From positions 52,186-116,185 of IMG/VR virus record IMGVR_UViG_3300009149_000014: a DNA stretch of 64,000 bases; one strand, 5' to 3'. Position numbers and translations under genes: made by a program. This document shows, in pieces, positions 1 through 64,000 of this stretch. Each line of letters opens with the position of its first letter. The first letter of the stretch is position 1. This DNA comes from a virus. The notes under the pieces were generated by a model, which saw only the letters and a program-made list of their open reading frames with translations, did not search any database and was not told the DNA's origin.

Positions 1-1
1 G

Positions 2-2386
2 AGTAGCACTAATGGTGCTACCGCTGCCACTCTTGGTTTTCTGGGCAATTACACAGGCGATATCGACGATTCATTCACTTTGGTAATTCGAAGTGAGCCA
101 GATCTTTCTTCCGGAGCCGGAATCGGCGGTGCAGAATTTCAAATCATTCGTAATAGCGATGGTGAAGTTCTGGTCGATGATGTGCTCGTTGATCAAAGTG
201 CTAATAACATCAGTGATTGGATTCCAGTACCGGATGCTGGTTTCAGTGTTCGGGTCGAACTGACTTCGGGCGAGCTTGATATCGGTGACACTTTCACTTG
301 GAATGTTGAGCCTGACAACCGATCTTTTGCGATCGCAGTTGAAGGTGATGCGACTCCAAACGTGTATCAAATGCCAACCGCAACTTTCACAAGTGTCAAT
401 GATTTTGTGGTCGCTGCTAATGCTTTGTTGGTTGGTGAAGACTACATTTTCGCCCCTAACATCGTTGATGGTGTTACAATCGCGGAAGTACAATCGATCA
501 CTGAAGGTGACAGAATTCAGTTGATGGCTACCAATGCGTTTGCTCTTGAATTGAATACCCGGCAATATGCTTGGGATATTCCACGAGCTTACTTGCTTGG
601 TCTCGATCCAGGTCCTTACACTTTCAGTTCACAAAACAATCGTGTGATCTTGAACGTGATCGGCGAGAACGACACACAACAAATCTCTGTGTCAGTCGCT
701 ACCGGAACGAATATCACCACTACTTCTATCGTTGGTACAATCGACGGTGCTGGTTCAATCAATGGTGAAAATTTCTACGAAGCGATCGAGTTGACCGTAC
801 CAGGTGGCACGACTCACTTGGCAATCATTACTCATCCAGATCATCAAAACGATACACTTGAATTGTTGGCTAACTTCAGCAATATCAAAGTTCTTCGATT
901 CGCTGACGAAGTGGATATCATCAATCCTTACCGCCGAAGCTACCGAGGTTTCTTCGATAGCCGAACTTCTCTTCCAGAGCCTGGACAAAACGATCCGTCC
1001 GTACCACTTTCTTGTGAAATGAATCCACTCAGTGCTGCATGCATCGCTGATTCGAATTACTTCCAGAATATTGTTGGTTGGTTCGTTGCTCCAAGTGCTG
1101 GAACTTGGGCTGATAACATCACGATTCAACTCTCGCTCTTCACTGAAGGTGTGGGTGATATCGCTGGTCGCTTCAAACTGATCGTCCTTGGTTCACAAGG
1201 TGAAATCCTGGAACGAGTTGAAGACTTTACCTTCGATAGACGAGACACCAACTACATCGCCAATTTGATCAATCCTGGCACAAGTGGTGGCGGTCTTCGT
1301 GGCAATCTTTTCGTCCATTGGGAAGATCGTCCAGGTTTCTTGGGCAATGATCCAAACTTGAGCACCTACGAACTACGTCAACCTTCACAATTTGCTGCTC
1401 GTCAGTACACTGGTGGTGCCAATGGTATCCCAACTGACCCAAGCTTTTCGAACTTGCTTGATGCTGCTGTTATCGGTAGCCCACAGCTTGCGACTGGTTT
1501 GTATGCTTTCGAAAATCCAGAAGGACTTGAAATCGATGTGCTCGCTACTCCTGGTTTCAGCTCTGGAGCTGTTATTGGTACTGCGATTCAGATCGTTTCC
1601 AGCCGTGGTGATGCAGTTTACCTTGTTGATCCTCCGTTCGGTCTCCGACCACAACAAACGGTTGATTGGCACAATGGTATGCTTTTGAGCGATTTGCAAC
1701 AAGCGATCAATACGAGTTATGCCGGTCTTTACACTGGTTGGCTGTTGGTCTTCGATCAGTTCAGTGGTCAGAACGTTTGGATTCCACCATCCGGTCACAT
1801 TTCCGCAGTGTTCAGCCGATCCGCTCGTGATGCTGAACCTTGGTCAGCTCCTGCTGGTTTGCGTCGTGGTCGTTTGTTGAGCCCAATTGCGGTTGAATAC
1901 TCGCCGACTCAAGGTGAACGCGATCTGCTTTACGGTTCTGGCAACAGTGTCAACCCGATCGTGAATTTCACTCAAGAAGGCTTGACAGTTTGGGGTAATC
2001 GCACCCTGCAACGTGGTGAAGCTCCTTTGAGCCGAATGGACGTTCGATTGCTTGTTAACCGAATTCGTCGTGGTCTTGCTCAGTTGCTTCGCAACTTTGT
2101 CTTCGAGCCAAATGATCGGATTTTGTGGTCACAAGTTCGAGCTTCGATCAATCCGTTCTTGGCTGATATTCAGTCACGTCGTGGTTTGGTTGAGTACGTT
2201 CTGATTGTCGATGAGAATAACAACACGGCTGAACGAATCGACCGTGGTGAGCTTTGGGTATCTGTGATCTTGGTTCCGCAACGTGCTGCTGAGATCGTTG
2301 TACTCAACATTGGTGTTACTCGCCAAAGTGTGAGTTTGACTTCGGAAGAGGTCTTGTCAGCTGTTGGCGTTGTGAATGGTGGTTAA
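2..2386 (+). CDS. Contractile tail sheath protein (gp18-like), 5' end outside window
   Basis: The frame is open from the first bases, so the true start lies upstream; at least 794 residues are visible, already longer than T4 gp18 (659 aa). The central part contains sheath-like segments such as GWFVAPSAGTWADNI and a TNYIANLINPGT stretch. The C-terminal 130 residues (NFVFEPNDRILWSQVRASIN, then a beta-rich end with ELWVSVILVPQRAAEIVVLN) resemble the conserved sheath C-terminal domain that links neighbouring subunits. The product should polymerise around the tail tube and contract at infection. A strong terminator follows, and the tube genes lie just downstream, as in T4. The extra length suggests an added surface domain in the N-terminal half. 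Family assignment is from recognisable sequence features, not from a search. Confidence 0.85.
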   Translation, partial: SSTNGATAATLGFLGNYTGDIDDSFTLVIRSEPDLSSGAGIGGAEFQIIRNSDGEVLVDDVLVDQSANNISDWIPVPDAGFSVRVELTSGELDIGDTFTWNVEPDNRSFAIAVEGDATPNVYQMPTATFTSVNDFVVAANALLVGEDYIFAPNIVDGVTIAEVQSITEGDRIQLMATNAFALELNTRQYAWDIPRAYLLGLDPGPYTFSSQNNRVILNVIGENDTQQISVSVATGTNITTTSIVGTIDGAGSINGENFYEAIELTVPGGTTHLAIITHPDHQNDTLELLANFSNIKVLRFADEVDIINPYRRSYRGFFDSRTSLPEPGQNDPSVPLSCEMNPLSAACIADSNYFQNIVGWFVAPSAGTWADNITIQLSLFTEGVGDIAGRFKLIVLGSQGEILERVEDFTFDRRDTNYIANLINPGTSGGGLRGNLFVHWEDRPGFLGNDPNLSTYELRQPSQFAARQYTGGANGIPTDPSFSNLLDAAVIGSPQLATGLYAFENPEGLEIDVLATPGFSSGAVIGTAIQIVSSRGDAVYLVDPPFGLRPQQTVDWHNGMLLSDLQQAINTSYAGLYTGWLLVFDQFSGQNVWIPPSGHISAVFSRSARDAEPWSAPAGLRRGRLLSPIAVEYSPTQGERDLLYGSGNSVNPIVNFTQEGLTVWGNRTLQRGEAPLSRMDVRLLVNRIRRGLAQLLRNFVFEPNDRILWSQVRASINPFLADIQSRRGLVEYVLIVDENNNTAERIDRGELWVSVILVPQRAAEIVVLNIGVTRQSVSLTSEEVLSAVGVVNGG

Positions 2387-2389
2387 GTA

Positions 2390-2421
2390 ATGGGGAGCCC
2401 TTGAACCGGGTTCCCCATTTT
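2390..2421 (+). terminator. Terminator hairpin after sheath gene
   Basis: An 11-nt arm ATGGGGAGCCC pairs with GGGTTCCCCAT across a 7-nt loop (one G-T pair), followed by a short T tract. It begins four bases after the sheath stop codon. Confidence 0.6.
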
Positions 2422-2449
2422 CAAACAATCGGGGCAACCCGTTCACATA

Positions 2450-2485
2450 GGGGCGTGATTCTCGGTGGAATCACGCCCCATTTTT
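2450..2485 (+). terminator. Strong rho-independent terminator
   Basis: A perfect 12-bp stem, GGGGCGTGATTC and GAATCACGCCCC, encloses a 6-nt loop and is followed by ATTTTTAT. It is the second of two tandem terminators after the sheath gene, which would insulate that highly expressed gene from the next operon. Confidence 0.85.
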
Positions 2486-2533
2486 ATAGCCCCGTCCCCA
2501 AAGATACTTTGTCTTATCTCGGGGGATAATACC

Positions 2534-3028
2534 ATGAGTGATCTTTTTATGACTGTGGAGTCTTTGGACTCCAAACATCGGGAAAAGTTCGTTCCGATTC
2601 TTCGATCTTGCATTGATGAGACCAAGGTTGACCTTGAGGAAAGCATTCCTCATTATTTGTATAATCTTGGTCAGAACGCTGGGATAATGGGATTTAACAT
2701 TTACGGCGATCCTATTGCATATGTCTTGTATAATAAGACGCAAAATCATCCTATTCTTTTGATGCATTTTTGGGTTCATCCGAGATACAGACGGCAGAAA
2801 GTGGGGGCAAGAATGCTTGCTCATATTAGTCGTACTGAAAAACCCAGTTTGATTATGACGATTTTGAATGAAACATTGGTGACGGCTCAATTGTTTTTGA
2901 GATCTTTGGGATTCTTTTGCACGCAAATTATACGTAGTAGCGAATTTACTAATGATCAATATCGTTTCGTTGCGAATGTTTACAATCCCATGAACAGATT
3001 AGCGGTTTATAATCCGCAGATGTTCTAA
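2534..3028 (+). CDS. GNAT-like N-acetyltransferase
   Basis: A 164-residue protein. The ATG at 2534 is chosen over an upstream in-frame codon at 2465 because that one lies inside the terminator, and a GGGGGA element precedes 2534. The core segment (about residues 73-100, HFWVHPRYRRQKVGARMLAH) matches the acetyl-CoA-binding loop pattern of GNAT enzymes (V-x-P-x-Y-R-x-x-x-x-G-x-x-L). The following ILNETLVTAQLFLRSLGF fits GNAT strands and helices near the C-terminal substrate site. Substrate unknown: it could modify a phage structural protein or a host protein. Its position between sheath and tube genes is unusual for T4-like phages. Confidence 0.6.
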   Translation: MSDLFMTVESLDSKHREKFVPILRSCIDETKVDLEESIPHYLYNLGQNAGIMGFNIYGDPIAYVLYNKTQNHPILLMHFWVHPRYRRQKVGARMLAHISRTEKPSLIMTILNETLVTAQLFLRSLGFFCTQIIRSSEFTNDQYRFVANVYNPMNRLAVYNPQMF

Positions 3029-3072
3029 GAAAAACTAGAATAGTCGGATTCATCGAATTAGAGGACTAACTA

Positions 3073-3669
3073 ATGCCTGGCTTCAATGTTGCACCTTTTG
3101 GTGGTTCACTTCCTGGTGGCCCCTCGAATAATATCGAAACACGTCGCCAAAACCGTTGGGTTTTCGAATCCTTGGGTAGAGGTGCAAGTGCCTGGACTAA
3201 CACTGAGTTGTTGCTCCTCGAATCGGCTTCTCGACCGAAATTCGAGTTCGAAGAAGTCGAGATGCACCACAACCAAGAAACTGCATACTTCGCTGGTAAG
3301 CACAAGTTCCAGCCAGTGAAAATGCGATGGTATGATGCCGAGCAAGATCCTGACATTTCGAAGGGTGTCTACCACTGGATTGAAACCGTGCTAGATATTG
3401 GTGACCAGCTGGTCGCCCACCCACGTTTTTACAAGCGTGAAGCTTCTTTGCGGATGTTGGATGGTACTGGTCAACCAAACGAAGTCTGGTCAATGATGGG
3501 CTGCTGGCCTAAAGATTGTGACTGGGGCGATTTGGATTACACCTCTTCCAAGATCTGTATGATCGAATGCACAATGCGTTATGACCGTGCGGTTCGACAA
3601 TTCTTGGACGGAAGCTGCCCAACTCCAATTGCACCACAACCAATCACGCCAAGCTGCCCAGTCGTTTAA
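3073..3669 (+). CDS. Tail tube protein (gp19-like), paralogue 1
   Basis: A 198-residue protein with start motif MPGFNV and a GAGGA ribosome site upstream. The KFEFEEVEMHHNQETAYFAG and VKMRWYDAE segments match the pattern of T4 gp19-type tube subunits, where a beta-sandwich packs into hexameric rings. It is the first of three consecutive MPGF genes between the sheath and the tail chaperone, the normal place for the tube. It is the best candidate for the main tube subunit because it stands first and has the best ribosome site. The Pro- and Cys-containing tail (CPTPIAPQPITPSCPVV) is not shared by the others. Confidence 0.75.
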   Translation: MPGFNVAPFGGSLPGGPSNNIETRRQNRWVFESLGRGASAWTNTELLLLESASRPKFEFEEVEMHHNQETAYFAGKHKFQPVKMRWYDAEQDPDISKGVYHWIETVLDIGDQLVAHPRFYKREASLRMLDGTGQPNEVWSMMGCWPKDCDWGDLDYTSSKICMIECTMRYDRAVRQFLDGSCPTPIAPQPITPSCPVV

Positions 3670-3684
3670 TAACACTGGTGGTTT

Positions 3685-4296
3685 ATGCCTGGATTTAATG
3701 TTGGTCACTTTTTTGGTGAATGCGAAGATGGTGCACCGGGACTTAACGGTGCACCATCAATTGTTCCCAATGTTACTGAAACAGCTCGTAGACATCGTTA
3801 CGAGCTGATTTTAAGCTCATTGCCCGGTAATCGTGCTGCAGATAGTATTTTCTTTCCCCTGATAGTTCCCTTGGCTTGTGAATCTCTCGACAGGCCAACG
3901 ATGCGTATTCAAAAAGAAAGAGTGTGGAATGGAGCAGACTATGCTAACGTTCCACTTCGAGGCGAATACGATCCTATTAATGTGACTCTTTATGAAGTTC
4001 TCCGTGATGATGACAGTGCTCCAATTGCGAATTGGACATTAGAATCAGTTCTTTCATGGTGGACAAACAGCTCATTTAGTGTTATCCATTCCCGCCCTGG
4101 GTTTGCTACTTCTCGTCGAGTTACCGCTACTATCAAAATGTTGAATGGTCTTGGTAATCCGATCTGGGCATATAGATTGCATCGTTGCTGGCCGGAAGTT
4201 ATCAGTCCGGATTCTCTGACATACAAAAATTCAGAAATAGCAACAGTCGCACTCACTTTGAATTTCGACAAAGTGGAAGAAGCAATCGATTTATAG
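3685..4296 (+). CDS. Tail tube-like protein (gp19 family), paralogue 2
   Basis: A 203-residue protein starting 15 nt after paralogue 1, with the same MPGFNVG opening. It shares the layout of the neighbours: an N-terminal loop, a strand pair around residues 80-110, and a late LNGLGNPIWAYRLHRCWP segment that parallels LDGTGQPNEVWSMMGCWP of paralogue 1. No strong Shine-Dalgarno precedes it, so translation may be coupled. It might form a special ring at the tip or neck of the tube, or mix into the tube. The role is inferred from homology and order. Confidence 0.6.
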   Translation: MPGFNVGHFFGECEDGAPGLNGAPSIVPNVTETARRHRYELILSSLPGNRAADSIFFPLIVPLACESLDRPTMRIQKERVWNGADYANVPLRGEYDPINVTLYEVLRDDDSAPIANWTLESVLSWWTNSSFSVIHSRPGFATSRRVTATIKMLNGLGNPIWAYRLHRCWPEVISPDSLTYKNSEIATVALTLNFDKVEEAIDL

Positions 4297-4304
4297 GTAA
4301 CATA

Positions 4305-4883
4305 ATGCCCGGATTTATTATTAATCAATTGGGTGGTAACAATGGCGGGTTCTCTCCAGAACAACGTTACTATGCCTCATTTTCATGGGAGATTGTTGAT
4401 ATTAGTAACAAGCTTCCCACTTTTGCTCGATTTCTGAATAATACCCTACTTCTTCGCACTGCTACTCTCCCTCACGTTACCTTTCAAAAAATCGAAACAG
4501 AAGGAGGGACAATTAAATACAAGTTCGCTGGTAAACCCGCTTACGAAGATGTTCGAATTTCATGGTACGACACTGAAAATTTAGCAACCGTCTATAAAGA
4601 ATGGTATAATATCATTTATACCAATGATCTCGGCATTCAAGCTCCAAATGCATATAAAGGTGACGCTGTTCTGCGTAAATACTTATCGGACAGACCTGAT
4701 AGTCAAGCCAGTCCGGTTACAGAACCAGCCTCCCAACCTAGTGGTACAGTAAGATATCAATTGTTTGGGTCGTGGCCTACGTCATTTAAGGAAAGTGAAC
4801 TCACCTACCTTGAAGCGTCCATAAAAAGTGTCGAAGTTACCCTAACATACGATTATTTCGAATCGGAAATAACAGATGCCTAA
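4305..4883 (+). CDS. Tail tube-like protein (gp19 family), paralogue 3
   Basis: A 192-residue protein. The ATG at 4305 is chosen because it restores the MPGF opening of the two upstream paralogues; the longer frame from 4185 would read through the end of the previous gene. It contains the family features TLPHVTFQKIE, KYKFAGKPAYEDVRISWYDT and, near the end, RYQLFGSWPTSFKESELTYL. It overlaps the next gene by eight bases. Like paralogue 2 it could be a tube-initiating or tube-terminating ring, as T4 uses gp54 and gp3 at the tube ends. That is inference. Confidence 0.65.
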   Translation: MPGFIINQLGGNNGGFSPEQRYYASFSWEIVDISNKLPTFARFLNNTLLLRTATLPHVTFQKIETEGGTIKYKFAGKPAYEDVRISWYDTENLATVYKEWYNIIYTNDLGIQAPNAYKGDAVLRKYLSDRPDSQASPVTEPASQPSGTVRYQLFGSWPTSFKESELTYLEASIKSVEVTLTYDYFESEITDA

Positions 4884-5922
4884 CGAAGAACGCGAAATCG
4901 ATTTGGAAGGAAATAACACTCCAGCCAAATCTTCCCCTAACCCAGCCAACGAGAAAACTGTTCACGTTGACGAAAAAGAACAACTGAATCCGCAAATTGC
5001 CGCACTTGGCAAAGACATGACGGACGACGAGTTCTTGTATGCGATTGCCAATGCTCCGGATGAAATGCTCATCCCTTGGGAAGAAGTTCCAATCCCAAGT
5101 GGCGGTCTTTATTACGAAGGTTGGACAAATGGCACAGTTCGCGTTCGTGCTATGACACAAAGTGTCGAAAAAGCCTTTGCCAACCGACGATTAGTCCAAA
5201 GTGGTGGAGCAATCGATAAAATGTTCAACACCTGTGCAGAACTCCCAGGTGCAATGGACCCCCAACAATTGTTGATTGGTGATCGAACATTTTTGTTGTA
5301 CTATATTCGCGGTTTGACCTACGGTAATTTGTACAAGTTCGTTGTGACTTGTCCTCATTGCAAAGCTGAATCAAGCCACGTTTACGACATGAATGAGCTT
5401 TACTCAACTGTCATTCCGGCAAATCAACAGATTGGCAACGAACCGTTCAAAGTCATTTTACCTCATTTGTCAGCCATTAGTGGTCGTGAAATCTGGGTTG
5501 GTGTACGATTCTTACGCCAAGCAGATATCACAAACATCATGGCTTCACGTCGATTCAATAAGCGACTCGAAGGAAATAGTGTTCGAGCCGGTAATGTTCG
5601 AAATCGTGGACGTCGAGGCCAAGCACCTCAATCTGGCGTTGATGAACAGCAATCACAAGCAGACATGCTACTAGACGGTTCGGTCGAAAAGACCATTGTT
5701 TCCGTCAATGGTAATCGCGAACCAGCTTTAATCCAGCAAATCGTTTCACGGCTGCATTCTCGTGATAATGCGGCCATCCGGGACTTCCTGATGGAGAATA
5801 CCCCCGGAATCGATACTACCGTCAATGTAACATGTCCGGAGTGCAGTAATGAGGCAATGATGGAATTGCCCATTACTGACGGGTTTTTTCGTTCGGCTGA
5901 GCGATCAGGAACTAGAAAATAG
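4876..5922 (+). CDS. Tail assembly chaperone / gp26-like baseplate protein
   Basis: A 348-residue protein starting inside the end of the third tube gene. The segment GDRTFLLYYIRGLTYGNLYK (about residues 136-155) followed by a CPHC knuckle, and a second CPEC knuckle near residue 319, resemble the T4 gp26 (T4_baseplate) family, which carries a zinc ribbon. A polar insertion rich in Arg, Gln and Ser lies around residues 235-265. It sits exactly between tube and tape-measure genes, where long-tailed phages place their tail assembly chaperone, and its end carries a probable shift site that would append a second domain. It should act during tail assembly. Confidence 0.6.
   Translation: MPNEEREIDLEGNNTPAKSSPNPANEKTVHVDEKEQLNPQIAALGKDMTDDEFLYAIANAPDEMLIPWEEVPIPSGGLYYEGWTNGTVRVRAMTQSVEKAFANRRLVQSGGAIDKMFNTCAELPGAMDPQQLLIGDRTFLLYYIRGLTYGNLYKFVVTCPHCKAESSHVYDMNELYSTVIPANQQIGNEPFKVILPHLSAISGREIWVGVRFLRQADITNIMASRRFNKRLEGNSVRAGNVRNRGRRGQAPQSGVDEQQSQADMLLDGSVEKTIVSVNGNREPALIQQIVSRLHSRDNAAIRDFLMENTPGIDTTVNVTCPECSNEAMMELPITDGFFRSAERSGTRK
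5881..5890 (+). other. Candidate programmed frameshift site (+1 or -2)
   Basis: The sequence GGGTTTTTTC is read GGG TTT TTT CGT in the upstream frame. A tRNA-Phe on the second TTT can re-pair with TTC one base downstream, entering a frame that stays open to 6112. A -2 shift would reach the same frame. The downstream frame has no ATG or GTG and only a late TTG, so a frameshift is the simplest way to express it. Confidence 0.55.
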
Positions 5923-6112
5923 ATACGAATCGCTCTTAGAAGAACAGTATCTATTGAAAAAACACGCTAATCTTTCATTGTTCGAACAAGAACAGATCCC
6001 AGCTGAAGATCGCCGATGGTGGCTCGAAAGGATCAAAAAAGACAACGAAGAAGCAGAAAACCAATCTCGACGAGCCCAAGGCCCATCGAGAGCACCCGGT
6101 AGCCGTTCCTAA
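5888..6112 (+). CDS. Frameshift-encoded C-terminal extension of the tail chaperone
   Basis: About 74 codons in the +1 frame relative to the gp26-like gene, open from 5861 after a TGA. The peptide is charged and helical (YLLKKHANLSLFEQEQ, then IPAEDRRWWLERIKK), a pattern like the short proteins with a P-x-x-x-R-x-W motif that accompany tail chaperones in other myophages. There is no plausible start codon or ribosome site, so it is annotated as an extension made by frameshifting, analogous to the G/GT pair of lambda or gp41/42 of Mu. Coding character is strong; the mechanism is inferred. Confidence 0.6.
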   Translation, partial: FVRLSDQELENRYESLLEEQYLLKKHANLSLFEQEQIPAEDRRWWLERIKKDNEEAENQSRRAQGPSRAPGSRS

Positions 6113-6157
6113 ATGCTAAATTATCAAAACTAATTTAGCAACAAAAGGAACAATCTT

Positions 6158-7072
6158 ATGGCTGCATGTGACTGTCTAATTGAAAACGCCTATCCACGAA
6201 TCAGCGGTCGAACAGGCAATCTGATCGATCTCAACGTGGATTTCTACAACAATGGTAAACTCGATGATCCATTTTGGATTCAAAGAGTCGAGATTTACCG
6301 TTGTTCTGTTTCACCAGCAAATCTCGAAGCAGTTATCTCCTTCGCAGATCCCACAGATCTCATCTACCCTGCACCAGCTTGCCAAGAGACCATCCCAGTA
6401 GATGTGGGCCAATGTGGAACAGCACCCCCTGCTAACCCAACCCCCATCCCAGGCAAATACCACCTACCATTCTTGATTCCATCAGACTTCAAAGCACCTG
6501 ATGTATACATCGACGTTTGGTACTTCTACCCAAAGAACCCATGCCTGGGCGATCAATATCCAGACGTTTGCGACCCATCAGACATCACATCAGGATTCCA
6601 AGTCGATCCTCTATGTGACCCAACCGATCCAATCTTCTACGATCAACTCGTCACCTGCTGCCACCGATTCTGGGTATACCCAGACTCTTGGATGTGTGAC
6701 GATAAACTCCAAACTGTCAATTTCGGTTTCGAACCACTCAACACCAGATTTAACAGCCCAGAAACCAAACCACTCGAAGTGGGCTTGATTCCACTGCCAG
6801 TATACAGCTACAACAAGTCACTCGTCGACTCATTGATCCCATTCATCAAAGGATCAATCACAGTTGGTACTCAATACTGTGACGTTTTGGTTCAAGATGC
6901 TCCAATGGATTTGGGATTCCGTCAAGGAAATTACCGATCCAATCCATGGGTCGTTAAATGGAACCTCGACACCACGACCTTCATCCGAGGATCTTACTGG
7001 TACCAAGTCAAATTGACTCTTCCAGATGGATCGACACGTGTTAGCCAGAAATTCTGGTTCGAGATTCGGTAA
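6158..7072 (+). CDS. Cys-rich virion-like protein of unknown function
   Basis: A 304-residue protein with AAAGGA upstream of its ATG. It has about 12 cysteines (for example ACDC near the start, CCHRFW and SWMC in the middle) and many prolines, with short beta-prone stretches such as VYIDVWYFYP and SYWYQVKLTLPDG near the end. The last third resembles an Ig-like or beta-sandwich fold, but I do not recognise the family. C-ending codons suggest high expression, and it stands between the tail chaperone and tape-measure genes, so a tail structural role is likely. The cysteines may bind metal or form disulfides. Confidence 0.6.
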   Translation: MAACDCLIENAYPRISGRTGNLIDLNVDFYNNGKLDDPFWIQRVEIYRCSVSPANLEAVISFADPTDLIYPAPACQETIPVDVGQCGTAPPANPTPIPGKYHLPFLIPSDFKAPDVYIDVWYFYPKNPCLGDQYPDVCDPSDITSGFQVDPLCDPTDPIFYDQLVTCCHRFWVYPDSWMCDDKLQTVNFGFEPLNTRFNSPETKPLEVGLIPLPVYSYNKSLVDSLIPFIKGSITVGTQYCDVLVQDAPMDLGFRQGNYRSNPWVVKWNLDTTTFIRGSYWYQVKLTLPDGSTRVSQKFWFEIR

Positions 7073-7104
7073 TATCCGAACAGTCGAAATCGTGTTATAC
7101 TTGT

Positions 7105-8232
7105 ATGAAGTATAAAATCCCGCCCGATAAAATTCGCAAATGGATCGAGGCGAACTTTGATTATAAAGTTCGCAAAAGCGGACGTGAATATCTAATTTGC
7201 AATCCCCTGTATGACACTGATAAAAAACGATTCAATATCAACATTGAAACGGGGGGTTGCCACGATTGGAACGGCGACGAATGGGCCGGTGATCCTAATC
7301 CCAAAACCGGCAAACGCCCTTGCCATATTGTTCGTTTTGTTCAACTTTATCGCGGTGTAAGCTTCCGCGATGCTCTCCGTGAACTCATCGGCGACGGAGC
7401 CCTGATACACGCTTATCAGCGTTCAGAGCCCGCCGAAGTCAAAGAAGACACCACGGAGACCATGGCGATTCAGATTCCGAAGGGCTTTAAGCCCCTCGAT
7501 AATCCGGATTCCCTCATGAAACGGCCTCTATGGAATTATCTTCTGTACAGAGGATACACACCAGAAGAAATAATTGAACAAAATATCCACTATCGTGGTT
7601 CTGATATTCTATGGCTTTATACCGAGTTCGGCGAATTGGTTTATATGCAAAGTCGGAACATCTATACCAAAAGGTTCTGGTTCCCTTCGACTGATGTTCT
7701 GGATGATCAAAATGAGAAGATCGGAGAATTAGAAGTCACTCGGGACCACGTGTTGTACGGCTTTGATGAAATCCCCAGAGCCGAATATATTATCCTCACG
7801 GAATCGATTTTCGACAAAAACACTCTCGGTATACACACTCTTGGTACTGGTGGAGTTATTCTGTCTGAAGGACAATTGAAGAGAATTAAGCTTATTGGCC
7901 CCAAACAGGGGATAGTATTAGCTCCCGATAATGACAAACCAGCCATCGAAAGTATTCTTACTAATGCTCCTCGATTGGCAAATATGGGGTATAAAGTCTT
8001 TTTCTCTATTCCTCCTAGTCTTCCCTACACCAACGCTAAAGGTGAAGAGGAATTTACGAAGGATTGGAATGAGATGTTGACGGGATTAAAATTAACGAGA
8101 CCCCAGATCGTTGAAACAATGAATCAGAGATTGGTTCCTTTCAACGAAATAACCAGGCTCCGATTGAGACAATTATTGGTATCGGATAAAAAGGCACTTA
8201 ACAATGGCAAATCAAGATCATTCCTCGCCTAA
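7105..8232 (+). CDS. DnaG-like primase fragment: zinc-finger-like domain plus TOPRIM
   Basis: A 375-residue protein. Residues 25-95 look like a degenerate DnaG zinc-binding domain: YLICNP, KRFNINIETGGCHDW, then CHIVRFVQLYRGVSF. The second half has a TOPRIM fold: IILTESIFDKNTLG carries the catalytic-type Glu, GTGGVILSEGQLKRI follows, and APDNDKPA carries the Asp-x-Asp motif that binds metal. The RNA polymerase core and helicase-binding part of a full primase are not obvious. It might prime phage replication or act on nucleic acid in another way. Lying between structural genes is unusual. A second TOPRIM protein is at 47042-47920. The 3' end overlaps the next gene by 29 bases. Confidence 0.65.
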   Translation: MKYKIPPDKIRKWIEANFDYKVRKSGREYLICNPLYDTDKKRFNINIETGGCHDWNGDEWAGDPNPKTGKRPCHIVRFVQLYRGVSFRDALRELIGDGALIHAYQRSEPAEVKEDTTETMAIQIPKGFKPLDNPDSLMKRPLWNYLLYRGYTPEEIIEQNIHYRGSDILWLYTEFGELVYMQSRNIYTKRFWFPSTDVLDDQNEKIGELEVTRDHVLYGFDEIPRAEYIILTESIFDKNTLGIHTLGTGGVILSEGQLKRIKLIGPKQGIVLAPDNDKPAIESILTNAPRLANMGYKVFFSIPPSLPYTNAKGEEEFTKDWNEMLTGLKLTRPQIVETMNQRLVPFNEITRLRLRQLLVSDKKALNNGKSRSFLA

Positions 8233-8791
8233 GCCTCGCGTCTGGACCCGTGATGAAATTTCCGATTGGTTAGAATCACAACCTCCGGAATTTCAGGAAG
8301 TTCTGAAAGGAATGGGCCGTCTGATGTTGAAGTCTCATGCCGTTCGCGATCTTGCTGATGGATATAGTACGGTTCGCCGTTATCTTGAAAATGGATGGGT
8401 TATTCCGAGTGATTTGACAGCTGACACCTCTTTGATTAATCTCGGTATGATTGCACTTAAAAGAATGAGTAACCGTGGTATTCGACCTTTAGTTGCTCAA
8501 CAAGCTCCGGCTATGCAGGTTTCTAGTCCAGGTGGATGGTTTGGAATGTTCAAGGACATGATGTTGGGTGCTCAAGAAGCCAGGATTTATGGAAATCTTG
8601 CTAATTTGGGTAATAATCATCGTGAACAGATGAATTTTAACCATGAGGCTGAACGACGCCGACAAGAAGCTGATTATGCGGCGGACCGATATCGCAATGA
8701 GATGCTTCAAATAGAGCGTAGCCGAGCACAAGCTGAAGAACGCGAACGTCGATGTACTATTGATGGTCAAGGTAATAAATTATATTACTAA
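8204..8791 (+). CDS. Unknown protein upstream of tape measure, coiled-coil C-terminus
   Basis: A 195-residue protein, family not recognised. Residues 10-110 look compact and mostly helical (WTRDEISDWLESQPPEFQEV). Residues 125-185 form a long charged helix rich in Arg, Glu and Gln (HEAERRRQEADYAADRYRNE) that is likely coiled coil. It starts inside the primase-like gene and ends before the tape-measure gene, so it might be a tape-measure chaperone or a tail protein; that rests on position alone. Confidence 0.6.
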   Translation: MANQDHSSPKPRVWTRDEISDWLESQPPEFQEVLKGMGRLMLKSHAVRDLADGYSTVRRYLENGWVIPSDLTADTSLINLGMIALKRMSNRGIRPLVAQQAPAMQVSSPGGWFGMFKDMMLGAQEARIYGNLANLGNNHREQMNFNHEAERRRQEADYAADRYRNEMLQIERSRAQAEERERRCTIDGQGNKLYY

Positions 8792-8820
8792 TCCGACGTT
8801 TGTTTCAGTACCATTATCAG

Positions 8821-8828
8821 TAAATATA
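8821..8828 (+). promoter_or_regulatory. Promoter-like TAAATATA element upstream of tape measure
   Basis: TAAATATA lies in the 82-base gap before the tape-measure gene, 46 bases upstream of its ATG. Similar elements precede genes at 34914, 41645, 43764 and 45423. T4 late promoters use TATAAATA and the gp55 sigma factor; a gp55-like gene is present here. Candidate late promoter, by analogy only. Confidence 0.35.
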
Positions 8829-8873
8829 GATGGAGTCTTTTTCCATTGATTGTTAGCTTACTGGTACTTCTCT

Positions 8874-11800
8874 ATGGCGTTCGATCCGAATCTCTACGCT
8901 ATTCAAATTGCATTGAGCATTGACGCTGGTGAAGCGTTTAAGACTGTCAGTGATTTGGAAGGAAGAGTAAACAGTATCGAGGATGCCTTCTCAAAGGCAA
9001 TGACTCAGACTTTGGGTCATGTGGCTACTGTTACTAGTGAGATTAATTCTCAGCTAGAAGGTATGACCGGACTTGTTACCGATATTAATGCTCAATATGC
9101 TGTTCAATTCGATCAGATAAGTGATACCTTAAATCGCGAATTGGAGCAAGTTAACAATATCGAACGAATCCAAGAAATCGAAGAAGAGCTATATGATCTT
9201 CGTCAAGAAATGTTCGAGAGTCTACAAGAATTCCGACTTATCAATGAACAATTGGTCGTTCTTTTTGAGAATCAACGAGTAACAACAACTGGTCTGAGCG
9301 ATGTTTATGATGAAATGCTTGATCAGTTAGAAGAAATGGGTGTTGATACTGATAACATCCGTAAATCTCTTGCAGGTTCAATTAATCAAGCGAGAGCATT
9401 TCGCACAGAATTCCAAGATATTCTACGAACGATTCAGCAATCCGCCACTGCGATGTATGCGAATGCAACAGCTATGGCTGAGATTACTAAGATGACCGAA
9501 AGATTCGTTACGGCGAATTATCGGGCATATGGCACACAACATCAACTTATGGAAGCTGTGACTGATACAGCTTCTGAATTTGGTGTTTTGCATGACGCAA
9601 CAGCTGAAGCATATGAACAATTAATGGGTATTAGAGTTCCAATCGAATTGTTGGAACAATATGCCGGAATGGTCACTCAAACGTCTCGAATTTCAGGTGC
9701 TGGAACCCGCCAACTAGCAGACTATACTCGGACAATGGCAGGTAGCGGTCTAGAAGCTGGTGATACAGCTTACGTTTTATCCACATTGACGGCGGCTCAA
9801 GAACAATTCGGATTGACCACCGATGAAGTAAACAAGATCCTTGCTGAGAATCTTGAAAAACTGGGTATGATGACTACTATTTATGGTAGTGATATTCCTA
9901 GAGATATGGCAATCGCACAAGCGGCTTTTGCTGGACTTATCAAACAAACTGGAGCAAGTGCACAAGCTGGCAATAAGCTTAACGAAATGTTGTACGCTAC
10001 GGGTCAAGAAGCCATTATTTTAAGGGCCAAACTTGGTGCTGCATTTAATGATGATACTGCCAGTCGATTTGATGTCATCAATGATAAATTTGGCGATATG
10101 GGCAAACAACTTTATGAAGCTCAAGTAAGATCGAAACAAACTGGTGAATCAATCGATGGTCTTGTAATTGCTCTCGGTGCTCAAGCTAAAGCAATGGGTG
10201 GTAGTTATGAAATGGTCGATATGTATGCTAGAGCCATTAGAGATGCTGGTGGTGACTTAAACGCTGCTGTCAAACCATTTGCTGAATATGAACGCCAAAT
10301 TGGTGCAGCTCAAGACCGGCAACGCCAATTCACACAAAGCATTAACACTCTCTATTTCTCTGTTCAAAGTCTAACGGCTTCATTGTTTGCTTTGGTGCAA
10401 CCAGTTATCCAATTTATCGCCAGAGGGATGATTCCTCTGATTCAGATCGCCACATTTGTTGTCGACTCTTTCGTCAGCATCATTGACGTCTTCACAGGAA
10501 CTTGGACAGCCTTAGAAGGTCTCATTCCACCATTGGCTTGGGTCCGCCAAGGTTTAGAAATGTTGGTCGCGGCTGGAATTCTTCTTGGTCCAGTAATCGG
10601 CGGTCTGATCGGATTGTTCTCCGCTGCTGCTGGTATGGTAGGTTTATTCGCTGGATCATTAGCTGCTATTGGCACGATATTTAGCCAATTTACTGGACTA
10701 GTCCAAGCCGGGCTTGCGAATCTTGGGCAATTGTTTATTTCATTTATGACCACCATCGGTACTGGTCTTGCAAGACTTGGTAGTGCAGTTGCTCCAGTAA
10801 TGTTACCATTATTGGCCTTGGGTGGTGCTCTCTTAATGGTCGGTGCTTCGGCTTACTTGTTCGCTCAAGCTACTGTAATGATCGCTCAAGAAGGTTGGGC
10901 GGCTGTTGGTGTGATGTTCGGACTTGTGGCTGCTATCGGTTTATTAGGACTTGCACTAGTTGGCCTCGGTATGCTTGCTCAAGGGCCTGTTGCATTGGGT
11001 TTGCTTGCTGTTGGTGCTGCTTTACTAATGGTTGGTGGTGCGGTCTATTTGGTTGGTGCTGGAATCGGTTTAGCGGCTAACGGTATGGCAGCACTTGTTG
11101 CAGCTGTGCCACCTGATATTGGTGTTCGATTCGTGAGTTTGGCTGCTGGGCTGACCGCTTTGAGTCTAAGTGCTTGGATTATCACTCCCGGATTGCTTGT
11201 ACTTGGTGTTGGGCTAGCTGCCATTGCTATTCCAGCGTATGTGGCTGGAATCGGTTTGACATCATTAGCATCGGCAATGGAATCATTGCAAGATATTACA
11301 TTCCCAGATATTGGTGGGAAAATGCTCCTGTTCGCTCTCGATCTAGCTGCTGGAGCCTTGATCCTTGGTGCAGCTCTTATCCCATTAACTATTGCTGGTG
11401 CTGGGCTTTACATGTTCGCTCAAGGACTTCAAGCTCTACAGGGGTTTGAGGTTCCAGATCTTGGCGGCAAATTGATTATAATGGCTGGGAGCCTCGTTAT
11501 CGGTGCTTATTTATTAGGAGCTGCTATTGCTCCATTAATAATTGCTGGTGCGGGTCTTTGGGCTTTTGCTCAAGGATTGAAACAGATGCAGGGGCTTGAG
11601 GTTCCTGATATTGGTCCTAAATTGATTGTGATGGCTGGAAGCCTTGCTCTTGGTGCTTATCTTCTTGGTGCTGCTGTTTGGCCTTTAATTATCGCTGGTG
11701 CTGGGCTTTACGCTTTTGCTACTGGTTTGCAACAATTGCAGGGGCTTGAGGTTCCAGATCTTGGTGGTAAGTTAATTGTGATGGCCGGGAGCCTTGCTCT

Positions 11801-12866
11801 TGGTGCTTATCTTCTTGGTGCTGCTGTTGCCCCATTGATTTTGGCAGGGGCTGGGCTTTACATGTTCGCTCAGGGGCTCGAAGCTTTGCAGGGGCTTGAG
11901 GTTCCTGATATTGGTCCTAAATTAATTGTGATGGCTGGAAGTCTTTCTAGTGCTGCGGTGATTTTGGGTCCTGCGGTGATTATGTTATCAGCAGCTGGTG
12001 TGGGTCTTTGGGTGTTCGCTCAAGGATTGAAGCAGTTGCAGGGTCTTGAATTGGAGGGCGTTGGGGACGATATTCTTTCTATTGCGATTGGTGTTGGTGC
12101 TGCCGCTTATATTCTTGGTCCTGCTGCTGGTTTGTTGACTGTTGCTAGTGTTGGGTTGGCTGCTGCTGGTGTTGCTTTGGGTGCTGCTGGTATTTCTATT
12201 ACGGTTGGTGCGATTTCTCTTGGGTTTGCCACTAGTTTCTTGAATTCGGCTATTGATAATCTTGATGAGTCAGCTGATGTAATGGAGAGATTTACTTCTG
12301 CAGCTGAACGGTTTAATGCTTTGAGTTTTAGTGCTTTGAGTGGTAGTGTGAGAGATCTGGGTAATGTGGCTAATAATATGGTTCATTACCTGCGTTCATT
12401 AACTTCAGCTGCTGAAGAAATGAACGATACTCAAATTGATGCAAAGGATCTTGCTGCGAGTATTTCTGAGGCCGCTATTTTGTTAGATGTTGCTGCTCAA
12501 TCGTTGGCTAATCCAACTCGAACTTTAACTACTCAAATCAATGGTATTGTCGAACAAGTAGAACGTTTGATCGCGGCTGAAGCTCAGATTCGAGAAATTG
12601 GTGGTGAGATTTCTGATGTTGTTCAACAGCCTCGTGAAGAGGCTCAACAGCCGAATGAAATGAGAGTTGTCGAAAAAGTCACTGAAGCTGTTAATGCTTT
12701 GGTCGAAGTTAAACAAGACAATAGTGAAATGGTTGCTCTGCTTGCTAGATTAGTCGAGTTGATGGAGAAACAAGCTAATAATCAAAATCGAGAAGGTTTC
12801 TTTCAAAATGAAGCTGGTGAGCAACCAAGCGGCAAGAAATTCCATGAAGCTGGAGTCAAAATGTGA
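8874..12866 (+). CDS. Tail tape measure protein
   Basis: A 1330-residue protein; the ATG at 8874 (MAFDPNLYAIQ) is chosen over a TTG at 8850. Residues 1-500 are largely helical and charged, with coiled-coil stretches (QLVVLFENQRV, ERQIGAAQDRQRQFTQSINT). From about 500 to 1130 it becomes strongly hydrophobic with Gly- and Ala-rich helices. Residues 805-1104 are six tandem 50-residue repeats. The last 200 residues are again polar. It is the longest tail gene and follows the tail chaperone, as expected for the protein that sets tail length and occupies the tube lumen. At roughly 1.5 angstroms per residue it predicts a tail near 200 nm. The hydrophobic part may insert into the host inner membrane during DNA entry. 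Confidence 0.85.
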   Translation: MAFDPNLYAIQIALSIDAGEAFKTVSDLEGRVNSIEDAFSKAMTQTLGHVATVTSEINSQLEGMTGLVTDINAQYAVQFDQISDTLNRELEQVNNIERIQEIEEELYDLRQEMFESLQEFRLINEQLVVLFENQRVTTTGLSDVYDEMLDQLEEMGVDTDNIRKSLAGSINQARAFRTEFQDILRTIQQSATAMYANATAMAEITKMTERFVTANYRAYGTQHQLMEAVTDTASEFGVLHDATAEAYEQLMGIRVPIELLEQYAGMVTQTSRISGAGTRQLADYTRTMAGSGLEAGDTAYVLSTLTAAQEQFGLTTDEVNKILAENLEKLGMMTTIYGSDIPRDMAIAQAAFAGLIKQTGASAQAGNKLNEMLYATGQEAIILRAKLGAAFNDDTASRFDVINDKFGDMGKQLYEAQVRSKQTGESIDGLVIALGAQAKAMGGSYEMVDMYARAIRDAGGDLNAAVKPFAEYERQIGAAQDRQRQFTQSINTLYFSVQSLTASLFALVQPVIQFIARGMIPLIQIATFVVDSFVSIIDVFTGTWTALEGLIPPLAWVRQGLEMLVAAGILLGPVIGGLIGLFSAAAGMVGLFAGSLAAIGTIFSQFTGLVQAGLANLGQLFISFMTTIGTGLARLGSAVAPVMLPLLALGGALLMVGASAYLFAQATVMIAQEGWAAVGVMFGLVAAIGLLGLALVGLGMLAQGPVALGLLAVGAALLMVGGAVYLVGAGIGLAANGMAALVAAVPPDIGVRFVSLAAGLTALSLSAWIITPGLLVLGVGLAAIAIPAYVAGIGLTSLASAMESLQDITFPDIGGKMLLFALDLAAGALILGAALIPLTIAGAGLYMFAQGLQALQGFEVPDLGGKLIIMAGSLVIGAYLLGAAIAPLIIAGAGLWAFAQGLKQMQGLEVPDIGPKLIVMAGSLALGAYLLGAAVWPLIIAGAGLYAFATGLQQLQGLEVPDLGGKLIVMAGSLALGAYLLGAAVAPLILAGAGLYMFAQGLEALQGLEVPDIGPKLIVMAGSLSSAAVILGPAVIMLSAAGVGLWVFAQGLKQLQGLELEGVGDDILSIAIGVGAAAYILGPAAGLLTVASVGLAAAGVALGAAGISITVGAISLGFATSFLNSAIDNLDESADVMERFTSAAERFNALSFSALSGSVRDLGNVANNMVHYLRSLTSAAEEMNDTQIDAKDLAASISEAAILLDVAAQSLANPTRTLTTQINGIVEQVERLIAAEAQIREIGGEISDVVQQPREEAQQPNEMRVVEKVTEAVNALVEVKQDNSEMVALLARLVELMEKQANNQNREGFFQNEAGEQPSGKKFHEAGVKM
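11286..12185 (+). repeat. Six tandem 150-bp repeats in the tape measure gene
   Basis: Each unit encodes 50 residues, typified by LQGLEVPDIGPKLIVMAGSL followed by a Gly/Ala-rich hydrophobic helix and an AGAGLYMFAQGL segment. Units two to five are very similar in DNA; the first and last are diverged. The register is exact at 150 bp with no indels. Confidence 0.9.
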
Positions 12867-13450
12867 GCAGTCGCTATCTAACAAATAAAGACAGAGGGAT
12901 TGTTGAAGGTGTGCAATTGTTTCTTGCTTATCGCAGTGAGCAAGTAGAATTTCAATTCCCACCTACGATTGAGAATGATTCCCGTCGTGTGAATTGGACT
13001 ACTGAGAATTTGCCCGGTAAGGACCCTTTGGCAATTTATTCTAATAATTCCGCTCGTGAAATGACGTTGAAATTAGAATATATTGTTGAAGACCCATCTT
13101 TGGAAATTCTCGGGAACATTTGGACAATTGGTCGTATAAAGAGACAAATTAACCTGTTGAAAGGTTATTTTTCTGGTCTTCAGGCTGATGCTGCTGGTTT
13201 CGTGGCCGCTGGAACTATGACGGCTTATTTTATTCATACTTATATTACTGGTACATCGGCATGGAGTGTTCGAATTGGCAATGTCAATGTGACATATGAT
13301 GGGCCGCAAATTGGCCCTGGTCCATTGTCATATCCGCTGAAAACAATTGTCAATGTTGATATTGCTACTGTTAGTTCCGGATCTGGTACTGAGGAAGTGT
13401 ACTGGGACGGATTGAAACAGTTCCCTGAATTTGACGACTTGTGGTATTAA
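12863..13450 (+). CDS. Baseplate/tube-adaptor-like protein (CIS tube / LysM-type)
   Basis: A 195-residue protein overlapping the tape-measure stop by four bases. The N-terminal part (VEFQFPPTIENDSRRVNW, PGKDPLAIYSNNS, then REMTLKLEYIVED) resembles proteins that join the tail tube to the baseplate in contractile systems, in which an F-x-F-x-P-x-x-I strand begins the tube-like domain. The final third is beta-rich and ends with WDGLKQFPEFDDLWY. Its position between tape measure and gp53-like genes supports a role like T4 gp48 or gp54. The family call is tentative. Confidence 0.5.
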   Translation: MSSRYLTNKDRGIVEGVQLFLAYRSEQVEFQFPPTIENDSRRVNWTTENLPGKDPLAIYSNNSAREMTLKLEYIVEDPSLEILGNIWTIGRIKRQINLLKGYFSGLQADAAGFVAAGTMTAYFIHTYITGTSAWSVRIGNVNVTYDGPQIGPGPLSYPLKTIVNVDIATVSSGSGTEEVYWDGLKQFPEFDDLWY

Positions 13451-13451
13451 A

Positions 13452-13769
13452 ATGACTCGATATGATAATGCTCAAAGCGTCTTATACAAGAATTTCGAGA
13501 CAAAGGCTCGATTGCGGGAATATTCGTGGTTGGTTACTAAACCGATCGACACTGATATTTCGTCTTTTAAAGTGAACACTCAGACTGCTGGTGCTCCACG
13601 TCGAATCGCTCAACAAGTGTATGGTGATCATAACTTGTATTGGGTATTAGTGATGTTTAATAACAAATGGTTTGCTGATCCGGGGGCACTGCAGGTCTTG
13701 AATTGGCCTGTGGCGGGGCAAGTGCTGTTCTATCCGAATCGCTATGTAATTATACCAACGTTGTCTTAG
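13452..13769 (+). CDS. Baseplate wedge protein gp53-like
   Basis: A 105-residue protein starting two bases after the previous stop; ATG 13452 is used rather than an upstream in-frame codon. YGDHNLYWVLVMFNN (about residues 58-72) matches the signature of T4 gp53 (Y-G-x-x-x-L-Y-W-V-L-L-x-x-N). The C-terminal segment with VAGQVLFYPNRYVIIPT looks like a LysM-type end. T4 gp53 is about 196 residues, so this is a shorter version. Its stop codon overlaps the stop of the opposite-strand hub-like gene by four bases (TTAG). Confidence 0.7.
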   Translation: MTRYDNAQSVLYKNFETKARLREYSWLVTKPIDTDISSFKVNTQTAGAPRRIAQQVYGDHNLYWVLVMFNNKWFADPGALQVLNWPVAGQVLFYPNRYVIIPTLS

Positions 13770-15091
13770 AGACCAACTGGTACCGCATTTGCGTTTAAAT
13801 CGAGTTTGCTCAATTTCAGAACAGTCGTCCAATTGTTTTCATACCAAGTGTGTTCGAAACCGTAAACCAGCCAATTACCAGACATAAAATAATTCTTTAC
13901 GCCGTCTTTGAAATTGTTGTGCCAATCGACGTAAACATTAACAGCTCCTAAACCAATCGTGCTGTCCCATACGCCGTGTCCTTTGACTTTCAAATCAATA
14001 GTGAACATTTTATAAGCGTGTCGCACATATTCTGTTCGAGCATAAGCATCAAAAAAGTCAATGTATGGGACTTCGATCTCGCCAGCACTAAAGTATTCTG
14101 GTGGACTCTCCACGAATGACCGTCCAAAACGACCTTTTGCATAAGTTGCGTTTTCCGGACGGATCGTGCTACGAAGCACACCAGTCATTGGTTGTTTTGG
14201 TTTCCATTTATTTTCGGTATTGTTTTCACTTACGATTGCTTTATTGGGTCGATTCGTTTGGTCATAAACTTGCCCAAGCGTAGCTGTTACGCCTGCTGTA
14301 ACTAGCCCCATTTCATGATGGCCGAGGCTTGGATTTAGCACAGCTTCCCAATCAATTATATCGCCATAACCGTTCTCATCCATTTTCCGATAATAACCAA
14401 GGGATGATGGCGTGAAAGTCGATATTGGACCAATTTTTACTTCATCATTGAACATTCCAACGGCCCATGGTGTCCCTGACTCGTCCAAAGATGAAGCAAT
14501 ATGTAACCAATGTGATAGCACGTCTCGTGGAGCACGCCTCATCATCCACCATACATTGGCTTTTGAATCTCTTGTTTCAGGCACAGTTAAATTGTATCCT
14601 GATGGAATATACCGTCTCAATAATTGTCTAATTACTTCACTGATGTTTCCTTCGAATCCTCCACCAAATGCGTCCCCAATTCTAAAGAAGAAATTGAGGG
14701 GATCAATAGCCAAGATTTCAACGTAATCAATTTCTCCAGAACCATGTGGATAGATCATGACGATGTACGCTTTGATCGTCCTAGTCTCTTCTCTTGGATA
14801 TCCACGACCACTTCCAGGTTCATACTTAATTTTCAAAGTCAAAGCGATTGGATTGTCACGGATTCTTTCTAACAATCTGTAAGACCCCGTGTTGTCCCCT
14901 TCGAACATCCCGTCTAAAATCGCAAAGTTCGGATTTTTAATCTGAATTCTTATGGCATAACCATTATTAATGAAACCTTTGAAAATGACCTTTTTAATAT
15001 AAGGCCCTAGATCCCCGGCATTCAAATCGGGGATAAAGACTTCCACAGAAGCTCTTTGGCCTGCTATCGGTTTCAAATCAATGTTGGACAT
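13766..15091 (-). CDS. Baseplate hub-like protein (gp27/gpD type) on opposite strand
   Basis: A 441-residue protein on the minus strand within a plus-strand baseplate cluster. The N-terminus (RASVEVFIPDLNAG) and a middle segment (NISEVIRQLLRRYIP, RRAPRDVLSHWLHIA) recall hub proteins that contain two tube-like barrels. The C-terminus (MFTIDLKVKGHGVWD, YFMSGNWLVYGFEHTW) is like the last domain of gpD/gp27-type hubs, which hold the spike. It faces the spike gene at 15339. Its 3' end overlaps the gp53-like stop and its ATG abuts the next plus-strand ATG (CATATG). No clear Shine-Dalgarno is seen. Assignment by pattern and context. Confidence 0.55.
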   Translation of the reverse strand: MSNIDLKPIAGQRASVEVFIPDLNAGDLGPYIKKVIFKGFINNGYAIRIQIKNPNFAILDGMFEGDNTGSYRLLERIRDNPIALTLKIKYEPGSGRGYPREETRTIKAYIVMIYPHGSGEIDYVEILAIDPLNFFFRIGDAFGGGFEGNISEVIRQLLRRYIPSGYNLTVPETRDSKANVWWMMRRAPRDVLSHWLHIASSLDESGTPWAVGMFNDEVKIGPISTFTPSSLGYYRKMDENGYGDIIDWEAVLNPSLGHHEMGLVTAGVTATLGQVYDQTNRPNKAIVSENNTENKWKPKQPMTGVLRSTIRPENATYAKGRFGRSFVESPPEYFSAGEIEVPYIDFFDAYARTEYVRHAYKMFTIDLKVKGHGVWDSTIGLGAVNVYVDWHNNFKDGVKNYFMSGNWLVYGFEHTWYENNWTTVLKLSKLDLNANAVPVGL

Positions 15092-15370
15092 ATGGTCGCC
15101 ATTATCAAATACAAGAACAAGCTAAGAGTCGTATTTATCTTAGGTCGAGATAAGGGTAAATTGTACGTTCTTTCGAGCGAACAAATACCAGAACCTCTAG
15201 CCGCCCCATTATCTAAAATTCTTTATGGAATCGAAAGTTTAGGTAAGAGGATCGAGGTTTTGAAAGATGAATTCACCCCGATATATAAATCAGCGTTACG
15301 GATATTGGATGCTGACAAAACAGTAGTAGTAGAATCTTATGACAAACCAAAATTCTCTGGTAGACCATGA
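15092..15370 (+). CDS. Small baseplate-region protein of unknown function
   Basis: A 92-residue protein. The ATG at 15092 directly touches the start codon of the divergent hub-like gene. The first half is beta-prone (KLRVVFILGRDKGKLYVLSS) and the second half helical (LAAPLSKILYGIESLGKRIE). The last 32 bases overlap the spike gene, suggesting translational coupling. Family not recognised. It may be a chaperone or a small baseplate part. Confidence 0.55.
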   Translation: MVAIIKYKNKLRVVFILGRDKGKLYVLSSEQIPEPLAAPLSKILYGIESLGKRIEVLKDEFTPIYKSALRILDADKTVVVESYDKPKFSGRP

Positions 15371-17564
15371 TTGGGACAATGTTCTTAATCGACCCCCTCT
15401 ACTACATCTCAAAAAATCTGGAGTCTATCGTTCAAAAGTCATCGAAACCAATGACCCATTGAACATGAACCGTCTCCGCGTCATGGTTCCAGAACTCCAT
15501 GACGATGATATGCCCCGCGAATACGCACCATGGGCATGCCCAGCTCCAAGCATAGGAGGACGAGGAGCTTTTGCCTTTGTCGCTGCTACCATAGGCGACT
15601 GGGTTTGGGTTATGTTCGAAAAAGAAGATCCGCATGTTCCAGTTTATATTGGCTTTGCCAATCCAACTAGGCGTGGTGCTTACTCGATCCAACAAATCCA
15701 CATCGAAACACTCCCTGTCTTAAACGCAAATGGTAAACCAAATCGATCTCGTCAAAACGATTATGACGCTCGATATTTACCAAAAGACGGACGTCCCATG
15801 AAAACGGGCTACGTGGACACTTACGGTAATACCGACATGTCCAGTGCCGTAGGCTATTTCCCAATCGAGCACCAAGCTCCACCAGCTCCAGCTGATCTTG
15901 GAACCAGAGCTGGTACTAGTATCACACGACGTCGCCAGCCTCCACAAGTCAATGATCCAGACTTGAAATACATGCTGCGAATGACCAAATATGGTCATAT
16001 TCAATTAATGAGCGATCAAGGGTACTATTGGTACAAAGATCCGAACGATCCCAATTCAGAAATGGGCGAATTTTCAGGAGATCGTGATAGAGATTATGCG
16101 TATGAAGCCAAAAGATGGTTAAATGTTCAGCGGCTCATCTCCGAAGATGACCCATCGAGCCAAGATCGCCGTCGCCAATTAATGATTACTCGATATGGAC
16201 ATCTTTTTGATATGCGAGATGTCGGATGGGGACAACTCGGACCTATCGCCTCCAAATCCAGAGCCGGTGAATATGGGCCTCGTCGTCATGTGAGCAGTGA
16301 AGAGACTCGTGATCAACGTTTCATGCGAATGCGGACGAAAGGTGGAATGTACTTTATTATGGGTGATAGAGGATTTCACCCTGAAGAGGATAAATTCGTC
16401 AAACGCCGATTGTTTGATGATTTGCGGCTCCAAGATCAAGAGTTAGAACGTTATTGGGGTGGTGATAAAGATGCCCGGTTTATGGGCTGGATCACTCGAT
16501 ACGGATGGAAGATGATACTCGACGATCGCGGAAGTGACGCTCGTCGAGCTGATAAACGAGACCGGCCCCGAGGTCAAGGTATCCTACTCAAGGGCCGGAG
16601 AAGGCCAGGGACGGGCACGGAAGATAGCACTAGTGCTTTAGGCAAGCCTCGTGGTTTCTTTTTTCAAATGGTGGAACGTGACGCATTAAATCACATGATG
16701 ATGGGAAGCCCTATGGGGCATTCTATCGAAATGAGTGATAAGTACCAATATACTATGATCGCTACGACCATGGGTCGAAAATGGTCGAGACAATGGGAAG
16801 GATTTAGAGAACACGAATATAATTCACGACCGATGATGGAGCGAAATCCTGAACAGAAATCTCATCATCTCAAATTGGATCATGCTAATGAATATATTAG
16901 ACTCAAGACTCGTGGTGGTCGTGGCAGCAATCCAATCGGGAATGTGGTCGAAAAGGGCGTTAGTAAAAGAGAATTGCAACAAGGATTTGAAGCCCGAGAC
17001 GGAGCAAATGGCGATGGTCCTTGGGTAGAGGTTGTTGATGCTCAAAGTCGCGGTATGTGGATGAGCAAGAATCAACAGTTGCTCATCATTCGTGGTAAAA
17101 AGAGAAAGAAACTATATCTCTGGATAAATGATACTACTCGCGATTTGGTGATTTTCAACGGTGAACGTAGTGGTACTGTGAAGATCTATTGTCGTGGTAG
17201 TATCGAACTTAAAGCTGAAAGAGATATTACTCTCGACGCCGGACGGTTGTTGAATCTTCGCGGTAATAGGATTCAATTTCAGGCTGATGCTGGTGCTAAA
17301 ATGACTATGGCACGCAATTTCTTTTTGAATGCCAAAGTTAATGCTGAACAATTTAGGGGATTTTTCCCTGGAGTTATGCCTGGTCCGGGAGCTGGTTTCC
17401 CAGTTACGGACGGGGCTCAAGATGTCGAAGCTTTAGAAGCTCCCGAGTTGCCGGGAAAAATCGAACCTAGCGACCGTGGTAAAACGTATAATGGGCCTTT
17501 CACGGGAATTGATCCTGCTGAATTTAATCCCAAAATTGATAGTAGCAGCGAATCCAACCAATGA
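15339..17564 (+). CDS. Baseplate central spike protein (gp5/VgrG-like) without lysozyme domain
   Basis: A 741-residue protein. Residues 25-110 form an OB-fold like gp5/VgrG: GVYRSKVIETNDPLNMNRLR, VMVPELHDD, then GDWVWVMFEKEDPHVPVYIG. Residues 210-500 carry four spaced motifs of the type T-K/R-Y/G-G followed by a hydrophobic strand and Asp (MTKYGHIQLMSD, ITRYGHLFDMRD, RTKGGMYFIMGD, ITRYGWKMILDD). Residues 595-670 look like a triple-stranded beta-helix (GTVKIYCRGSIELKAERDIT). T4 gp5 has a lysozyme between OB-fold and helix; I see no such catalytic domain here. It should form the trimeric membrane-piercing needle under the hub. Confidence 0.7.
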   Translation: MTNQNSLVDHDWDNVLNRPPLLHLKKSGVYRSKVIETNDPLNMNRLRVMVPELHDDDMPREYAPWACPAPSIGGRGAFAFVAATIGDWVWVMFEKEDPHVPVYIGFANPTRRGAYSIQQIHIETLPVLNANGKPNRSRQNDYDARYLPKDGRPMKTGYVDTYGNTDMSSAVGYFPIEHQAPPAPADLGTRAGTSITRRRQPPQVNDPDLKYMLRMTKYGHIQLMSDQGYYWYKDPNDPNSEMGEFSGDRDRDYAYEAKRWLNVQRLISEDDPSSQDRRRQLMITRYGHLFDMRDVGWGQLGPIASKSRAGEYGPRRHVSSEETRDQRFMRMRTKGGMYFIMGDRGFHPEEDKFVKRRLFDDLRLQDQELERYWGGDKDARFMGWITRYGWKMILDDRGSDARRADKRDRPRGQGILLKGRRRPGTGTEDSTSALGKPRGFFFQMVERDALNHMMMGSPMGHSIEMSDKYQYTMIATTMGRKWSRQWEGFREHEYNSRPMMERNPEQKSHHLKLDHANEYIRLKTRGGRGSNPIGNVVEKGVSKRELQQGFEARDGANGDGPWVEVVDAQSRGMWMSKNQQLLIIRGKKRKKLYLWINDTTRDLVIFNGERSGTVKIYCRGSIELKAERDITLDAGRLLNLRGNRIQFQADAGAKMTMARNFFLNAKVNAEQFRGFFPGVMPGPGAGFPVTDGAQDVEALEAPELPGKIEPSDRGKTYNGPFTGIDPAEFNPKIDSSSESNQ

Positions 17565-18244
17565 TACTTAGCTTTCCAAGTGGATTTTATCGGACAGTAT
17601 TACCACCGGCTCCCGAGAGTCGTGGTAATATTACTTATACTATCAGTAATGAATCTCCACCTCGTGGTGCTTTGTTCTTCTTGAAGATTAATAATGCCCT
17701 GGCTGTTAATTCTCCGCCTTTGGTTGCGACTATTCCGCAGGGCACTCTTAATAGTGGGACTTTACGAGCGTTTCGTAGTAATGGTACAATCGATATTGAG
17801 CCTCGTCCCATTGGATCAATATTGGAGTTCACTGACCAATATCGTACTCTTGATGTACAGCAAGATTCGCTTGATGAGACTGTTAATTTTCCACGTTTCA
17901 ACAATGTTTCGACTGATCCGGTTAACACCAAGTTGCTTGATGCGTATACTCAATTTCAACGTCAATTGTTGACAGCTTCTCAACAGTCTGCTTCGAAACA
18001 GATCGAAATTGAGAATATTGAAAGATTGACTAATGCAGCAGTTGCTAGTCTTCAAGCTACTCAGGAAGCTTTGAAAATCTTGATTGGTGATGTGGATTTA
18101 TTGGCTGCTGAGGCTGATTTGTTGCAGAAAATCGATGCCAATACTCAACAAATAGCTGTTTTGAGACAAGAAATTGTGTCTTTGGATGCTGAACGATCTA
18201 AAGCTGCTGACTCTGTGAGAAGATTGTCGAAGGTAATTTCATGA
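17561..18244 (+). CDS. Baseplate-region protein with coiled-coil tail, unknown
   Basis: A 227-residue protein whose ATG overlaps the spike gene stop (ATGA). The first 110 residues are beta-prone (GNITYTISNESPPRGALFFL), perhaps a beta-sandwich. Residues 120-225 form an almost continuous helix with heptad character (LLQKIDANTQQIAVLRQEIV). Its location between spike and gp25 suggests a baseplate component. Family not recognised. Confidence 0.6.
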   Translation: MILSFPSGFYRTVLPPAPESRGNITYTISNESPPRGALFFLKINNALAVNSPPLVATIPQGTLNSGTLRAFRSNGTIDIEPRPIGSILEFTDQYRTLDVQQDSLDETVNFPRFNNVSTDPVNTKLLDAYTQFQRQLLTASQQSASKQIEIENIERLTNAAVASLQATQEALKILIGDVDLLAAEADLLQKIDANTQQIAVLRQEIVSLDAERSKAADSVRRLSKVIS

Positions 18245-18630
18245 CAGCACGCTACGTAGGTTATAATCCTCCTTTTGTTGGTGGTCCTCAAAAGATCATG
18301 AGTCAACAAAAGGATGACCGACTGATTGCTAATGATGTGTTGCAGAATCTTTTGATTTTGCCCGGAGAATTACCATTTAGGCCGAATTTCGGTGTCAATT
18401 TGCGTAACTTCACATTCGAGAAGATGGCCTTACGCGATCTTGGTAGACTTGAACAAGAAATTCGAAATCAACTCATTCAAAATGATCCACGTCTCATTAT
18501 CAAAAAACTCGATTTGATTCCAGATTCTGATAAGGCGACTTTAAGTATAAATCTTATTGTCAGCCTCAAAGAAGATCCTGATCGTAATATCGAGATTAAA
18601 AGACTAATTCAAATTCTGACGAGAAACTAA
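18241..18630 (+). CDS. Baseplate wedge protein gp25-like
   Basis: A 129-residue protein overlapping the upstream gene by four bases. The segment LLILPGELPFRPNFGVNLRN followed by FTFE is diagnostic of the gp25/W family (PGE-x-P-x-x-P-x-F-G-x-x-L). T4 gp25 is 132 residues, so the length fits. It forms part of the inner wedge that starts sheath assembly. The gp6-like gene follows immediately, the same order as gp25/gp6-type pairs in other contractile tails. Confidence 0.85.
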   Translation: MTARYVGYNPPFVGGPQKIMSQQKDDRLIANDVLQNLLILPGELPFRPNFGVNLRNFTFEKMALRDLGRLEQEIRNQLIQNDPRLIIKKLDLIPDSDKATLSINLIVSLKEDPDRNIEIKRLIQILTRN

Positions 18631-18631
18631 A

Positions 18632-20233
18632 ATGACAACAGAAATCAAGTTGCCAACTGAGCCTAGAAGTTTTGCGATCGATCTTCCACCAGCTAATCTT
18701 CGGGCTCTCGATTTCTCAGCTCTTGATTATAACAATGCTCGCCAATCGATCATTGAATATCTTCGCACTTATTATCCACAAGATTTCAACGATTTTGTGG
18801 CTAGTAATGGTCTTATTATTTTGATCGATATTATTTCTGCAATGACTGATAAGTTATCGTTACGAAATGATCTTTTGGCTAATGAAGCTTTTCTTTCGAC
18901 TGCTGTTACTGAAGAGGCGGTTGAGAATCACTTACAATTGATTGGAGAACGAATCCGCCGTCAAACAGCATCAACTGTTGAAGTCGAAGTCACTGTTGAT
19001 CAGCCAGCCTTTACAGATGTCCGAATTCCATCAGGGGCTCAAGTTTCAACTATTGGCCCTGATGGAAATGAAGTCTATTATGAAATTTACAAAGGTCCTG
19101 GTGACTGGACTAATGAAATTATCATTCCGGCTGGTAAACGTGGTGTAGTAGCGTGGGGTATTCAGGGTCGATTTGCTGCTGCTTATACTGATATTGCTCT
19201 TGGCGGGCCGAATCAATCGTATGATCTTCCTGATGATGATATTTTGCCTGATCCAATATTTGTTGATATTACTTATGGTGGTGTGGTTCGTCGATGGAAG
19301 ACTGTGCTTGAACCGATTCAGAAATTTGGTGCTCAAGATGAGGTAGTGGAAGTTCAGTTTTTTACTACTATTGAGGGTCAACCTATAGCTCGGTTCATTT
19401 TTGGTGATGATTTGAACGGTAAAGCTCCGATTGCTGGCTCTCAAATTTCGATTTTATATCGAACTGGTGGTGGTACAGCTGGACGAATTGCAGCTGGTGC
19501 TATTGATCAATCACGTTCTGTACGTTTTGATAATCGTTCTGTTACAGTCAATTATCGTAACATCGCCCCTAGTGTAGGTGGTGCTAATCATGAATCAATT
19601 GCAGAAGCCAAACGCCGGGCTCCAAAGATTTATTCTTTGCACACTGTCGTTGTGACAGCTAATGATTATGTCACGTTTGCTAATAATTTCCAACATCCTT
19701 ACTATGGCACAATTGGTAAATCAGCTGTCATTTTGGAGACTTCTCCTAATCAAAATATTGTCGATCTATACGTTTTGGCTGTTGGTAATGATGGGTTGCC
19801 AGTTGCTGCCTCGGTTCAATTGAAAGAAGCTTTACAAAGTGCTCTTTCGTCGGTTAATGTTGTGACAGATGAAGTTCGAATAAAGGATGGATTGATTAAG
19901 GCGATCGATCTTAATGCCATTATTGTTTTGGATCGAAACTCTGATGCTCGGGTGGTGCGGAACAAGGTCAATCAAGCGTTCACCGAATTCTTTAGTTTAG
20001 AGAATTTCGACCTTGGTGAACCATTGTATATTTCGAATTTGATTGAGGTAATTGAAAGTATTGATGGCGTGCGGTACATAGATTTACAGTCTCCGAATAA
20101 GAATATTTTGGCTTCGAGTCAGCTGGCGACTGGTGATCCGAATTACGTTGGCGTGAATGAAATCATCACTTTGGGTAGTAGTAAGATAGACTTCTACTAC
20201 GACAACATCGCACCTGGCAATGCCACATTATGA
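18632..20233 (+). CDS. Baseplate wedge protein gp6/gpJ-like
   Basis: A 533-residue protein beginning one base after the gp25-like stop. The N-terminal helical region (DFVASNGLIILIDIISAMTD, LRNDLLANEAFLSTAV) and the central GGANHESIAEAKRRAPKIYS followed by VVTANDYVTFANNF are hallmarks of the Baseplate_J/gp6 family. The C-terminal part (LGEPLYISNLIEVIESIDGV) is also typical. T4 gp6 is 660 residues. The product should dimerise to make the iris-like ring that controls baseplate opening. Confidence 0.85.
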   Translation: MTTEIKLPTEPRSFAIDLPPANLRALDFSALDYNNARQSIIEYLRTYYPQDFNDFVASNGLIILIDIISAMTDKLSLRNDLLANEAFLSTAVTEEAVENHLQLIGERIRRQTASTVEVEVTVDQPAFTDVRIPSGAQVSTIGPDGNEVYYEIYKGPGDWTNEIIIPAGKRGVVAWGIQGRFAAAYTDIALGGPNQSYDLPDDDILPDPIFVDITYGGVVRRWKTVLEPIQKFGAQDEVVEVQFFTTIEGQPIARFIFGDDLNGKAPIAGSQISILYRTGGGTAGRIAAGAIDQSRSVRFDNRSVTVNYRNIAPSVGGANHESIAEAKRRAPKIYSLHTVVVTANDYVTFANNFQHPYYGTIGKSAVILETSPNQNIVDLYVLAVGNDGLPVAASVQLKEALQSALSSVNVVTDEVRIKDGLIKAIDLNAIIVLDRNSDARVVRNKVNQAFTEFFSLENFDLGEPLYISNLIEVIESIDGVRYIDLQSPNKNILASSQLATGDPNYVGVNEIITLGSSKIDFYYDNIAPGNATL

Positions 20234-20580
20234 TCAATTCATTAGAATACCAAACTAAAAATTGGGGTAAAACTGCTTGTCTGGGTGTCTACAATGATGT
20301 TATGGTCTGGCAAGCATTTGTCGAGAAAGGGCACAAGTGCAGTGTCCATCATCACGAGCAAGATTACAATGAAATTATCGTAGTGAATGGTATGCTTCGA
20401 ATTCACTTTTATGAGAATCCACCGAAAACTGAAGCTGAGTCTTTTATCGATTTGACCCCTGGAAGCCGTGTTACTATTCCACCGATGAAGGTTCATCAAT
20501 TTGAAGTTTTAGAAGATGGCGTGATAATGGAGCTTTACTGGCGTGACCACAACTTCGACATCGTGCGGCATAATGATTGA
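20230..20580 (+). CDS. Cupin-domain protein
   Basis: A 116-residue single-domain protein overlapping the gp6-like stop by four bases (ATGA). It has both cupin motifs: motif 1 HHHEQDYNEIIVVNGMLRI and motif 2 PGSRVTIPPMKVHQFEVL. The His and Glu residues that normally hold a metal are present (HHHE, NE, HQF). The function of cupins is diverse: sugar isomerase, dioxygenase or storage fold. Here it may modify a sugar or act as a structural fold. Its place at the end of the baseplate cluster is odd. Confidence 0.75.
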   Translation: MINSLEYQTKNWGKTACLGVYNDVMVWQAFVEKGHKCSVHHHEQDYNEIIVVNGMLRIHFYENPPKTEAESFIDLTPGSRVTIPPMKVHQFEVLEDGVIMELYWRDHNFDIVRHND

Positions 20581-20947
20581 TAATGACACGAATATTGAAT
20601 TATGGAATGTTCATTTCGACAATGATCAATTCAGTTATACATATATCAGTCAAGACAAAGCGATTCAATCGATTCAGACTTTTGCTGATTTGCAAATAAA
20701 TGATCAAATCGGCAATAAAAATGATATAATCGCTAAGATAGTTCAGAGCGTGAAGGATCAGCTCACTCGCAATTCTAGTGATGCTGTTCTTATGATTATG
20801 ATTGGGGATGCCAGAGTTTATATTAAAAGAATTACTCTGGATAGCCAAAACCCCGTGATTAAGGCATTGGTTTCTGTGTTTCCTCAAGTTAATGCTGAAA
20901 CACAGAAATTAATCAATGGATTATTCACTTCTCCATTATGTCTCTAA
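20573..20947 (+). CDS. Unknown small protein
   Basis: A 124-residue protein starting at ATG 20573, inside the end of the cupin gene. It mixes strands and helices (LWNVHFDNDQFSYTYISQ, IVQSVKDQLTRNSS, VLMIMIGDARVYIKRI). Family not recognised. The 3' end overlaps the opposite-strand gene at 20936 by 12 bases. Confidence 0.5.
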   Translation: MIDNDTNIELWNVHFDNDQFSYTYISQDKAIQSIQTFADLQINDQIGNKNDIIAKIVQSVKDQLTRNSSDAVLMIMIGDARVYIKRITLDSQNPVIKALVSVFPQVNAETQKLINGLFTSPLCL

Positions 20948-21226
20948 ATTCGGCAATAATTGATTCTTCATTTGCCGAGTAAACTGAGCCCCTAGTGCGG
21001 TAGTATCGTAAGGATGCCCCTGTGTGAACACAATTGGGGCATCCGAGTCGTGGGGTTTGAGTATGATAACAGCATCACATTCAGCTGGGACTTTCTCTTT
21101 GATGAGCTTCATTAGTTCCATCGTTGCTTCATCAAAGGTGTTTTCTGGTTGATTTTCTGCGTGTTGTTGAATAGCGGATTCAAGACTGCCATCTGCTAAC
21201 CCATCGATCGGATTTCTATCAGACAT
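20936..21226 (-). CDS. Unknown small minus-strand protein
   Basis: A 96-residue protein on the minus strand. The N-terminal 35 residues are acidic and polar; the rest looks like a compact alpha/beta domain (CDAVIILKPHDSDAPIVFTQ, then DTTALGAQFTRQMKNQLL). Its start codon overlaps the plus-strand start at 21225 by two bases (CATG), and its end overlaps the upstream plus-strand gene, so it is wedged without any spacer. Family not recognised; coding is supported by sensible composition and the tight packing. Confidence 0.5.
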   Translation of the reverse strand: MSDRNPIDGLADGSLESAIQQHAENQPENTFDEATMELMKLIKEKVPAECDAVIILKPHDSDAPIVFTQGHPYDTTALGAQFTRQMKNQLLPNLET

Positions 21227-21860
21227 GATTGATACTCTCTCTGTGACTTGTGAAGACGTTTACAAAATCTGCCAAAATCATTTTGCAATAGCTGGTATAC
21301 CGTTAAAACTGGCCAAGGGAACACCCCTAGAACTTAGTTACATCTGGAAACACATTCAAAGGCTTACCAACAAGTTCGTCGAATGGAACTTCACGATTGA
21401 TGAAATCGACGCTTATATAAAAATCGTCGCCCATAAACTAAGCATGATGCCACCTAAGCAACGCAGCATCCAAAATGCCATCAAAAACGATATGCTCGAA
21501 TACTGTTATTCTGAGCTGAAACGACAAAAGGATGATATTGGTAATTTGGTCGAGCAAATCGAACGCACACATAATTGGCTCATTTCAATCGCTGGAGCCG
21601 ATACACATTTGCAAGTATCGCATTTGACTAAGAGACATAAGCCAGGTTCATTGCCCAATATCGTCTTGTATTTTCAACAAGGGCGATTGAGCAAACAGTA
21701 CATTGCGTTCTCAGGACCATGCCGCGAAGCTCTTAATGTCATTGGTCGTCAAAACACCGTTGAAAGAAATTTCTGCCCAACTGACACCGCGTTGCATTTC
21801 ATTACGCAATACAAATTCAAAAACCTCACCCCTGCTATTAGAAAAGTTATTGGAGATTAA
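21225..21860 (+). CDS. Unknown protein upstream of ribonucleotide reductase
   Basis: A 211-residue, mainly helical protein (LELSYIWKHIQRLTNKFVEW, IDEIDAYIKIVAHKLSMMP), rich in Lys and Arg, with a later part containing VLYFQQGRLSKQYIAFSG. It ends three bases before the reductase gene, so the two are probably co-transcribed. A nucleic-acid-binding role is possible, but no family was recognised. Confidence 0.55.
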   Translation: MIDTLSVTCEDVYKICQNHFAIAGIPLKLAKGTPLELSYIWKHIQRLTNKFVEWNFTIDEIDAYIKIVAHKLSMMPPKQRSIQNAIKNDMLEYCYSELKRQKDDIGNLVEQIERTHNWLISIAGADTHLQVSHLTKRHKPGSLPNIVLYFQQGRLSKQYIAFSGPCREALNVIGRQNTVERNFCPTDTALHFITQYKFKNLTPAIRKVIGD

Positions 21861-21863
21861 TTA

Positions 21864-24800
21864 ATGTCCGTTCTTGCCTGTGATGTTACTGCTGACACGA
21901 TACACAACTCGACGCGAATCATTCGAAATGTTCTAGCAAATTACGAATTCGACGGGGGAACGGCACAGCAATTCGAATTAAGCAACGAATTCACCCAAGA
22001 TTACGCTAATCGAGATCCTGATTTTGGATACAACGGTTTAGGTGCAGTCACTTATTATCGGACTTACTCGCGAATCAAAGAAAACGGTAAGAAAGAACGC
22101 TTCTGGGAGATGGCCAAACGAGTCGTCAACGGAACATTCGAAATCCAACGCCGTCATTGCCACAGATTCCATTTGCCATGGGATCGGATGCGAGCCCAAG
22201 ACAGTGCCCAAGAAATGTTCGAACGCATGTGGGCCTTCAAATTTCTTCCGCCCGGACGTGGATTATGGGTCATGGGCACCCCATTCATGTGGCGAGCCGG
22301 TGGTGCTGGTCTGAACAATTGTTTCGCACACGAGACGGAATTTATCACCAGGGAAGGCATCAAAAGACTTGGTGATTGTGTTAACACAACCCAGAAGATT
22401 CTGACTTCTGGTGGTAAATGGGTTGACGCTAAGATTAAAAGTTTTGGCGAACAACCTCTCACTAAAGTGGTTTTGCGTCGTGGTCGTTGGCGTAAGACCA
22501 TTTATGCTACTCCAGATCACCGTTGGTTCGTGCATTCAAAATCTCGAAAATTTGCAACAGTCGGTGCTGCAGACGATTCAAAAAATGCTTGCACTCGTGA
22601 ATGTACCACAGATGAGCTAAAAGACGGGCTTCGTTTATCGATGAATTTTGGGCAAGGAATTAATAATACCAATCTTCGCCCTAGTGCTTTTGGTGTTGCT
22701 CACGGCATTTGTTTTGGAGACGGCACTACTGGATCTGATAATGAAAGCCATGGAACTTACCTGTACCTGTGTAAGCCAAAAGATGAGCAACTAGAACGCT
22801 TTTTCTTGGCTTCTCATCGCACCGAGGCTCCCGAGAGGGGCGAACATGGTGCGATACGTGTCGCTGATCTTCCAAGGGCTTTCCGGAGGTCTCCAGACTT
22901 AAATGAGTCTATGACTTATTTGTATGGATTTTTGTGTGGTTACTTTGCTGCTGACGGAGACGTCACAGATAAAGGAACCGTGAGAATCTCGTCTTCCGAA
23001 CGTGAGAACTTGGAACTTGTGCGATCGATTTGTGCTATCCTTGGGATTGGTGTATTTGAAATCTCGCAAGGTCTTCAAACCATCAAAAAAGATGGTCAAG
23101 TCAAGAAATTCGTTGGATATCGATTGACTTTAATGGCCGAGCATCTTAATTCGGAATTCTTTTTAATCGATGAACATCGTGTGAGATTCGAAAATCGGAT
23201 TCAGTCTAGCCGCAAGAAAGTTCCAACCCATCAATCATGGTATGTCGACTCCGTTGAATCGACCTGTCGGACAGAAGAAGTCTTTTGTCCACAAGTGCCA
23301 GAAACTTACTGTTTCACACTTGCTGGGAACATTCTCACTGGTAATTGCGGATTTGTCTCCACTAATGACAACTTCCATGAAGACCCCGCTCAACCATTTG
23401 CTTTTGCTATGGACATGCTCATGCTCGGTGTTGGTATTGGCTTCGATACCAAAGGAGCGGATTACGTGATGATTCGCAAGCCAGTGAATCGCACCACTCG
23501 TTACATTGTCGATGATAGCCGTGAAGGCTGGGTTTTGGCTCTTACTGATTTGATTCACTCTTATACTATCAATCCAGAACTCGGTAGATTCGAATTCGAT
23601 TTCAGTGAGATCCGACCAGCTGGAACTCCAATCAAGGGATTCGGTGGTGAAGCATCTGGACCGGCTGAACTTGAAAAACTGTTAAATCGAGCCTCAGATT
23701 TCTTTGGCAATCTTGTCGGTCGACGCATGAACAGTGTCGATATTACTGACATGATGAATATGGTCGGTAAATGTGTTGTGGCTGGAAATGTTCGTCGAAG
23801 TGCAGAAATTGCGTTTGGCTTCCCAGACGATATTGAATATCGCTCGATGAAGAATCCAACTCGTGATCTTACACCAGAAGAAATCGGCCAATTTTACGAA
23901 GTCACCGGCAAACTGTATGCTGAAAATCGTTACGTTGCCACTTTCGACGACTTCGCTAATACCACCATCGCACTCGAAAAACGTCAACGGTGTATCGACG
24001 TCTGGAACGCCTGTAATGATCGACGTTGGGCTTCTAACAATTCAGTCTTTGCTGATGTTGGCATGGATTACACCGATGTTGGTCAGCAGACTGCTGCCAA
24101 TGGTGAACCCGGTTATATCTGGTTGAACAACATGCGAGATTATGGTCGTATGATTGATGGTCGTCAACCGGGGATTGATGGTCGTGTGATGGGTGCCAAT
24201 CCTTGCGTTGAGCAAAATCTCGAATCATATGAGTTATGCTGCTTAGCTGAATCTTTCCCGTCGAAGCATGATGATGAAGACGACTACATGCGTACTATCA
24301 AATACGCCTACATGTACGCTAAGACTGTGACACTACTCCCAACTCACAACGATCGTACTAATCGTGTAATGTTGCGAAATCGTCGAATTGGCTTGAGCCA
24401 AAGCGGTATTGTTCAAGGCTTCGAAAAATTCGGACGTCGCAGATACTTGCAGAATTTCTGTGATGCGGCGTACAGTGAGATCCGACGTTGGGATAACATC
24501 TACAGCGAGTGGCTTGCTTGTCGAGAAAGTATAAAGGTGACGAGTGTCAAACCGAGCGGCACAGTTAGTTTATTGGCTGGCGTGGCTCCTGGTATTCACT
24601 TTCCAGAGGCACGATCCTATTGGCGTCGAATGCGGCTTAATAAGAGCCATTCGTTGGTGCGAATCCTTGCCGAGGCAGGTTATCATATTGAGCCTTCTTT
24701 TACTGATCCAGACAATACAGTTGTCGTCAAATTCGGCGTCGAAGACGAAGGGGTACGTCCTGTAGAAGATGTGTCCGTCTGGGAACAAATGGACAATGTT

Positions 24801-25091
24801 GTTGCTCTACAACACTACTGGGCCGATAATGCGGTGAGCGTTACTATCAAGTTCGCTCCTCATGAAGCCAAAGACATTCCAAAGATTCTTGAACATTATG
24901 AAGATCGAATTAAAGCAGTGAGTTTCCTTCCAAAGACCAATCATGGTTACGTGCAGGCTCCTTATGAGGCTGCAGATCGCCAAGAGGTCCGTGATTACAA
25001 CGCTGGTTTGCGACCAATCGACATGTCTCAATTGCTTGAAGAAGGGGTCGGTGAGAAGTATTGTGATTCTGATAAGTGCGTTCTGAATTAA
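21864..25091 (+). CDS. nrdJ: Class II (B12-dependent) ribonucleoside-triphosphate reductase with intein
   Basis: A 1075-residue precursor; removing the 342-residue intein leaves 733 residues, close to the 739 of the Lactobacillus leichmannii enzyme. Conserved features are NN-CGFVST (Cys 495 of the precursor, equivalent to Cys119), NPCVEQ (Cys 781, equivalent to radical Cys408, with Glu 783 like Glu410), ELCC (Cys 792, equivalent to Cys419), SVKPSGTVSLLAG, and a C-terminal C-x4-C pair (CDSDKC) like Cys731/Cys736. It reduces ribonucleoside triphosphates to deoxy forms using adenosylcobalamin and needs no second subunit or oxygen. It supplies dNTPs for phage replication. Followed by a terminator. 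Confidence 0.92.
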   Translation: MSVLACDVTADTIHNSTRIIRNVLANYEFDGGTAQQFELSNEFTQDYANRDPDFGYNGLGAVTYYRTYSRIKENGKKERFWEMAKRVVNGTFEIQRRHCHRFHLPWDRMRAQDSAQEMFERMWAFKFLPPGRGLWVMGTPFMWRAGGAGLNNCFAHETEFITREGIKRLGDCVNTTQKILTSGGKWVDAKIKSFGEQPLTKVVLRRGRWRKTIYATPDHRWFVHSKSRKFATVGAADDSKNACTRECTTDELKDGLRLSMNFGQGINNTNLRPSAFGVAHGICFGDGTTGSDNESHGTYLYLCKPKDEQLERFFLASHRTEAPERGEHGAIRVADLPRAFRRSPDLNESMTYLYGFLCGYFAADGDVTDKGTVRISSSERENLELVRSICAILGIGVFEISQGLQTIKKDGQVKKFVGYRLTLMAEHLNSEFFLIDEHRVRFENRIQSSRKKVPTHQSWYVDSVESTCRTEEVFCPQVPETYCFTLAGNILTGNCGFVSTNDNFHEDPAQPFAFAMDMLMLGVGIGFDTKGADYVMIRKPVNRTTRYIVDDSREGWVLALTDLIHSYTINPELGRFEFDFSEIRPAGTPIKGFGGEASGPAELEKLLNRASDFFGNLVGRRMNSVDITDMMNMVGKCVVAGNVRRSAEIAFGFPDDIEYRSMKNPTRDLTPEEIGQFYEVTGKLYAENRYVATFDDFANTTIALEKRQRCIDVWNACNDRRWASNNSVFADVGMDYTDVGQQTAANGEPGYIWLNNMRDYGRMIDGRQPGIDGRVMGANPCVEQNLESYELCCLAESFPSKHDDEDDYMRTIKYAYMYAKTVTLLPTHNDRTNRVMLRNRRIGLSQSGIVQGFEKFGRRRYLQNFCDAAYSEIRRWDNIYSEWLACRESIKVTSVKPSGTVSLLAGVAPGIHFPEARSYWRRMRLNKSHSLVRILAEAGYHIEPSFTDPDNTVVVKFGVEDEGVRPVEDVSVWEQMDNVVALQHYWADNAVSVTIKFAPHEAKDIPKILEHYEDRIKAVSFLPKTNHGYVQAPYEAADRQEVRDYNAGLRPIDMSQLLEEGVGEKYCDSDKCVLN
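22320..23345 (+). mobile_element. Intein in ribonucleotide reductase with LAGLIDADG endonuclease
   Basis: A 342-residue insert. It begins with Cys (CFAHETEFIT), has the TPDHRW block B, two endonuclease motifs (VAHGICFGDGT and LCGYFAADGDV, both with the catalytic Asp) and ends with VFCPQVPETYCFTL and GNILTGN before Cys +1. The splice junction lies directly before the redox Cys equivalent to Cys119 of the Lactobacillus enzyme, so the enzyme is inactive until spliced. Both endonuclease motifs look intact, so homing activity may persist. Confidence 0.92.
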
Positions 25092-25118
25092 CTTGAATTG
25101 ATTAGCTTGTGATATAAT

Positions 25119-25165
25119 AGACCCTAGGTAATTTCCTCCAAAATTATCTAGGGTCTTTCTGTTTT
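25119..25165 (+). terminator. Terminator between reductase and helicase genes
   Basis: AGACCCTAGGTAATTT pairs with AAAATTATCTAGGGTCT around a CCTCC loop, followed by TTCTGTTTT. An extended -10-like TGATATAAT sits just before the stem (25110-25118), but a start there would fall inside the hairpin and there is no clear -35 box. Confidence 0.75.
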
Positions 25166-25215
25166 AGAATTACCAGACGTGTTATTACCTCAGTGATTAA
25201 CCTTGAGGACTGAGT

Positions 25216-27906
25216 ATGAGAGCTGTATTGGCCGATAATCGGCATATTACGATTGATAGTATTTCGGATTACGAAATGAACATCCTGTGGGATGAATTCA
25301 CTTTTGAAGATCCGAACGTGTATGCTTCGAACAGTGCTGCTCGAAGTTGGCAGGGCAAGTATCGCAAATTCGATAGAATTAATCGAAGAGTGATGCGAAC
25401 ATTTCTAGGTCGTCTTGCCTACGTCGCCCGGAAAAACGAACTTCCATTTGAAGTCGTGGATCTTCGTCCAAAATGGAAATATACTTACATCGACGAAAAA
25501 CTCGTCGACAAAGATTTTCTGCCTGGGATTACCTTAGAAGATTATCAAATCGATGGTATCAAAAAAGGTATCAAATGTGAATGTGGCATCTTTAAACTGA
25601 CCACAGGAGCCGGTAAATGCCTTGGTAAAGACACTCCGGTCATGATGTTCGACGGATCTATCAAAAAGGTCCAAGACATTAGGGCCGGAGAATTACTAAT
25701 GGGTGATGATTCTACTCCACGTCGAGTGCTTAGCACTTGTAGTGGCCGAGAGAATCTTTATCAAGTTGATCAGATCTATGGTGATTCATATGTTGTGAAT
25801 GAATCGCACATTCTTTCTCTGATGAAATCGCCCGCTAGAAAAGGTCAAGTGTCTGAGAAAATTGATATCGGAGTTGCTGATTATCTTAATTCTACCAACT
25901 ATGATAAGCATCGATTGAAAGGATATAAAGCTCCGGTGGAATATCCCATCAGAGATGTTCAATTAGATCCTTATTTCTTGGGATTGTGGCTTGGAGATGG
26001 TATTTCGGCTGACGCATCCTTTTGTTTGCACGAAGAAGATTCGAAAGAAGCTATCAATGCTTTGTATGAATACGCCACTTCGCTCGGTTGTGTGATTCAC
26101 ACTTACGACGAACCATCAAAAGCGAACAATTATGCTATTCGTTTATACGAAGGTATTCATGCCCCTGAAGATTATGTTGCTCATACTCCTAATCCATTTC
26201 GACAAGCGTTAAAATCGTACTGCCTTATTAAGAATAAGCACGTTCCGGATGATTATGTTTATAATTCCAGAGAAATTCGTCTTCAGCTGCTTGCTGGTTT
26301 AATCGATGCTGATGGTGAATTAAACAATAATGGATATACAATCAATTTAAAGAATCGTTTGATCGTTGATTCTTGTTGTGTGATCGCTCGGTCTTTAGGA
26401 TTTCGAGCCAATGTGGTACCAAATAAAAAGAAATCACAAACAGGTTATGAAGGACAATATTGGAAATTATCTATTTGGGGTCACACTGACCAAATTCCAG
26501 TGAAAATCGATTATAAAAAGGCAGCTCCAAGGAAGATTAAAAAAGATCCTCTTGTGTATGGTATAGAATTAACTGAATTGGGTGAAGGTGATTATTACGG
26601 TTTTGAGATTGATGGTAATAAGAGATTCTTACTCGGCGATTTTACCGTTACACATAACACCGAGATAATTGCTGGTCTTTGTAAAGCGATTAATTGTCCT
26701 ACTCTCATTCTTGCAGATATGACCGTGGTGGTTGCTCAACTGCGAGATCGCTTAAAACTTCGGGAAGTAGCCTCAGAAATAGGTATGTTTTTCGCTGGCG
26801 AAAAGCCTAATGGAGAACAGATCGTCATTGGATCTATTCAGAGTCTCAATACACCCAAACCACCCAAGGACGAGCCTCAGGAACATCAATATAAGAATGA
26901 AAAGACATTCAAGCAGGCTCATAAGAGCTGGCAGTCGTCTCTTTTGGCTTATGAGACTCGTAAACGCAATTATAAAATGTTGATGGAGTATGTTAAGAAT
27001 GCTGAAATGCTTATCGTGGATGAATGTGATCGGAGTAATTCTACCACATACAAGCAAGTAATTCGCAAGTTATTCAAGGGCCGTCGTCGTTACGGATTCA
27101 GTGCTACTCCTTTTGATGATGCGAAACCGATTGCTAATCTCAACGTGGAAGAGAATTTTGGATATATCATTTACGAAATGAATCGTAAGGATGTTGAGGC
27201 TAGAGGTCGGATCATTCCTCTTAAGTATCGTATGTTGGTTTATGAAGACCCAACATATGAACTTCACAATAAGATTGCTCTTGATGAGGCGACCAATATG
27301 TTTTTGGTCGACAATGAGCGGTTGCATGATATGGTGTTTGGGATTGTTAAACACCATGCTGGCGAGAAAAATATGATTCTTGTTGACAGAATTCCGCTTG
27401 GTGAGAATTTGCTTGCTCGTGCCCAATCTATTGGTCTCAAAGCAGCCTTTATTTACGGTAAGACTGCCAAGCAAGAAAGAAACGATATTATTGACTCTTT
27501 TGCTGCTGGTGAATTAGATGTTCTAATTGGAGGGAAAATAGTTAATAGAGGGCTTGACGTCAAAGGTGGGGTTGATAATCTCATCATGGCGGCTGGCGGT
27601 AAGCTACGTTCGGACTTCTTGCAGAAGATTGGACGTGCTTTAAGGGTAAATAATAGAGGTTACAGTTACGTCTATGATGTGCTGTTCCGTTGCAATCATT
27701 ACCTTTATGAACACGCCAAGGCTCGTCTGCAGACAATTGTTGATGCAGAATACGATTCAGCAGTGAATTTTGGATATACAACAATAGATGGCCCGTCACT
27801 CATTTCCCGAAACTTCCGTCCTCCGGCCAGACCTAAGACCGGACGCGGAGGAACTCAAAAAGAAACACTATTTCATCAACGAGATAGTGGAATGGAAGCT
27901 GACTAG
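25216..27906 (+). CDS. UvsW-like SF2 DNA/RNA helicase with intein
   Basis: An 896-residue precursor; 549 residues after splicing, similar to T4 UvsW (587). The N-terminal 90 residues may be a DNA-binding domain. Motifs: LEDYQIDGIKKG (Q-motif-like), TTGAGK-T (Walker A, split by the intein), LIVDECDRSN (motif II near residue 602), GFSATPF (motif III), VNRGLDVKG (motif V) and QKIGRALRV (motif VI). UvsW-type helicases unwind branched DNA and R-loops and help switch origin-driven to recombination-driven replication. The gene has a GAGGA ribosome site, and its end overlaps the sigma-factor-like gene by 119 bases. Confidence 0.85.
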   Translation: MRAVLADNRHITIDSISDYEMNILWDEFTFEDPNVYASNSAARSWQGKYRKFDRINRRVMRTFLGRLAYVARKNELPFEVVDLRPKWKYTYIDEKLVDKDFLPGITLEDYQIDGIKKGIKCECGIFKLTTGAGKCLGKDTPVMMFDGSIKKVQDIRAGELLMGDDSTPRRVLSTCSGRENLYQVDQIYGDSYVVNESHILSLMKSPARKGQVSEKIDIGVADYLNSTNYDKHRLKGYKAPVEYPIRDVQLDPYFLGLWLGDGISADASFCLHEEDSKEAINALYEYATSLGCVIHTYDEPSKANNYAIRLYEGIHAPEDYVAHTPNPFRQALKSYCLIKNKHVPDDYVYNSREIRLQLLAGLIDADGELNNNGYTINLKNRLIVDSCCVIARSLGFRANVVPNKKKSQTGYEGQYWKLSIWGHTDQIPVKIDYKKAAPRKIKKDPLVYGIELTELGEGDYYGFEIDGNKRFLLGDFTVTHNTEIIAGLCKAINCPTLILADMTVVVAQLRDRLKLREVASEIGMFFAGEKPNGEQIVIGSIQSLNTPKPPKDEPQEHQYKNEKTFKQAHKSWQSSLLAYETRKRNYKMLMEYVKNAEMLIVDECDRSNSTTYKQVIRKLFKGRRRYGFSATPFDDAKPIANLNVEENFGYIIYEMNRKDVEARGRIIPLKYRMLVYEDPTYELHNKIALDEATNMFLVDNERLHDMVFGIVKHHAGEKNMILVDRIPLGENLLARAQSIGLKAAFIYGKTAKQERNDIIDSFAAGELDVLIGGKIVNRGLDVKGGVDNLIMAAGGKLRSDFLQKIGRALRVNNRGYSYVYDVLFRCNHYLYEHAKARLQTIVDAEYDSAVNFGYTTIDGPSLISRNFRPPARPKTGRGGTQKETLFHQRDSGMEAD
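25618..26658 (+). mobile_element. Intein in helicase P-loop with LAGLIDADG endonuclease
   Basis: A 347-residue insert starting CLGKDTPVMM and ending GDFTVTHN before Thr +1. It splits TTGAGK and T of the Walker A motif, a frequent intein site because the DNA is highly conserved. Block B is NESHILSL. The endonuclease motifs FLGLWLGDG and LLAGLIDADG both keep the catalytic Asp, so it appears active. Confidence 0.93.
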
Positions 27907-28696
27907 ATACATCTGGACTGGTACCACCAGTGTGGAATATCGAAATTCTATCATGGAACATGCGAATGAATTGATCATTCAACTTATTCGCAAGCAAGGA
28001 TTGTACAACATCTATAGGGGCCATGACCCCAGTGCGTTGAACGAATTAGTGCATGTTGCTTACATGCAAATCGAACGCACCCTCTACAAGTATCGAGCCC
28101 GACCTCATTGTCGAAGTTGTTTCTCTTGGGATCGACCGAATGCTAGTATTCTGTATGAGCCTGCTCAATTTGAATTTGGGATCACGCCCCCTGAACGTTT
28201 AGTGAAAATGCATCCAAAGTGCCCACATTGTGGGGCGGTGCTTAAAGCTGACGCTTACATTGAGCCTTCTCAAGGATTGTATGGTGGGACTTATGACATT
28301 CTATATCGTGGAATGTCTAAAGTCTTTAACATGTGGTCGCAGGTTGCTCGTACTGTCATTTTGGCTTATGTCAAGAAAGACACTCGTGATGTGCGTAATG
28401 GCGATAATTATACTGAGTTTATTAATCGCAAGCATTCTAGCGGCAATAATGAACAATATGTCAGTGCTTTGATGCAGGCTAAAGCCGAAATGTGGTTTAA
28501 TCCTGAGTATTGTGCTGTGGTAGATGCTTTGGTTGAACTTTCAAGTGAGTCTGATCCGGATAAGAATTTCAAGAAGAAACTGTGTACCATCTCTGGAGTC
28601 GAACGTAAAACTGTGGATCATGCTTTGATCGTACTGCAAGTGATGTTAGAATTACATGCAGAGAATTTCAATGCAAAAGAATTACGATGCAGTTAA
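27788..28696 (+). CDS. Late sigma factor-like protein (gp55-like) with zinc-ribbon insert
   Basis: A 302-residue protein. The N-terminal HYFINEIVEWK parallels the start of T4 gp55, and KVFNMWSQVARTVILAYVKK (about residues 180-200) resembles the sigma region 2 helix pattern of gp55 (Y-x-x-x-A-x-x-x-A-F-x-x-R-I-K-K). Between these lies a zinc-ribbon-like insert, CRSC and, 46 residues on, CPHC, absent from T4 gp55 (185 residues). It would direct the host RNA polymerase to late promoters. The first 40 codons overlap the helicase end; a later start at 27952 would remove a conserved-looking part. It may read the TAAATATA/CAAATATA motifs in this window. Confidence is moderate because region 4 is not clear. 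Confidence 0.55.
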   Translation: MARHSFPETSVLRPDLRPDAEELKKKHYFINEIVEWKLTRYIWTGTTSVEYRNSIMEHANELIIQLIRKQGLYNIYRGHDPSALNELVHVAYMQIERTLYKYRARPHCRSCFSWDRPNASILYEPAQFEFGITPPERLVKMHPKCPHCGAVLKADAYIEPSQGLYGGTYDILYRGMSKVFNMWSQVARTVILAYVKKDTRDVRNGDNYTEFINRKHSSGNNEQYVSALMQAKAEMWFNPEYCAVVDALVELSSESDPDKNFKKKLCTISGVERKTVDHALIVLQVMLELHAENFNAKELRCS

Positions 28697-28878
28697 AATA
28701 TGTTAGTGATGGTGCGTTCTTTCCTTATGCGTGGGGAGATCGTGTCAGTTCATTTGTTGACCCCAAGGAACGAGATAGATGGCTGAAACGAACAAGTTCG
28801 AATGGGTCCTCAGCGTCTGCACCAAGCAAGCCCCGTCGTTCGAAAAAGTCCAAGAAATCCTCGAAGAAAAAGGCGTAA
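28687..28878 (+). CDS. Small basic protein of unknown function
   Basis: A 63-residue protein whose ATG overlaps the previous stop. The first half (YVSDGAFFPYAWGDRVSSFV) is aromatic; the last 20 residues are mostly Lys, Ser and Arg, a possible nucleic-acid-binding tail. It overlaps the next gene by 100 bases in another frame, so at least one of the two is used unusually. Coding is plausible but not certain. Confidence 0.45.
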   Translation: MQLKYVSDGAFFPYAWGDRVSSFVDPKERDRWLKRTSSNGSSASAPSKPRRSKKSKKSSKKKA

Positions 28879-29228
28879 AAATTACGCCTCGGGATTATAT
28901 TATTGCCTGTAAAGAGAATAATCTCACTCCAGACATTGATCCCGTTTTCGTCAAAATCGCTGAATCTACCGCTACTCTTGAAGATGTCAACATGCTTCTA
29001 GAAGATGTCGGTGACGCTGTGCGAGAACGAATACTCCGTCGAGTCCGGAAAAGTGCCACCAAAGGCCATATAACTCACGGGGGCCGTCAGAAGCTGGGTG
29101 GTGAACGAATGTCAGGACGAGTCACTCCAAAACGCAAGAGAAGCGGCCACACTCAAGATCACGGTAGAGGTGAACACGGACATGACAAATCAACCGAACA
29201 ACAACAAAGAGATGCAAAATCCTCTTGA
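28779..29228 (+). CDS. Unknown basic protein before terminase genes
   Basis: A 149-residue protein. The N-terminal 95 residues look folded and helical (FEKVQEILEEKGVKITPRDY, ATLEDVNMLLEDVGDAV); the C-terminal 55 residues are Arg-, His- and Gly-rich and probably disordered, with possible nucleic-acid affinity. It overlaps its two neighbours (28687-28878 and 29182-29733). Function unknown. Confidence 0.5.
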   Translation: MAETNKFEWVLSVCTKQAPSFEKVQEILEEKGVKITPRDYIIACKENNLTPDIDPVFVKIAESTATLEDVNMLLEDVGDAVRERILRRVRKSATKGHITHGGRQKLGGERMSGRVTPKRKRSGHTQDHGRGEHGHDKSTEQQQRDAKSS

Positions 29229-29733
29229 AGAAATGGAGGCTATGCTCTCTGAGTTAGATTCTACACTTGAATCACCTCAGGTGAACGGTGAATTGGTGAT
29301 TGAACCAGAACGGAATCCTGGTCCACAAGTCATAAGCCAAAGCATCCTCAAAAACGATCAACCAGAGGATGAAGAAATTACAGACGAATTCGAAGAATTC
29401 GTCATCGAAAAGGCCCGTACCCTCACTGAACTCGTTCTATCCAACTGTGAGGAAGATCGTAATGAGGCCACGGCTGCCATCCAATTAATCAAAGACTTGA
29501 TCACAAGCCAGGATAGAGTAGTTCATGGCGGCACGATATCGAGATTAATTCAAGCTATTGATACCAGATCTAGTATCAACATGACCATCGTGAAAGCCCT
29601 TGAATCACAAGCTAAAATCTTGTCAGCTCGAAAGGGACCCACAAAACAAATAACCAATAATAACAATACTGCGGTCGGTAGTTCATCACTGATCAGCATC
29701 CTAGAAGCTGGCATGAAAGCCAAGACAAATTAG
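29182..29733 (+). CDS. Putative terminase small subunit (gp16-like)
   Basis: A 183-residue protein. ATG 29182 (MTNQPNNN) is chosen because it is preceded by an AGAGGTG ribosome site; the upstream in-frame ATG at 29098 would overlap the former gene further. The acidic N-terminal third is followed by helices (ARTLTELVLSNCEEDRNEAT) and a conserved-looking VHGGTISRLIQAIDTRSSIN segment. It lies ten bases before the large terminase, the usual place for the small subunit that recognises DNA for packaging. Identification rests on position and size. Confidence 0.5.
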   Translation: MTNQPNNNKEMQNPLEEMEAMLSELDSTLESPQVNGELVIEPERNPGPQVISQSILKNDQPEDEEITDEFEEFVIEKARTLTELVLSNCEEDRNEATAAIQLIKDLITSQDRVVHGGTISRLIQAIDTRSSINMTIVKALESQAKILSARKGPTKQITNNNNTAVGSSSLISILEAGMKAKTN

Positions 29734-29743
29734 GAATACTCGC

Positions 29744-32700
29744 ATGGGCGAACTCGAAAAAGAAATATTAAAATGCCAGAAATCTATAGCTTATTTCTTA
29801 TCTGAACATTGCAGTATCCAACACCCATCTGCTGGTATCGTTCCATTTGTTCCATTTAAATATCAGCTCAAAGCCCTAGATTCATTCGACTCGCACCGTT
29901 TTAATATCGTCCGAAAATGCCGACAGTGTGGAATTTCCCAAATCTCAGGTGCTTATGCTTTGCACCAAGGAATGTTCTTCCCTTATCAAACCATTCTAAT
30001 TATCTCTAAGAAAGAAGACGACGCTAAAAATTTCTTGCGACGTAACATCACTTTCTTGTTTGATAACCTCCCAGAATGGATGCAGAAACTCTGGGAACCG
30101 ACCAAACGCAATGAGCACGAAATTGTATTCCCCAACGGATCAAGCATCAAATCATTGACCAGTAGTCCAGAAGTGCTCCGATCTCACTCTGCCTCACTAA
30201 ATATTATTGACGAAGCCGCTTTTATACCGAGTATGGACCGTATGTGGGCATCAGGATATTCTTGTGTTGTAGCCGAAACACTGTTGACAACCAGCAGTGG
30301 TTTAATCCGTATGGGTTCATTGCCAAAAGGTAAAGAACGTTGGCAAGATATTAATATCGATATCCAAACAGACGAAGGTATTTTCTCAGCCGATAAAGTC
30401 TATCTATCCGGCGTAGCACCCGTACGCAAGATCACGACAGAACTAGGCTTAGAAATAACAGCTACTCCAAACCATCGAATCAGAGTAATAAGCCCGAACG
30501 GCGACTACGTTTGGCAATATGTCAACAATGTCACCCCTGGTGAATACATCGTTACCAGGCTTGGTGATCTACCGACAAAACAAAAGATCAATCACGAATT
30601 ATACATGGCTGGTATCTTATACCCAAGAGCTACCAAAGTCGGTAAAGACGTGCACACCAAATTCAACAGCCAATTGCAAACTAAAGAATTCGCAGAGGCT
30701 TGTGAAGCTGTCTTCGGACCCAATGGCTATGTTATCAACAAAAGACAACTGAAAATCACTTCACCTAAAGTTTTCGAACTTGCCGAGAAGTATGGTTTTC
30801 AATTGACTACTCCATTAGATGAACGTTCAATTAGTGATGAAATTTTCGCCCTTGGCCGTGATCAATATTATCACGTCTTGTGTGGAATAATCGACGCTCA
30901 AAGTGCGAGCGGCAAAAGGATTGGTGCTATCTTCGATAGCAAACAATTGGTTAATGATATTCAAAATCTGATGTTCGATTTTGGATTTCCAATTTCTGTT
31001 ACAACCACTTCGACAGAACAACATCGATTAATTGTAGTCGATTCCGATTTGGGCAATGTCTTTTTAGATCATTTTTATTCTACCAGACATGATCTTCGTC
31101 TTTGTGCTGAATCTGGACAATCATACAACACAGATCATCCAGTGCTAGTTCATTTATTTGAACAAGAATGTAATACTTTAATTAGGGAGAATCCAACCGA
31201 TGAAACGATTAGTCGATGTGGTTCTTACGGTCGCATTCGATATAATGATATTCGTGGTCTGCTGCGTTTCAATGTGGGCGATATTAACAGCTGGCTAGTC
31301 AAAAACAAGCTTTTCGTCGATCGAATTGTCAAAGTAGAAGAGGACATTCGAGAAACATTCGATATCCAAGTCCCCGAGAAACATTGTTACATTTCCAACA
31401 GCCTTGTAAGTCACAACACGCTTCAGCACGGTGGACGTGTCATCGTGGTGAGCACATTAAACGGTATGGGTGACTGGTACTACAAAATGCTCAAAGGAGC
31501 TGAGCAAGGCACTAATGGTTTCAATCTGATTGAGATCAACTGGTACGACATGGATTGGGAAATTGAATACAAAGACAAGGGTACTAATGAGCAGGTTCGA
31601 ATCGCTCCATGTGATGGAATTCGTGAGTGCCAAACTGCTGATGAACGAGAAAAGTATGGTCCATATTGGTCTCCTTGGTTAGAACAGCAATACAATGCTC
31701 TGGCTGAAGAAGGAGAAACTTGGAAATTCGATCAGGAAATCTTGGCTCGGGTTGTTAGTTCTGGTAAGACAGTTCTCCCACCTGTGAACCTCGATACTAT
31801 TGATGGAATGATCCGTAAACCCATTAAAATCGCCAAGGGTATTCATCAATATATGCATCCTATCAAGCGAGAACCAATTGTTCTCGACTTCGATTTTGAG
31901 GGTAACCAAGGGCTCTGGTTTTGGGAAATGCCGGTTCGCCAACATCCTGATGCTCCCCAAGGTTACACTTATACTTTGGGTGTTGATACGATGACTGGTC
32001 GTGGCAATGACTTTCATGGTTTGGAAGTTTTTTGTCTTGAGACGGGTGAACAAGTCGCAGAAATGATGATGCGATGTATCCCTAAGATGCTTTGTCCTTA
32101 TATTGACATGTTAGGTCGATTCTACAATAATGCAATGGTTAATGTGGAACGCAATAACGGTGGTGATGGAGTTATCGATGAACTTCGTCTTGAGTATGGT
32201 TATCCCAATCTCTGGCGAAGAATTCGGATTCCTGATAAAGCTGGTATGAAACCAAAGCTTGACCCTTATGGACACTTCACAACTGACATTACTAAAATCG
32301 GGCTTAATAAGTTGATGGTTGACTTGTTGGGATCTCCAGGTTGTGTGAAGGTTTATAGTTCACGATTGCATGATCAATTATGCACATATATTAATCATCG
32401 TGATCGTGGTGGTCGGCCAACCGGGAAAACCGGAGCTGAAGTCGGTTGTCACGACGACCTTTGTTTAGGTGCTGGTCTTGGATTAGTGGCATTGGTAAGT
32501 AATCCTGATCCAGATAAAAGTAAAGTATTGCCGTTCAAGAGAGATTTGGATATTAGTTTCATGGGTGAATCACCCGATGCTACTATCATGGCACATGATC
32601 CGAGTTTAGTCGGCCCAGTTTCGGTCGACCATCCCGATACTGGCGAAGAATCTACCTCTTATGAAGACCAAGTAGCTGGCTTTGCTAGAGACTTGTGGTT

Positions 32701-32758
32701 AGGCGATAGGAAAACAATCGATCAAGCTGTTGTAAAGAGAAAATCATATTATGCCTAG
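29744..32758 (+). CDS. Terminase large subunit (gp17-like) with intein
   Basis: A 1004-residue precursor; 619 residues after removing the 385-residue intein, close to T4 gp17 (610). ATPase: RKCRQCGISQ in place of a standard Walker A (no P-loop Lys; RQ-x-G-I-S type), LNIIDEAAF (Walker B), and VVSTLNG (coupling motif III). Nuclease: YTLGVDTMTGRGNDFHG (first Asp), VNVERNN (Glu) and GCHDDLCLGAG (last Asp pair). It powers DNA packaging into the prohead and cuts the concatemer. It is followed directly by the portal gene (8-base overlap). Confidence 0.92.
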   Translation: MGELEKEILKCQKSIAYFLSEHCSIQHPSAGIVPFVPFKYQLKALDSFDSHRFNIVRKCRQCGISQISGAYALHQGMFFPYQTILIISKKEDDAKNFLRRNITFLFDNLPEWMQKLWEPTKRNEHEIVFPNGSSIKSLTSSPEVLRSHSASLNIIDEAAFIPSMDRMWASGYSCVVAETLLTTSSGLIRMGSLPKGKERWQDINIDIQTDEGIFSADKVYLSGVAPVRKITTELGLEITATPNHRIRVISPNGDYVWQYVNNVTPGEYIVTRLGDLPTKQKINHELYMAGILYPRATKVGKDVHTKFNSQLQTKEFAEACEAVFGPNGYVINKRQLKITSPKVFELAEKYGFQLTTPLDERSISDEIFALGRDQYYHVLCGIIDAQSASGKRIGAIFDSKQLVNDIQNLMFDFGFPISVTTTSTEQHRLIVVDSDLGNVFLDHFYSTRHDLRLCAESGQSYNTDHPVLVHLFEQECNTLIRENPTDETISRCGSYGRIRYNDIRGLLRFNVGDINSWLVKNKLFVDRIVKVEEDIRETFDIQVPEKHCYISNSLVSHNTLQHGGRVIVVSTLNGMGDWYYKMLKGAEQGTNGFNLIEINWYDMDWEIEYKDKGTNEQVRIAPCDGIRECQTADEREKYGPYWSPWLEQQYNALAEEGETWKFDQEILARVVSSGKTVLPPVNLDTIDGMIRKPIKIAKGIHQYMHPIKREPIVLDFDFEGNQGLWFWEMPVRQHPDAPQGYTYTLGVDTMTGRGNDFHGLEVFCLETGEQVAEMMMRCIPKMLCPYIDMLGRFYNNAMVNVERNNGGDGVIDELRLEYGYPNLWRRIRIPDKAGMKPKLDPYGHFTTDITKIGLNKLMVDLLGSPGCVKVYSSRLHDQLCTYINHRDRGGRPTGKTGAEVGCHDDLCLGAGLGLVALVSNPDPDKSKVLPFKRDLDISFMGESPDATIMAHDPSLVGPVSVDHPDTGEESTSYEDQVAGFARDLWLGDRKTIDQAVVKRKSYYA
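30263..31417 (+). mobile_element. Intein in large terminase, endonuclease degenerate
   Basis: A 385-residue insert starting CVVAETLLTTSSG and ending HCYISNSLVSHN before Thr +1, inserted between Walker B and motif III. Block B TATPNHRIRV is intact, so splicing should work. The two endonuclease motifs appear worn: MAGILYPRA and LCGIIDAQS have Arg and Gln where the catalytic Asp residues are expected. This intein probably persists without homing. Confidence 0.88.
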
Positions 32759-34841
32759 TAATTGGCTGGCGTTCGATAGATTACGAGCCTATATTAGTGG
32801 CTCTGGTCTATATCGCCATGAAAACATTCTCCAAGACCAGCCCTCACTGGATACTCTCACTAGTGCCGGTCCCGAGCGAAACGGGCTACAATCGGCAATT
32901 ATCCAAAGTATTCAAGTCAACTATTTCCGACGTGAGAGATACAAAGACTACGACAAGATGGATGAAATGGGTGAGATCTCTCTCGCCCTAGACATGTACG
33001 CTGACGAATCATGTGTAGTCAATCCAGAAACCGGCCACATCGTCCAAGTTTACGGCGAAAGTACCAGAGTCAAAAAAGAAGTCCAAGATCTCTTCAACAA
33101 GACTTTGATGATCGATCACCAATGTCGATCAATGGTCCGCTATCTCTGCAAGTACGGCGATTGTGCATTTCGAATCATCCTCGACAAGACCAGAACCGGC
33201 GTTATCGGTATTAAAAGGCTCGATGTCTACAACTTTACCAGAGTCGAAACGTCAACTGGTGATCTTGTTGCATTCCATTATGCCGACCCTGAACTCAATC
33301 AATCATACTTCTTACACCCGTGGGAAGTCGTCCACTTCCGCTTGACGAATTTTGAAGCCAAATACCACCCTTATGGTAAGTCAGTTATCGAAGGTGGGCG
33401 GAAAGCTTTCAAACAACTGATTCTGATGGAAAGTGCGGCTGTCATCTATCGATTGACTCGTGCCCCCCAAAAGAGGAAATTCACCATTCCAGTTGGTAAT
33501 ATTCCCAGCACTCAGGTTCCTGAATACTTGCGTAAAATCGCAGCTGGATTTAAGAACAAAAGATTCTATAACCCATCTAATGGTCAATTCGATGAACGAT
33601 ATGCACCATTGACCCAAGAAGACGATTTCTTTCTACCAAAACGCCCAGATGGTTCAGGGCCTGATATTGAGACTCTCCAAGGTGCTGACAATCTCGGACA
33701 AATTGAGGATATTGAATACTTCCTCAAGAAAATGATAGCTCCCACCAAAATCCCCCCATCCAGACTTGGTATTGGTGACAAGACCGGTGGTGAAGATGGG
33801 AAACCATTAAGTCAGACTAGTAGTGATTTCGCCAAGAATGTTGGTTGGATTCAACAAGTCATGGCTGTTGGTCTGACTAAAATTGCTCTTGTGCATTTGG
33901 CATTAAAGGGTTACTCTCGTGATGAGATGAATTCTTTCTGGACCACTATGATGGTCAATTCGGCAATGGAAGAATTGTATCGAATTGAGACATGGCAAAC
34001 TCGTGTCAATATTATGGCCGACCTTCGCGAATTGGGATGGTTCCCTAAAGAATGGATTCTATCACACTTCACCGATTTGAGCCCAGACGAAATTGAACAA
34101 ATGATGCTCAAGGGCAACACAGACATGGGTGATGAGGCTGCTCCAGAACTTGGCGGCGGCGGTCTTGGTGGCGGCGGCGGTCTTGGTGGCGGCGGTGCTG
34201 ATATGTTTGGTGGTGAAGATGCAGCTGATGATTTGGGCGGCGATGATCTGGGCGGCGATGATTTAGGCGGCGATGATCTAGGTGGCGATGATCTAGGTGG
34301 CGGTGGAGATCTGGGCGGTGGTGCATTGTTAGACGCCGTTGGCGGAGGCGAAGACGACGAAGAATCAATGTTTGGTGAATCCCTTGATTATAGGCTCCAA
34401 AAATTAGAGCAACAAAACGCTATTCTAGAAAAACAAGCTGTTGTAAGAGGTAAAATATCCCAGCTTCAATCTCTCATTCTTTTGGGTAAGAATAAACGCG
34501 ACAATTCAATTTGTTCTGCGATTATTGAATCTAATGAATTACTTGGGGTTCCGGTCGGAACACAAAATAGTAATAAGAAAAGTGATGAATTGGTTTTAGA
34601 AGGTATCGACGAGATTCGAGAGAAGTATACGTTGGAATATTATGATCCAGATGAAGCTTCTCAAAAAATATTCGGTGAAGTACCTGATCAAAAAATTATT
34701 CAAGAAGCTGCTGAACACACGATCAAACGTGAGCAGTTACTTCTTGATATTGATCGCGAAAATGCCATCGTGGCACTTGAACATCACGAAGCGACTGGTA
34801 AAATTACTCAAGATGACGTGAATGCCGCTGTGTATGGTTAA
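32751..34841 (+). CDS. Portal protein (gp20-like)
   Basis: A 696-residue protein, longer than T4 gp20 (524). The region SVIEGGRKAFKQLILMESAA followed by VIYRLTRAPQKRKF, and LGIGDKTGGEDGKPLSQ, match gp20-type portals. After residue 460 comes a Gly/Asp-rich low-complexity stretch (34140-34340; DLGGD units), then a helical C-terminal extension of 150 residues (KLEQQNAILEKQAVVRGKIS). The protein forms the twelve-fold ring through which DNA enters. The Gly/Asp stretch and C-terminal extension are additions to the usual fold. Overlaps the terminase stop by eight bases. Confidence 0.88.
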   Translation: MPSNWLAFDRLRAYISGSGLYRHENILQDQPSLDTLTSAGPERNGLQSAIIQSIQVNYFRRERYKDYDKMDEMGEISLALDMYADESCVVNPETGHIVQVYGESTRVKKEVQDLFNKTLMIDHQCRSMVRYLCKYGDCAFRIILDKTRTGVIGIKRLDVYNFTRVETSTGDLVAFHYADPELNQSYFLHPWEVVHFRLTNFEAKYHPYGKSVIEGGRKAFKQLILMESAAVIYRLTRAPQKRKFTIPVGNIPSTQVPEYLRKIAAGFKNKRFYNPSNGQFDERYAPLTQEDDFFLPKRPDGSGPDIETLQGADNLGQIEDIEYFLKKMIAPTKIPPSRLGIGDKTGGEDGKPLSQTSSDFAKNVGWIQQVMAVGLTKIALVHLALKGYSRDEMNSFWTTMMVNSAMEELYRIETWQTRVNIMADLRELGWFPKEWILSHFTDLSPDEIEQMMLKGNTDMGDEAAPELGGGGLGGGGGLGGGGADMFGGEDAADDLGGDDLGGDDLGGDDLGGDDLGGGGDLGGGALLDAVGGGEDDEESMFGESLDYRLQKLEQQNAILEKQAVVRGKISQLQSLILLGKNKRDNSICSAIIESNELLGVPVGTQNSNKKSDELVLEGIDEIREKYTLEYYDPDEASQKIFGEVPDQKIIQEAAEHTIKREQLLLDIDRENAIVALEHHEATGKITQDDVNAAVYG
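34140..34340 (+). repeat. Gly/Asp-coding short repeats in portal gene
   Basis: Repeated units close to GGCGGCGATGATCTG (15 bp) code for DLGGD in series, preceded by GGGLGGG runs. Unit copies differ by a few synonymous changes. Likely a flexible, acidic linker. Confidence 0.75.
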
Positions 34842-34854
34842 TACGTCTTCTCGA

Positions 34855-34862
34855 CAAATATA
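34855..34862 (+). promoter_or_regulatory. Promoter-like CAAATATA before head core gene
   Basis: CAAATATA in the 72-base gap after the portal gene, 52 bases before ATG 34914. It shares GACAAATATA with the element at 43725. Confidence 0.35.
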
Positions 34863-34913
34863 ATCCAGCATTTAACATCTGTCTAACGTTTGTTTTATAG
34901 GATACTTACGCCA

Positions 34914-37900
34914 ATGTCGGCCTACACAAAGCCTCAACAACTCGATGTGCGAAAGTTTATCCGTCTTATCAACAGTGGATTCAATACTCAGCTTAACGAA
35001 GCTGCTGGTTGTGTCCGCAAAGCTGGTAAGAAGGTAAACCGCGATTGGAAGTTGGTGGCTTTAAATGGTACAGAGTTACTATTTGAAGACGCTACATCTG
35101 ACCAGTACATTCTCGCCAAGTACACTTCTAAACCAACGCCAAAACTGAGCAACATTACCCCGATCGAGATTGTCGACGAAGGTAAGCAAGACGAATTCGC
35201 AGACGCATGTAAATTACTCGTCGAAGCCGTCGAATCAGAAGACAAAAAGGCCGTAAATTCAGCCTTTAATCGGATGAGTTTGCATCGATTCTCAAGCCGA
35301 ATCATCCCAGAAAGCAAAAGAGTCCGTTGCAAAGACGGCAGTATCTATGAACTGCCAGTCAATGAAAACGCCACTTTCAACGCTGTAGAAATCGGCCAAA
35401 TCCTCAAAGAAGCCAAGACCCACTACTCAAGTGGTGTAGTCATCCAAGAAGGCAAAATCGTTGCCTACAACGGTTCGGGTAATAAACTCCGGATTGACCC
35501 ATTATTGCCATACGCTGTACGGGCACGTAGCCTGCGACAAGTAGCAATCGATGGCCACGCCAATCAACAATTCCGTCGTGCAGTGCTCGAATCCGCAAGC
35601 CTTTTGGCTGAAGGTAAAAACGAGGAATCCGCAAAGACCATCGGTCGAGCCTTGCAAAAAGACGAAGAATTCACTCTTTTGAGTGAAGGCCAAATGATTG
35701 GTGTTGTCGCTAATTGTCTAGCCACAGAAGCAATTTTCAATGATAAACTGGCTAGCGATCTTGGTGTCATGGCCCATCAACTTAACCTCAAGTTGAATCG
35801 TGGAACGATCGTTAGAGAATGGCGTAAAACAGCTAAGAAAGCTGGATCAACTGTTCTGCTTGAAAATGTCCATCGTCTTGAAAATGCCTCGAATTTTGAT
35901 TCAGCATTATCCAAATTCCTCTACATCTTGTTCGAGGATTCTGGCGGTCGCGATACCAAAATCTTGATGCTTCGCACTACTCTTGAGAAGATGTCCAATG
36001 ACATCCCAGGAATCGCCAAAGATCCCAACCTCAATGAGAAAATGCAATCATTGATTGGTCGCCTTAAGAATGACCAAGTTGATGAAGCGACTCTATTCGA
36101 AGCTGAAGACGTGGTAGCAGCTGTTGGAGATGAACTCCAAGACACTGAAACACTCGATGACTTCGATGCAATCGGTGGCGGTGGTGACGAAGAATTCGAT
36201 CTATCCAATATGGATGACGAAGCTGCTGATGCTACTGGCGACAGCATGGTCCAAGATGATGGCAAGGGTGGAACTACAATTACCATCAATAGTCCACTTA
36301 TCCAAATCGGTGGCGATAGCGGAACACCAGACGATGGTGCCGAAGCAGACCTCGATGGAGCAATGGGCAATGACCTCGACGTCGACCCAGACGCTCTTGA
36401 TGTCGATTTAGCAGACACTGACGAAGCTGATGGAATGGGCGATCTTGGCGGCGAAGAAGGACAACAAACTGATCCTTTGGCAGTTGGCGGAGTCGACGAC
36501 GAAGACACCTTCGATTTCGACCTTGATGGCACCGACGAAGAAGACGAGGACGAAAACGCTCAACCAAGCCCTTTCGGTGAAAGTGTCCAAAGCCCCGTTC
36601 ATTATGAGATGAAATCGGGTTCTGAGGACGATATGCCTCCGACATCTTTCCCAAAACGCGGTTTCAAAATCAGCGAATCGGTCAACACTTACGGCCAAAA
36701 ACTCCTACAGCAAGGCGGCTTGATTGATGACGTTTTGTCCACAATGCACTCTTTAGTGTTAGCTGGCCAAGACAATATTCAAGAAGCGGCTGGTTCAGCA
36801 CTGAAGGTCCTGAAGATTTCTTATCCGAAAGCTTCACAATGGCAAGTAGTGCAAGAAGCTGTTGCTGCCTATGAATCAGCTGATATGGAAGCCGTTGCAG
36901 AAGACGCAGACGATCCAAATTATCAACTGCAATCTGGTCGCAATCCCGTCCACGCCCGTATCGTCAATCTTGGCGAAGAGGCCGATGAAGAATCAGATGA
37001 CGAAGAAAAAGTCGAAGAAGAACAACTTCGCGGCCCAAACACAAACCCATTAGGCATCAACAACAGTGATAATAAAGATCCTGTTGTTGAATGGTCGAAT
37101 GTTGGAAATGGTGTAAGCCATGGTATTTGCGAAAACACCAAGTTTATTCTGGGTCATTCAGCACTAGATAAGATGGAATTACGTTCCATTGATGGCTCTG
37201 TGACTGTCCCAGTTCCCACTCCACTTTGTGAGAGTGCACTGGGTAGTTTGAACCTTGCCGATACTAGTGCTAAACCATTTCATAAGTGGGTTGGTCAAAT
37301 CGTCGAATCAATTCAACCTCTAACCGAGCTTGAAGATGATGATTTGGATGATGCTATTGATCAAACCGATGACGATGATGACATGCTTTCCGTTTATTCA
37401 GCCCCTGGGGATGAAGATGATTACGGAATGGATGACATGTACGAATTGAAAATGGTCCACACTGAAACTGGCGAAGAAGTCAACGTTGCAGCTCGACCTG
37501 ATGGAACACTTGTACCAACTGGTGAAGAAACTTCAGGAGATGATGAAGATGCAGACGACAACTTCGAAGGATCAGATGATGATAGATCAGATGATGATGG
37601 AGACGACGAAGGCTCCGAGGACGATGAAGACTCAGACGGTGGCGATGACGGAAGCGGCTCTGATTCGGGGTCTCCTGTCCCACCGCAATTCAAAAAAGAC
37701 TCCGATGACTCCGACGACGGAGACGACGATTCAGAAGATGGAGACGATGACGACTCCGATGACGAAGAAGAATCGGGAGAAGATGAGGAAGATGATGCTG
37801 GAGAAGAAGAAGATTCCGAAGAATCGGACGATTCCGACGACAAACCAGCCTTCCTAAAAGAATCAAAGGATAAAGACGGAAACGGACGCCCGGACTTCAT

Positions 37901-38393
37901 CGACAAGAAAATCGCCGATAAAAAAGGCAAAAAAGACGAACCAATCGAAGAAGGCCCATACGATTACACACAAGAATCTTATGACGCCGAACTCGGACTT
38001 TATTGGTATCAAAATGCATGGTATGTAGGAGATGGTCCAGTTCAATCAATGGTCGATCAACCAGCTCCTGCTGTTATCCAACAACTCGCAGCTAAATTGG
38101 GTATAACCAACCAAGTCGCCAAAGGCCAAATCGACCCTGATCAATTGATATTCGCAATCGGACTCGACATCGACTACGAAGGCGAATCTTTCCGTGGTGA
38201 CATGAGCGGACCAATCGATCAAGCCGAAGCACCATTCGATGATCGATCTGCCCGAATTACTGGTGCCAAAGTTAAATTGGATTTACCAGACGGAACCAAA
38301 AAAGAAATCCCACTAGGTCAAGATGTTGTCCGAGCACTAGCTGCTGAAATGGACGACGATCTTGGCTCCTGGGCTGCGGAGAGACAATACTAA
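34914..38393 (+). CDS. Giant acidic prohead core-like protein
   Basis: A 1159-residue protein; ATG 34914 is preferred to an upstream TTG. Residues 1-400 are mixed helix and strand (FSRIIPESKRVRCKDGSIYE, LRIDPLLPYAVRARSL). Two very acidic zones lie at about 405-550 and 800-985, the second almost only Asp, Glu and Ser. At about 985 a DKDGNGRPDFID loop looks like a calcium-binding loop. Lying between portal and prohead protease it takes the place of T4 core genes 67/68, which are small and acidic. It has many I/L-x-E sites, consistent with cleavage by the protease. The last 190 residues are folded-looking again. A role in the prohead core is inferred. Confidence 0.6.
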   Translation: MSAYTKPQQLDVRKFIRLINSGFNTQLNEAAGCVRKAGKKVNRDWKLVALNGTELLFEDATSDQYILAKYTSKPTPKLSNITPIEIVDEGKQDEFADACKLLVEAVESEDKKAVNSAFNRMSLHRFSSRIIPESKRVRCKDGSIYELPVNENATFNAVEIGQILKEAKTHYSSGVVIQEGKIVAYNGSGNKLRIDPLLPYAVRARSLRQVAIDGHANQQFRRAVLESASLLAEGKNEESAKTIGRALQKDEEFTLLSEGQMIGVVANCLATEAIFNDKLASDLGVMAHQLNLKLNRGTIVREWRKTAKKAGSTVLLENVHRLENASNFDSALSKFLYILFEDSGGRDTKILMLRTTLEKMSNDIPGIAKDPNLNEKMQSLIGRLKNDQVDEATLFEAEDVVAAVGDELQDTETLDDFDAIGGGGDEEFDLSNMDDEAADATGDSMVQDDGKGGTTITINSPLIQIGGDSGTPDDGAEADLDGAMGNDLDVDPDALDVDLADTDEADGMGDLGGEEGQQTDPLAVGGVDDEDTFDFDLDGTDEEDEDENAQPSPFGESVQSPVHYEMKSGSEDDMPPTSFPKRGFKISESVNTYGQKLLQQGGLIDDVLSTMHSLVLAGQDNIQEAAGSALKVLKISYPKASQWQVVQEAVAAYESADMEAVAEDADDPNYQLQSGRNPVHARIVNLGEEADEESDDEEKVEEEQLRGPNTNPLGINNSDNKDPVVEWSNVGNGVSHGICENTKFILGHSALDKMELRSIDGSVTVPVPTPLCESALGSLNLADTSAKPFHKWVGQIVESIQPLTELEDDDLDDAIDQTDDDDDMLSVYSAPGDEDDYGMDDMYELKMVHTETGEEVNVAARPDGTLVPTGEETSGDDEDADDNFEGSDDDRSDDDGDDEGSEDDEDSDGGDDGSGSDSGSPVPPQFKKDSDDSDDGDDDSEDGDDDDSDDEEESGEDEEDDAGEEEDSEESDDSDDKPAFLKESKDKDGNGRPDFIDKKIADKKGKKDEPIEEGPYDYTQESYDAELGLYWYQNAWYVGDGPVQSMVDQPAPAVIQQLAAKLGITNQVAKGQIDPDQLIFAIGLDIDYEGESFRGDMSGPIDQAEAPFDDRSARITGAKVKLDLPDGTKKEIPLGQDVVRALAAEMDDDLGSWAAERQY

Positions 38394-39103
38394 TGGTCGC
38401 GTTCAATCGTAACACAATCGCCCAGACCGGAAAAATCCCGTCTGGGTGTACCATTATCCGCGATACCACATCAATGCGGGTAATCAAAAAAGAAAACGTA
38501 ATCGTCGAAGGAATCGATGGTAGAGAAGAAAAAGCTCTACGTATCGAATCCCTACTGCAACGTGGCAACGCAGTAAACGAAAACACCCGCTACTACGACA
38601 TGGACACCATCCTCACTCCAGCCGTAGAACAAATCAAAGAAGACATCTTCAGCCGAACCGTAATGGGCGAATTCGATCACCCAGACTCCCTAAAAGTCAA
38701 CCTTGATCGCGTCAGCCACCTAATGACCAACATCTGGGTAGACGGCAAAGAAGTCTACGGCACCGCCGAAATCCTACACCGTACTCCACACGGAGCCGCA
38801 CTACGCGGCCTACTTGAGCACGATGTAAAAGTCGGAATCAGCTCACGTGGAGCAGGACAACTCTCCGAAACCACAGTTGAAGGCACTCCCATCATCCTAG
38901 TGAACGAAGGATTCCGCTTCATCACCTGGGACGTGGTAGCAAAACCAAGTGTATCAGACGCAATTCTACAAATTGCAGAAAGCTTGGAATACAAATTGAA
39001 ACCAATCACACGGCAATCGCCCAAATTGGTCAAACAAATTGGACGTCAAGCATACGAACGAATCCTCGTCAAAGAAATCAATCGATTCTTCGACCTTGAT
39101 TGA
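38393..39103 (+). CDS. Prohead protease (gp21-like)
   Basis: A 236-residue protein starting on the last base of the preceding stop. The catalytic-type motifs are VMGEFDHPDS (His) and VGISSRGAG (Ser), as in T4 gp21 and related U9/S73 proteases. T4 gp21 is 212 residues. It cleaves core proteins and the capsid precursor after I/L-x-E during head maturation. Such sites are seen in the capsid protein (LITE at residues 67-70) and in several neighbours. C-ending codons suggest strong expression. Confidence 0.9.
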   Translation: MVAFNRNTIAQTGKIPSGCTIIRDTTSMRVIKKENVIVEGIDGREEKALRIESLLQRGNAVNENTRYYDMDTILTPAVEQIKEDIFSRTVMGEFDHPDSLKVNLDRVSHLMTNIWVDGKEVYGTAEILHRTPHGAALRGLLEHDVKVGISSRGAGQLSETTVEGTPIILVNEGFRFITWDVVAKPSVSDAILQIAESLEYKLKPITRQSPKLVKQIGRQAYERILVKEINRFFDLD

Positions 39104-39164
39104 AAATTACATAAGTAATCTTAAGCAAACACTATTATCAGAAGACAATCCGGGAGTTATCCAG

Positions 39165-39848
39165 ATGGCCCTTGACAAAATCAAATCCTTGCTCGCCAAA
39201 TCAGGCGTTTCGAAAGAACTCGCCACCCAAATCGTTGAGTCGATGGAAGAGTATAAAGCTACCGTGGTAGCCGAATCTCAGCAAGAGCTGGCCGCGAAAG
39301 TCAAGGCAGCTAAAACCGTAGTTCTCGAAGAAGTCGAATCGTACAAGACAGACTTGGCACGCCGAGTCCAATTGTTCTGCGAAAGCAAGAGTCAGACGAT
39401 TGAACAGCAATTGATGCGAAAATCCGCTGCAGGTGAAACTGAGGCAAAAGCCAAACTAACCAAAGTCTACGCCCTCCTAGAGGGAATCAACTTGAACGGC
39501 AAGCCAAACAGCCAACTCACAGCACAGCTCGCAGATGCTAAAAATCAACTAGGTCGTCTGGGCAAACAGCTACAAGCCACCAAAGCCCAAGCTGAGCGTT
39601 CAGCACGCATCGCAGAGAGCGTCATGGAGAAGAATCAAAAACTCATCAAGGAGAACAAAAATCTCCAAGGTGGAAAACTGATTCAAGAAGGAAAGGACAC
39701 CAAGGCAACCGCGACCGAACCAGGAATCGTAGTACCTGCCCGCAAACGAGCAGTTACAGAACAAGTCGTTACCGAAAGTGCACTAGCACCCAAAACTAAC
39801 AACACAACAACGAACCCAATCGACGCAATTGCCGCTCGAATGAGATAA
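39165..39848 (+). CDS. Prohead scaffolding core protein (gp22-like)
   Basis: A 227-residue, highly helical protein rich in Lys, Glu, Ala and Gln (LTAQLADAKNQLGRLGKQLQ). ATG 39165 has a GGGAG site eight bases upstream; the frame is open further upstream but offers only weak starts, such as a TTG near 39096. T4 gp22 (269 residues) is similarly helical, lies between gp21 and gp23, and is degraded by gp21. Candidate cleavage sites include KLIQEG. It forms the inner scaffold around which the capsid protein assembles. Confidence 0.8.
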   Translation: MALDKIKSLLAKSGVSKELATQIVESMEEYKATVVAESQQELAAKVKAAKTVVLEEVESYKTDLARRVQLFCESKSQTIEQQLMRKSAAGETEAKAKLTKVYALLEGINLNGKPNSQLTAQLADAKNQLGRLGKQLQATKAQAERSARIAESVMEKNQKLIKENKNLQGGKLIQEGKDTKATATEPGIVVPARKRAVTEQVVTESALAPKTNNTTTNPIDAIAARMR

Positions 39849-39909
39849 TCCAGTTATCTCAACACACGAAACCAAAACCTAAACAAACTGACTCTTAGAG
39901 GTAACAATA

Positions 39910-41460
39910 ATGTTAGCCACACCAAACCCAGCAGAACACAAAGACTACCGCGTCATCACCGAAGGAAGCCACAGCCTCGTTAAAAAGTGGGCTTCGGTCA
40001 TCAAAAAGTGCCCCGAGATTCCAAAGCACCGCCTCCCAACCTTCGCTCGCGTACTGGACAACCAGTACAAGATCATGGAAGGCCGAGGCAACGGCAACGG
40101 TTTCGGACTCATCACTGAAGATGTAACCACAACCAACAACCTGGCCGATTTCACCCGCTTCGCCCTCCCAATGATCCGCAAGAGCTACGCCAAGCTCATC
40201 AGCGACAACTTGGTCGGCGTACAGCCAATGAGCCAACCAGCCTCGTTGATCTTCTACATCCGATACCGCTACGCACTGACCAAGGGCCAAACACAAGCTG
40301 GCACCCAAATCATGCGTCAGAACACATCACAATCCTTCAGCCGCTACAACGGCTGGGCGATCGACCCATACTACTCCAGCCAGGAAGTTCGAGGTGAAGA
40401 CCTCACCATCGGCGGTGGCAGCACAGTAGTAAGCGGAACCCTGGCACACCGTCCAGTTCTCGCAGGCTCAGTAATGGTCGAAGTCTTCAGCAACGCTGCA
40501 GACGCCAACCCACAATGCGACGACGCCGTACCATGCTTGCGAATCACCTTCGACAGCAACGGCGACCCAGACGGTGTTGCAATCGGTGACTGCACCGACT
40601 TCACCACCGCAATCGCAGTCGACCTCATCACTCCAAACGCAACCGTCTTCGACCACACCAGTGGCCAAGTCACCGTTACTCTATCCTCTGGATCATTTCC
40701 AGTCGACGCAGTAGCCCGCGTTAACTACGAGTACGACCTCGAAGCCAACCCACTTCAGCCAGAAGTAACCTTGAGCATCGACAGCGACTCAGTTGCTGCC
40801 ACAACTCGCCGATTGAAGACCAGCTGGTCCCTTGAAGCAGCTCAAGACATGAAGGCAGTCTACGACATGGACGCCGAAGACACCCTCCTCAACCTCATGG
40901 CTGACGAAGTAGTTGCCGAAGTCGACCGCGAAATCCTCAACGACCTCCTGGTCGCTGCAGCAATCCGATCGACCCACAACTTCGCAACCGCAGCCGGTGC
41001 CTCCGTCAACTTCAGCGACCGAAACTTGGCCCTCATGTACAAGGTTCTTGAGATGAGTAACATCATCCACCGAACCACACTACGTGGACCAGCCAACTGG
41101 ATGGTCACCTCAGCTGACTTGAGCAGCAAGTTCGAGCAACTGAACGACTTCCGAGCATCCGACGCATTCGCCACCGAAGGCGTAAACCTCGGAATCCTCA
41201 ACGTCGGACAACTCCAAAGCCGCATGAAGCTGTACAAAGACCCATTGTTCCCCAACTGTAAAATCCTCATGGGATTCAAGGGACCAACGGCTCTCGACAC
41301 GGGGTACATCTACGCACCATATGTACCACTTCTCTCCACTCCGACCGTCATGAATCCAGATTCCTTCGTCCCATCGAAGGGAGTGATGACTAGGTATGGC
41401 AAGAAGCTTTTGGAAGATGGTGGTCTCTTCTATGCTACCCTTAACGTGACAAATCTCTAA
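39910..41460 (+). CDS. Major capsid protein (gp23-like)
   Basis: A 516-residue protein, near T4 gp23 (521). An N-terminal segment ending LITE (residue 70) would be removed by the prohead protease, as happens after residue 65 in T4. LADFTRFALPMIRKSYAKLI and the late YAPYVPLLSTPTVMNPDSFV match gp23-like capsid proteins. A middle section rich in Asp and Cys (residues 190-260) may be a surface insertion. The AGAGGT ribosome site, C-rich codon choice and a strong terminator suit the most abundant virion protein. Confidence 0.92.
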   Translation: MLATPNPAEHKDYRVITEGSHSLVKKWASVIKKCPEIPKHRLPTFARVLDNQYKIMEGRGNGNGFGLITEDVTTTNNLADFTRFALPMIRKSYAKLISDNLVGVQPMSQPASLIFYIRYRYALTKGQTQAGTQIMRQNTSQSFSRYNGWAIDPYYSSQEVRGEDLTIGGGSTVVSGTLAHRPVLAGSVMVEVFSNAADANPQCDDAVPCLRITFDSNGDPDGVAIGDCTDFTTAIAVDLITPNATVFDHTSGQVTVTLSSGSFPVDAVARVNYEYDLEANPLQPEVTLSIDSDSVAATTRRLKTSWSLEAAQDMKAVYDMDAEDTLLNLMADEVVAEVDREILNDLLVAAAIRSTHNFATAAGASVNFSDRNLALMYKVLEMSNIIHRTTLRGPANWMVTSADLSSKFEQLNDFRASDAFATEGVNLGILNVGQLQSRMKLYKDPLFPNCKILMGFKGPTALDTGYIYAPYVPLLSTPTVMNPDSFVPSKGVMTRYGKKLLEDGGLFYATLNVTNL

Positions 41461-41494
41461 ACGAGATTAACCCGTTAAAACGAAAACGATACGA

Positions 41495-41526
41495 GAAAGC
41501 CCGGTTAACGCCGGGCTTTCTTTTTA
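41495..41526 (+). terminator. Terminator after major capsid gene
   Basis: A perfect 10-bp stem, GAAAGCCCGG and CCGGGCTTTC, with a 6-nt loop, followed by TTTTTATA. Confidence 0.9.
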
Positions 41527-41560
41527 TATATGCCATATTCATCTAATGTTATGTTTCTTG

Positions 41561-41620
41561 TTCTAAATATAACACATATCAAATCGCTCAAACATAATTT
41601 GATATGTGTTATATTTAGAA
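41561..41620. repeat. Perfect 24-bp inverted repeat upstream of endonuclease-methyltransferase
   Basis: The arm at 41561-41584 (TTCTAAATATAACACATATC, then AAAT) is the exact reverse complement of 41597-41620, around a 12-base spacer. No T tract follows, so it is not a typical terminator. Each arm carries TAAATATA. It ends 24 bases before the ATG at 41645. It could be an operator for the HTH domains, an RNA hairpin near the start codon, or a target of the encoded enzyme. Confidence 0.9.
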
Positions 41621-41644
41621 ACAATAATCGCATGATGGAAAAAC

Positions 41645-43480
41645 ATGGCAAAATTCAATTTAACAATAGATCAATTAATATTAGAACTTGTATCAAAAAC
41701 ATCTGGCCAAATAGGTCGTGAATATGGTGTTAGTACAACAACCGTCACCAACAGAATCAAAAAGCTTGGCCTTGGTCATTTGATCACTAAGCAGAAAAAA
41801 GAGCTTGATGAAACGGCGGTGGTCGAAAGATATAAAAACGGCGAGTCGGCTCGTTCAATATCGATTGAATTGAAAGTTGACTATCGTACCATCAGAAGAA
41901 TTCTTAAGAGCCACGAAGTCACTATTATTCATCCAGGTATACGTACCTATGTTCTTAATGAAAATGTGTTTGAGTGTATCGACACTCCAGAAAAAGCTTA
42001 TTGGGTTGGGTTCTTATTAGCTGATGGACATTTATCGTCAAAGTCTGGGATACAAATATCATTAGCAAAGTATGATGATATTTTACTCAAACGATTTGCA
42101 TCATTTGTAGGATGTGATGATCCTAACTTGTGGTCAAGTCCACGACGTCACCCCAAAGCAATGTTTAATTTTCAATCAAAAAAGATGGGAAAGGATCTTA
42201 GAGATAAAGGATTTGACGATTGGAAAGATGGAACAAGTCAAGTAATACTTGACAGTATCCCGGATTACTTATTCCATCATTTCGTTCGTGGATATTTTGA
42301 CGGTGATGGTAGTATATCTTATCAACGTATTAGATTAAAGAGTGGTCTTAAAGGCCATAAAATGCATTGGACGGCATCGATTGTTTGTAAATTCGAAAAC
42401 CACCTGCGAGCAATTGGGTCTAGACTTCCAATTGCTACATGGAAAGTTAAAGAACGAACTACTATTTTTACATTGTTGTTCAGCAATAAGTCCAATGTCA
42501 GATCTTTAGGAGAGTATATCTATCAAGATGTTGAAGAATTGTTCCTTGATAGGAAAAAGGTCCGATTTGACATTTTGAATGATATGTATCCATTTTTTAT
42601 GAAAACGATTCATGATTTTTATATCCCTCGTGGTGTCGATCGTCTTTCTATAGTTGATCAATTTACAGAATGTCTCTTGAGAACTGGGTGGAAGACTAAG
42701 AGAGATTCGTTCACACCATTGTTAGAAAAGACAATTGATTCTCTAGATGCTATTATAGATGACGAGTTGAAAATCGCTTCTAACAATCCTGATAATGCAT
42801 TGTTTGAACATTGCCAACCTTGGATCAATTGGATTAAACTTGGGAATTCGACGCCAATAGCGGATTTTAGAACCAAACCGGGCAGGGTTAGAAGAGGCGT
42901 GCAGGCTTTCTTAGAAAGAGGATCTTTGAATCCTGAACGTCTTGTTAGAGAGATGAAATTTGTTGGTTTTTGTAGGGCGAGCTTGTTGAGTGCTGGTACC
43001 ATTATCAGAGCAGTTAGACACTTTAAATTGTCAGGTTCATGGTTTGACCCATGTGCAGGGTGGGGGAATAGATTGTTAGCTGCTTATTATTTGAATATTC
43101 CATATTCAGCCTGTGATCCAGGTATTTCTTTTTCTGGCCTTGAATATTTAAATGACAAATTAGACAATTTTGCCGATCTACAAAAATTGCCATGGCAAGA
43201 AGCAGCTTGGCAAAAGAGTGATTTTGTTTTGACTAGTCCGCCGTTTTATAATAAGGAAGACTATTTAGACGGCACTGAATATGGAAAGTTCGATGATTGG
43301 TGTGATGGTTTTTTGAAACCATTGACAGAGAAATCATTGAATCAATCTGAGAAAGTGTTGTTTCACACGGATGAACGGATGGCCGAATATCTAATGAAAT
43401 TAGGCGGAGTACCGCACCAATTGATTATTCCGAGCCGTTCTAAAAGTTCTAAAGAATTTTTTGTTTTGTTTGAAAGGTAA
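41645..43480 (+). CDS. HTH-LAGLIDADG homing endonuclease fused to DNA methyltransferase
   Basis: A 611-residue protein. Residues 1-95 contain two helix-turn-helix units (QIGREYGVSTTTVTNRIKKL and ARSISIELKVDYRTIRRILK). Residues 110-320 are a two-motif LAGLIDADG endonuclease: YWVGFLLADG (119-128) and FVRGYFDGDG (213-222), with catalytic-type Asp in both. Residues 455-611 form an amino-methyltransferase: FDPCAGWGNRLLA (motif I, Asp 468) and LTSPPFYN (motif IV, Thr 530), which suit N6-adenine or N4-cytosine methylation. The middle 130 residues may be a target-recognition part. No intein splice motifs are seen. The gene is AT-rich and sits alone between terminators next to the capsid gene, like a mobile insertion. 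A protein that can both cut and protect DNA is the proposed role. Confidence 0.85.
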   Translation: MAKFNLTIDQLILELVSKTSGQIGREYGVSTTTVTNRIKKLGLGHLITKQKKELDETAVVERYKNGESARSISIELKVDYRTIRRILKSHEVTIIHPGIRTYVLNENVFECIDTPEKAYWVGFLLADGHLSSKSGIQISLAKYDDILLKRFASFVGCDDPNLWSSPRRHPKAMFNFQSKKMGKDLRDKGFDDWKDGTSQVILDSIPDYLFHHFVRGYFDGDGSISYQRIRLKSGLKGHKMHWTASIVCKFENHLRAIGSRLPIATWKVKERTTIFTLLFSNKSNVRSLGEYIYQDVEELFLDRKKVRFDILNDMYPFFMKTIHDFYIPRGVDRLSIVDQFTECLLRTGWKTKRDSFTPLLEKTIDSLDAIIDDELKIASNNPDNALFEHCQPWINWIKLGNSTPIADFRTKPGRVRRGVQAFLERGSLNPERLVREMKFVGFCRASLLSAGTIIRAVRHFKLSGSWFDPCAGWGNRLLAAYYLNIPYSACDPGISFSGLEYLNDKLDNFADLQKLPWQEAAWQKSDFVLTSPPFYNKEDYLDGTEYGKFDDWCDGFLKPLTEKSLNQSEKVLFHTDERMAEYLMKLGGVPHQLIIPSRSKSSKEFFVLFER

Positions 43481-43650
43481 ATCTTGCGAAGCGGCATCAT
43501 TCGAATGAGTCGATCCTTGGTTTCTTTGAATCTTTTGCTCGGGAGCGTTGTAAGAGAGTTGTAAATTCTTTGCCTTCTGGTGAGGGTGTGAGTAATAAGG
43601 CTTTTGGTCAAGTGATCGTTGATAAATTGTGCGATGAGGTAGGAACTTAG
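43474..43650 (+). pseudogene. Possible remnant of an interrupted gene
   Basis: An open frame of 58 codons without a start codon, from the TGA at 43471 to the TAG at 43648. It encodes a credible globular-looking end (ILGFFESFARERCKRVVNSL, then a Gly-containing loop and VIVDKLCDEVGT). It starts where the endonuclease-methyltransferase gene ends, so it may be the tail of a gene displaced or broken by that insertion. Evidence is only the open frame and its composition. Confidence 0.3.
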
Positions 43651-43675
43651 CTGATTTTCTTTCATTGAATAACGA

Positions 43676-43709
43676 AGAGCCCGGTGAAGAGATTCGTCGG
43701 GCTCTTTTT
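43676..43709 (+). terminator. Terminator before the 43.7-kb operon
   Basis: AGAGCCCG pairs with CGGGCTCT around a 14-nt loop, followed by TTTT. Confidence 0.75.
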
Positions 43710-43724
43710 GTGGGTGTGGAGAGA

Positions 43725-43732
43725 CAAATATA
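43725..43732 (+). promoter_or_regulatory. Promoter-like CAAATATA element
   Basis: CAAATATA 31 bases before ATG 43764, within GTGTGGAGAGACAAATATAG. A close copy, GTGTTGAGAGCCAAATATAA, precedes the gene at 45423 at the same distance. Confidence 0.45.
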
Positions 43733-43763
43733 GTGGGTTTGGTCAATTTGTGTGGAGTTTATT

Positions 43764-45329
43764 ATGAAACTTTCTTTTATCAGTGAGTCGGATCATGGTC
43801 CAGCTTATCATAATGTTGATTCTGTTCATGATTTGTTGGGTAAGTCTCCTGCTAGATTGTTTGATTTGATTGATAAGATTACTTTGCCTCGTGATCCTAG
43901 TCGTATGGAGCGTAATCGTGGGGTTTATAGGGATGGTGTGGAGATTGATAATGATTTTTTGAGCCCTAGTGAGGCTAAGGCTTTGAAGTTGTTTTTGGGT
44001 GGGCCGACGAGGAATCAGGCTTATAGGAGTAATCCTTATAACAATGATGATGTTGGGGAGCTGTCTGGTAGCAATTTATCTGAGATTAGTCGTGCTTTGG
44101 GTGTCAATGATCCTATGGTTAGGACGTTGCTTGCTTCTGCGAAACGCAAGCTTGAGATTAATTTGCAGTCGGGCAGCAGCTTTGATGATGTTATTGGTGA
44201 GTCGGGTGAATCAGATGACACTGAGTCGGTTATTAAGGCTGCTAAGATGGTGGTTCAGATATGGAATGATTATACCAAGTTGAATAATTATGCTGAGCCT
44301 GTTGAAGATATTGATGATTATCTTGCGGATGTTGAGGATGGTGAGCCTTTGATGATACCTTTTATAGATGCTGGTTCTAAGTGGGAGGGGCTTAGTAAAC
44401 GGGGTGTAAAAGTTGGTGGTGATTTGGCTAGTGTTGTTGGTGATATTGTTGATTTTGTTAATGAATATTTCGATCTGGAGGAGTATCTTTATTATGGTTG
44501 GGAGCTTGATAGGGGTCGTGCGACGTTTAAGGTTGGTATGAATGTTGAAACTGGTGATCTAGAGGATGCTTATGATAGTGGTGTTGATTCTAGGTGGGAT
44601 CAGGAAGCAGACTCATCAGAAAAGGATTTCATGAGTGGGAGTATCACCGAAAGTGTTGAATCTCTTGATTATCGTACTTTGATTAATCAATTGGTTAATG
44701 CTGATAAAGAAACAATTCAAAAGGTTGCTGCTTCTTCTGATAGACCATTTGTACAAGCTGTTGTAGATGCTTTGTTGCCCAAATTCGATGAGGTGTCTGG
44801 GCGTTACGGTGTTAAATATTCTGATGATTTTGCTCCTTGGTATAGTGATGCGAAACATGGGCTTCACTTGGAGGCTCAGAAGTACGACGGTGAGCCTTTT
44901 ATGATTGAGTTGCATGATGCTGATGATGAGTTTGGTCGTGATGTTTATGATAAGTTGATTAAGCCGGAGCATAAGCTTGGTTCTAAGGCGATTGGTTGGG
45001 CGGCTGGTTTCGAATTTGAAGGTTATGAGACTTTGGTTGTTATTGAGATTCAGTCTGATCTTATTCGTGGTGCGTTGGCCGAACAATCTGATATTAACAG
45101 GAGGATTCTTTCTTCTTTTAGCAATTGGCAAGATGAGTTGATCCAAATGATCAGAAGGTATGCCGATCAGAAAGGGTTGGGGGTTATTAGATTTCCGACT
45201 GCTAGGAAATTAGGTCGATTTTGGCGAAGTGTCGGAGAGAAGCCTAACATGAAGTATCTTAAAGCTTTGTATGATAAGAAGTTTCGTGATGTTGCGGTTA
45301 AAAAGAATGATTGGTGGGTTTTAAAATAA
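43764..45329 (+). CDS. Fusion: sigma region 4-like HTH domain plus C-terminal domain of unknown role
   Basis: A 521-residue protein; ATG 43764 follows a TGGAG site. It opens MKLSFISE, an I-x-E prohead protease-like site at residue 8. Residues 20-135 are shared with the sigma-like protein at 45423: SPARLFDLIDKI, LSPSEAKALKLFLGG, then LSEISRALGVNDPMVRTLLA and SAKRKLEI, the layout of a sigma region 4 helix-turn-helix. Residues 150-290 are acidic. Residues 300-521 form another domain with VVIEIQSDLIRGAL, LIQMIRRYADQKGLGVIRFP and TARKLGRFW. An I-E-x-Q-S-D motif of this kind recurs in large phage proteins, but I cannot name the function. Possibly packaged in the head. Confidence 0.5.
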   Translation: MKLSFISESDHGPAYHNVDSVHDLLGKSPARLFDLIDKITLPRDPSRMERNRGVYRDGVEIDNDFLSPSEAKALKLFLGGPTRNQAYRSNPYNNDDVGELSGSNLSEISRALGVNDPMVRTLLASAKRKLEINLQSGSSFDDVIGESGESDDTESVIKAAKMVVQIWNDYTKLNNYAEPVEDIDDYLADVEDGEPLMIPFIDAGSKWEGLSKRGVKVGGDLASVVGDIVDFVNEYFDLEEYLYYGWELDRGRATFKVGMNVETGDLEDAYDSGVDSRWDQEADSSEKDFMSGSITESVESLDYRTLINQLVNADKETIQKVAASSDRPFVQAVVDALLPKFDEVSGRYGVKYSDDFAPWYSDAKHGLHLEAQKYDGEPFMIELHDADDEFGRDVYDKLIKPEHKLGSKAIGWAAGFEFEGYETLVVIEIQSDLIRGALAEQSDINRRILSSFSNWQDELIQMIRRYADQKGLGVIRFPTARKLGRFWRSVGEKPNMKYLKALYDKKFRDVAVKKNDWWVLK

Positions 45330-45385
45330 AGTCGTTGGGTATCCTCGGTCAGAAATGGTCAGGCTTTTTTGTAGGTGTTGAGAGC

Positions 45386-45393
45386 CAAATATA
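45386..45393 (+). promoter_or_regulatory. Promoter-like CAAATATA element
   Basis: CAAATATA 29 bases before ATG 45423, in the 93-base gap after the preceding gene. Paired with the near-identical element at 43725. Confidence 0.45.
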
Positions 45394-45422
45394 ATTGGAA
45401 CATTTTTCTATTGAGGCTCGTC

Positions 45423-46256
45423 ATGAAATTGTCGTCGATTCACTCTTCTTTTGTGGCACTCCGTATCAAATTGTTGACTGAGGGGCTTATTCTAGAAGCG
45501 GTGAGCAGTAATGATGCAAATGAGGCATATAACAAGTTCTTGAAATCTGGGGATATGAATGATTTTGGGGTATTTTATACTTATTTCATTGATCGTAAGG
45601 ATATGATCGAGAGAAGGATGAAGTTGGCTTATGGTGATTATGCTATTGAGTCGGTCGATTTGGAATCTGCGATTCAGGATACTGCTGAGTATTTCTTAAG
45701 GGCGAAAAAAGATTTTGGGCATAATGTTGCTTATTTTTGGAGACTTATTCGACTTCGTATAGTTCGTTTGATGGATAAGCACAATAAGTCTGTTAAAGGT
45801 CATGGTGATACGACTAGAGGTGACTTTCCAGGGGCTCAATTTGAGCCTGGTTCTAATGAGGATTTTCTTAATCAGTCTCCTGCTAGATTGTTTGATATTA
45901 TTGATCAGTTTATTATGGATCGTCAACCTCAGTCTCTTGAAGTTAGACGTGGTTTTTACATTCGTAATGGGCAGAAGATTAAGATTGATAATTCTTTGTT
46001 GACTCCTCGTGAGGCTAAGGCTTTGAAGTTGTCGTTGGGTGGTGTTGGTAATAATCCCAAGTATCGATCTACTCCTTATACTGGTCCGAAAGCTGATGGT
46101 GGTGTGATATCTGGTATGGCTTTTAAACAGATTGGACAGGAGCTTGGGGGTGTGTCTGGTGTGGCTGTGAAGAATATAATTGATAAGGCTAAAGAAAAAT
46201 TGGCACAACATCTTCATTCGACGGATATTAGCCAAGTCGGTGTTGCCGATTATTGA
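45423..46256 (+). CDS. Sigma-70-like factor, possibly packaged in the head
   Basis: A 277-residue protein; ATG 45423 follows TTGAGG. Residues about 75-125 resemble sigma region 2: VDLESAIQDTAEYFLRAKKD and FWRLIRLRIVRLMDKHNK. The C-terminal 110 residues resemble region 4: LTPREAKALKLSLGG and FKQIGQELGGVSGVAVKNII with DKAKEKL. The N-terminus has LLTEG and LILEA, both I/L-x-E sites suitable for prohead protease. Located in the cluster after the capsid gene, it could be delivered with the DNA to redirect host RNA polymerase at once. Function inferred from motifs. Confidence 0.5.
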   Translation: MKLSSIHSSFVALRIKLLTEGLILEAVSSNDANEAYNKFLKSGDMNDFGVFYTYFIDRKDMIERRMKLAYGDYAIESVDLESAIQDTAEYFLRAKKDFGHNVAYFWRLIRLRIVRLMDKHNKSVKGHGDTTRGDFPGAQFEPGSNEDFLNQSPARLFDIIDQFIMDRQPQSLEVRRGFYIRNGQKIKIDNSLLTPREAKALKLSLGGVGNNPKYRSTPYTGPKADGGVISGMAFKQIGQELGGVSGVAVKNIIDKAKEKLAQHLHSTDISQVGVADY

Positions 46257-46307
46257 AACAAAAATATTCTTATAGACCAAGTGTCACGTTTTTGAAATAG
46301 GTTCTTG

Positions 46308-47045
46308 ATGTATACTATTCTTGAATATCGCATCGATTGTGCTCTTGGTTTAATATCCGAGGCCGATCGCCGTAGTTTTTTGAAAAAGATGGGTCAAATT
46401 GGTGGATCGATTGCTACTGGTGGTGGTCCTGTGGGGGTTATTGCTAAGATGGCTATGGGTGAGGTTGGTGGGTCTGATCCTTTAGCTCATATTTCTGATG
46501 ATGAAATAATCGACATGCCTGAGAAAGATTGGATCAATTTGATTCCTTCTACACGTTTATTGAAAATCCTGGCTCGTAATGATTATGATGTCGACGGAGA
46601 ATTGACAAATAAGCTTATGAAGGTCGTGATCTATGGCGTTCAGTATATGGCAAAAGATACTTCGTTGGAAATGATGAAGAAGTATCTTGAGAAGGTTGGG
46701 TATGATACGAAGCGTGGATTATTTGATGCTTTGACCAATAGCGATATTTACCATGGTGCTTATGCGGAGGCTGAAGGTAAAATGGCTGCTAATGGCATCC
46801 AAGCTTTAGAAAAAATTGGTATTAGTGTGCCCTCTAGTATTAAGAGGAAGGCTTTTGAGATAAATTCGGAGATGCGTCAAATGGAAATACAAGCTGATCA
46901 GGAGGCGATGGAAAGGGATCAGAAGAGGAAGGAGGATCTGAAGAGGAGAAAGGATCGAGACAATGATGCTAAATATAATAATGCTAAGATGCATCAGCCT
47001 TTTGAATCTAAACTTGAAAAAGCCTTATCAGCAATATTCGGATGA
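46308..47045 (+). CDS. Unknown protein with RR-x-FLK (Tat-like) motif and N-terminal cleavage site
   Basis: A 245-residue protein; ATG 46308 follows ATAGG. The N-terminus contains LISE then ADRRSFLKKMGQIGG: an I-x-E site followed by a twin-arginine-like motif and a Gly-rich mildly hydrophobic stretch to about residue 55. The middle is helical (LLKILARNDYDVDGELTNKL), and residues 185-230 are a very charged helix (ERDQKRKEDLKRRKDRDNDA). The cleavage site suggests a head-internal protein. The twin-arginine motif could be coincidental. Family not recognised. Confidence 0.55.
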   Translation: MYTILEYRIDCALGLISEADRRSFLKKMGQIGGSIATGGGPVGVIAKMAMGEVGGSDPLAHISDDEIIDMPEKDWINLIPSTRLLKILARNDYDVDGELTNKLMKVVIYGVQYMAKDTSLEMMKKYLEKVGYDTKRGLFDALTNSDIYHGAYAEAEGKMAANGIQALEKIGISVPSSIKRKAFEINSEMRQMEIQADQEAMERDQKRKEDLKRRKDRDNDAKYNNAKMHQPFESKLEKALSAIFG

Positions 47046-47920
47046 TCTCTAACATTTTGTGCCAAACAGTCGATTTATCATTATACGATTTCGATTATCT
47101 TCTTTGTGCTAATATTGCTACAACTTTCGACAAGATCGATTTTGGCGTAGCTAATCCCGAGCCAATTCTAGCACTAAACCACAACACACGTAATCTACAA
47201 ACTCCAGAACTTCTGGAAAGATTAGAGTCAGCTTTGGTTCCATGTCGTCATGGTAAGTGGTTAGAGGCTCGTGGTTGTCCTGTTGATGATTTTTGCGGGA
47301 TTGATTTTGATTTGTTGTCTGAGCAGGATCTTTTTGACTTGTTTTTGTATCCTGGGGACCATATTTTGGACCGTTATGGCTACAGAGTTATCGATGGTCC
47401 AGCGTTTTGTGACTATCGTGATGGTCGTTTGGTTGGGATTGGTGTTAGAAACGTTTCGACTGATCTTGAATGGGTAGCAGTCGCTAAATTCACTTTTTCG
47501 AATTATGGGTTGTTTCTTTTTGGTTTTGATGATTATCTTGCTACTGATGAGATCTATGTGGTAGAAGGTGTTTTTGATGCTGTGGCGTTACGTTCTGCGG
47601 GGTTTAATGCTGTGGCTATTGGTAGTGCTTTACCTTCTCCTTTTCAGTTAGCTTGTCTTGCTCGTAAATTCTCTAATATTAAGTTATGTCTTGATAATGA
47701 TTTTCATGGTTGGTGTGGTGCGATGACGGCCCATTTACTCATGGGTTGGCCTATTTTTTCAATTGTTAATAAAGATGCTGGGTGTGGGGCTGTCGAATTG
47801 TTCGAGTTTGATATGGATGATTTAGCAGGCAAGATTAAGAACGGCGTAAAAGCGTATAATCAAGCTGTTGCGAGCAATTCTTTGTCCAGAAAACTACCGT
47901 ATAATTCTATCAGTGTTTAA
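47042..47920 (+). CDS. TOPRIM-domain (primase-like) protein
   Basis: A 292-residue protein overlapping the previous stop by four bases. Residues 170-260 contain a TOPRIM fold: EIYVVEGVFDAVALRSAGFN carries the catalytic-type Glu, AIGSALPSPFQLACLARKF follows, and LCLDNDFHGWCG carries the Asp-x-Asp motif. The N-terminal half has several cysteines but no clear DnaG zinc finger. It could be part of a split primase with the TOPRIM protein at 7105-8232, or an RNA-processing nuclease. Confidence 0.65.
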   Translation: MISNILCQTVDLSLYDFDYLLCANIATTFDKIDFGVANPEPILALNHNTRNLQTPELLERLESALVPCRHGKWLEARGCPVDDFCGIDFDLLSEQDLFDLFLYPGDHILDRYGYRVIDGPAFCDYRDGRLVGIGVRNVSTDLEWVAVAKFTFSNYGLFLFGFDDYLATDEIYVVEGVFDAVALRSAGFNAVAIGSALPSPFQLACLARKFSNIKLCLDNDFHGWCGAMTAHLLMGWPIFSIVNKDAGCGAVELFEFDMDDLAGKIKNGVKAYNQAVASNSLSRKLPYNSISV

Positions 47921-47951
47921 AAGATCGACACTTACGCATTAATGTGAAGCT

Positions 47952-48278
47952 ATGAAACATAAAGACTCGACTGAGGAGAGTTCTCCCTTTATAAGTGAGA
48001 ATGAGGTTCGCGGCACTCGGGTTAGAGTCTGGCCAGTGGTTGATGAAACTGCTCATAATCCTCCGGGTGTTTACGAGGCTCTTAATGAGGAGCTTGGTGG
48101 TTTTGTGGGTCTTCGGGCTGCGGTTGTTTCTGTTCTTGGTGGGGTGGGTGCTTTGTCGCCTGAATTGTATGAGGGGGCTTTGTGTCGGATTGGGGAGTTG
48201 ACTGGGCGTGTTGTGGATAGTGAGTTTCGGACTGAGGTTCGGGATGTTCTTTGTAGTTTGCCTTGTCCTTTGGATTGA
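47952..48278 (+). CDS. Small unknown protein
   Basis: A 108-residue protein. The N-terminal 30 residues are polar (with PFISENEVRG, an I-x-E site). The rest is predicted helical with LGGFVGLRAAVVSVLGGVGA, a moderately hydrophobic helix, and ends with CSLPCPLD. The codons are strongly G- and T-ending, like its downstream neighbours. Family not recognised. Confidence 0.5.
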   Translation: MKHKDSTEESSPFISENEVRGTRVRVWPVVDETAHNPPGVYEALNEELGGFVGLRAAVVSVLGGVGALSPELYEGALCRIGELTGRVVDSEFRTEVRDVLCSLPCPLD

Positions 48279-48284
48279 TGTAAA

Positions 48285-49043
48285 ATGATTAAAGATGGCC
48301 GATCTTACTTAGTGTTGTGTTCTTGGAAGTCTGATGCTTTACCTAATTGGGAGATTGTTAAGTGGGGGGCTCCCATTGGCTTATCTGATCCATCTGGTCG
48401 TGAGGGTTGGGTTACTCAGAATGGTTTTGCTCTAAGGATGGACAATTGCACTTTTGAAGAGTCTTATGAGCTTGATGTTGTTGTCGATTTGTTGCGGGGT
48501 GTCCGTAGTGAGAAGCCCAAATTGGGTGAGAGTCGTATTTTGTCTGTTCCGAAGACTCTTCTTGCACTTGATATGATACGGAATTCAGTGCCTGTTACGC
48601 TTAAGGTGGTGAAACCGGTGATTCAGGAGCCTCGTGTTCTTGGTGAAGTGTCTGATGGTATTCATCCGGTGCGTACGAGTGAGTATGTTCGGAGGGTTCC
48701 TGTTAGGTTGACTGGGATGCAGCCTGCTGAGTTGTCGGTTGATGTTGGTGCCAAGTTTAAGATTGTCAACATGCTTGATGTTGATCGGGTGATTTTCTGT
48801 GTGCCGGATGATGGTGGTGCAATTGAGTTGGTCGATGAAGATCATATTGTGATGGATGGGGTGAGACGGCGGTTTTCTCGTTTGGCGTATAATTCATCTC
48901 GACAGTATGTTTTTAGTCTTGATCCTTTGGTTGTGGTTCCGGATGGTTCGGATCTTCAGCCGATTCAGCCGGATGATGATTTTTGTACGTATTGTGGTAA
49001 TTTCGAGGGTCCTGGTGGTTGTGACGGTGATTGTGAAAGTTGA
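48285..49043 (+). CDS. Unknown protein with C-terminal zinc-knuckle-like cluster
   Basis: A 252-residue, beta-rich protein (VPVRLTGMQPAELSVDVGAK and AIELVDEDHIVMDGVRRRFS) ending with CTYCGNFEGPGGCDGDC, a C-x2-C-x8-C-x3-C pattern that could bind zinc. It is followed two bases later by the next gene. Family not recognised. Confidence 0.55.
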   Translation: MIKDGRSYLVLCSWKSDALPNWEIVKWGAPIGLSDPSGREGWVTQNGFALRMDNCTFEESYELDVVVDLLRGVRSEKPKLGESRILSVPKTLLALDMIRNSVPVTLKVVKPVIQEPRVLGEVSDGIHPVRTSEYVRRVPVRLTGMQPAELSVDVGAKFKIVNMLDVDRVIFCVPDDGGAIELVDEDHIVMDGVRRRFSRLAYNSSRQYVFSLDPLVVVPDGSDLQPIQPDDDFCTYCGNFEGPGGCDGDCES

Positions 49044-49045
49044 TT

Positions 49046-49513
49046 ATGCGTAAGGTGAAGCCGATTAAGCCTGGTGAGGTTGGGAAGATTGCTGGGGAGT
49101 CGATTCCTGATGAGGTGCTTGCGTCTTTCAATGAATTAATTGTTAAACATTGGAGTCCTAGTAGCAAGGCATCACATTTTGAGCAGGATGCTGTGGTTGA
49201 ATTGATTCAGAGTAAATTGAAGTGTGAGAGGAAAGAGATTTTCGATCGTTCTTGGCTTGATGTTGAGAAGATTTATCGTGCTGAAGGGTGGGGTGTTAAG
49301 TATGAGTCTGCCACCTATGAATCAGGTCCTCTTTATCCGGCGTCTTATACTTTTTATAAGTCTGTGAAGGCTTTGATAACTCGTCGTGCGGTTGCTGAAC
49401 CGATTAGTGGTCTTCATTGCTGTTGTGAGTGTGGTGAGGAGATGACAGACGAGGATGAGGTTGAGTTGTATTGTAATGCTTGTGTGGATTTGGAAGAGGC
49501 TGAGGACGATTGA
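49046..49513 (+). CDS. Unknown protein with C-terminal zinc ribbon
   Basis: A 155-residue protein; ATG 49046 is used. The N-terminal 100 residues are mixed (ELIQSKLKCERKEIFDRSWL). The end has LHCCCECGEEMTDEDEVELY followed by CNAC, which fits a treble-clef or ribbon zinc site like DksA-type fingers. It shares its last base with the next ATG (TGATG). Confidence 0.55.
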   Translation: MRKVKPIKPGEVGKIAGESIPDEVLASFNELIVKHWSPSSKASHFEQDAVVELIQSKLKCERKEIFDRSWLDVEKIYRAEGWGVKYESATYESGPLYPASYTFYKSVKALITRRAVAEPISGLHCCCECGEEMTDEDEVELYCNACVDLEEAEDD

Positions 49514-49887
49514 TGAATACGCGACCAACTGTTTACGGGCAATGTCAAGATCTTGGTAGTATTTATACTAGACGTGATGATCGTCTTAAGCTTGGCTCTT
49601 GCAATTTCTGTAATAATCGTGAGACCGAGAAGGTGACAGAGATCACTGGCGGAGGTTTAGCTTTCCGTGCTTGTGATGATTGTCTTATTAAAATTGCTGA
49701 ATCCGCTGATGGTCTACAAAAGGCTCGGACTCGGGCTGCGAATAAGGTTAAGGCTCGGGCTGCGATGGTTGAGTATTTGAAGGATGGTGCATTATACAGT
49801 GCTGATCCTGATTGTGAACATGAGATGGATATGCAGAATTTTAGTGGTGTTAAGTGTTCTAAGTGTGGTGGTTGGTTTTGTTATTGA
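49513..49887 (+). CDS. Small zinc-binding-like protein
   Basis: A 124-residue protein with two CxxC pairs early (GSCNFCNN, ACDDC) and a second pair set late (CEHEMD and CSKCGGWFC). Between them is a charged helix (KARTRAANKVKARAAMVEYL). It may be a small regulator that binds nucleic acid or polymerase; that is not shown by sequence. Confidence 0.55.
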   Translation: MNTRPTVYGQCQDLGSIYTRRDDRLKLGSCNFCNNRETEKVTEITGGGLAFRACDDCLIKIAESADGLQKARTRAANKVKARAAMVEYLKDGALYSADPDCEHEMDMQNFSGVKCSKCGGWFCY

Positions 49888-49898
49888 GGGATTGATAA

Positions 49899-50174
49899 AT
49901 GAGTAATTGTATTAAGATTGTTGATCAGACCGGGGCTTCTGTTTGTTCTATGTCTGATGCTTGGGCTCGGAATGCTGATGCTGTCAAGTATGACGGTAAG
50001 TATTATCGAACTGTGAAAAAGTTCGAGTCGGAGTATACGAACGGTGGGTATAATTCTGGGTATTTCCCAGTGATCAATTTGAATTCTGGTACTATTCGTG
50101 GTATCAAGGGTGATCAACTTGTCGAAGTTGTGAAATTGGAAATTCTTGTAAAGAAATCGCATGAACAATCTTGA
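49899..50174 (+). CDS. Small unknown protein
   Basis: A 91-residue protein preceded by GAGGG. Beta-prone, with YDGKYYRTVKKFESEYTNGG and GIKGDQLVEVVKLEILVKK. Its end overlaps the next gene by 14 bases. Family not recognised. Confidence 0.5.
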   Translation: MSNCIKIVDQTGASVCSMSDAWARNADAVKYDGKYYRTVKKFESEYTNGGYNSGYFPVINLNSGTIRGIKGDQLVEVVKLEILVKKSHEQS

Positions 50175-50589
50175 AATTATTATTAACGGTGTAAAGTTGT
50201 CGCAAGCTGAATTGACGACTTTGCATGTGGCTTTGAATTCTTTTGCTATTGAGCTTAAGTCTGAGGGCTTGGGCGATGATGACAATGGGAGGTCTATTAC
50301 TGCTGGTTATCTTGGTTGTGTTTCTAGTATCTCACAGAAGATGCTTGCGGCTCCTGGGACTCAAGAATGTCAGGGTCTTGATCAACAACATCAGGATCTT
50401 AGTCGAAAGGATAAGGCTAAGAAAGCTGGTATTACTATAGGTGAATTTTCGGCTTTGGAGAGTCTTGAACGAGATGTGATGTATCTCGTTGATCCAATGT
50501 CGACGGTTGTTGAGGATTTAGAAGAGTACGAGAAGAAGCTTGGTGTTTGGAATCCTGGGATTCGTCGTCCTCGTTGGTTTAAGCTTTAG
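50161..50589 (+). CDS. Small unknown protein
   Basis: A 142-residue protein beginning within the previous gene. Its helical N-terminal part (LSQAELTTLHVALNSFAIEL) is followed by a Gln-rich linker and a C-terminal part ending WNPGIRRPRWFKL. Family not recognised. Confidence 0.5.
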   Translation: MNNLEIIINGVKLSQAELTTLHVALNSFAIELKSEGLGDDDNGRSITAGYLGCVSSISQKMLAAPGTQECQGLDQQHQDLSRKDKAKKAGITIGEFSALESLERDVMYLVDPMSTVVEDLEEYEKKLGVWNPGIRRPRWFKL

Positions 50590-50622
50590 GTAAAAGATAA
50601 AATCAAGTTGGGGGACTTGATT

Positions 50623-50904
50623 ATGAGGCTTAAAAAGAAATTCGGTAGTTTGGTCGCTGCCTTTATTCTTATGACCGCTGGATCTATTGTTCTAATAGAT
50701 CTTTATCTGTATATCGCACTTGATGAGGCTACTATCAGCGATATACTGAGTTCTTATTCTGTGTTCAGAGCCCATCCATTGCTTATTTCATTCTTTGGGA
50801 TGATTGTTGGTGGTTTGATGGTCCATTTCCTTGGGTTTGTCCCCAAGGGTAATTGGATTAAGGGGCATCATTTGTGTGAGAATTGTCGGAGAGAATTGGA
50901 TTAG
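50623..50904 (+). CDS. Small membrane protein with C-terminal CxxC
   Basis: A 93-residue protein; ATG 50623 follows a GGGGGA element. Two hydrophobic segments (LVAAFILMTAGSIVLIDLYL and LLISFFGMIVGGLMVHFLGF) should span the inner membrane, with a short C-terminal tail containing CENC. It might be a holin-like or host-membrane-modifying protein, though no lysis genes are nearby. Its stop overlaps the stop of the opposite-strand gene (TTAG). Confidence 0.55.
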   Translation: MRLKKKFGSLVAAFILMTAGSIVLIDLYLYIALDEATISDILSSYSVFRAHPLLISFFGMIVGGLMVHFLGFVPKGNWIKGHHLCENCRRELD

Positions 50905-51560
50905 ACTTCTGATTGGTCCGTGTATCGGTCTTCGCCCACTTCTTCTTGGAAGATTTCGTTCATGATCTGTCGCACTATCTCTGCCTGCTTTTCTCTGTCT
51001 TCCCTGGTGTCGAACGGGTAGTAGGCATTCTGAGGCTCTTCGATTTCTGGAATGCGAGAACAACGTTCTCGGAGCCCTTGGTACATGGTCCAGAAGTGGT
51101 GTTTGACTTTTCGTTCGGATGTGTGGTTGTAGATGTAGGTTGGTTCGACTTGTCCGTCCATTCCGTGGCGGTGGAAGTAGAAGTGGTATCGGCTGGCTTT
51201 GAAGATGTAGTTGAAGACGAATAGGACTAGTTCGAGCCATTCGTCGGTGACGTTCTCGGGGGTGTGGTAGAGACCGCACCATTCTCCTGGCAAGTGGTCA
51301 GCTGAAATTTGAGGGCAGCGATCATTGGTTTCGCGGATTAAGATTTCAGTGATCTCATCTAATCGATCTTTGGCGATATCGGGCGGAGAATGTTCTGGTT
51401 CGCCTGGGAATCTATTGACGAATTCCCCATTTCGCCATTCGAACCCATTGCCATTGGTGAGCATTGTACAGATTGCTGCTCTGATCCAGGCTCGGTGGTC
51501 GTTGCCGTATAGGGTTGGGAATCGGTCGGCTTGTTCTTGGAAATAGGATCGTAGTTGCAT
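50901..51560 (-). CDS. Unknown minus-strand protein
   Basis: A 219-residue protein on the minus strand. The start is set at 51560 because GGAG lies seven bases upstream. It is helical and rich in aromatic, His and Arg residues (AWIRAAICTMLTNGNGF, LVLFVFNYIFKASRYHFYFH), with an acidic C-terminus. Part of its N-terminal coding sequence (51495-51535) recurs at 58686-58726. Family not recognised. Confidence 0.6.
   Translation of the reverse strand: MQLRSYFQEQADRFPTLYGNDHRAWIRAAICTMLTNGNGFEWRNGEFVNRFPGEPEHSPPDIAKDRLDEITEILIRETNDRCPQISADHLPGEWCGLYHTPENVTDEWLELVLFVFNYIFKASRYHFYFHRHGMDGQVEPTYIYNHTSERKVKHHFWTMYQGLRERCSRIPEIEEPQNAYYPFDTREDREKQAEIVRQIMNEIFQEEVGEDRYTDQSEV
51495..51535. repeat. 41-bp sequence duplicated at 58686-58726
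   Basis: Copy inside the minus-strand gene. It matches the second copy at 39 of 41 positions (GTGGTCGTTGCCGTATAGGG then the rest). Confidence 0.85.
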
Positions 51561-51672
51561 GGTTGTCTCCTGATGTGGATTGTGATATTTCTGTGTTGCA
51601 AGGGAGAAATCAAAATTAAATCGCACTGGTTATAATAACAACGTGATTCCCAAAGCTTGGATAGATTAAAAG

Positions 51673-51960
51673 ATGTTGAAGGTTGCGTATCTTAAAGAAT
51701 ATCTAATAAACACTAATGGTATGATTTTAGATAAGAATGGTCCAAATACACCTTTACATTCTTTGTTGACCGGGAATTATGAATTGAGAGTTATTCCTGA
51801 TCGATCTAATATAAATTCTCTTGGTTTTCCGACTATCGATGAGTATTTGAACAGAGAATCCGATTCTGGCAATCGCCTTTTACAGATAGGAGTCAATTCT
51901 ATTACCACAAAATTGGTAGAAAATCAAGGCTTTGATTATGAGTTAAATTTTACTCTTTAA
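51673..51960 (+). CDS. Small unknown protein
   Basis: A 95-residue protein, AT-rich codons. It may be divergently transcribed from the gene at 50901; TATAAT occurs at 51631 in the gap but without a clear -35 box. It has IDEYLNRESDSGNRLLQIGV in the middle and ends ELNFTL, the same ending as the convergent neighbour. Confidence 0.5.
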   Translation: MLKVAYLKEYLINTNGMILDKNGPNTPLHSLLTGNYELRVIPDRSNINSLGFPTIDEYLNRESDSGNRLLQIGVNSITTKLVENQGFDYELNFTL

Positions 51961-52000
51961 AATTATTTTCTATGTTTAGTGGTCGGATTATAAACGAATT

Positions 52001-52252
52001 TTAACACAGAGTAAAATTAAGTATGCAATTAAATTTGCTGCATGGTTGATTGGGTGAAATAACCAATGATTTAGGTCCTACGATCTTTATGCCAACTAAA
52101 TTATGGATTAATCGGATTTTCTTTTGTTGAATCAATTCTTTGATTTCTGTTAATGAAAACCCTTGTAGAATTGGTTGACCAACATTCCTAGACAATGTTG
52201 TCCCAGATATTGTCACTTCTTCGTCTACTATTTTTATTAAATATGGCATCAT
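52001..52252 (-). CDS. Small unknown minus-strand protein
   Basis: An 83-residue protein (YLIKIVDEEVTISGTTLSRN, FSLTEIKELIQQKKIRLIHN) with GGAG upstream of its tandem ATG codons. It points toward 51673-51960, and both products end in LNFTL. Family not recognised. Confidence 0.5.
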   Translation of the reverse strand: MMPYLIKIVDEEVTISGTTLSRNVGQPILQGFSLTEIKELIQQKKIRLIHNLVGIKIVGPKSLVISPNQPCSKFNCILNFTLC

Positions 52253-52264
52253 TTTTCTCCAAAA

Positions 52265-52321
52265 TTTAATTTTTATTCATCTCAAAGTTAAGTAAAATAC
52301 TCACATTTTGAGATCTTTAGA
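52265..52321 (+). promoter_or_regulatory. Conserved leader with inverted repeat, copy 1
   Basis: Nearly identical to 60945-61001. ATCTCAAA (52279-52286) and TTTGAGAT (52307-52314) form an 8-bp stem with a 20-base loop that ends seven bases before the ATG. It may act as a promoter region, or as a hairpin at the ribosome site whose GAG is paired when folded. Confidence 0.55.
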
Positions 52322-53437
52322 ATGCCAAAAATTACTTATCCAAACAAGTCAGTCGGCGATAAATTCACAGCCGACGAAGCCACAGAAATTAAAACTTCTG
52401 TTAACGCTTTGTATGATGAAGTAGAAGGCACTCTCCAAGGTCCTCAGGGAGATCCTGGCCCTGCTGGCCCCCAAGGAGACCCAGGTTCTTCTAGATTTGA
52501 AGTTATCACAGATGCTACTGTGTCTAGAACTCTTATTTTAACGGATTATCAGAAGTATATTAGGTTCACTAATGATTCTCCGGTGACTGTTACTATTCCG
52601 TTACAGTCTGCTGTTGCTTGGGAAGATGATACTGAGATTATACTTGAACAAGCTGGTGATGGTGTTGTTACTGTAGTTGGAACTGGTGGTATTGATCTTT
52701 TTTCGACTTATGCAACTTCTTCTTTAAAGAAATACGCAACTATTACTTTAAAGAGGATTGCGGAAGATCAATGGGTTTTGTCTGGTCAAACTCTGATTGA
52801 AGGTTTAGTTGATAATATTTGGCAGGTCGTTCCAGATAGTGATTATACGGCCACGCCTGCTAGTGCTTCTAGAATAACGATGAGTAACACGGATGGATTA
52901 AGGGTTGGTTTGCCTATTCGTTACGTTTATGATGGTGTGACTCATTGGGCTGTGATTGAGGATATTTCGACTGATGCTTATATTGATATAGCTGGTTCCG
53001 CTTTGAGTGTTGCGGATGATATCACACAATTGGCTGTGGGACCTGCTTCTAATGTTGTTCACATGGGCGTTTTTGTGGGGGGTGAATATGGTGATGGTAC
53101 AGGTGATTTGCTGTTAGCAGATATGAACACTTATCTGCGATGGAAATTGGGCCGAGCGTATCTTGTACAGTTTGAATTCACGCATGCTACAGCTGATACT
53201 ACCGGTAATCCGAAGGTGAATGTTCGGGTTGGTGGCGATCTTGTGGGCACCGATGATTCTAATAATGGTGTTGAGCTTGGTGTGGCTGGGACTTGGGTCA
53301 GTAGTGGTTTGATAGCTATTAATCAGACAAATTATTTAATTAATCGTAACGAGGCTATTGAAGTTGCTTGTACTGTTGCTGGTACGGCAGGTGATGCGGC
53401 GGATCTTTCTGGTAATCTCGTGTTTGTGTTGGAGTAA
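52322..53437 (+). CDS. Collagen-like tail fibre protein, paralogue 1
   Basis: A 371-residue protein. The N-terminal 36 residues (MPKITYPNKSVGDKFTADEA) are probably an attachment region. A short collagen-like stretch follows (GPQGDPGPAGPQGDPG), then a beta-rich domain (RTLILTDYQKYIRFTNDSPV). The C-terminal domain from about residue 160 (WQVVPDSDYTATPASASRIT) is shared with the paralogue at 61002. It should form a trimeric fibre or fibre tip for host recognition. Confidence 0.75.
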   Translation: MPKITYPNKSVGDKFTADEATEIKTSVNALYDEVEGTLQGPQGDPGPAGPQGDPGSSRFEVITDATVSRTLILTDYQKYIRFTNDSPVTVTIPLQSAVAWEDDTEIILEQAGDGVVTVVGTGGIDLFSTYATSSLKKYATITLKRIAEDQWVLSGQTLIEGLVDNIWQVVPDSDYTATPASASRITMSNTDGLRVGLPIRYVYDGVTHWAVIEDISTDAYIDIAGSALSVADDITQLAVGPASNVVHMGVFVGGEYGDGTGDLLLADMNTYLRWKLGRAYLVQFEFTHATADTTGNPKVNVRVGGDLVGTDDSNNGVELGVAGTWVSSGLIAINQTNYLINRNEAIEVACTVAGTAGDAADLSGNLVFVLE

Positions 53438-53440
53438 TTG

Positions 53441-56239
53441 ATGTTTATTTTTCAACCTCCAATGTATGCGTGGTCTACCGTTGTCGGTGGTGGTGGAGAT
53501 CCAGTAGGAATCGGCAGAGGACTGTTTGCTGGTGGTTACACGGGTTCTAGCACTCGACAGAACGTTATCGATTACATAACTATCGCATCAACAGGAAATG
53601 CCATAGATTTTGGTGACTTAACGCAAATCGCTGCTTTTTGTGGCGGACTTGCTAGTTCTACTAGAGGTTTGCGTGGTGGTGGAGTTAATAACAATGCCGG
53701 TACTAATGTCAATATCATCGATTACGTTACGATTGCTTCGGTAGGAAACGCAGTGGATTTTGGTGATTTGAACGGAGTCGCTAGAACTTATGCAGGCGGA
53801 TGCAGTAACGAGACAAGAGGTCTGTGGGCGGGCATGTATACAACAACTCACCTAAACCGAATTGATTACGTTACTATCGCATCGACTGGAAATGCTCTTG
53901 ATTTTGGAGATTTAACGCAAGCAAGGTTTGCAGCAGGGGCATGTAGTAGTTCAACGAGGGCATTGTGGTCCGGGGGTAATAATGGGAGCCGCGTAAATAC
54001 CATCGATTATGTGACGATTGCCTCAGCAGGAAACGCGATAGATTTTGGGGACTTAACAGGGGCAGCGTCAGATCAGTCAGGCACAAGCAGCTCTGTTCGT
54101 GGTGTCTTTGCTGGTGGGAGACATAGCAGTGGAGCAGTATTGAATATGATCAACTATGTGACGATTGCCTCAGCAGGAAACGCCACAGACTTTGGGGATT
54201 TAACACTGGCGAGGATGGGTATTGCTGCTTGCGGGAGCAATACGAGAGGGGTGTTTATGGGTGGTGGAACAACAGCCAGTTCTCCATCAAATGTCATCGA
54301 CTACATCACGATTGCCTCGTCAGGAAACGCGATCGATTTCGGTGATCTAACACTTGCGAGACAGTTTGCGGCAGGTTGTTCCGACGTACACGGTGGACTT
54401 CAGACAGAAGGTTCAGGGGGAGATCCAGTAGGAATCGGCAGAGGGCTGTTTGCTGGTGGATTTAATGGATCATCTAATTTTAACATCATTGAATATGTGA
54501 GCATTGATGCAACCGGGAATGCTGTTGATTTTGGTGACATGACGTCTGCACGTAGGCAGCCAGCCGCATTTGCGAGCGATACACGCGCTTGTATTTCTGG
54601 CGGTAGCACAGGTGCAGACTCTAACGTCATTGAATATGTGACAGTTTCTAATGCAGGTAACGCCACTGACTTCGGAGACCTTACGGTCGCGAGAGAAGGC
54701 GTAGCAGGATACTCCAATGCCACACGCGGAATCACGACAGGTGGACGTACACCGTATTCTAATGTGATTGATTATGTGACCATCGCTTCGGCAGGTAATG
54801 CGACGGACTTTGGCGACTTGACTGTAGCGAGAGCCTGGAAAGCCACTGCTGCAAGTCCTACGAGAGGGCTTGTAGGAGGAGGTCGAACCGATTCGGCACT
54901 GAACGTTATTGACTATACGACTATCGCTAGTGCAGGAAATGCGGTTGATTTTGGTGATATGATCGGCAATCGCGGCGAAAATACCGGCTGCTCCAGCAGT
55001 ACACGAGCATTGTTTTGGTGTAGAAGTTCAGCATTAAGTGCTGGCAGCAGGACAAATGAAATTAGTTATGTAACAATTGCTTCGACCGGAAATGCAATTG
55101 ACTTCGGAGACGCGACTGTTGATACAAGGTATCCAGGCGCTATGTCTAGCGAGACTAGGGGCGTTAAATCTGGTGGTCAAACTGGCAGCGGGACAGCAGG
55201 TCATCAGAATGTAATCGAGTATGTTACTATCGCCAGCACTGGAAACGGGACCGACTTCGGTGATCTAGTTGTTGCCCGCAGTCAAATCCACGGTTGTTCC
55301 GACGTACACGGTGGACTTCAGACAGAAGGTTCAGGGGGAGATCCAGCAGGAATCGGCAGAGGACTGTTTGCTGGTGGTAGTTCGGATTCCAACGTCATTG
55401 ATTACGTCTCTATTGATACGATTGGTAATGCGACTGACTTTGGCGACCTGACGGTGGGGCGACGTGATATTGCTGCATTGTCGTCTACAACGAGAGCCGT
55501 CTTTGCGGCTGGTCGAACTTCAACATCGACCTTTAGGAACGAACTAGATTACGTCACAGTTGCATCAGCCGGTAATGCCACCGATTTTGGCGACTTGATT
55601 ACAGGGTTACGCGGTCGTGCTGGTTGTGGCGATGCAATCAGGGGTCTGATATGCGGTGGTGGTATTTCTGCAGATGCATCCAATGAGATTGATTACATCA
55701 CTATTGCGTCAGTAGGTAACGCGACGGACTTTGGCAATTTGACTTTCGCAAGGGGGTGGATTTCTGCTGCATCATCACCAACGAGGGGTGTCATGTCTGG
55801 TGGTGCATCCGCTATGAATATCAACACGTCACAAGTCAACACGACTGATTACGCAACAATCGCGTCAGCGGGTAACGCAACAGACTTTGGTGACTTGACA
55901 GTCGCGAGATACACCAATGCGAGTTGCTCCAGCGACACTCGATGTCTAATCGGCGGAGGTATTGCGTCTTCCACTATTCAAAACGTCATTGATTACTTCA
56001 CGATTGCGTCCACTGGAAATTCAACAAACTTTGGCGATTTAACTGTAGGTAGGTCAAGTATTGCAGCAGCGTCAAGTAACACGCGAGGTCTGTTTGGTGG
56101 AGGTTCAGTGGGCTCAGGCTCCAATATCATTGACTACGTCACGATCGCATCGGTTGGTAACGCCACGGACTTCGGAGATTTGACAGTTGCAAGATTTGGC
56201 CTAGCAGGTTGTTCCGACGTACACGGTGGACTTCAGTAA
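53441..56239 (+). CDS. Repeat fibre protein: three modules of six GNAxDFGDL repeats (propeller-like)
   Basis: A 932-residue protein; ATG 53441 follows GGAG and overlaps the upstream stop region. It consists of 18 repeats of about 45-50 residues with core V-I-D-Y-V-T-I-A-S-x-G-N-A-x-D-F-G-D-L followed by S-S-x-T-R-G and F-G-G-G. They fall into three modules of six, each beginning GIGRGLFAGG and ending CSDVHGG. Six repeats with GGG turns suggest a Kelch-type six-bladed propeller per module. Similar repeats occur in fibres of marine phages. It is likely a receptor- or glycan-binding adhesin. The module junctions are almost identical in DNA. Confidence 0.7.
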   Translation: MFIFQPPMYAWSTVVGGGGDPVGIGRGLFAGGYTGSSTRQNVIDYITIASTGNAIDFGDLTQIAAFCGGLASSTRGLRGGGVNNNAGTNVNIIDYVTIASVGNAVDFGDLNGVARTYAGGCSNETRGLWAGMYTTTHLNRIDYVTIASTGNALDFGDLTQARFAAGACSSSTRALWSGGNNGSRVNTIDYVTIASAGNAIDFGDLTGAASDQSGTSSSVRGVFAGGRHSSGAVLNMINYVTIASAGNATDFGDLTLARMGIAACGSNTRGVFMGGGTTASSPSNVIDYITIASSGNAIDFGDLTLARQFAAGCSDVHGGLQTEGSGGDPVGIGRGLFAGGFNGSSNFNIIEYVSIDATGNAVDFGDMTSARRQPAAFASDTRACISGGSTGADSNVIEYVTVSNAGNATDFGDLTVAREGVAGYSNATRGITTGGRTPYSNVIDYVTIASAGNATDFGDLTVARAWKATAASPTRGLVGGGRTDSALNVIDYTTIASAGNAVDFGDMIGNRGENTGCSSSTRALFWCRSSALSAGSRTNEISYVTIASTGNAIDFGDATVDTRYPGAMSSETRGVKSGGQTGSGTAGHQNVIEYVTIASTGNGTDFGDLVVARSQIHGCSDVHGGLQTEGSGGDPAGIGRGLFAGGSSDSNVIDYVSIDTIGNATDFGDLTVGRRDIAALSSTTRAVFAAGRTSTSTFRNELDYVTVASAGNATDFGDLITGLRGRAGCGDAIRGLICGGGISADASNEIDYITIASVGNATDFGNLTFARGWISAASSPTRGVMSGGASAMNINTSQVNTTDYATIASAGNATDFGDLTVARYTNASCSSDTRCLIGGGIASSTIQNVIDYFTIASTGNSTNFGDLTVGRSSIAAASSNTRGLFGGGSVGSGSNIIDYVTIASVGNATDFGDLTVARFGLAGCSDVHGGLQ
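54374..54459 (+). repeat. Module-linker DNA repeat, copy 1
   Basis: An 86-bp segment (starting GGTTGTTCCGACGTACACGG) that recurs at 55292 with two differences. Its first part recurs again at 56207 and its last part at 53494. Confidence 0.9.
55292..55377 (+). repeat. Module-linker DNA repeat, copy 2
   Basis: 84 of 86 bases match copy 1; exactly 918 bp (306 codons) downstream. Confidence 0.9.
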
Positions 56240-56265
56240 CTTAACTTCCACAACAATAGAGAAAA

Positions 56266-57114
56266 ATGGAAGAACCAAACACACAGCTCGCTCCGCTCGA
56301 ACAACTTGGATTATCCGTTGTCGAGCAGTACAAACCTATGCTTTCGGTCATTGACGAAAACCGATTATCGGTCTCGAAAGCCCTGAAGCAGCATGGCAAG
56401 AGCCACACACAGTTCCAGTACACGATGCTGGACAATGCTGGTCCGATCGCTGGACCTACCAAGCTCCGCAACATGCGGCAGATTCTCGCTGTCATCGACC
56501 AGACGGAGTCTGCGCTGAATGAGGCTTGGTTCCGGCGACGAAAGAAGCAGGTTGAAGCATTGCAACTGCGGAAACGTGCTGAAACCGCTGAAGATGATCT
56601 CGAAAGGGAGATGCTTGAAATCGAAGCGGAGGAAATCGAACAAGGATTCCTCAGCTCGGAAAAGAGCATTGGTGGCGCAATCAGAAAGCTTGCCGCTTAC
56701 TACGAACAGTACCGGGAGTTGGAAGCCCAACTCAAGGAAGAACTCGGCAAGGAGGAAATCACTGAAGCTGATTTCGAGGCCGATGAAGAGCGTTTTCACA
56801 TCATGAAAGCGTTCGAGCAAGCGATGATCGCTGGTAGAGCAAATGGTCGCATTGACCACGGCAACATGATTTACCTGCATGACATTGGTGTTAGCGGTGT
56901 TCATGCTCAACAGGACATCATGTCTCATTTGGCTAGAACCCTCGACTATGCGAGGTCTCATCCGGAGAATCCTGTTGAGTGCCACAAGATGGATTGTGAG
57001 TTCCTGGATGCTGTGGCTAAAAAATATAGTGGCAGTGCTACAGCTTACGCCAAGCGTAAGGGTCTCAGATCGATCACTCAGTCGGTGGCGTTGTTGCGAG
57101 ACAAACCTGAATAA
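56266..57114 (+). CDS. Helical protein downstream of fibre gene, unknown
   Basis: A 282-residue protein, mainly helical, with a coiled-coil section (AETAEDDLEREMLEIEAEEI, then EQYRELEAQLKEELGKEE). G- and C-rich codons differ from the AT-rich genes around it. It ends with RKGLRSITQSVALLRDKPE. It could be a fibre chaperone or a structural protein. Family not recognised. A minus-strand open frame here is a shadow. Confidence 0.65.
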   Translation: MEEPNTQLAPLEQLGLSVVEQYKPMLSVIDENRLSVSKALKQHGKSHTQFQYTMLDNAGPIAGPTKLRNMRQILAVIDQTESALNEAWFRRRKKQVEALQLRKRAETAEDDLEREMLEIEAEEIEQGFLSSEKSIGGAIRKLAAYYEQYRELEAQLKEELGKEEITEADFEADEERFHIMKAFEQAMIAGRANGRIDHGNMIYLHDIGVSGVHAQQDIMSHLARTLDYARSHPENPVECHKMDCEFLDAVAKKYSGSATAYAKRKGLRSITQSVALLRDKPE

Positions 57115-57125
57115 GAGTTTTAGTA

Positions 57126-57389
57126 ATGCCGTTTCCGTTCACTAATACTAAAGCTGGTAAACCAAAAGCTTTACCTCCAATTTTATTGGACGGTGATGCT
57201 CAGGTTAATCAGATTGGGGTCCAGGTCGTCGGGGATGACGGTTTAGATTACACCCCTAGAGCCCAGGTTAATCAAATTGGGGTCCAGGTCGTCGGAGATG
57301 ACGGTTTAGATTACACCCCTAGAGCCCAGGTTAATCAGATTGGGGTCCAGGTCGTCGGAGATGACGACTCTTTCACACCATTACCGTAG
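57126..57389 (+). CDS. Small fibre-region protein with three 21-residue repeats
   Basis: An 87-residue protein: a 24-residue N-terminal part (PFPFTNTKAGKPKALPP) followed by three copies of AQVNQIGVQVVGDDGLDYTP plus Arg, the last one altered. Repeats of this type in strand-turn register may form a short beta-solenoid or trimeric spike. It sits between fibre genes. Confidence 0.6.
   Translation: MPFPFTNTKAGKPKALPPILLDGDAQVNQIGVQVVGDDGLDYTPRAQVNQIGVQVVGDDGLDYTPRAQVNQIGVQVVGDDDSFTPLP
57198..57372 (+). repeat. Three tandem 63-bp repeats
   Basis: Units begin at 57198, 57261 and 57324, and differ by only a few bases (for example CAGATTGGGG versus CAAATTGGGG), pointing to recent expansion. Confidence 0.9.
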
Positions 57390-57399
57390 CGAGATTGAA

Positions 57400-58489
57400 A
57401 TGGCATTATTACTAATCGAAGGTTTCGAAAGATTCTCTGGATCTATTAATGTGGCGGAAGGTATTTCGTTTAATGATACAATAGTCTATTCAGCATCTAA
57501 TTCAGGAAGATTACTTTTTCAAACAACTACTGGAAGATTGGGTCATGGGACTGCTGTGAGACCTAATAGAATAGCTACGAATTCTGGGTCTCAAAACACC
57601 TACATAACATTTTTAAAATGGAGAAACAATGCTAATGTGACATTTGTGAACAATACGACATATACAGTCGGATTCGCTCTAAATGTAAATAATAATTCAT
57701 CAAATTCCGATATAGCTGCGGGGGTTCACTTTAATGTTGGCCCATTGGATATTAGAAGGCAACCAGTATCGTCCACAGAATATCAAATTAGAATAAATGG
57801 AGTAAATTATGGGCCAATTTTAACACAGCATTTGGTATTACATAGAAATCCAATGGGTGCAGTCCACAAGTGGAAGTTTGGTTATTCGCATAAATGGTGT
57901 AGAGGTAGTAACCACCAGTAGCTTAAATCTTTCTGCTAGTCCAACATTGTTGCGATTCGGTGGTTCAGGAGACAATAATGGAGGTGTTTGGTACACTCTA
58001 GATGATATCTACCTTCTGGATAATACTGGAACTGTTAATAATGATTTTCTTGGTCCTCAGATGATCGAGTACGTCGTTCCATCTGGTCCAGGTTCTCTCA
58101 CTGAGTGGAACCCTACGGCGGGAGCAAATTGGGAAAACGTGGACGAGACCACGGTTTTGGATAGTAACCTTGTTTCGAGTGATGCTGTTGGGGCCGAAGA
58201 TTTTTATGCGATGGCTCTTAATCATCTTGCTTCGACAACTATTAACGGTGTGTCTGTAAATATGGTGGCAAGTTCAACAGCACCCTTGGTTGGTATTACA
58301 CCAAAGTTGAAGCTCAACGCCGACGTAATAGACGGAGCCACTATCCAGCGGCAAGACGTGTCCAATCGTGGTAGTAATCAAATTCTCGTGTCTGATTCAG
58401 CTCCAGACGGATCTGGTTGGACGCCCACTAAATTTAATGCTACGGAAATTGGTTTTCGAGTTGCGAATTTGCCTACTGTAGGGCCTTGA
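57400..58489 (+). pseudogene. Concanavalin-like fibre protein, interrupted by a one-base frameshift
   Basis: The first frame from ATG 57400 (MALLLIEGFERFSGS) runs to 57921, but homology-like sense moves to the +1 frame near 57831, which stays open to 58489. Removing one T from TTT at 57831-57833 restores a continuous reading: ILTQHWYYIEIQWVQSTSGS then LVIRINGVEVV. The whole resembles laminin-G/concanavalin-like phage proteins with a W-x-x-x-E-I strand, an IRINGVEV strand, then DDIYLLDNTG and NDFLGPQMI. It could be a real inactivation, a phase-variable switch, or a homopolymer assembly error. Confidence 0.65.
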
Positions 58490-58516
58490 GTTAATATTAA
58501 ATTTTGAGATCATGTC

Positions 58517-58708
58517 ATGAAGCAGTATTATAATGATCGTCTTTTAAGTTTTCAAAAAGTTAGATTAGCTGTGTTTTTATCAGTTATTTGTGGTTTTTTT
58601 GTTGGAAGTATTTTGTTGGGAAGTTTTATTGGTTTAATGATATTATTGTTTGATTTTATCTTTTTGAGGAAGATAAATTCGAATAGTGGTCGTTGCCGTA
58701 TAGGGTAG
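58517..58708 (+). CDS. Small two-helix membrane protein
   Basis: A 63-residue protein with one long or two close hydrophobic segments (VRLAVFLSVICGFFVGSILL and GSFIGLMILLFDFIFL) and a basic C-terminus. Its last codons run into the duplicated 41-bp segment at 58686, so its original end may have been altered. ATTTTGAGATC lies just upstream of its ATG. Holin-like size, but no lysis partner is seen. Confidence 0.45.
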   Translation: MKQYYNDRLLSFQKVRLAVFLSVICGFFVGSILLGSFIGLMILLFDFIFLRKINSNSGRCRIG

Positions 58709-58726
58709 GGAATAGGTCGGCTTGTT
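58686..58726. repeat. 41-bp copy of part of the 50901-51560 gene
   Basis: 39 of 41 bases are identical to 51495-51535 in the same orientation. Here it is out of its gene context, overlapping the end of the 58517 gene and ending just before ATG 58727. Confidence 0.85.
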
Positions 58727-59083
58727 ATGTTCAATTACTTGATAAACGTCCGCAGAAGGAAACAATCAACCAAAACTTATTGTTTTGGCTTGTTTTTATC
58801 TGATCTATCAGGCCAAAATATACCATGTTCTCCAAGGCGATCGGATACCATATCACTTGATCATTTTGCTGAAACTACAGTAACCAAACAATTAGCGAAA
58901 TCACTACCTGGTGAATGGTTACCAGAACCGATCACCCCTGTTTTAAGTCCTGGTCTCTACCTTGGTTTTGCCGAAATTACGGCAACCCAGCAATTAGCGA
59001 AATCACTACCTGGTGAATGGTTACCAGAACCGATCACCCCTGTTTTAAGTCCTGGTCTACATTTAGGTCTTGAGGAGTTATGA
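58727..59083 (+). CDS. Small protein with duplicated Pro-rich unit
   Basis: A 118-residue protein. Residues 50-115 contain two copies of TxQLAKSLPGEWLPEPITPV then LSPGLxLG. ATG 58727 follows directly after the duplicated 41-bp segment and has no good ribosome site, so an alternative start or a chimeric origin is possible. Family not recognised; perhaps a fibre chaperone or linker. Confidence 0.4.
   Translation: MFNYLINVRRRKQSTKTYCFGLFLSDLSGQNIPCSPRRSDTISLDHFAETTVTKQLAKSLPGEWLPEPITPVLSPGLYLGFAEITATQQLAKSLPGEWLPEPITPVLSPGLHLGLEEL
58863..59066 (+). repeat. 102-bp tandem duplication
   Basis: 68 bases at 58889-58956 (starting CAATTAGCGAAATCACTACC) are identical to 58991-59058; the flanking parts of each unit are diverged. 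Confidence 0.9.
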
Positions 59084-60708
59084 TGTCTGACATTTTTTTT
59101 GATTTTTCCGCCGCTAACAACGGCACCGGAACAGTACCGACTCAAGCAGCAAGCCCAGGTGGCGTTGGTGCGTTCAATACTGTTGCCGGTAGAACACCAT
59201 TATCAGGTGATACTTGGTGGATAAGACGAACCAGCTCTTCCGACATATTAGCTGCCAATATTACAGTTAATGTTGTCGATTTTTCTATAGTTGGATGGCC
59301 TGTAGTAGAAGATAATATGTATATCGATAGGCCGACATCGGGAGTTATAGCTGGCTGGGATGACGACGTGGAAGAGTATGCTGTATTTAATGCTGGAACT
59401 AATAGATCGTTAGTAGTTGATGAAAATTGCGTGCGCGGAAACTTGTTCTCTGGTATTTATCTATTGGGTACTGGATCATCTGGTGTTGTAAGATTAAACA
59501 TGGATGATAAGTCGCGCCATGTAGTGGTAGAGAGATGTAGATTTGAAAATCCCTTAAGAAACGGCAATGCTCCTGTAGCCTTAATCGATGGGGACAATCA
59601 CTATATTTCAAAACTCGATCTACGAGGTTCTGCTCTTACGACTAGCACGGTATATACCGTACGCTGGAATGCGAGCAATTGTATTTGTAGCGATTTAAAT
59701 CTGGTTTTTGGTAGAATTGATTATACAAACGATGGGTTTGGGTTATTAATATCTGGTGCCTATAATATATTTAATAGAATCGACATAACACTAGAAAATT
59801 CTTCATTGGCTGGTGATTTAATATCAATAAGTAGCGGTGCTGCTAATACTAAAATACTTAATTGTATGGTGACTAATACAAGTGGAGATACGAACGCTGG
59901 TATAATAGTCTTGTCCTCAGACAGCTCTGAAATAGAACTGGACTTTAACAATCAGGGACCTCAATCTATTAACGTTCCTAGTTCGTTTAAAAGCGGTATA
60001 ATTAAAATTAGCAACGCTTCTTTTAATAGTTCTTTTTTATTGAGTGGTACTGATAATTATGTAGAATTAGACAATGTGGTGATACCAGCAGGTTTAACCA
60101 GCGTTACTAATGGCAATTTAATAGTCGCTAAAGATCTTTTATGCGATGCTTCTTATACATCTCATATTGCCAATCATAATTCTATTTTGTATTCAATGAA
60201 TCACGGCCAAGTTGCCGGTCTGTGGCGCAGTGAATCAGCTTTTGGATACTTGCAAAGCTCTAATGTTGTTCGCACTGGTGGAGGTTCTTTTTCCTTATAC
60301 GGGGAAAGAACAAATCTCAGTGCTGTTGGCAACGCATTTTATAATTTTCCTTACATAGGAGATTCAAGAGCAGAAGCGATATTGTTGTCTTTAACCACAG
60401 GTGCGAGAACTGTGACTGTGTTCGGTGCTCATAAATTGTTTTCTTCGCCTTTAAAGAACACCAATTTGTGGTTGGAGCTAGAGTACAAGGACGGTGATGG
60501 TAATCCTCGGATAATCACATCATTGAAGCAATCGGTGTTAACCACCGATAATAGTGTCTGGGTTAATGATTCAGGTTTAACGTTGTTCAAGATGGAACTT
60601 GGTTTTACCCTACCATCAAATCAAGTTTGCCCATTGAGAATAAGAGGCAATTTGCCACCAGAGTCCGGTGCTTATTTCTATTTGGATGTAACACCGGTAA
60701 TTGTTTAA
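59083..60708 (+). CDS. Beta-helix tail fibre/spike protein, paralogue 1
   Basis: A 541-residue protein. Two adjacent ATG codons follow GAGGAG; the second (59083) has better spacing. N-terminal FFDFSAANNGTGTVPTQAAS and PGGVGAFNT are shared with the next two fibre genes. Residues 90-400 have short regular strands and Asn/Asp turns typical of a right-handed beta-helix (VVVERCRFENPLRNGNAPVA). The C-terminal 120 residues form a separate beta domain (TTGARTVTVFGAHKLFSSPL). Probably a receptor-binding or glycan-degrading spike. Confidence 0.7.
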   Translation: MSDIFFDFSAANNGTGTVPTQAASPGGVGAFNTVAGRTPLSGDTWWIRRTSSSDILAANITVNVVDFSIVGWPVVEDNMYIDRPTSGVIAGWDDDVEEYAVFNAGTNRSLVVDENCVRGNLFSGIYLLGTGSSGVVRLNMDDKSRHVVVERCRFENPLRNGNAPVALIDGDNHYISKLDLRGSALTTSTVYTVRWNASNCICSDLNLVFGRIDYTNDGFGLLISGAYNIFNRIDITLENSSLAGDLISISSGAANTKILNCMVTNTSGDTNAGIIVLSSDSSEIELDFNNQGPQSINVPSSFKSGIIKISNASFNSSFLLSGTDNYVELDNVVIPAGLTSVTNGNLIVAKDLLCDASYTSHIANHNSILYSMNHGQVAGLWRSESAFGYLQSSNVVRTGGGSFSLYGERTNLSAVGNAFYNFPYIGDSRAEAILLSLTTGARTVTVFGAHKLFSSPLKNTNLWLELEYKDGDGNPRIITSLKQSVLTTDNSVWVNDSGLTLFKMELGFTLPSNQVCPLRIRGNLPPESGAYFYLDVTPVIV

Positions 60709-60742
60709 TGAGTCGCTTGACTTAATCACAATCAACTAAACC

Positions 60743-60838
60743 ATGCGTTGTAAAATGGAACTAATCATTTCTATAAGCATTTTAGCCTTAGCGTGGTTTA
60801 CACTTTACTGTGTGATCATATGGTGGTACAACTATTAG
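60743..60838 (+). CDS. 31-residue single-pass membrane peptide (candidate)
   Basis: The frame MRCKMELIISISILALAWFT, then LYCVIIWWYNY, is a credible membrane helix with a short basic N-terminus and aromatic end. It lies in the 293-base gap between fibre genes, which otherwise holds only the leader repeat. No ribosome site is obvious. Small size makes the call uncertain. Confidence 0.3.
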   Translation: MRCKMELIISISILALAWFTLYCVIIWWYNY

Positions 60839-60944
60839 TTGTGGGTTTCGAATAATCGCGACAAATCAGTTTTCGATTACGAATTGAATCGATCAACACT
60901 GTTCGACAATTTTGTCTAAAAGATTATTACTTCTACATCTGATG

Positions 60945-61001
60945 TTTAATTTTTATTCATCTCAAAGTTAAACAGAATATTCACATTTTGAGATCTTTAG
61001 A
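60945..61001 (+). promoter_or_regulatory. Conserved leader with inverted repeat, copy 2
   Basis: Matches 52265-52321 almost base for base; the stem arms are at 60959-60966 and 60987-60994. The similarity continues into the coding start. Confidence 0.55.
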
Positions 61002-62246
61002 ATGCCAAAAATTACTTATCCAAACAAGTCAGTCGGCGATCAATTCACAGCCGACGAAGCCACAGAAATTAAAACTTCTGTTAACGCTTTGTACGATCAA
61101 GTAGAAGGCACTCTCCAAGGCCCTCAAGGAGATCCAGGCCCTCAAGGAGATCCTGGTCCACAAGGAGATCCAGGTTCTTCTAGATTTGAAGTTATAATTG
61201 ATACTACTGTCTCTAGGACTCTTATTTTAACGGATTCTCAGAAGTATATTAGGTTCACTAATCATTCTCCGGTGACTGTTACTATTCCGTTGCAGTCTGC
61301 TGTTGCTTGGGAAGATTTTGAAGAGATAGCTATTGAGCAGGCTGGTGATGGTGTTGTTACAGTTGAGGGTGATGCTGGTGTTGCGGTTAATTCGAGTGGT
61401 GATCCGATTACTACTGGCCAATATTCTTTTCTTACCATCAAAAGAGTTGCTGAAAATCAGTGGGTAGTGTCTGGGGCTGGCGAAGGAGCATCTGGTTTAT
61501 CTGATTTATCTGATGTCGATTCTTCAGTAGCCACACCTAATAATGGTGATATCTTAGTTTATAGGTCTGCTGATTCTAAATGGGTTCTAGAAGCCAAACC
61601 AGTTGGTGGTGTAAGTTCCGGTTCCTGGAGAGTTGTTTCTAGTAGTAATTATACAGCTGTGCCGTTAACTACTTCTAGAATTGCTATGAGTGACACTGAT
61701 GGTTTTAAGATGGGTCTCCCTGTTAAATACTCATACGATGGTTCCTCTTATTATGGTGTGATTACAGCTGTTTCCACCGATGCCTATGTAGATATAGCTG
61801 GTGCACCACTTAATGTTTTAATACCTATAACAGAATTGGCGCTGGGTCCATCATACAGTGTTGTTCAAGTCGTACTAGTGGTAGATGGAAATTATGCTGA
61901 TGACGTTTCTGATCTGTTGTTACTTGATATGAATACTTACTTTCGCTGGCAAGCCGCTAGTGCAGCTTTGGTTCAGTTTCAATTTGTTCATAATGTTGAA
62001 GATAGTGGCAGTCAGCCTTTGGTTAATATCAAAATCAATGATAATTTCGTTGGGACAGACAATTCGAACAATGGAGTCCAATTGGGGTCGGCGGGAACAT
62101 GGGTTTCAACTACTCCCGTTGGAATAAACCCAGCATATTACATTGCAAATAAAGATGATGATCTTGAGATCGCATGTACCGTTGTTGGGGGTGCCTTAAA
62201 TGCAGCCAACTTAACTGGTAATTTGGTGTTCGTAAAATTTGATTGA
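61002..62246 (+). CDS. Collagen-like tail fibre protein, paralogue 2
   Basis: A 414-residue paralogue of the protein at 52322. The first 60 residues are almost the same, with the collagen-like run longer by one triplet (GPQGDPGPQGDPGPQGDPG). It has an extra segment around residues 155-190 (LSDLSDVDSSVATPNNGDIL, a common phage-fibre hinge) before the shared C-terminal domain (WRVVSSSNYTAVPLTTSRIA). Likely an alternative fibre or fibre part with a different binding surface. Confidence 0.75.
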   Translation: MPKITYPNKSVGDQFTADEATEIKTSVNALYDQVEGTLQGPQGDPGPQGDPGPQGDPGSSRFEVIIDTTVSRTLILTDSQKYIRFTNHSPVTVTIPLQSAVAWEDFEEIAIEQAGDGVVTVEGDAGVAVNSSGDPITTGQYSFLTIKRVAENQWVVSGAGEGASGLSDLSDVDSSVATPNNGDILVYRSADSKWVLEAKPVGGVSSGSWRVVSSSNYTAVPLTTSRIAMSDTDGFKMGLPVKYSYDGSSYYGVITAVSTDAYVDIAGAPLNVLIPITELALGPSYSVVQVVLVVDGNYADDVSDLLLLDMNTYFRWQAASAALVQFQFVHNVEDSGSQPLVNIKINDNFVGTDNSNNGVQLGSAGTWVSTTPVGINPAYYIANKDDDLEIACTVVGGALNAANLTGNLVFVKFD

Positions 62247-62272
62247 TTTAGTTTTCATATTGGATATTATAC

Positions 62273-63889
62273 ATGGCTACCTATTTTGTTGATTTGTCTG
62301 CTGTCAATAATGGCGATGGTTCTACCCCAGGTCAAGCAGCGACTCCTGGTGGTGTTGGGGCTTTTAATACTTTAGTGGGTCTGATTTACGGTGCTGGGGA
62401 TCAATTTTGGTTGAGACGTGTTGTTGCTAGTAGCCCTTTTGGTAGTGATATCACTATTGCTAATACCGATGTTATTTTAATTGGTTGGCCTGTTTCTGGT
62501 GATGATTATTATAACACTCGACCAGCGAGTGGTATTTCAGAAGGTTGGGATTCCGATGTCTCTATGTATGCGACGTTTGAATTCACTGGTTCGAACATCG
62601 AATTCAATGTTTCGGGGGCACGGTGCGAGTTTTATAGGTTGAATGGTATGTCTGCGAACGGCGATTCTCTGTCCGTTACCGGCCCCGATTTTACTATGAA
62701 ACATTGTGTGTGGAGCGTTGATACAGTGACGAATAGCTGGCCTTTTGTCATGACCACTACAGCGGTTCGAATGTTATTAGAACATTGTGTTTTCAACATC
62801 GAAAGTTTCACGGGATCTTCTCCATTTTTTGCTGCAGGTCAAGATTTTAGAGTTTTTAGATATATTGAAGTCAATATTGTTGATCTAAATCACAGCAGCA
62901 TTTTAGTTAGATGGGGTATCAATAATGTTTTCGACAATGTAATCTTTAATGTTACTAACTTGTCTGGGTCTGTTGCTCCTGTTTTTATGTCAGACACATC
63001 TGAAACTAATTTAACCGTTTTAGGTATGCATTTTAATGTCACGAATGATTTGACAGCATCTGATAATTCGTCCGCAAATCGATTTGGGGACAATACTATT
63101 GCCCATGATGTTAGAATAGACGCCTGTAGCGGACTTTGGGTATCAACAAATAGCAGGATATATGTGGCTGCTTTTAGTAGGAAGACAAGCAAGAACCAGC
63201 TCTTTTCTGCGGGAGCAGGCTCAGAATTTTATGTAAATAATCTAATTGGTCTTCCGGGCGATAACCAGCTTATTGATTTATCTAGCAGTTCCACCGCAAT
63301 TCTTCGGAATTTTCAACCAGGTCCGGCTTCAAATCCTGTTGATGTTCTTAATAAATCCAGTGTTTTCAGTCTGGATCACAACAATATTAAAGGTGCTTGG
63401 AAGAAATATGTGCCAAATGGAACCGCCGAAACTTCGACAGTATTTAGAGTCGATGGTTCTACTTACAGTGTTTTGCTGGAACCCATTTCGAACGTTCCAC
63501 ACAATTTTATACATGGAATGCTTGGATTCTCGCAACCGTTTGAGGATTCGTTGTTTTTGTCGGTTACACCCGGTCTCGCTACAATCACACTTTATGGAGC
63601 ATATCAAGGATATATAAACGGTTTAACAAACCAAGATATTTGGATGGAATTAGAATATCTCAATGCTTTGAACAATGTTGTTTTGTCTTCCACTAGAGAT
63701 CTTGGCAATTCAAAGACTATGGTATCTAGTGATGTGTCTGTTTGGAGTGGAGAAACCGGGTTAACCCCATTTAAACTTGAAATTACTATTGATTTCTCGT
63801 CTAATCAAATTGTTCCGGTTAGACTATTCGGGTTGACTTTTGAATCATTTTCATATGTGTACTTTGACCCAAAACCGGTTGTTTCATAG
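62273..63889 (+). CDS. Beta-helix tail fibre/spike protein, paralogue 2
   Basis: A 538-residue paralogue of the protein at 59083, with N-terminus ATYFVDLSAVNNGDGSTPGQ and PGGVGAFNTL, a middle of short strands (MKHCVWSVDTVTNSWPFVMT), and C-terminal PGLATITLYGAYQGYINGL. The central part has diverged most, as expected for a receptor-binding region. Starts 26 bases after the collagen-like fibre gene. Confidence 0.7.
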   Translation: MATYFVDLSAVNNGDGSTPGQAATPGGVGAFNTLVGLIYGAGDQFWLRRVVASSPFGSDITIANTDVILIGWPVSGDDYYNTRPASGISEGWDSDVSMYATFEFTGSNIEFNVSGARCEFYRLNGMSANGDSLSVTGPDFTMKHCVWSVDTVTNSWPFVMTTTAVRMLLEHCVFNIESFTGSSPFFAAGQDFRVFRYIEVNIVDLNHSSILVRWGINNVFDNVIFNVTNLSGSVAPVFMSDTSETNLTVLGMHFNVTNDLTASDNSSANRFGDNTIAHDVRIDACSGLWVSTNSRIYVAAFSRKTSKNQLFSAGAGSEFYVNNLIGLPGDNQLIDLSSSSTAILRNFQPGPASNPVDVLNKSSVFSLDHNNIKGAWKKYVPNGTAETSTVFRVDGSTYSVLLEPISNVPHNFIHGMLGFSQPFEDSLFLSVTPGLATITLYGAYQGYINGLTNQDIWMELEYLNALNNVVLSSTRDLGNSKTMVSSDVSVWSGETGLTPFKLEITIDFSSNQIVPVRLFGLTFESFSYVYFDPKPVVS

Positions 63890-63897
63890 GTTAAATT

Positions 63898-64000
63898 ATG
63901 GCCACTTATTTTGTTGATTTTTCTGCTGCTAATAATGGCGATGGCTCTTCTCATGTTCAAGCTCCCACACCTGGTGGTGTGGGAGCTTTCAATTCTTTAG
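63898..64000 (+). CDS. Beta-helix tail fibre/spike protein, paralogue 3 (cut by window end)
   Basis: Only 34 codons are visible. ATYFVDFSAANNGDGSSHVQ and PGGVGAFNSL match the N-termini of the two preceding beta-helix genes. Starts eight bases after the preceding stop, so these form a tandem array. The conserved TPGGVG coding stretch includes a 12-bp perfect inverted repeat (63960-63987). Confidence 0.75.
   Translation, partial: MATYFVDFSAANNGDGSSHVQAPTPGGVGAFNSL

What the first reader, a model, noticed from the sequence alone, without database searches (positions are those of the whole stretch)
5861..6112. Probable programmed frameshift in the tail chaperone gene, of +1 or -2 type
A coding frame lacking a usable start overlaps the end of the gp26-like gene in the +1 frame, with GGG TTT TTT CGT at the overlap. 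tRNA-Phe can move from TTT to TTC. Tail chaperones of many phages use -1 shifts, and Mu uses -2; a +1 or -2 shift in a T4-like gp26 gene would be new to my knowledge and links gp26-like proteins to the G/GT chaperone logic.
Basis: partly seen in the sequence, partly recalled or inferred. Interest (0 to 1): 0.7.

Follow-up and report, generated by a model that had tools for sequence, protein, structure and literature searches.

The report
Frameshifted tail chaperone in T4-like phages
A phage gene for a tail-building helper protein is read in two ways because ribosomes appear to skip one base near its end; the same gene does this in scores of related uncultivated phages, while more distant relatives step back a base or use two separate genes.

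Summary
A T4-gp26-like gene (4876-5922) is overlapped in the +1 frame by an ORF (5861-6112) with no ATG/GTG/TTG before 5954, and GGG TTT TTT CGT lies at the overlap. The arrangement is under selection. Two lineages at about 75% protein identity keep the site and the second frame (pS 1.01, pN 0.12). In a larger related branch, 79 of 80 loci have the +1 extension, against 2 of 223 control ORF ends. Interrupted sites there (TTT CTT TGG) and elsewhere (TTC TTT CGT) permit +1 re-pairing but not -2, so +1 is favoured. A cyanophage-type branch has T TTT TTC in 80/80 and a -1 extension in 79/80. T4 gp26 and gp51 both match PF12322 full length; gp51 carries an extra domain.

Best reading: the short product is the chaperone (lambda G/TAC-N) and the +1 product is the long form (GT/TAC-NC). 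The gp26-chaperone link is prior art (Vladimirov 2022, not readable here), and +1 shifts are predicted in unrelated halovirus chaperones. New here: the family-wide +1 mode, its motif, the switch between -1 and +1, and a conserved hairpin 5 nt upstream of T6 in the window lineage. No protein or reporter evidence exists.

The parts
4876..5922 (+). gp26-like tail assembly chaperone, short form (G / TAC-N), 348 aa, two CxxC pairs
   Evidence: PF12322 E=1.2e-10, PHROG_150 baseplate hub E=4e-16; lies between tail-tube genes and tape measure
5861..6112 (+). +1-frame extension ORF (T / TAC-C domain); the translated part would begin at about 5888 with FVRLSDQ...
   Evidence: open frame; pS 1.01 / pN 0.12 against L003; bridged by L213 to the extension domain of the larger +1 branch
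5881..5892 (+). slip site GGG TTT TTT CGT; tRNA-Phe moves UUU to UUC at 5887-5890
   Evidence: identical GGGTTTTTTCG in L002-L008; equivalent +1-compatible sites in all other +1 relatives
5844..5878 (+). hairpin CAGTAATG-a-GGCAAT-gatgga-ATTGCC-CATTACTG, ending 5 nt before T6; candidate 5' stimulator
   Evidence: -21.4 kcal/mol for 5840-5892, z -4.6; the 17 codons up to and including the slip Phe codons are base-identical to L003, longest run in the gene, permutation P 0.0016; no covariation available
4876..6109 (+). predicted frameshift fusion (GT / TAC-NC), 411 aa, junction ...TDGFF-VRLSD...
   Evidence: translation with TTTC read as one step; inferred product
4305..4883 (+). third of three tandem tail-tube (gp19) genes upstream
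   Evidence: PHROG_45 E=6e-14
8850..12866 (+). tape measure protein, presumed client of the chaperone
   Evidence: PHROG_167 tail length tape measure E=2e-8

Best explanation
The gene is a T4-gp26-type tail assembly chaperone. Most ribosomes stop at 5920 and make the short form. A minority slip +1 when tRNA-Phe on UUU (5887-5889) re-pairs with UUC (5888-5890) before CGU is decoded, and make a 411-aa long form with an extra, probably helical, domain. By analogy with lambda gpG/gpGT, the short form would coat the tape measure protein and the long form would recruit tail tube subunits, the ratio being set by slip efficiency. Shown by sequence: the two frames, the site, conservation and coding selection, homology of the extension to others in the family, and gene order. 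Inferred: that shifting happens, its efficiency, that it is +1 rather than -2, and the chaperone action. In this lineage a hairpin 5 nt upstream of the T run may push the ribosome forward; that step is speculative.
For: Relatives keep the site and the second frame. Purifying selection acts on the extension. Of 80 related loci, 79 have a +1 extension versus 2/223 control ORF ends, and 21/77 lack any start codon until at least 70 nt past the stop. The site is TTT, then TTT or CTT, then a codon beginning with T, in all 80 once two register-shifted sites (TTT TTT TTC CCT) are counted. SP-15, GXN1, RM378, Mel-JY01, immuto and LR756508 also show +1. Distant homologues reach an extension domain by -1 at T TTT TTC: cyanophage branch 80/80 sites, 79/80 extensions; PA5oct and Atu_ph07 types. 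The extension domain of the +1 branch matches that of the jumbo -1 phages (hhalign 94%), and the cyanophage one matches the T4 gp51 C-terminus (96%); reversed controls are at most 2%. T4 gp26 and gp51 both match PF12322 full length. Gene order is tube - chaperone - tape measure. The best PDB match of the short-form model is the HK97 tail assembly chaperone 2ob9, though only E 0.28, prob 0.72.
Against: No protein, ribosome-profiling or reporter data. CGT is the commonest Arg codon in the window (14.3 per 1000), so a hungry A site is not evident. T6 also permits -2 slippage or RNA polymerase slippage in the window lineage itself. No downstream structure is conserved. The window's own extension has no direct significant match to other extension domains and is tied in only through L213.
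Confidence: 0.85

Rival explanations
1. The shift is -2, as in phage Mu: tRNA-Phe slips back two bases on T6, adding one extra Phe (GFFFVRLSD).
For: TTTTTT permits it in the window and its close relatives; Mu is a precedent in tail chaperones.
Against: Homologous sites TTT CTT TGG (17 loci), TTT CTT TAC (3) and GXN1 TTC TTT CGT give no cognate -2 re-pairing but all allow +1.
Confidence: 0.08
2. Transcriptional slippage: RNA polymerase drops one U (or adds two) in the T6 run, helped by the nascent hairpin 5844-5878, and normal translation of that mRNA gives the long form.
For: A hairpin before a T run resembles the Roseiflexus IS630 case, where a stem loop causes loss of one base (PMC5009743); z -4.6.
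Against: The spacer is 5 nt rather than adjacent; T6 is short; homologous sites with interrupted runs (TTTCTTT) and the larger +1 branch lack long run or hairpin.
Confidence: 0.08
3. The second ORF is a separate gene with its own internal or non-ATG start (CTG 5876 or 5897, TTG 5954) or is made by termination-reinitiation.
For: In the related phage Cygsa01 the extension ORF starts at a TAATG overlap, so the family can do this; L008 has an in-frame ATG.
Against: No ATG/GTG/TTG before 5954; 21/77 relatives have none until at least 70 nt past the stop; CTG 5876 lies at the foot of a roughly -20 kcal hairpin; the stop is about 30 nt after the slip, not at a start.
Confidence: 0.05
4. Assembly or sequencing indel that splits one gene.
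For: Homopolymer T6 is error-prone.
Against: The same frame offset occurs in seven close viral contigs from separate IMG/VR records and in isolates SP-15, RM378, GXN1, Mel-JY01 and immuto.
Confidence: 0.01

Closest known systems
T4 gp26 / gp51 hub assembly chaperones, read as TAC-N / TAC-NC (Vladimirov, Gautam, Davidson 2022, Virology 566:9; title seen, text not held)
   Same: Same PF12322 family; short form plus long form with a C-terminal extension
   Different: T4 encodes the two forms as separate genes; here one gene plus a +1 shift. From memory of the abstract, frameshifting was reported in several T4-like groups; whether +1 was among them could not be checked
lambda gpG / gpGT
   Same: Position between tube and tape measure; overlapping second frame; [quoted passage not shown]
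   Different: lambda shifts -1; no sequence kinship was looked for or found here; siphophage
Mu gp41/gp42 (-2 shift)
   Same: Second ORF lies in the frame reached by +1 or -2
   Different: Mu uses -2; sites in this family favour +1
Halovirus HF1/HF2 and HSTV-2 chaperones (predicted +1 at TTT-CGC; PMC7230728, PMC5009743)
   Same: Contractile-tail chaperone, TTT-CGn, +1
   Different: HF2 proteins hit PHROG_14268/12163, not PHROG_150; a different protein family
Influenza PA-X +1 site UCC_UUU_CGU (PMC3498833)
   Same: P-site UUU slipping to UUC before CGU
   Different: Eukaryotic virus; CGU is not a rare codon in this phage
Pakpunavirus Adele / Andersonviridae chaperone, -1 at GTTTTT (PMC12846349)
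   Same: Same logic, same comparative style of evidence
   Different: -1 direction; relation of its TAC-N to PF12322 not tested here

Membership tests
PF12322 / T4 gp26-gp51 family | Profile match above the curated cut-off | tested here: met
   P0001 41.9 bits versus cut-off 24.5; PHROG_150 E=4e-16
Frameshifted tail assembly chaperones (G/GT type) | Gene between tail tube and tape measure | tested here: met
   Three gp19-like genes upstream, PHROG_167 tape measure downstream, with two ORFs and a primase-like gene between
Frameshifted tail assembly chaperones (G/GT type) | Second ORF overlaps in another frame, conserved, without its own start | tested here: met
Frameshifted tail assembly chaperones (G/GT type) | Fusion product actually made at low ratio | not testable with these tools
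   Needs mass spectrometry or reporters
Frameshifted tail assembly chaperones (G/GT type) | Short form has the chaperone fold | tested here: inconclusive
   AF2 pLDDT 73; best PDB match HK97 chaperone 2ob9, E 0.28, prob 0.72
Frameshifted tail assembly chaperones (G/GT type) | Binds the tape measure, absent from the virion | not testable with these tools
   None
+1 programmed frameshift sites (P-site slippage) | P-site tRNA can re-pair one base downstream | tested here: met
   TTT C in the window, L003, SP-15, GXN1; NTT T in the larger branch, all 80 after register correction
+1 programmed frameshift sites (P-site slippage) | Slow A-site codon (rare or stop) | tested here: not met
   CGT is the commonest Arg codon in the window; the A-site codons in relatives are TGG, TAC, TTC, CAC and CTA, whose usage was not measured. 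This is a common stimulator rather than a strict requirement
Mu-type -2 frameshift | Site allows -2 re-pairing across the family | tested here: not met
   TTT CTT TGG, TTT CTT TAC and TTC TTT CGT do not
Canonical -1 heptamer X XXY YYZ | T TTT TTC with an open -1 frame | tested here: not met
   The window's second frame is +1; the heptamer is met in the cyanophage and jumbo branches

The most novel reading that the evidence does not exclude
A whole clade of T4-like phages makes its long tail chaperone by +1 frameshifting at an undescribed motif (UUU YUU UGG CCU GAC, or UUU UUU CGN), having switched from or to the -1 UUUUUUC site of its relatives, and in the window lineage an upstream hairpin acts as the forward motor.
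Probability: 0.35. Interest if true: 0.65.

Novelty: new variant of a known kind. Interest (0 to 1): 0.5.

Why it matters
One homologous protein family gets its long chaperone form by +1 shifting, -1 shifting, apparent reinitiation or separate genes in different phages. That gives a natural comparison of how ribosome direction is set, and of whether the chaperone ratio rather than the mechanism is what selection keeps. It also corrects annotation: the second domain is recorded as orphan ORFs in SP-15, immuto and Mel-JY01. The +1 motif is easy to test in E. coli reporters and common in uncultivated phages.

Tried and rejected
SP-15 gp26 alone found only itself. A genome-contig scan found no cellular relatives. 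The extension-domain model is poor (pLDDT 61) and was not searched. Conserved downstream RNA structure: none (mean z -0.71 versus control -0.57). The 5891-5950 hairpin of the window (z -3.3) is absent in L003 and was discarded. An upstream hairpin is not general in the larger +1 branch. Rfam gave only sub-threshold chance hits. No intrinsic terminator was called at the hairpin plus T6. HF2 chaperones tested for kinship: a different family. A sequencing error is excluded by independent records.

Full report
OBSERVATION. The gp26-like gene runs 4876-5922. The +1 frame is open from 5861 (after TGA 5858-5860) to TAA 6110-6112, without ATG/GTG/TTG before 5954; GGG TTT TTT CGT lies at 5881-5892. The product matches PF12322 T4_baseplate and PHROG_150 baseplate hub. 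Upstream lie three gp19-type tube genes; downstream, after an unknown ORF, a primase-like gene and another ORF, comes the tape measure gene. The window is the last 64 kb of a 116-kb IMG/VR record.

CLOSE RELATIVES. Seven viral contigs encode the protein: one identical (L002) and six, L003-L008, at 75-76%. All have GGGTTTTTTCG and the same second frame. In that lineage the frame-0 product ends sooner (TGA right after CGA ACG GCT GAC), yet the second frame is kept. Over 54 codons of the extension, window against L003 gives pS 1.01 and pN 0.12, with 32 of 48 base differences at third positions of the +1 frame. The first-reader refuters therefore fail here.

DISTANT RELATIVES, +1. tblastn found PF12322-type homologues in named phages. 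SP-15 (GAA TTT TTT CAC), Streptococcus phage GXN1 (GAA TTC TTT CGT), Mel-JY01 (AAC TTT TTT TGG), immuto (AGC TTT CTT TGG), LR756508 (AAC TTT CTA) and RM378 (TCC TTT TTT TGG) all end frame 0 soon after FF/FL and have a long +1 extension. Of the 80 analysed in this branch (79 of these plus immuto; L054 is truncated), 79 have the +1 extension of at least 190 nt, versus 2 of 223 control ORF ends in the same loci. The sites are TTTTTTTGGCCT 57, TTTCTTTGGCCT 17, TTTCTTTACCCT 3, TTTTTTTACCCT 1, and 2 register-shifted TTT TTT TTC CCT. The first Phe codon is TTT in 80/80, while elsewhere in these genes TTT is 79% of Phe codons. Leu at the second position is always CTT, but double coding also constrains this. 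Pairwise pN/pS in the extension is 0.29. Of 77 loci with closed extensions, 21 have no start codon until at least 70 nt past the stop.

DISTANT RELATIVES, -1 AND OTHERS. PA5oct, PAC2, Atu_ph07, Phosso and LR756511 have the extension in the -1 frame at T TTT TTC. In the cyanophage branch, 80/80 loci have T TTT TTC and 79/80 have a -1 extension; L131 is the exception, and isolate S-SCSM1 is ambiguous. Cygsa01 appears to use a TAATG overlap. T4 gp26 and gp51 both match PF12322 over its whole length, and gp51 carries a C-terminal segment beyond it. The extension domains are kin: +1 branch against jumbo -1 phages hhalign 94%, cyanophage -1 against T4 gp51 C-terminus 96%, +1 branch against cyanophage only 16-28% though collinear, reversed controls at most 2%. 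The window's own extension joins through L213 (35% to the window, tblastn 6e-7; 41% to the +1 branch, 2e-13), itself a GAC TTT TTT TGG CCT +1 site. On a tree of 50 short forms the +1 label needs 2 changes and the -1 label 3, against about 16 in shuffles. Several long branches limit this; LR756511 (-1) sits with SP-15 and GXN1.

DIRECTION. All +1-frame relatives' sites allow the P-site tRNA to re-pair one base on (UUU to UUC, CUU to UUU, UUU to UUU). Interrupted sites do not allow -2. Interrupted runs also speak against transcriptional slippage as the family mechanism, but in the window lineage alone T6 leaves both open. CGT is not rare in the window.

UPSTREAM HAIRPIN. The final 17 codons of the alignment, ending at the slip Phe codons, are base-identical between the window and L003. 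It is the longest such run (next 5), permutation P 0.0016. They form a 14-bp hairpin 5844-5878; the 53-nt stretch folds at -21.4 kcal/mol, z -4.6. A stem loop 4 nt 5' of a shift site has been reported to damp -1 and stimulate +1 in constructs, and a 5' stem loop acts as a motor in T4 gene 60 bypassing (review PMC5009743). With only two lineages and no covariation, this remains a hypothesis; a hairpin before a T run also resembles stem-loop-stimulated transcriptional slippage.

PRIOR ART. The G-T frameshift was described as conserved except in T4 (PMC5009743). Vladimirov et al. [quoted passage not shown] text not held; from memory, gp26 and gp51 were named as short and long form and frameshifting was found in several T4-like groups). 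PRFect counted 350 forward slippery-site cases in its annotated actinophage training set, which is mostly tail chaperone genes, and halovirus chaperones are predicted to shift +1 at TTT-CGn, but HF2's is another protein family. I found no report of +1 shifting in the gp26 family in the held library, which lacks most subscription journals.

VERDICT. Real, selected, most likely a +1 programmed ribosomal frameshift making the long form of a T4-gp26-type tail assembly chaperone; a new variant of a known kind. Untested by experiment.

Noticed in passing
window 3073-4883: Three tandem, diverged tail-tube (gp19-like) genes directly before the chaperone.
   Followed up: partly
window 7105-8232: A DNA primase-like gene (PHROG_47) sits inside the tail module between chaperone and tape measure.
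   Followed up: partly
window 13766-15091: A 441-aa ORF on the opposite strand, without a PHROG match, inside the tail module.
   Followed up: partly
window 2465-3028: Acetyltransferase-like gene (PHROG_1249) within the structural module.
   Followed up: no
L009:2306-2425, L018:2336-2446, L013:2237-2473: Annotated orphan ORFs in SP-15, immuto and Mel-JY01 appear to be parts of the frameshift extension.
   Followed up: partly
L131:2214-2257; L110:1887-2074: Two cyanophage-type exceptions: slip heptamer kept but the -1 frame closes (L131); extension in the +1 frame with its own ATG (S-SCSM1).
   Followed up: partly
L112:1800-1812: In Pseudomonas phage Cygsa01 the extension ORF starts at a TAATG overlap with gp26, suggesting reinitiation instead of frameshifting.
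   Followed up: no
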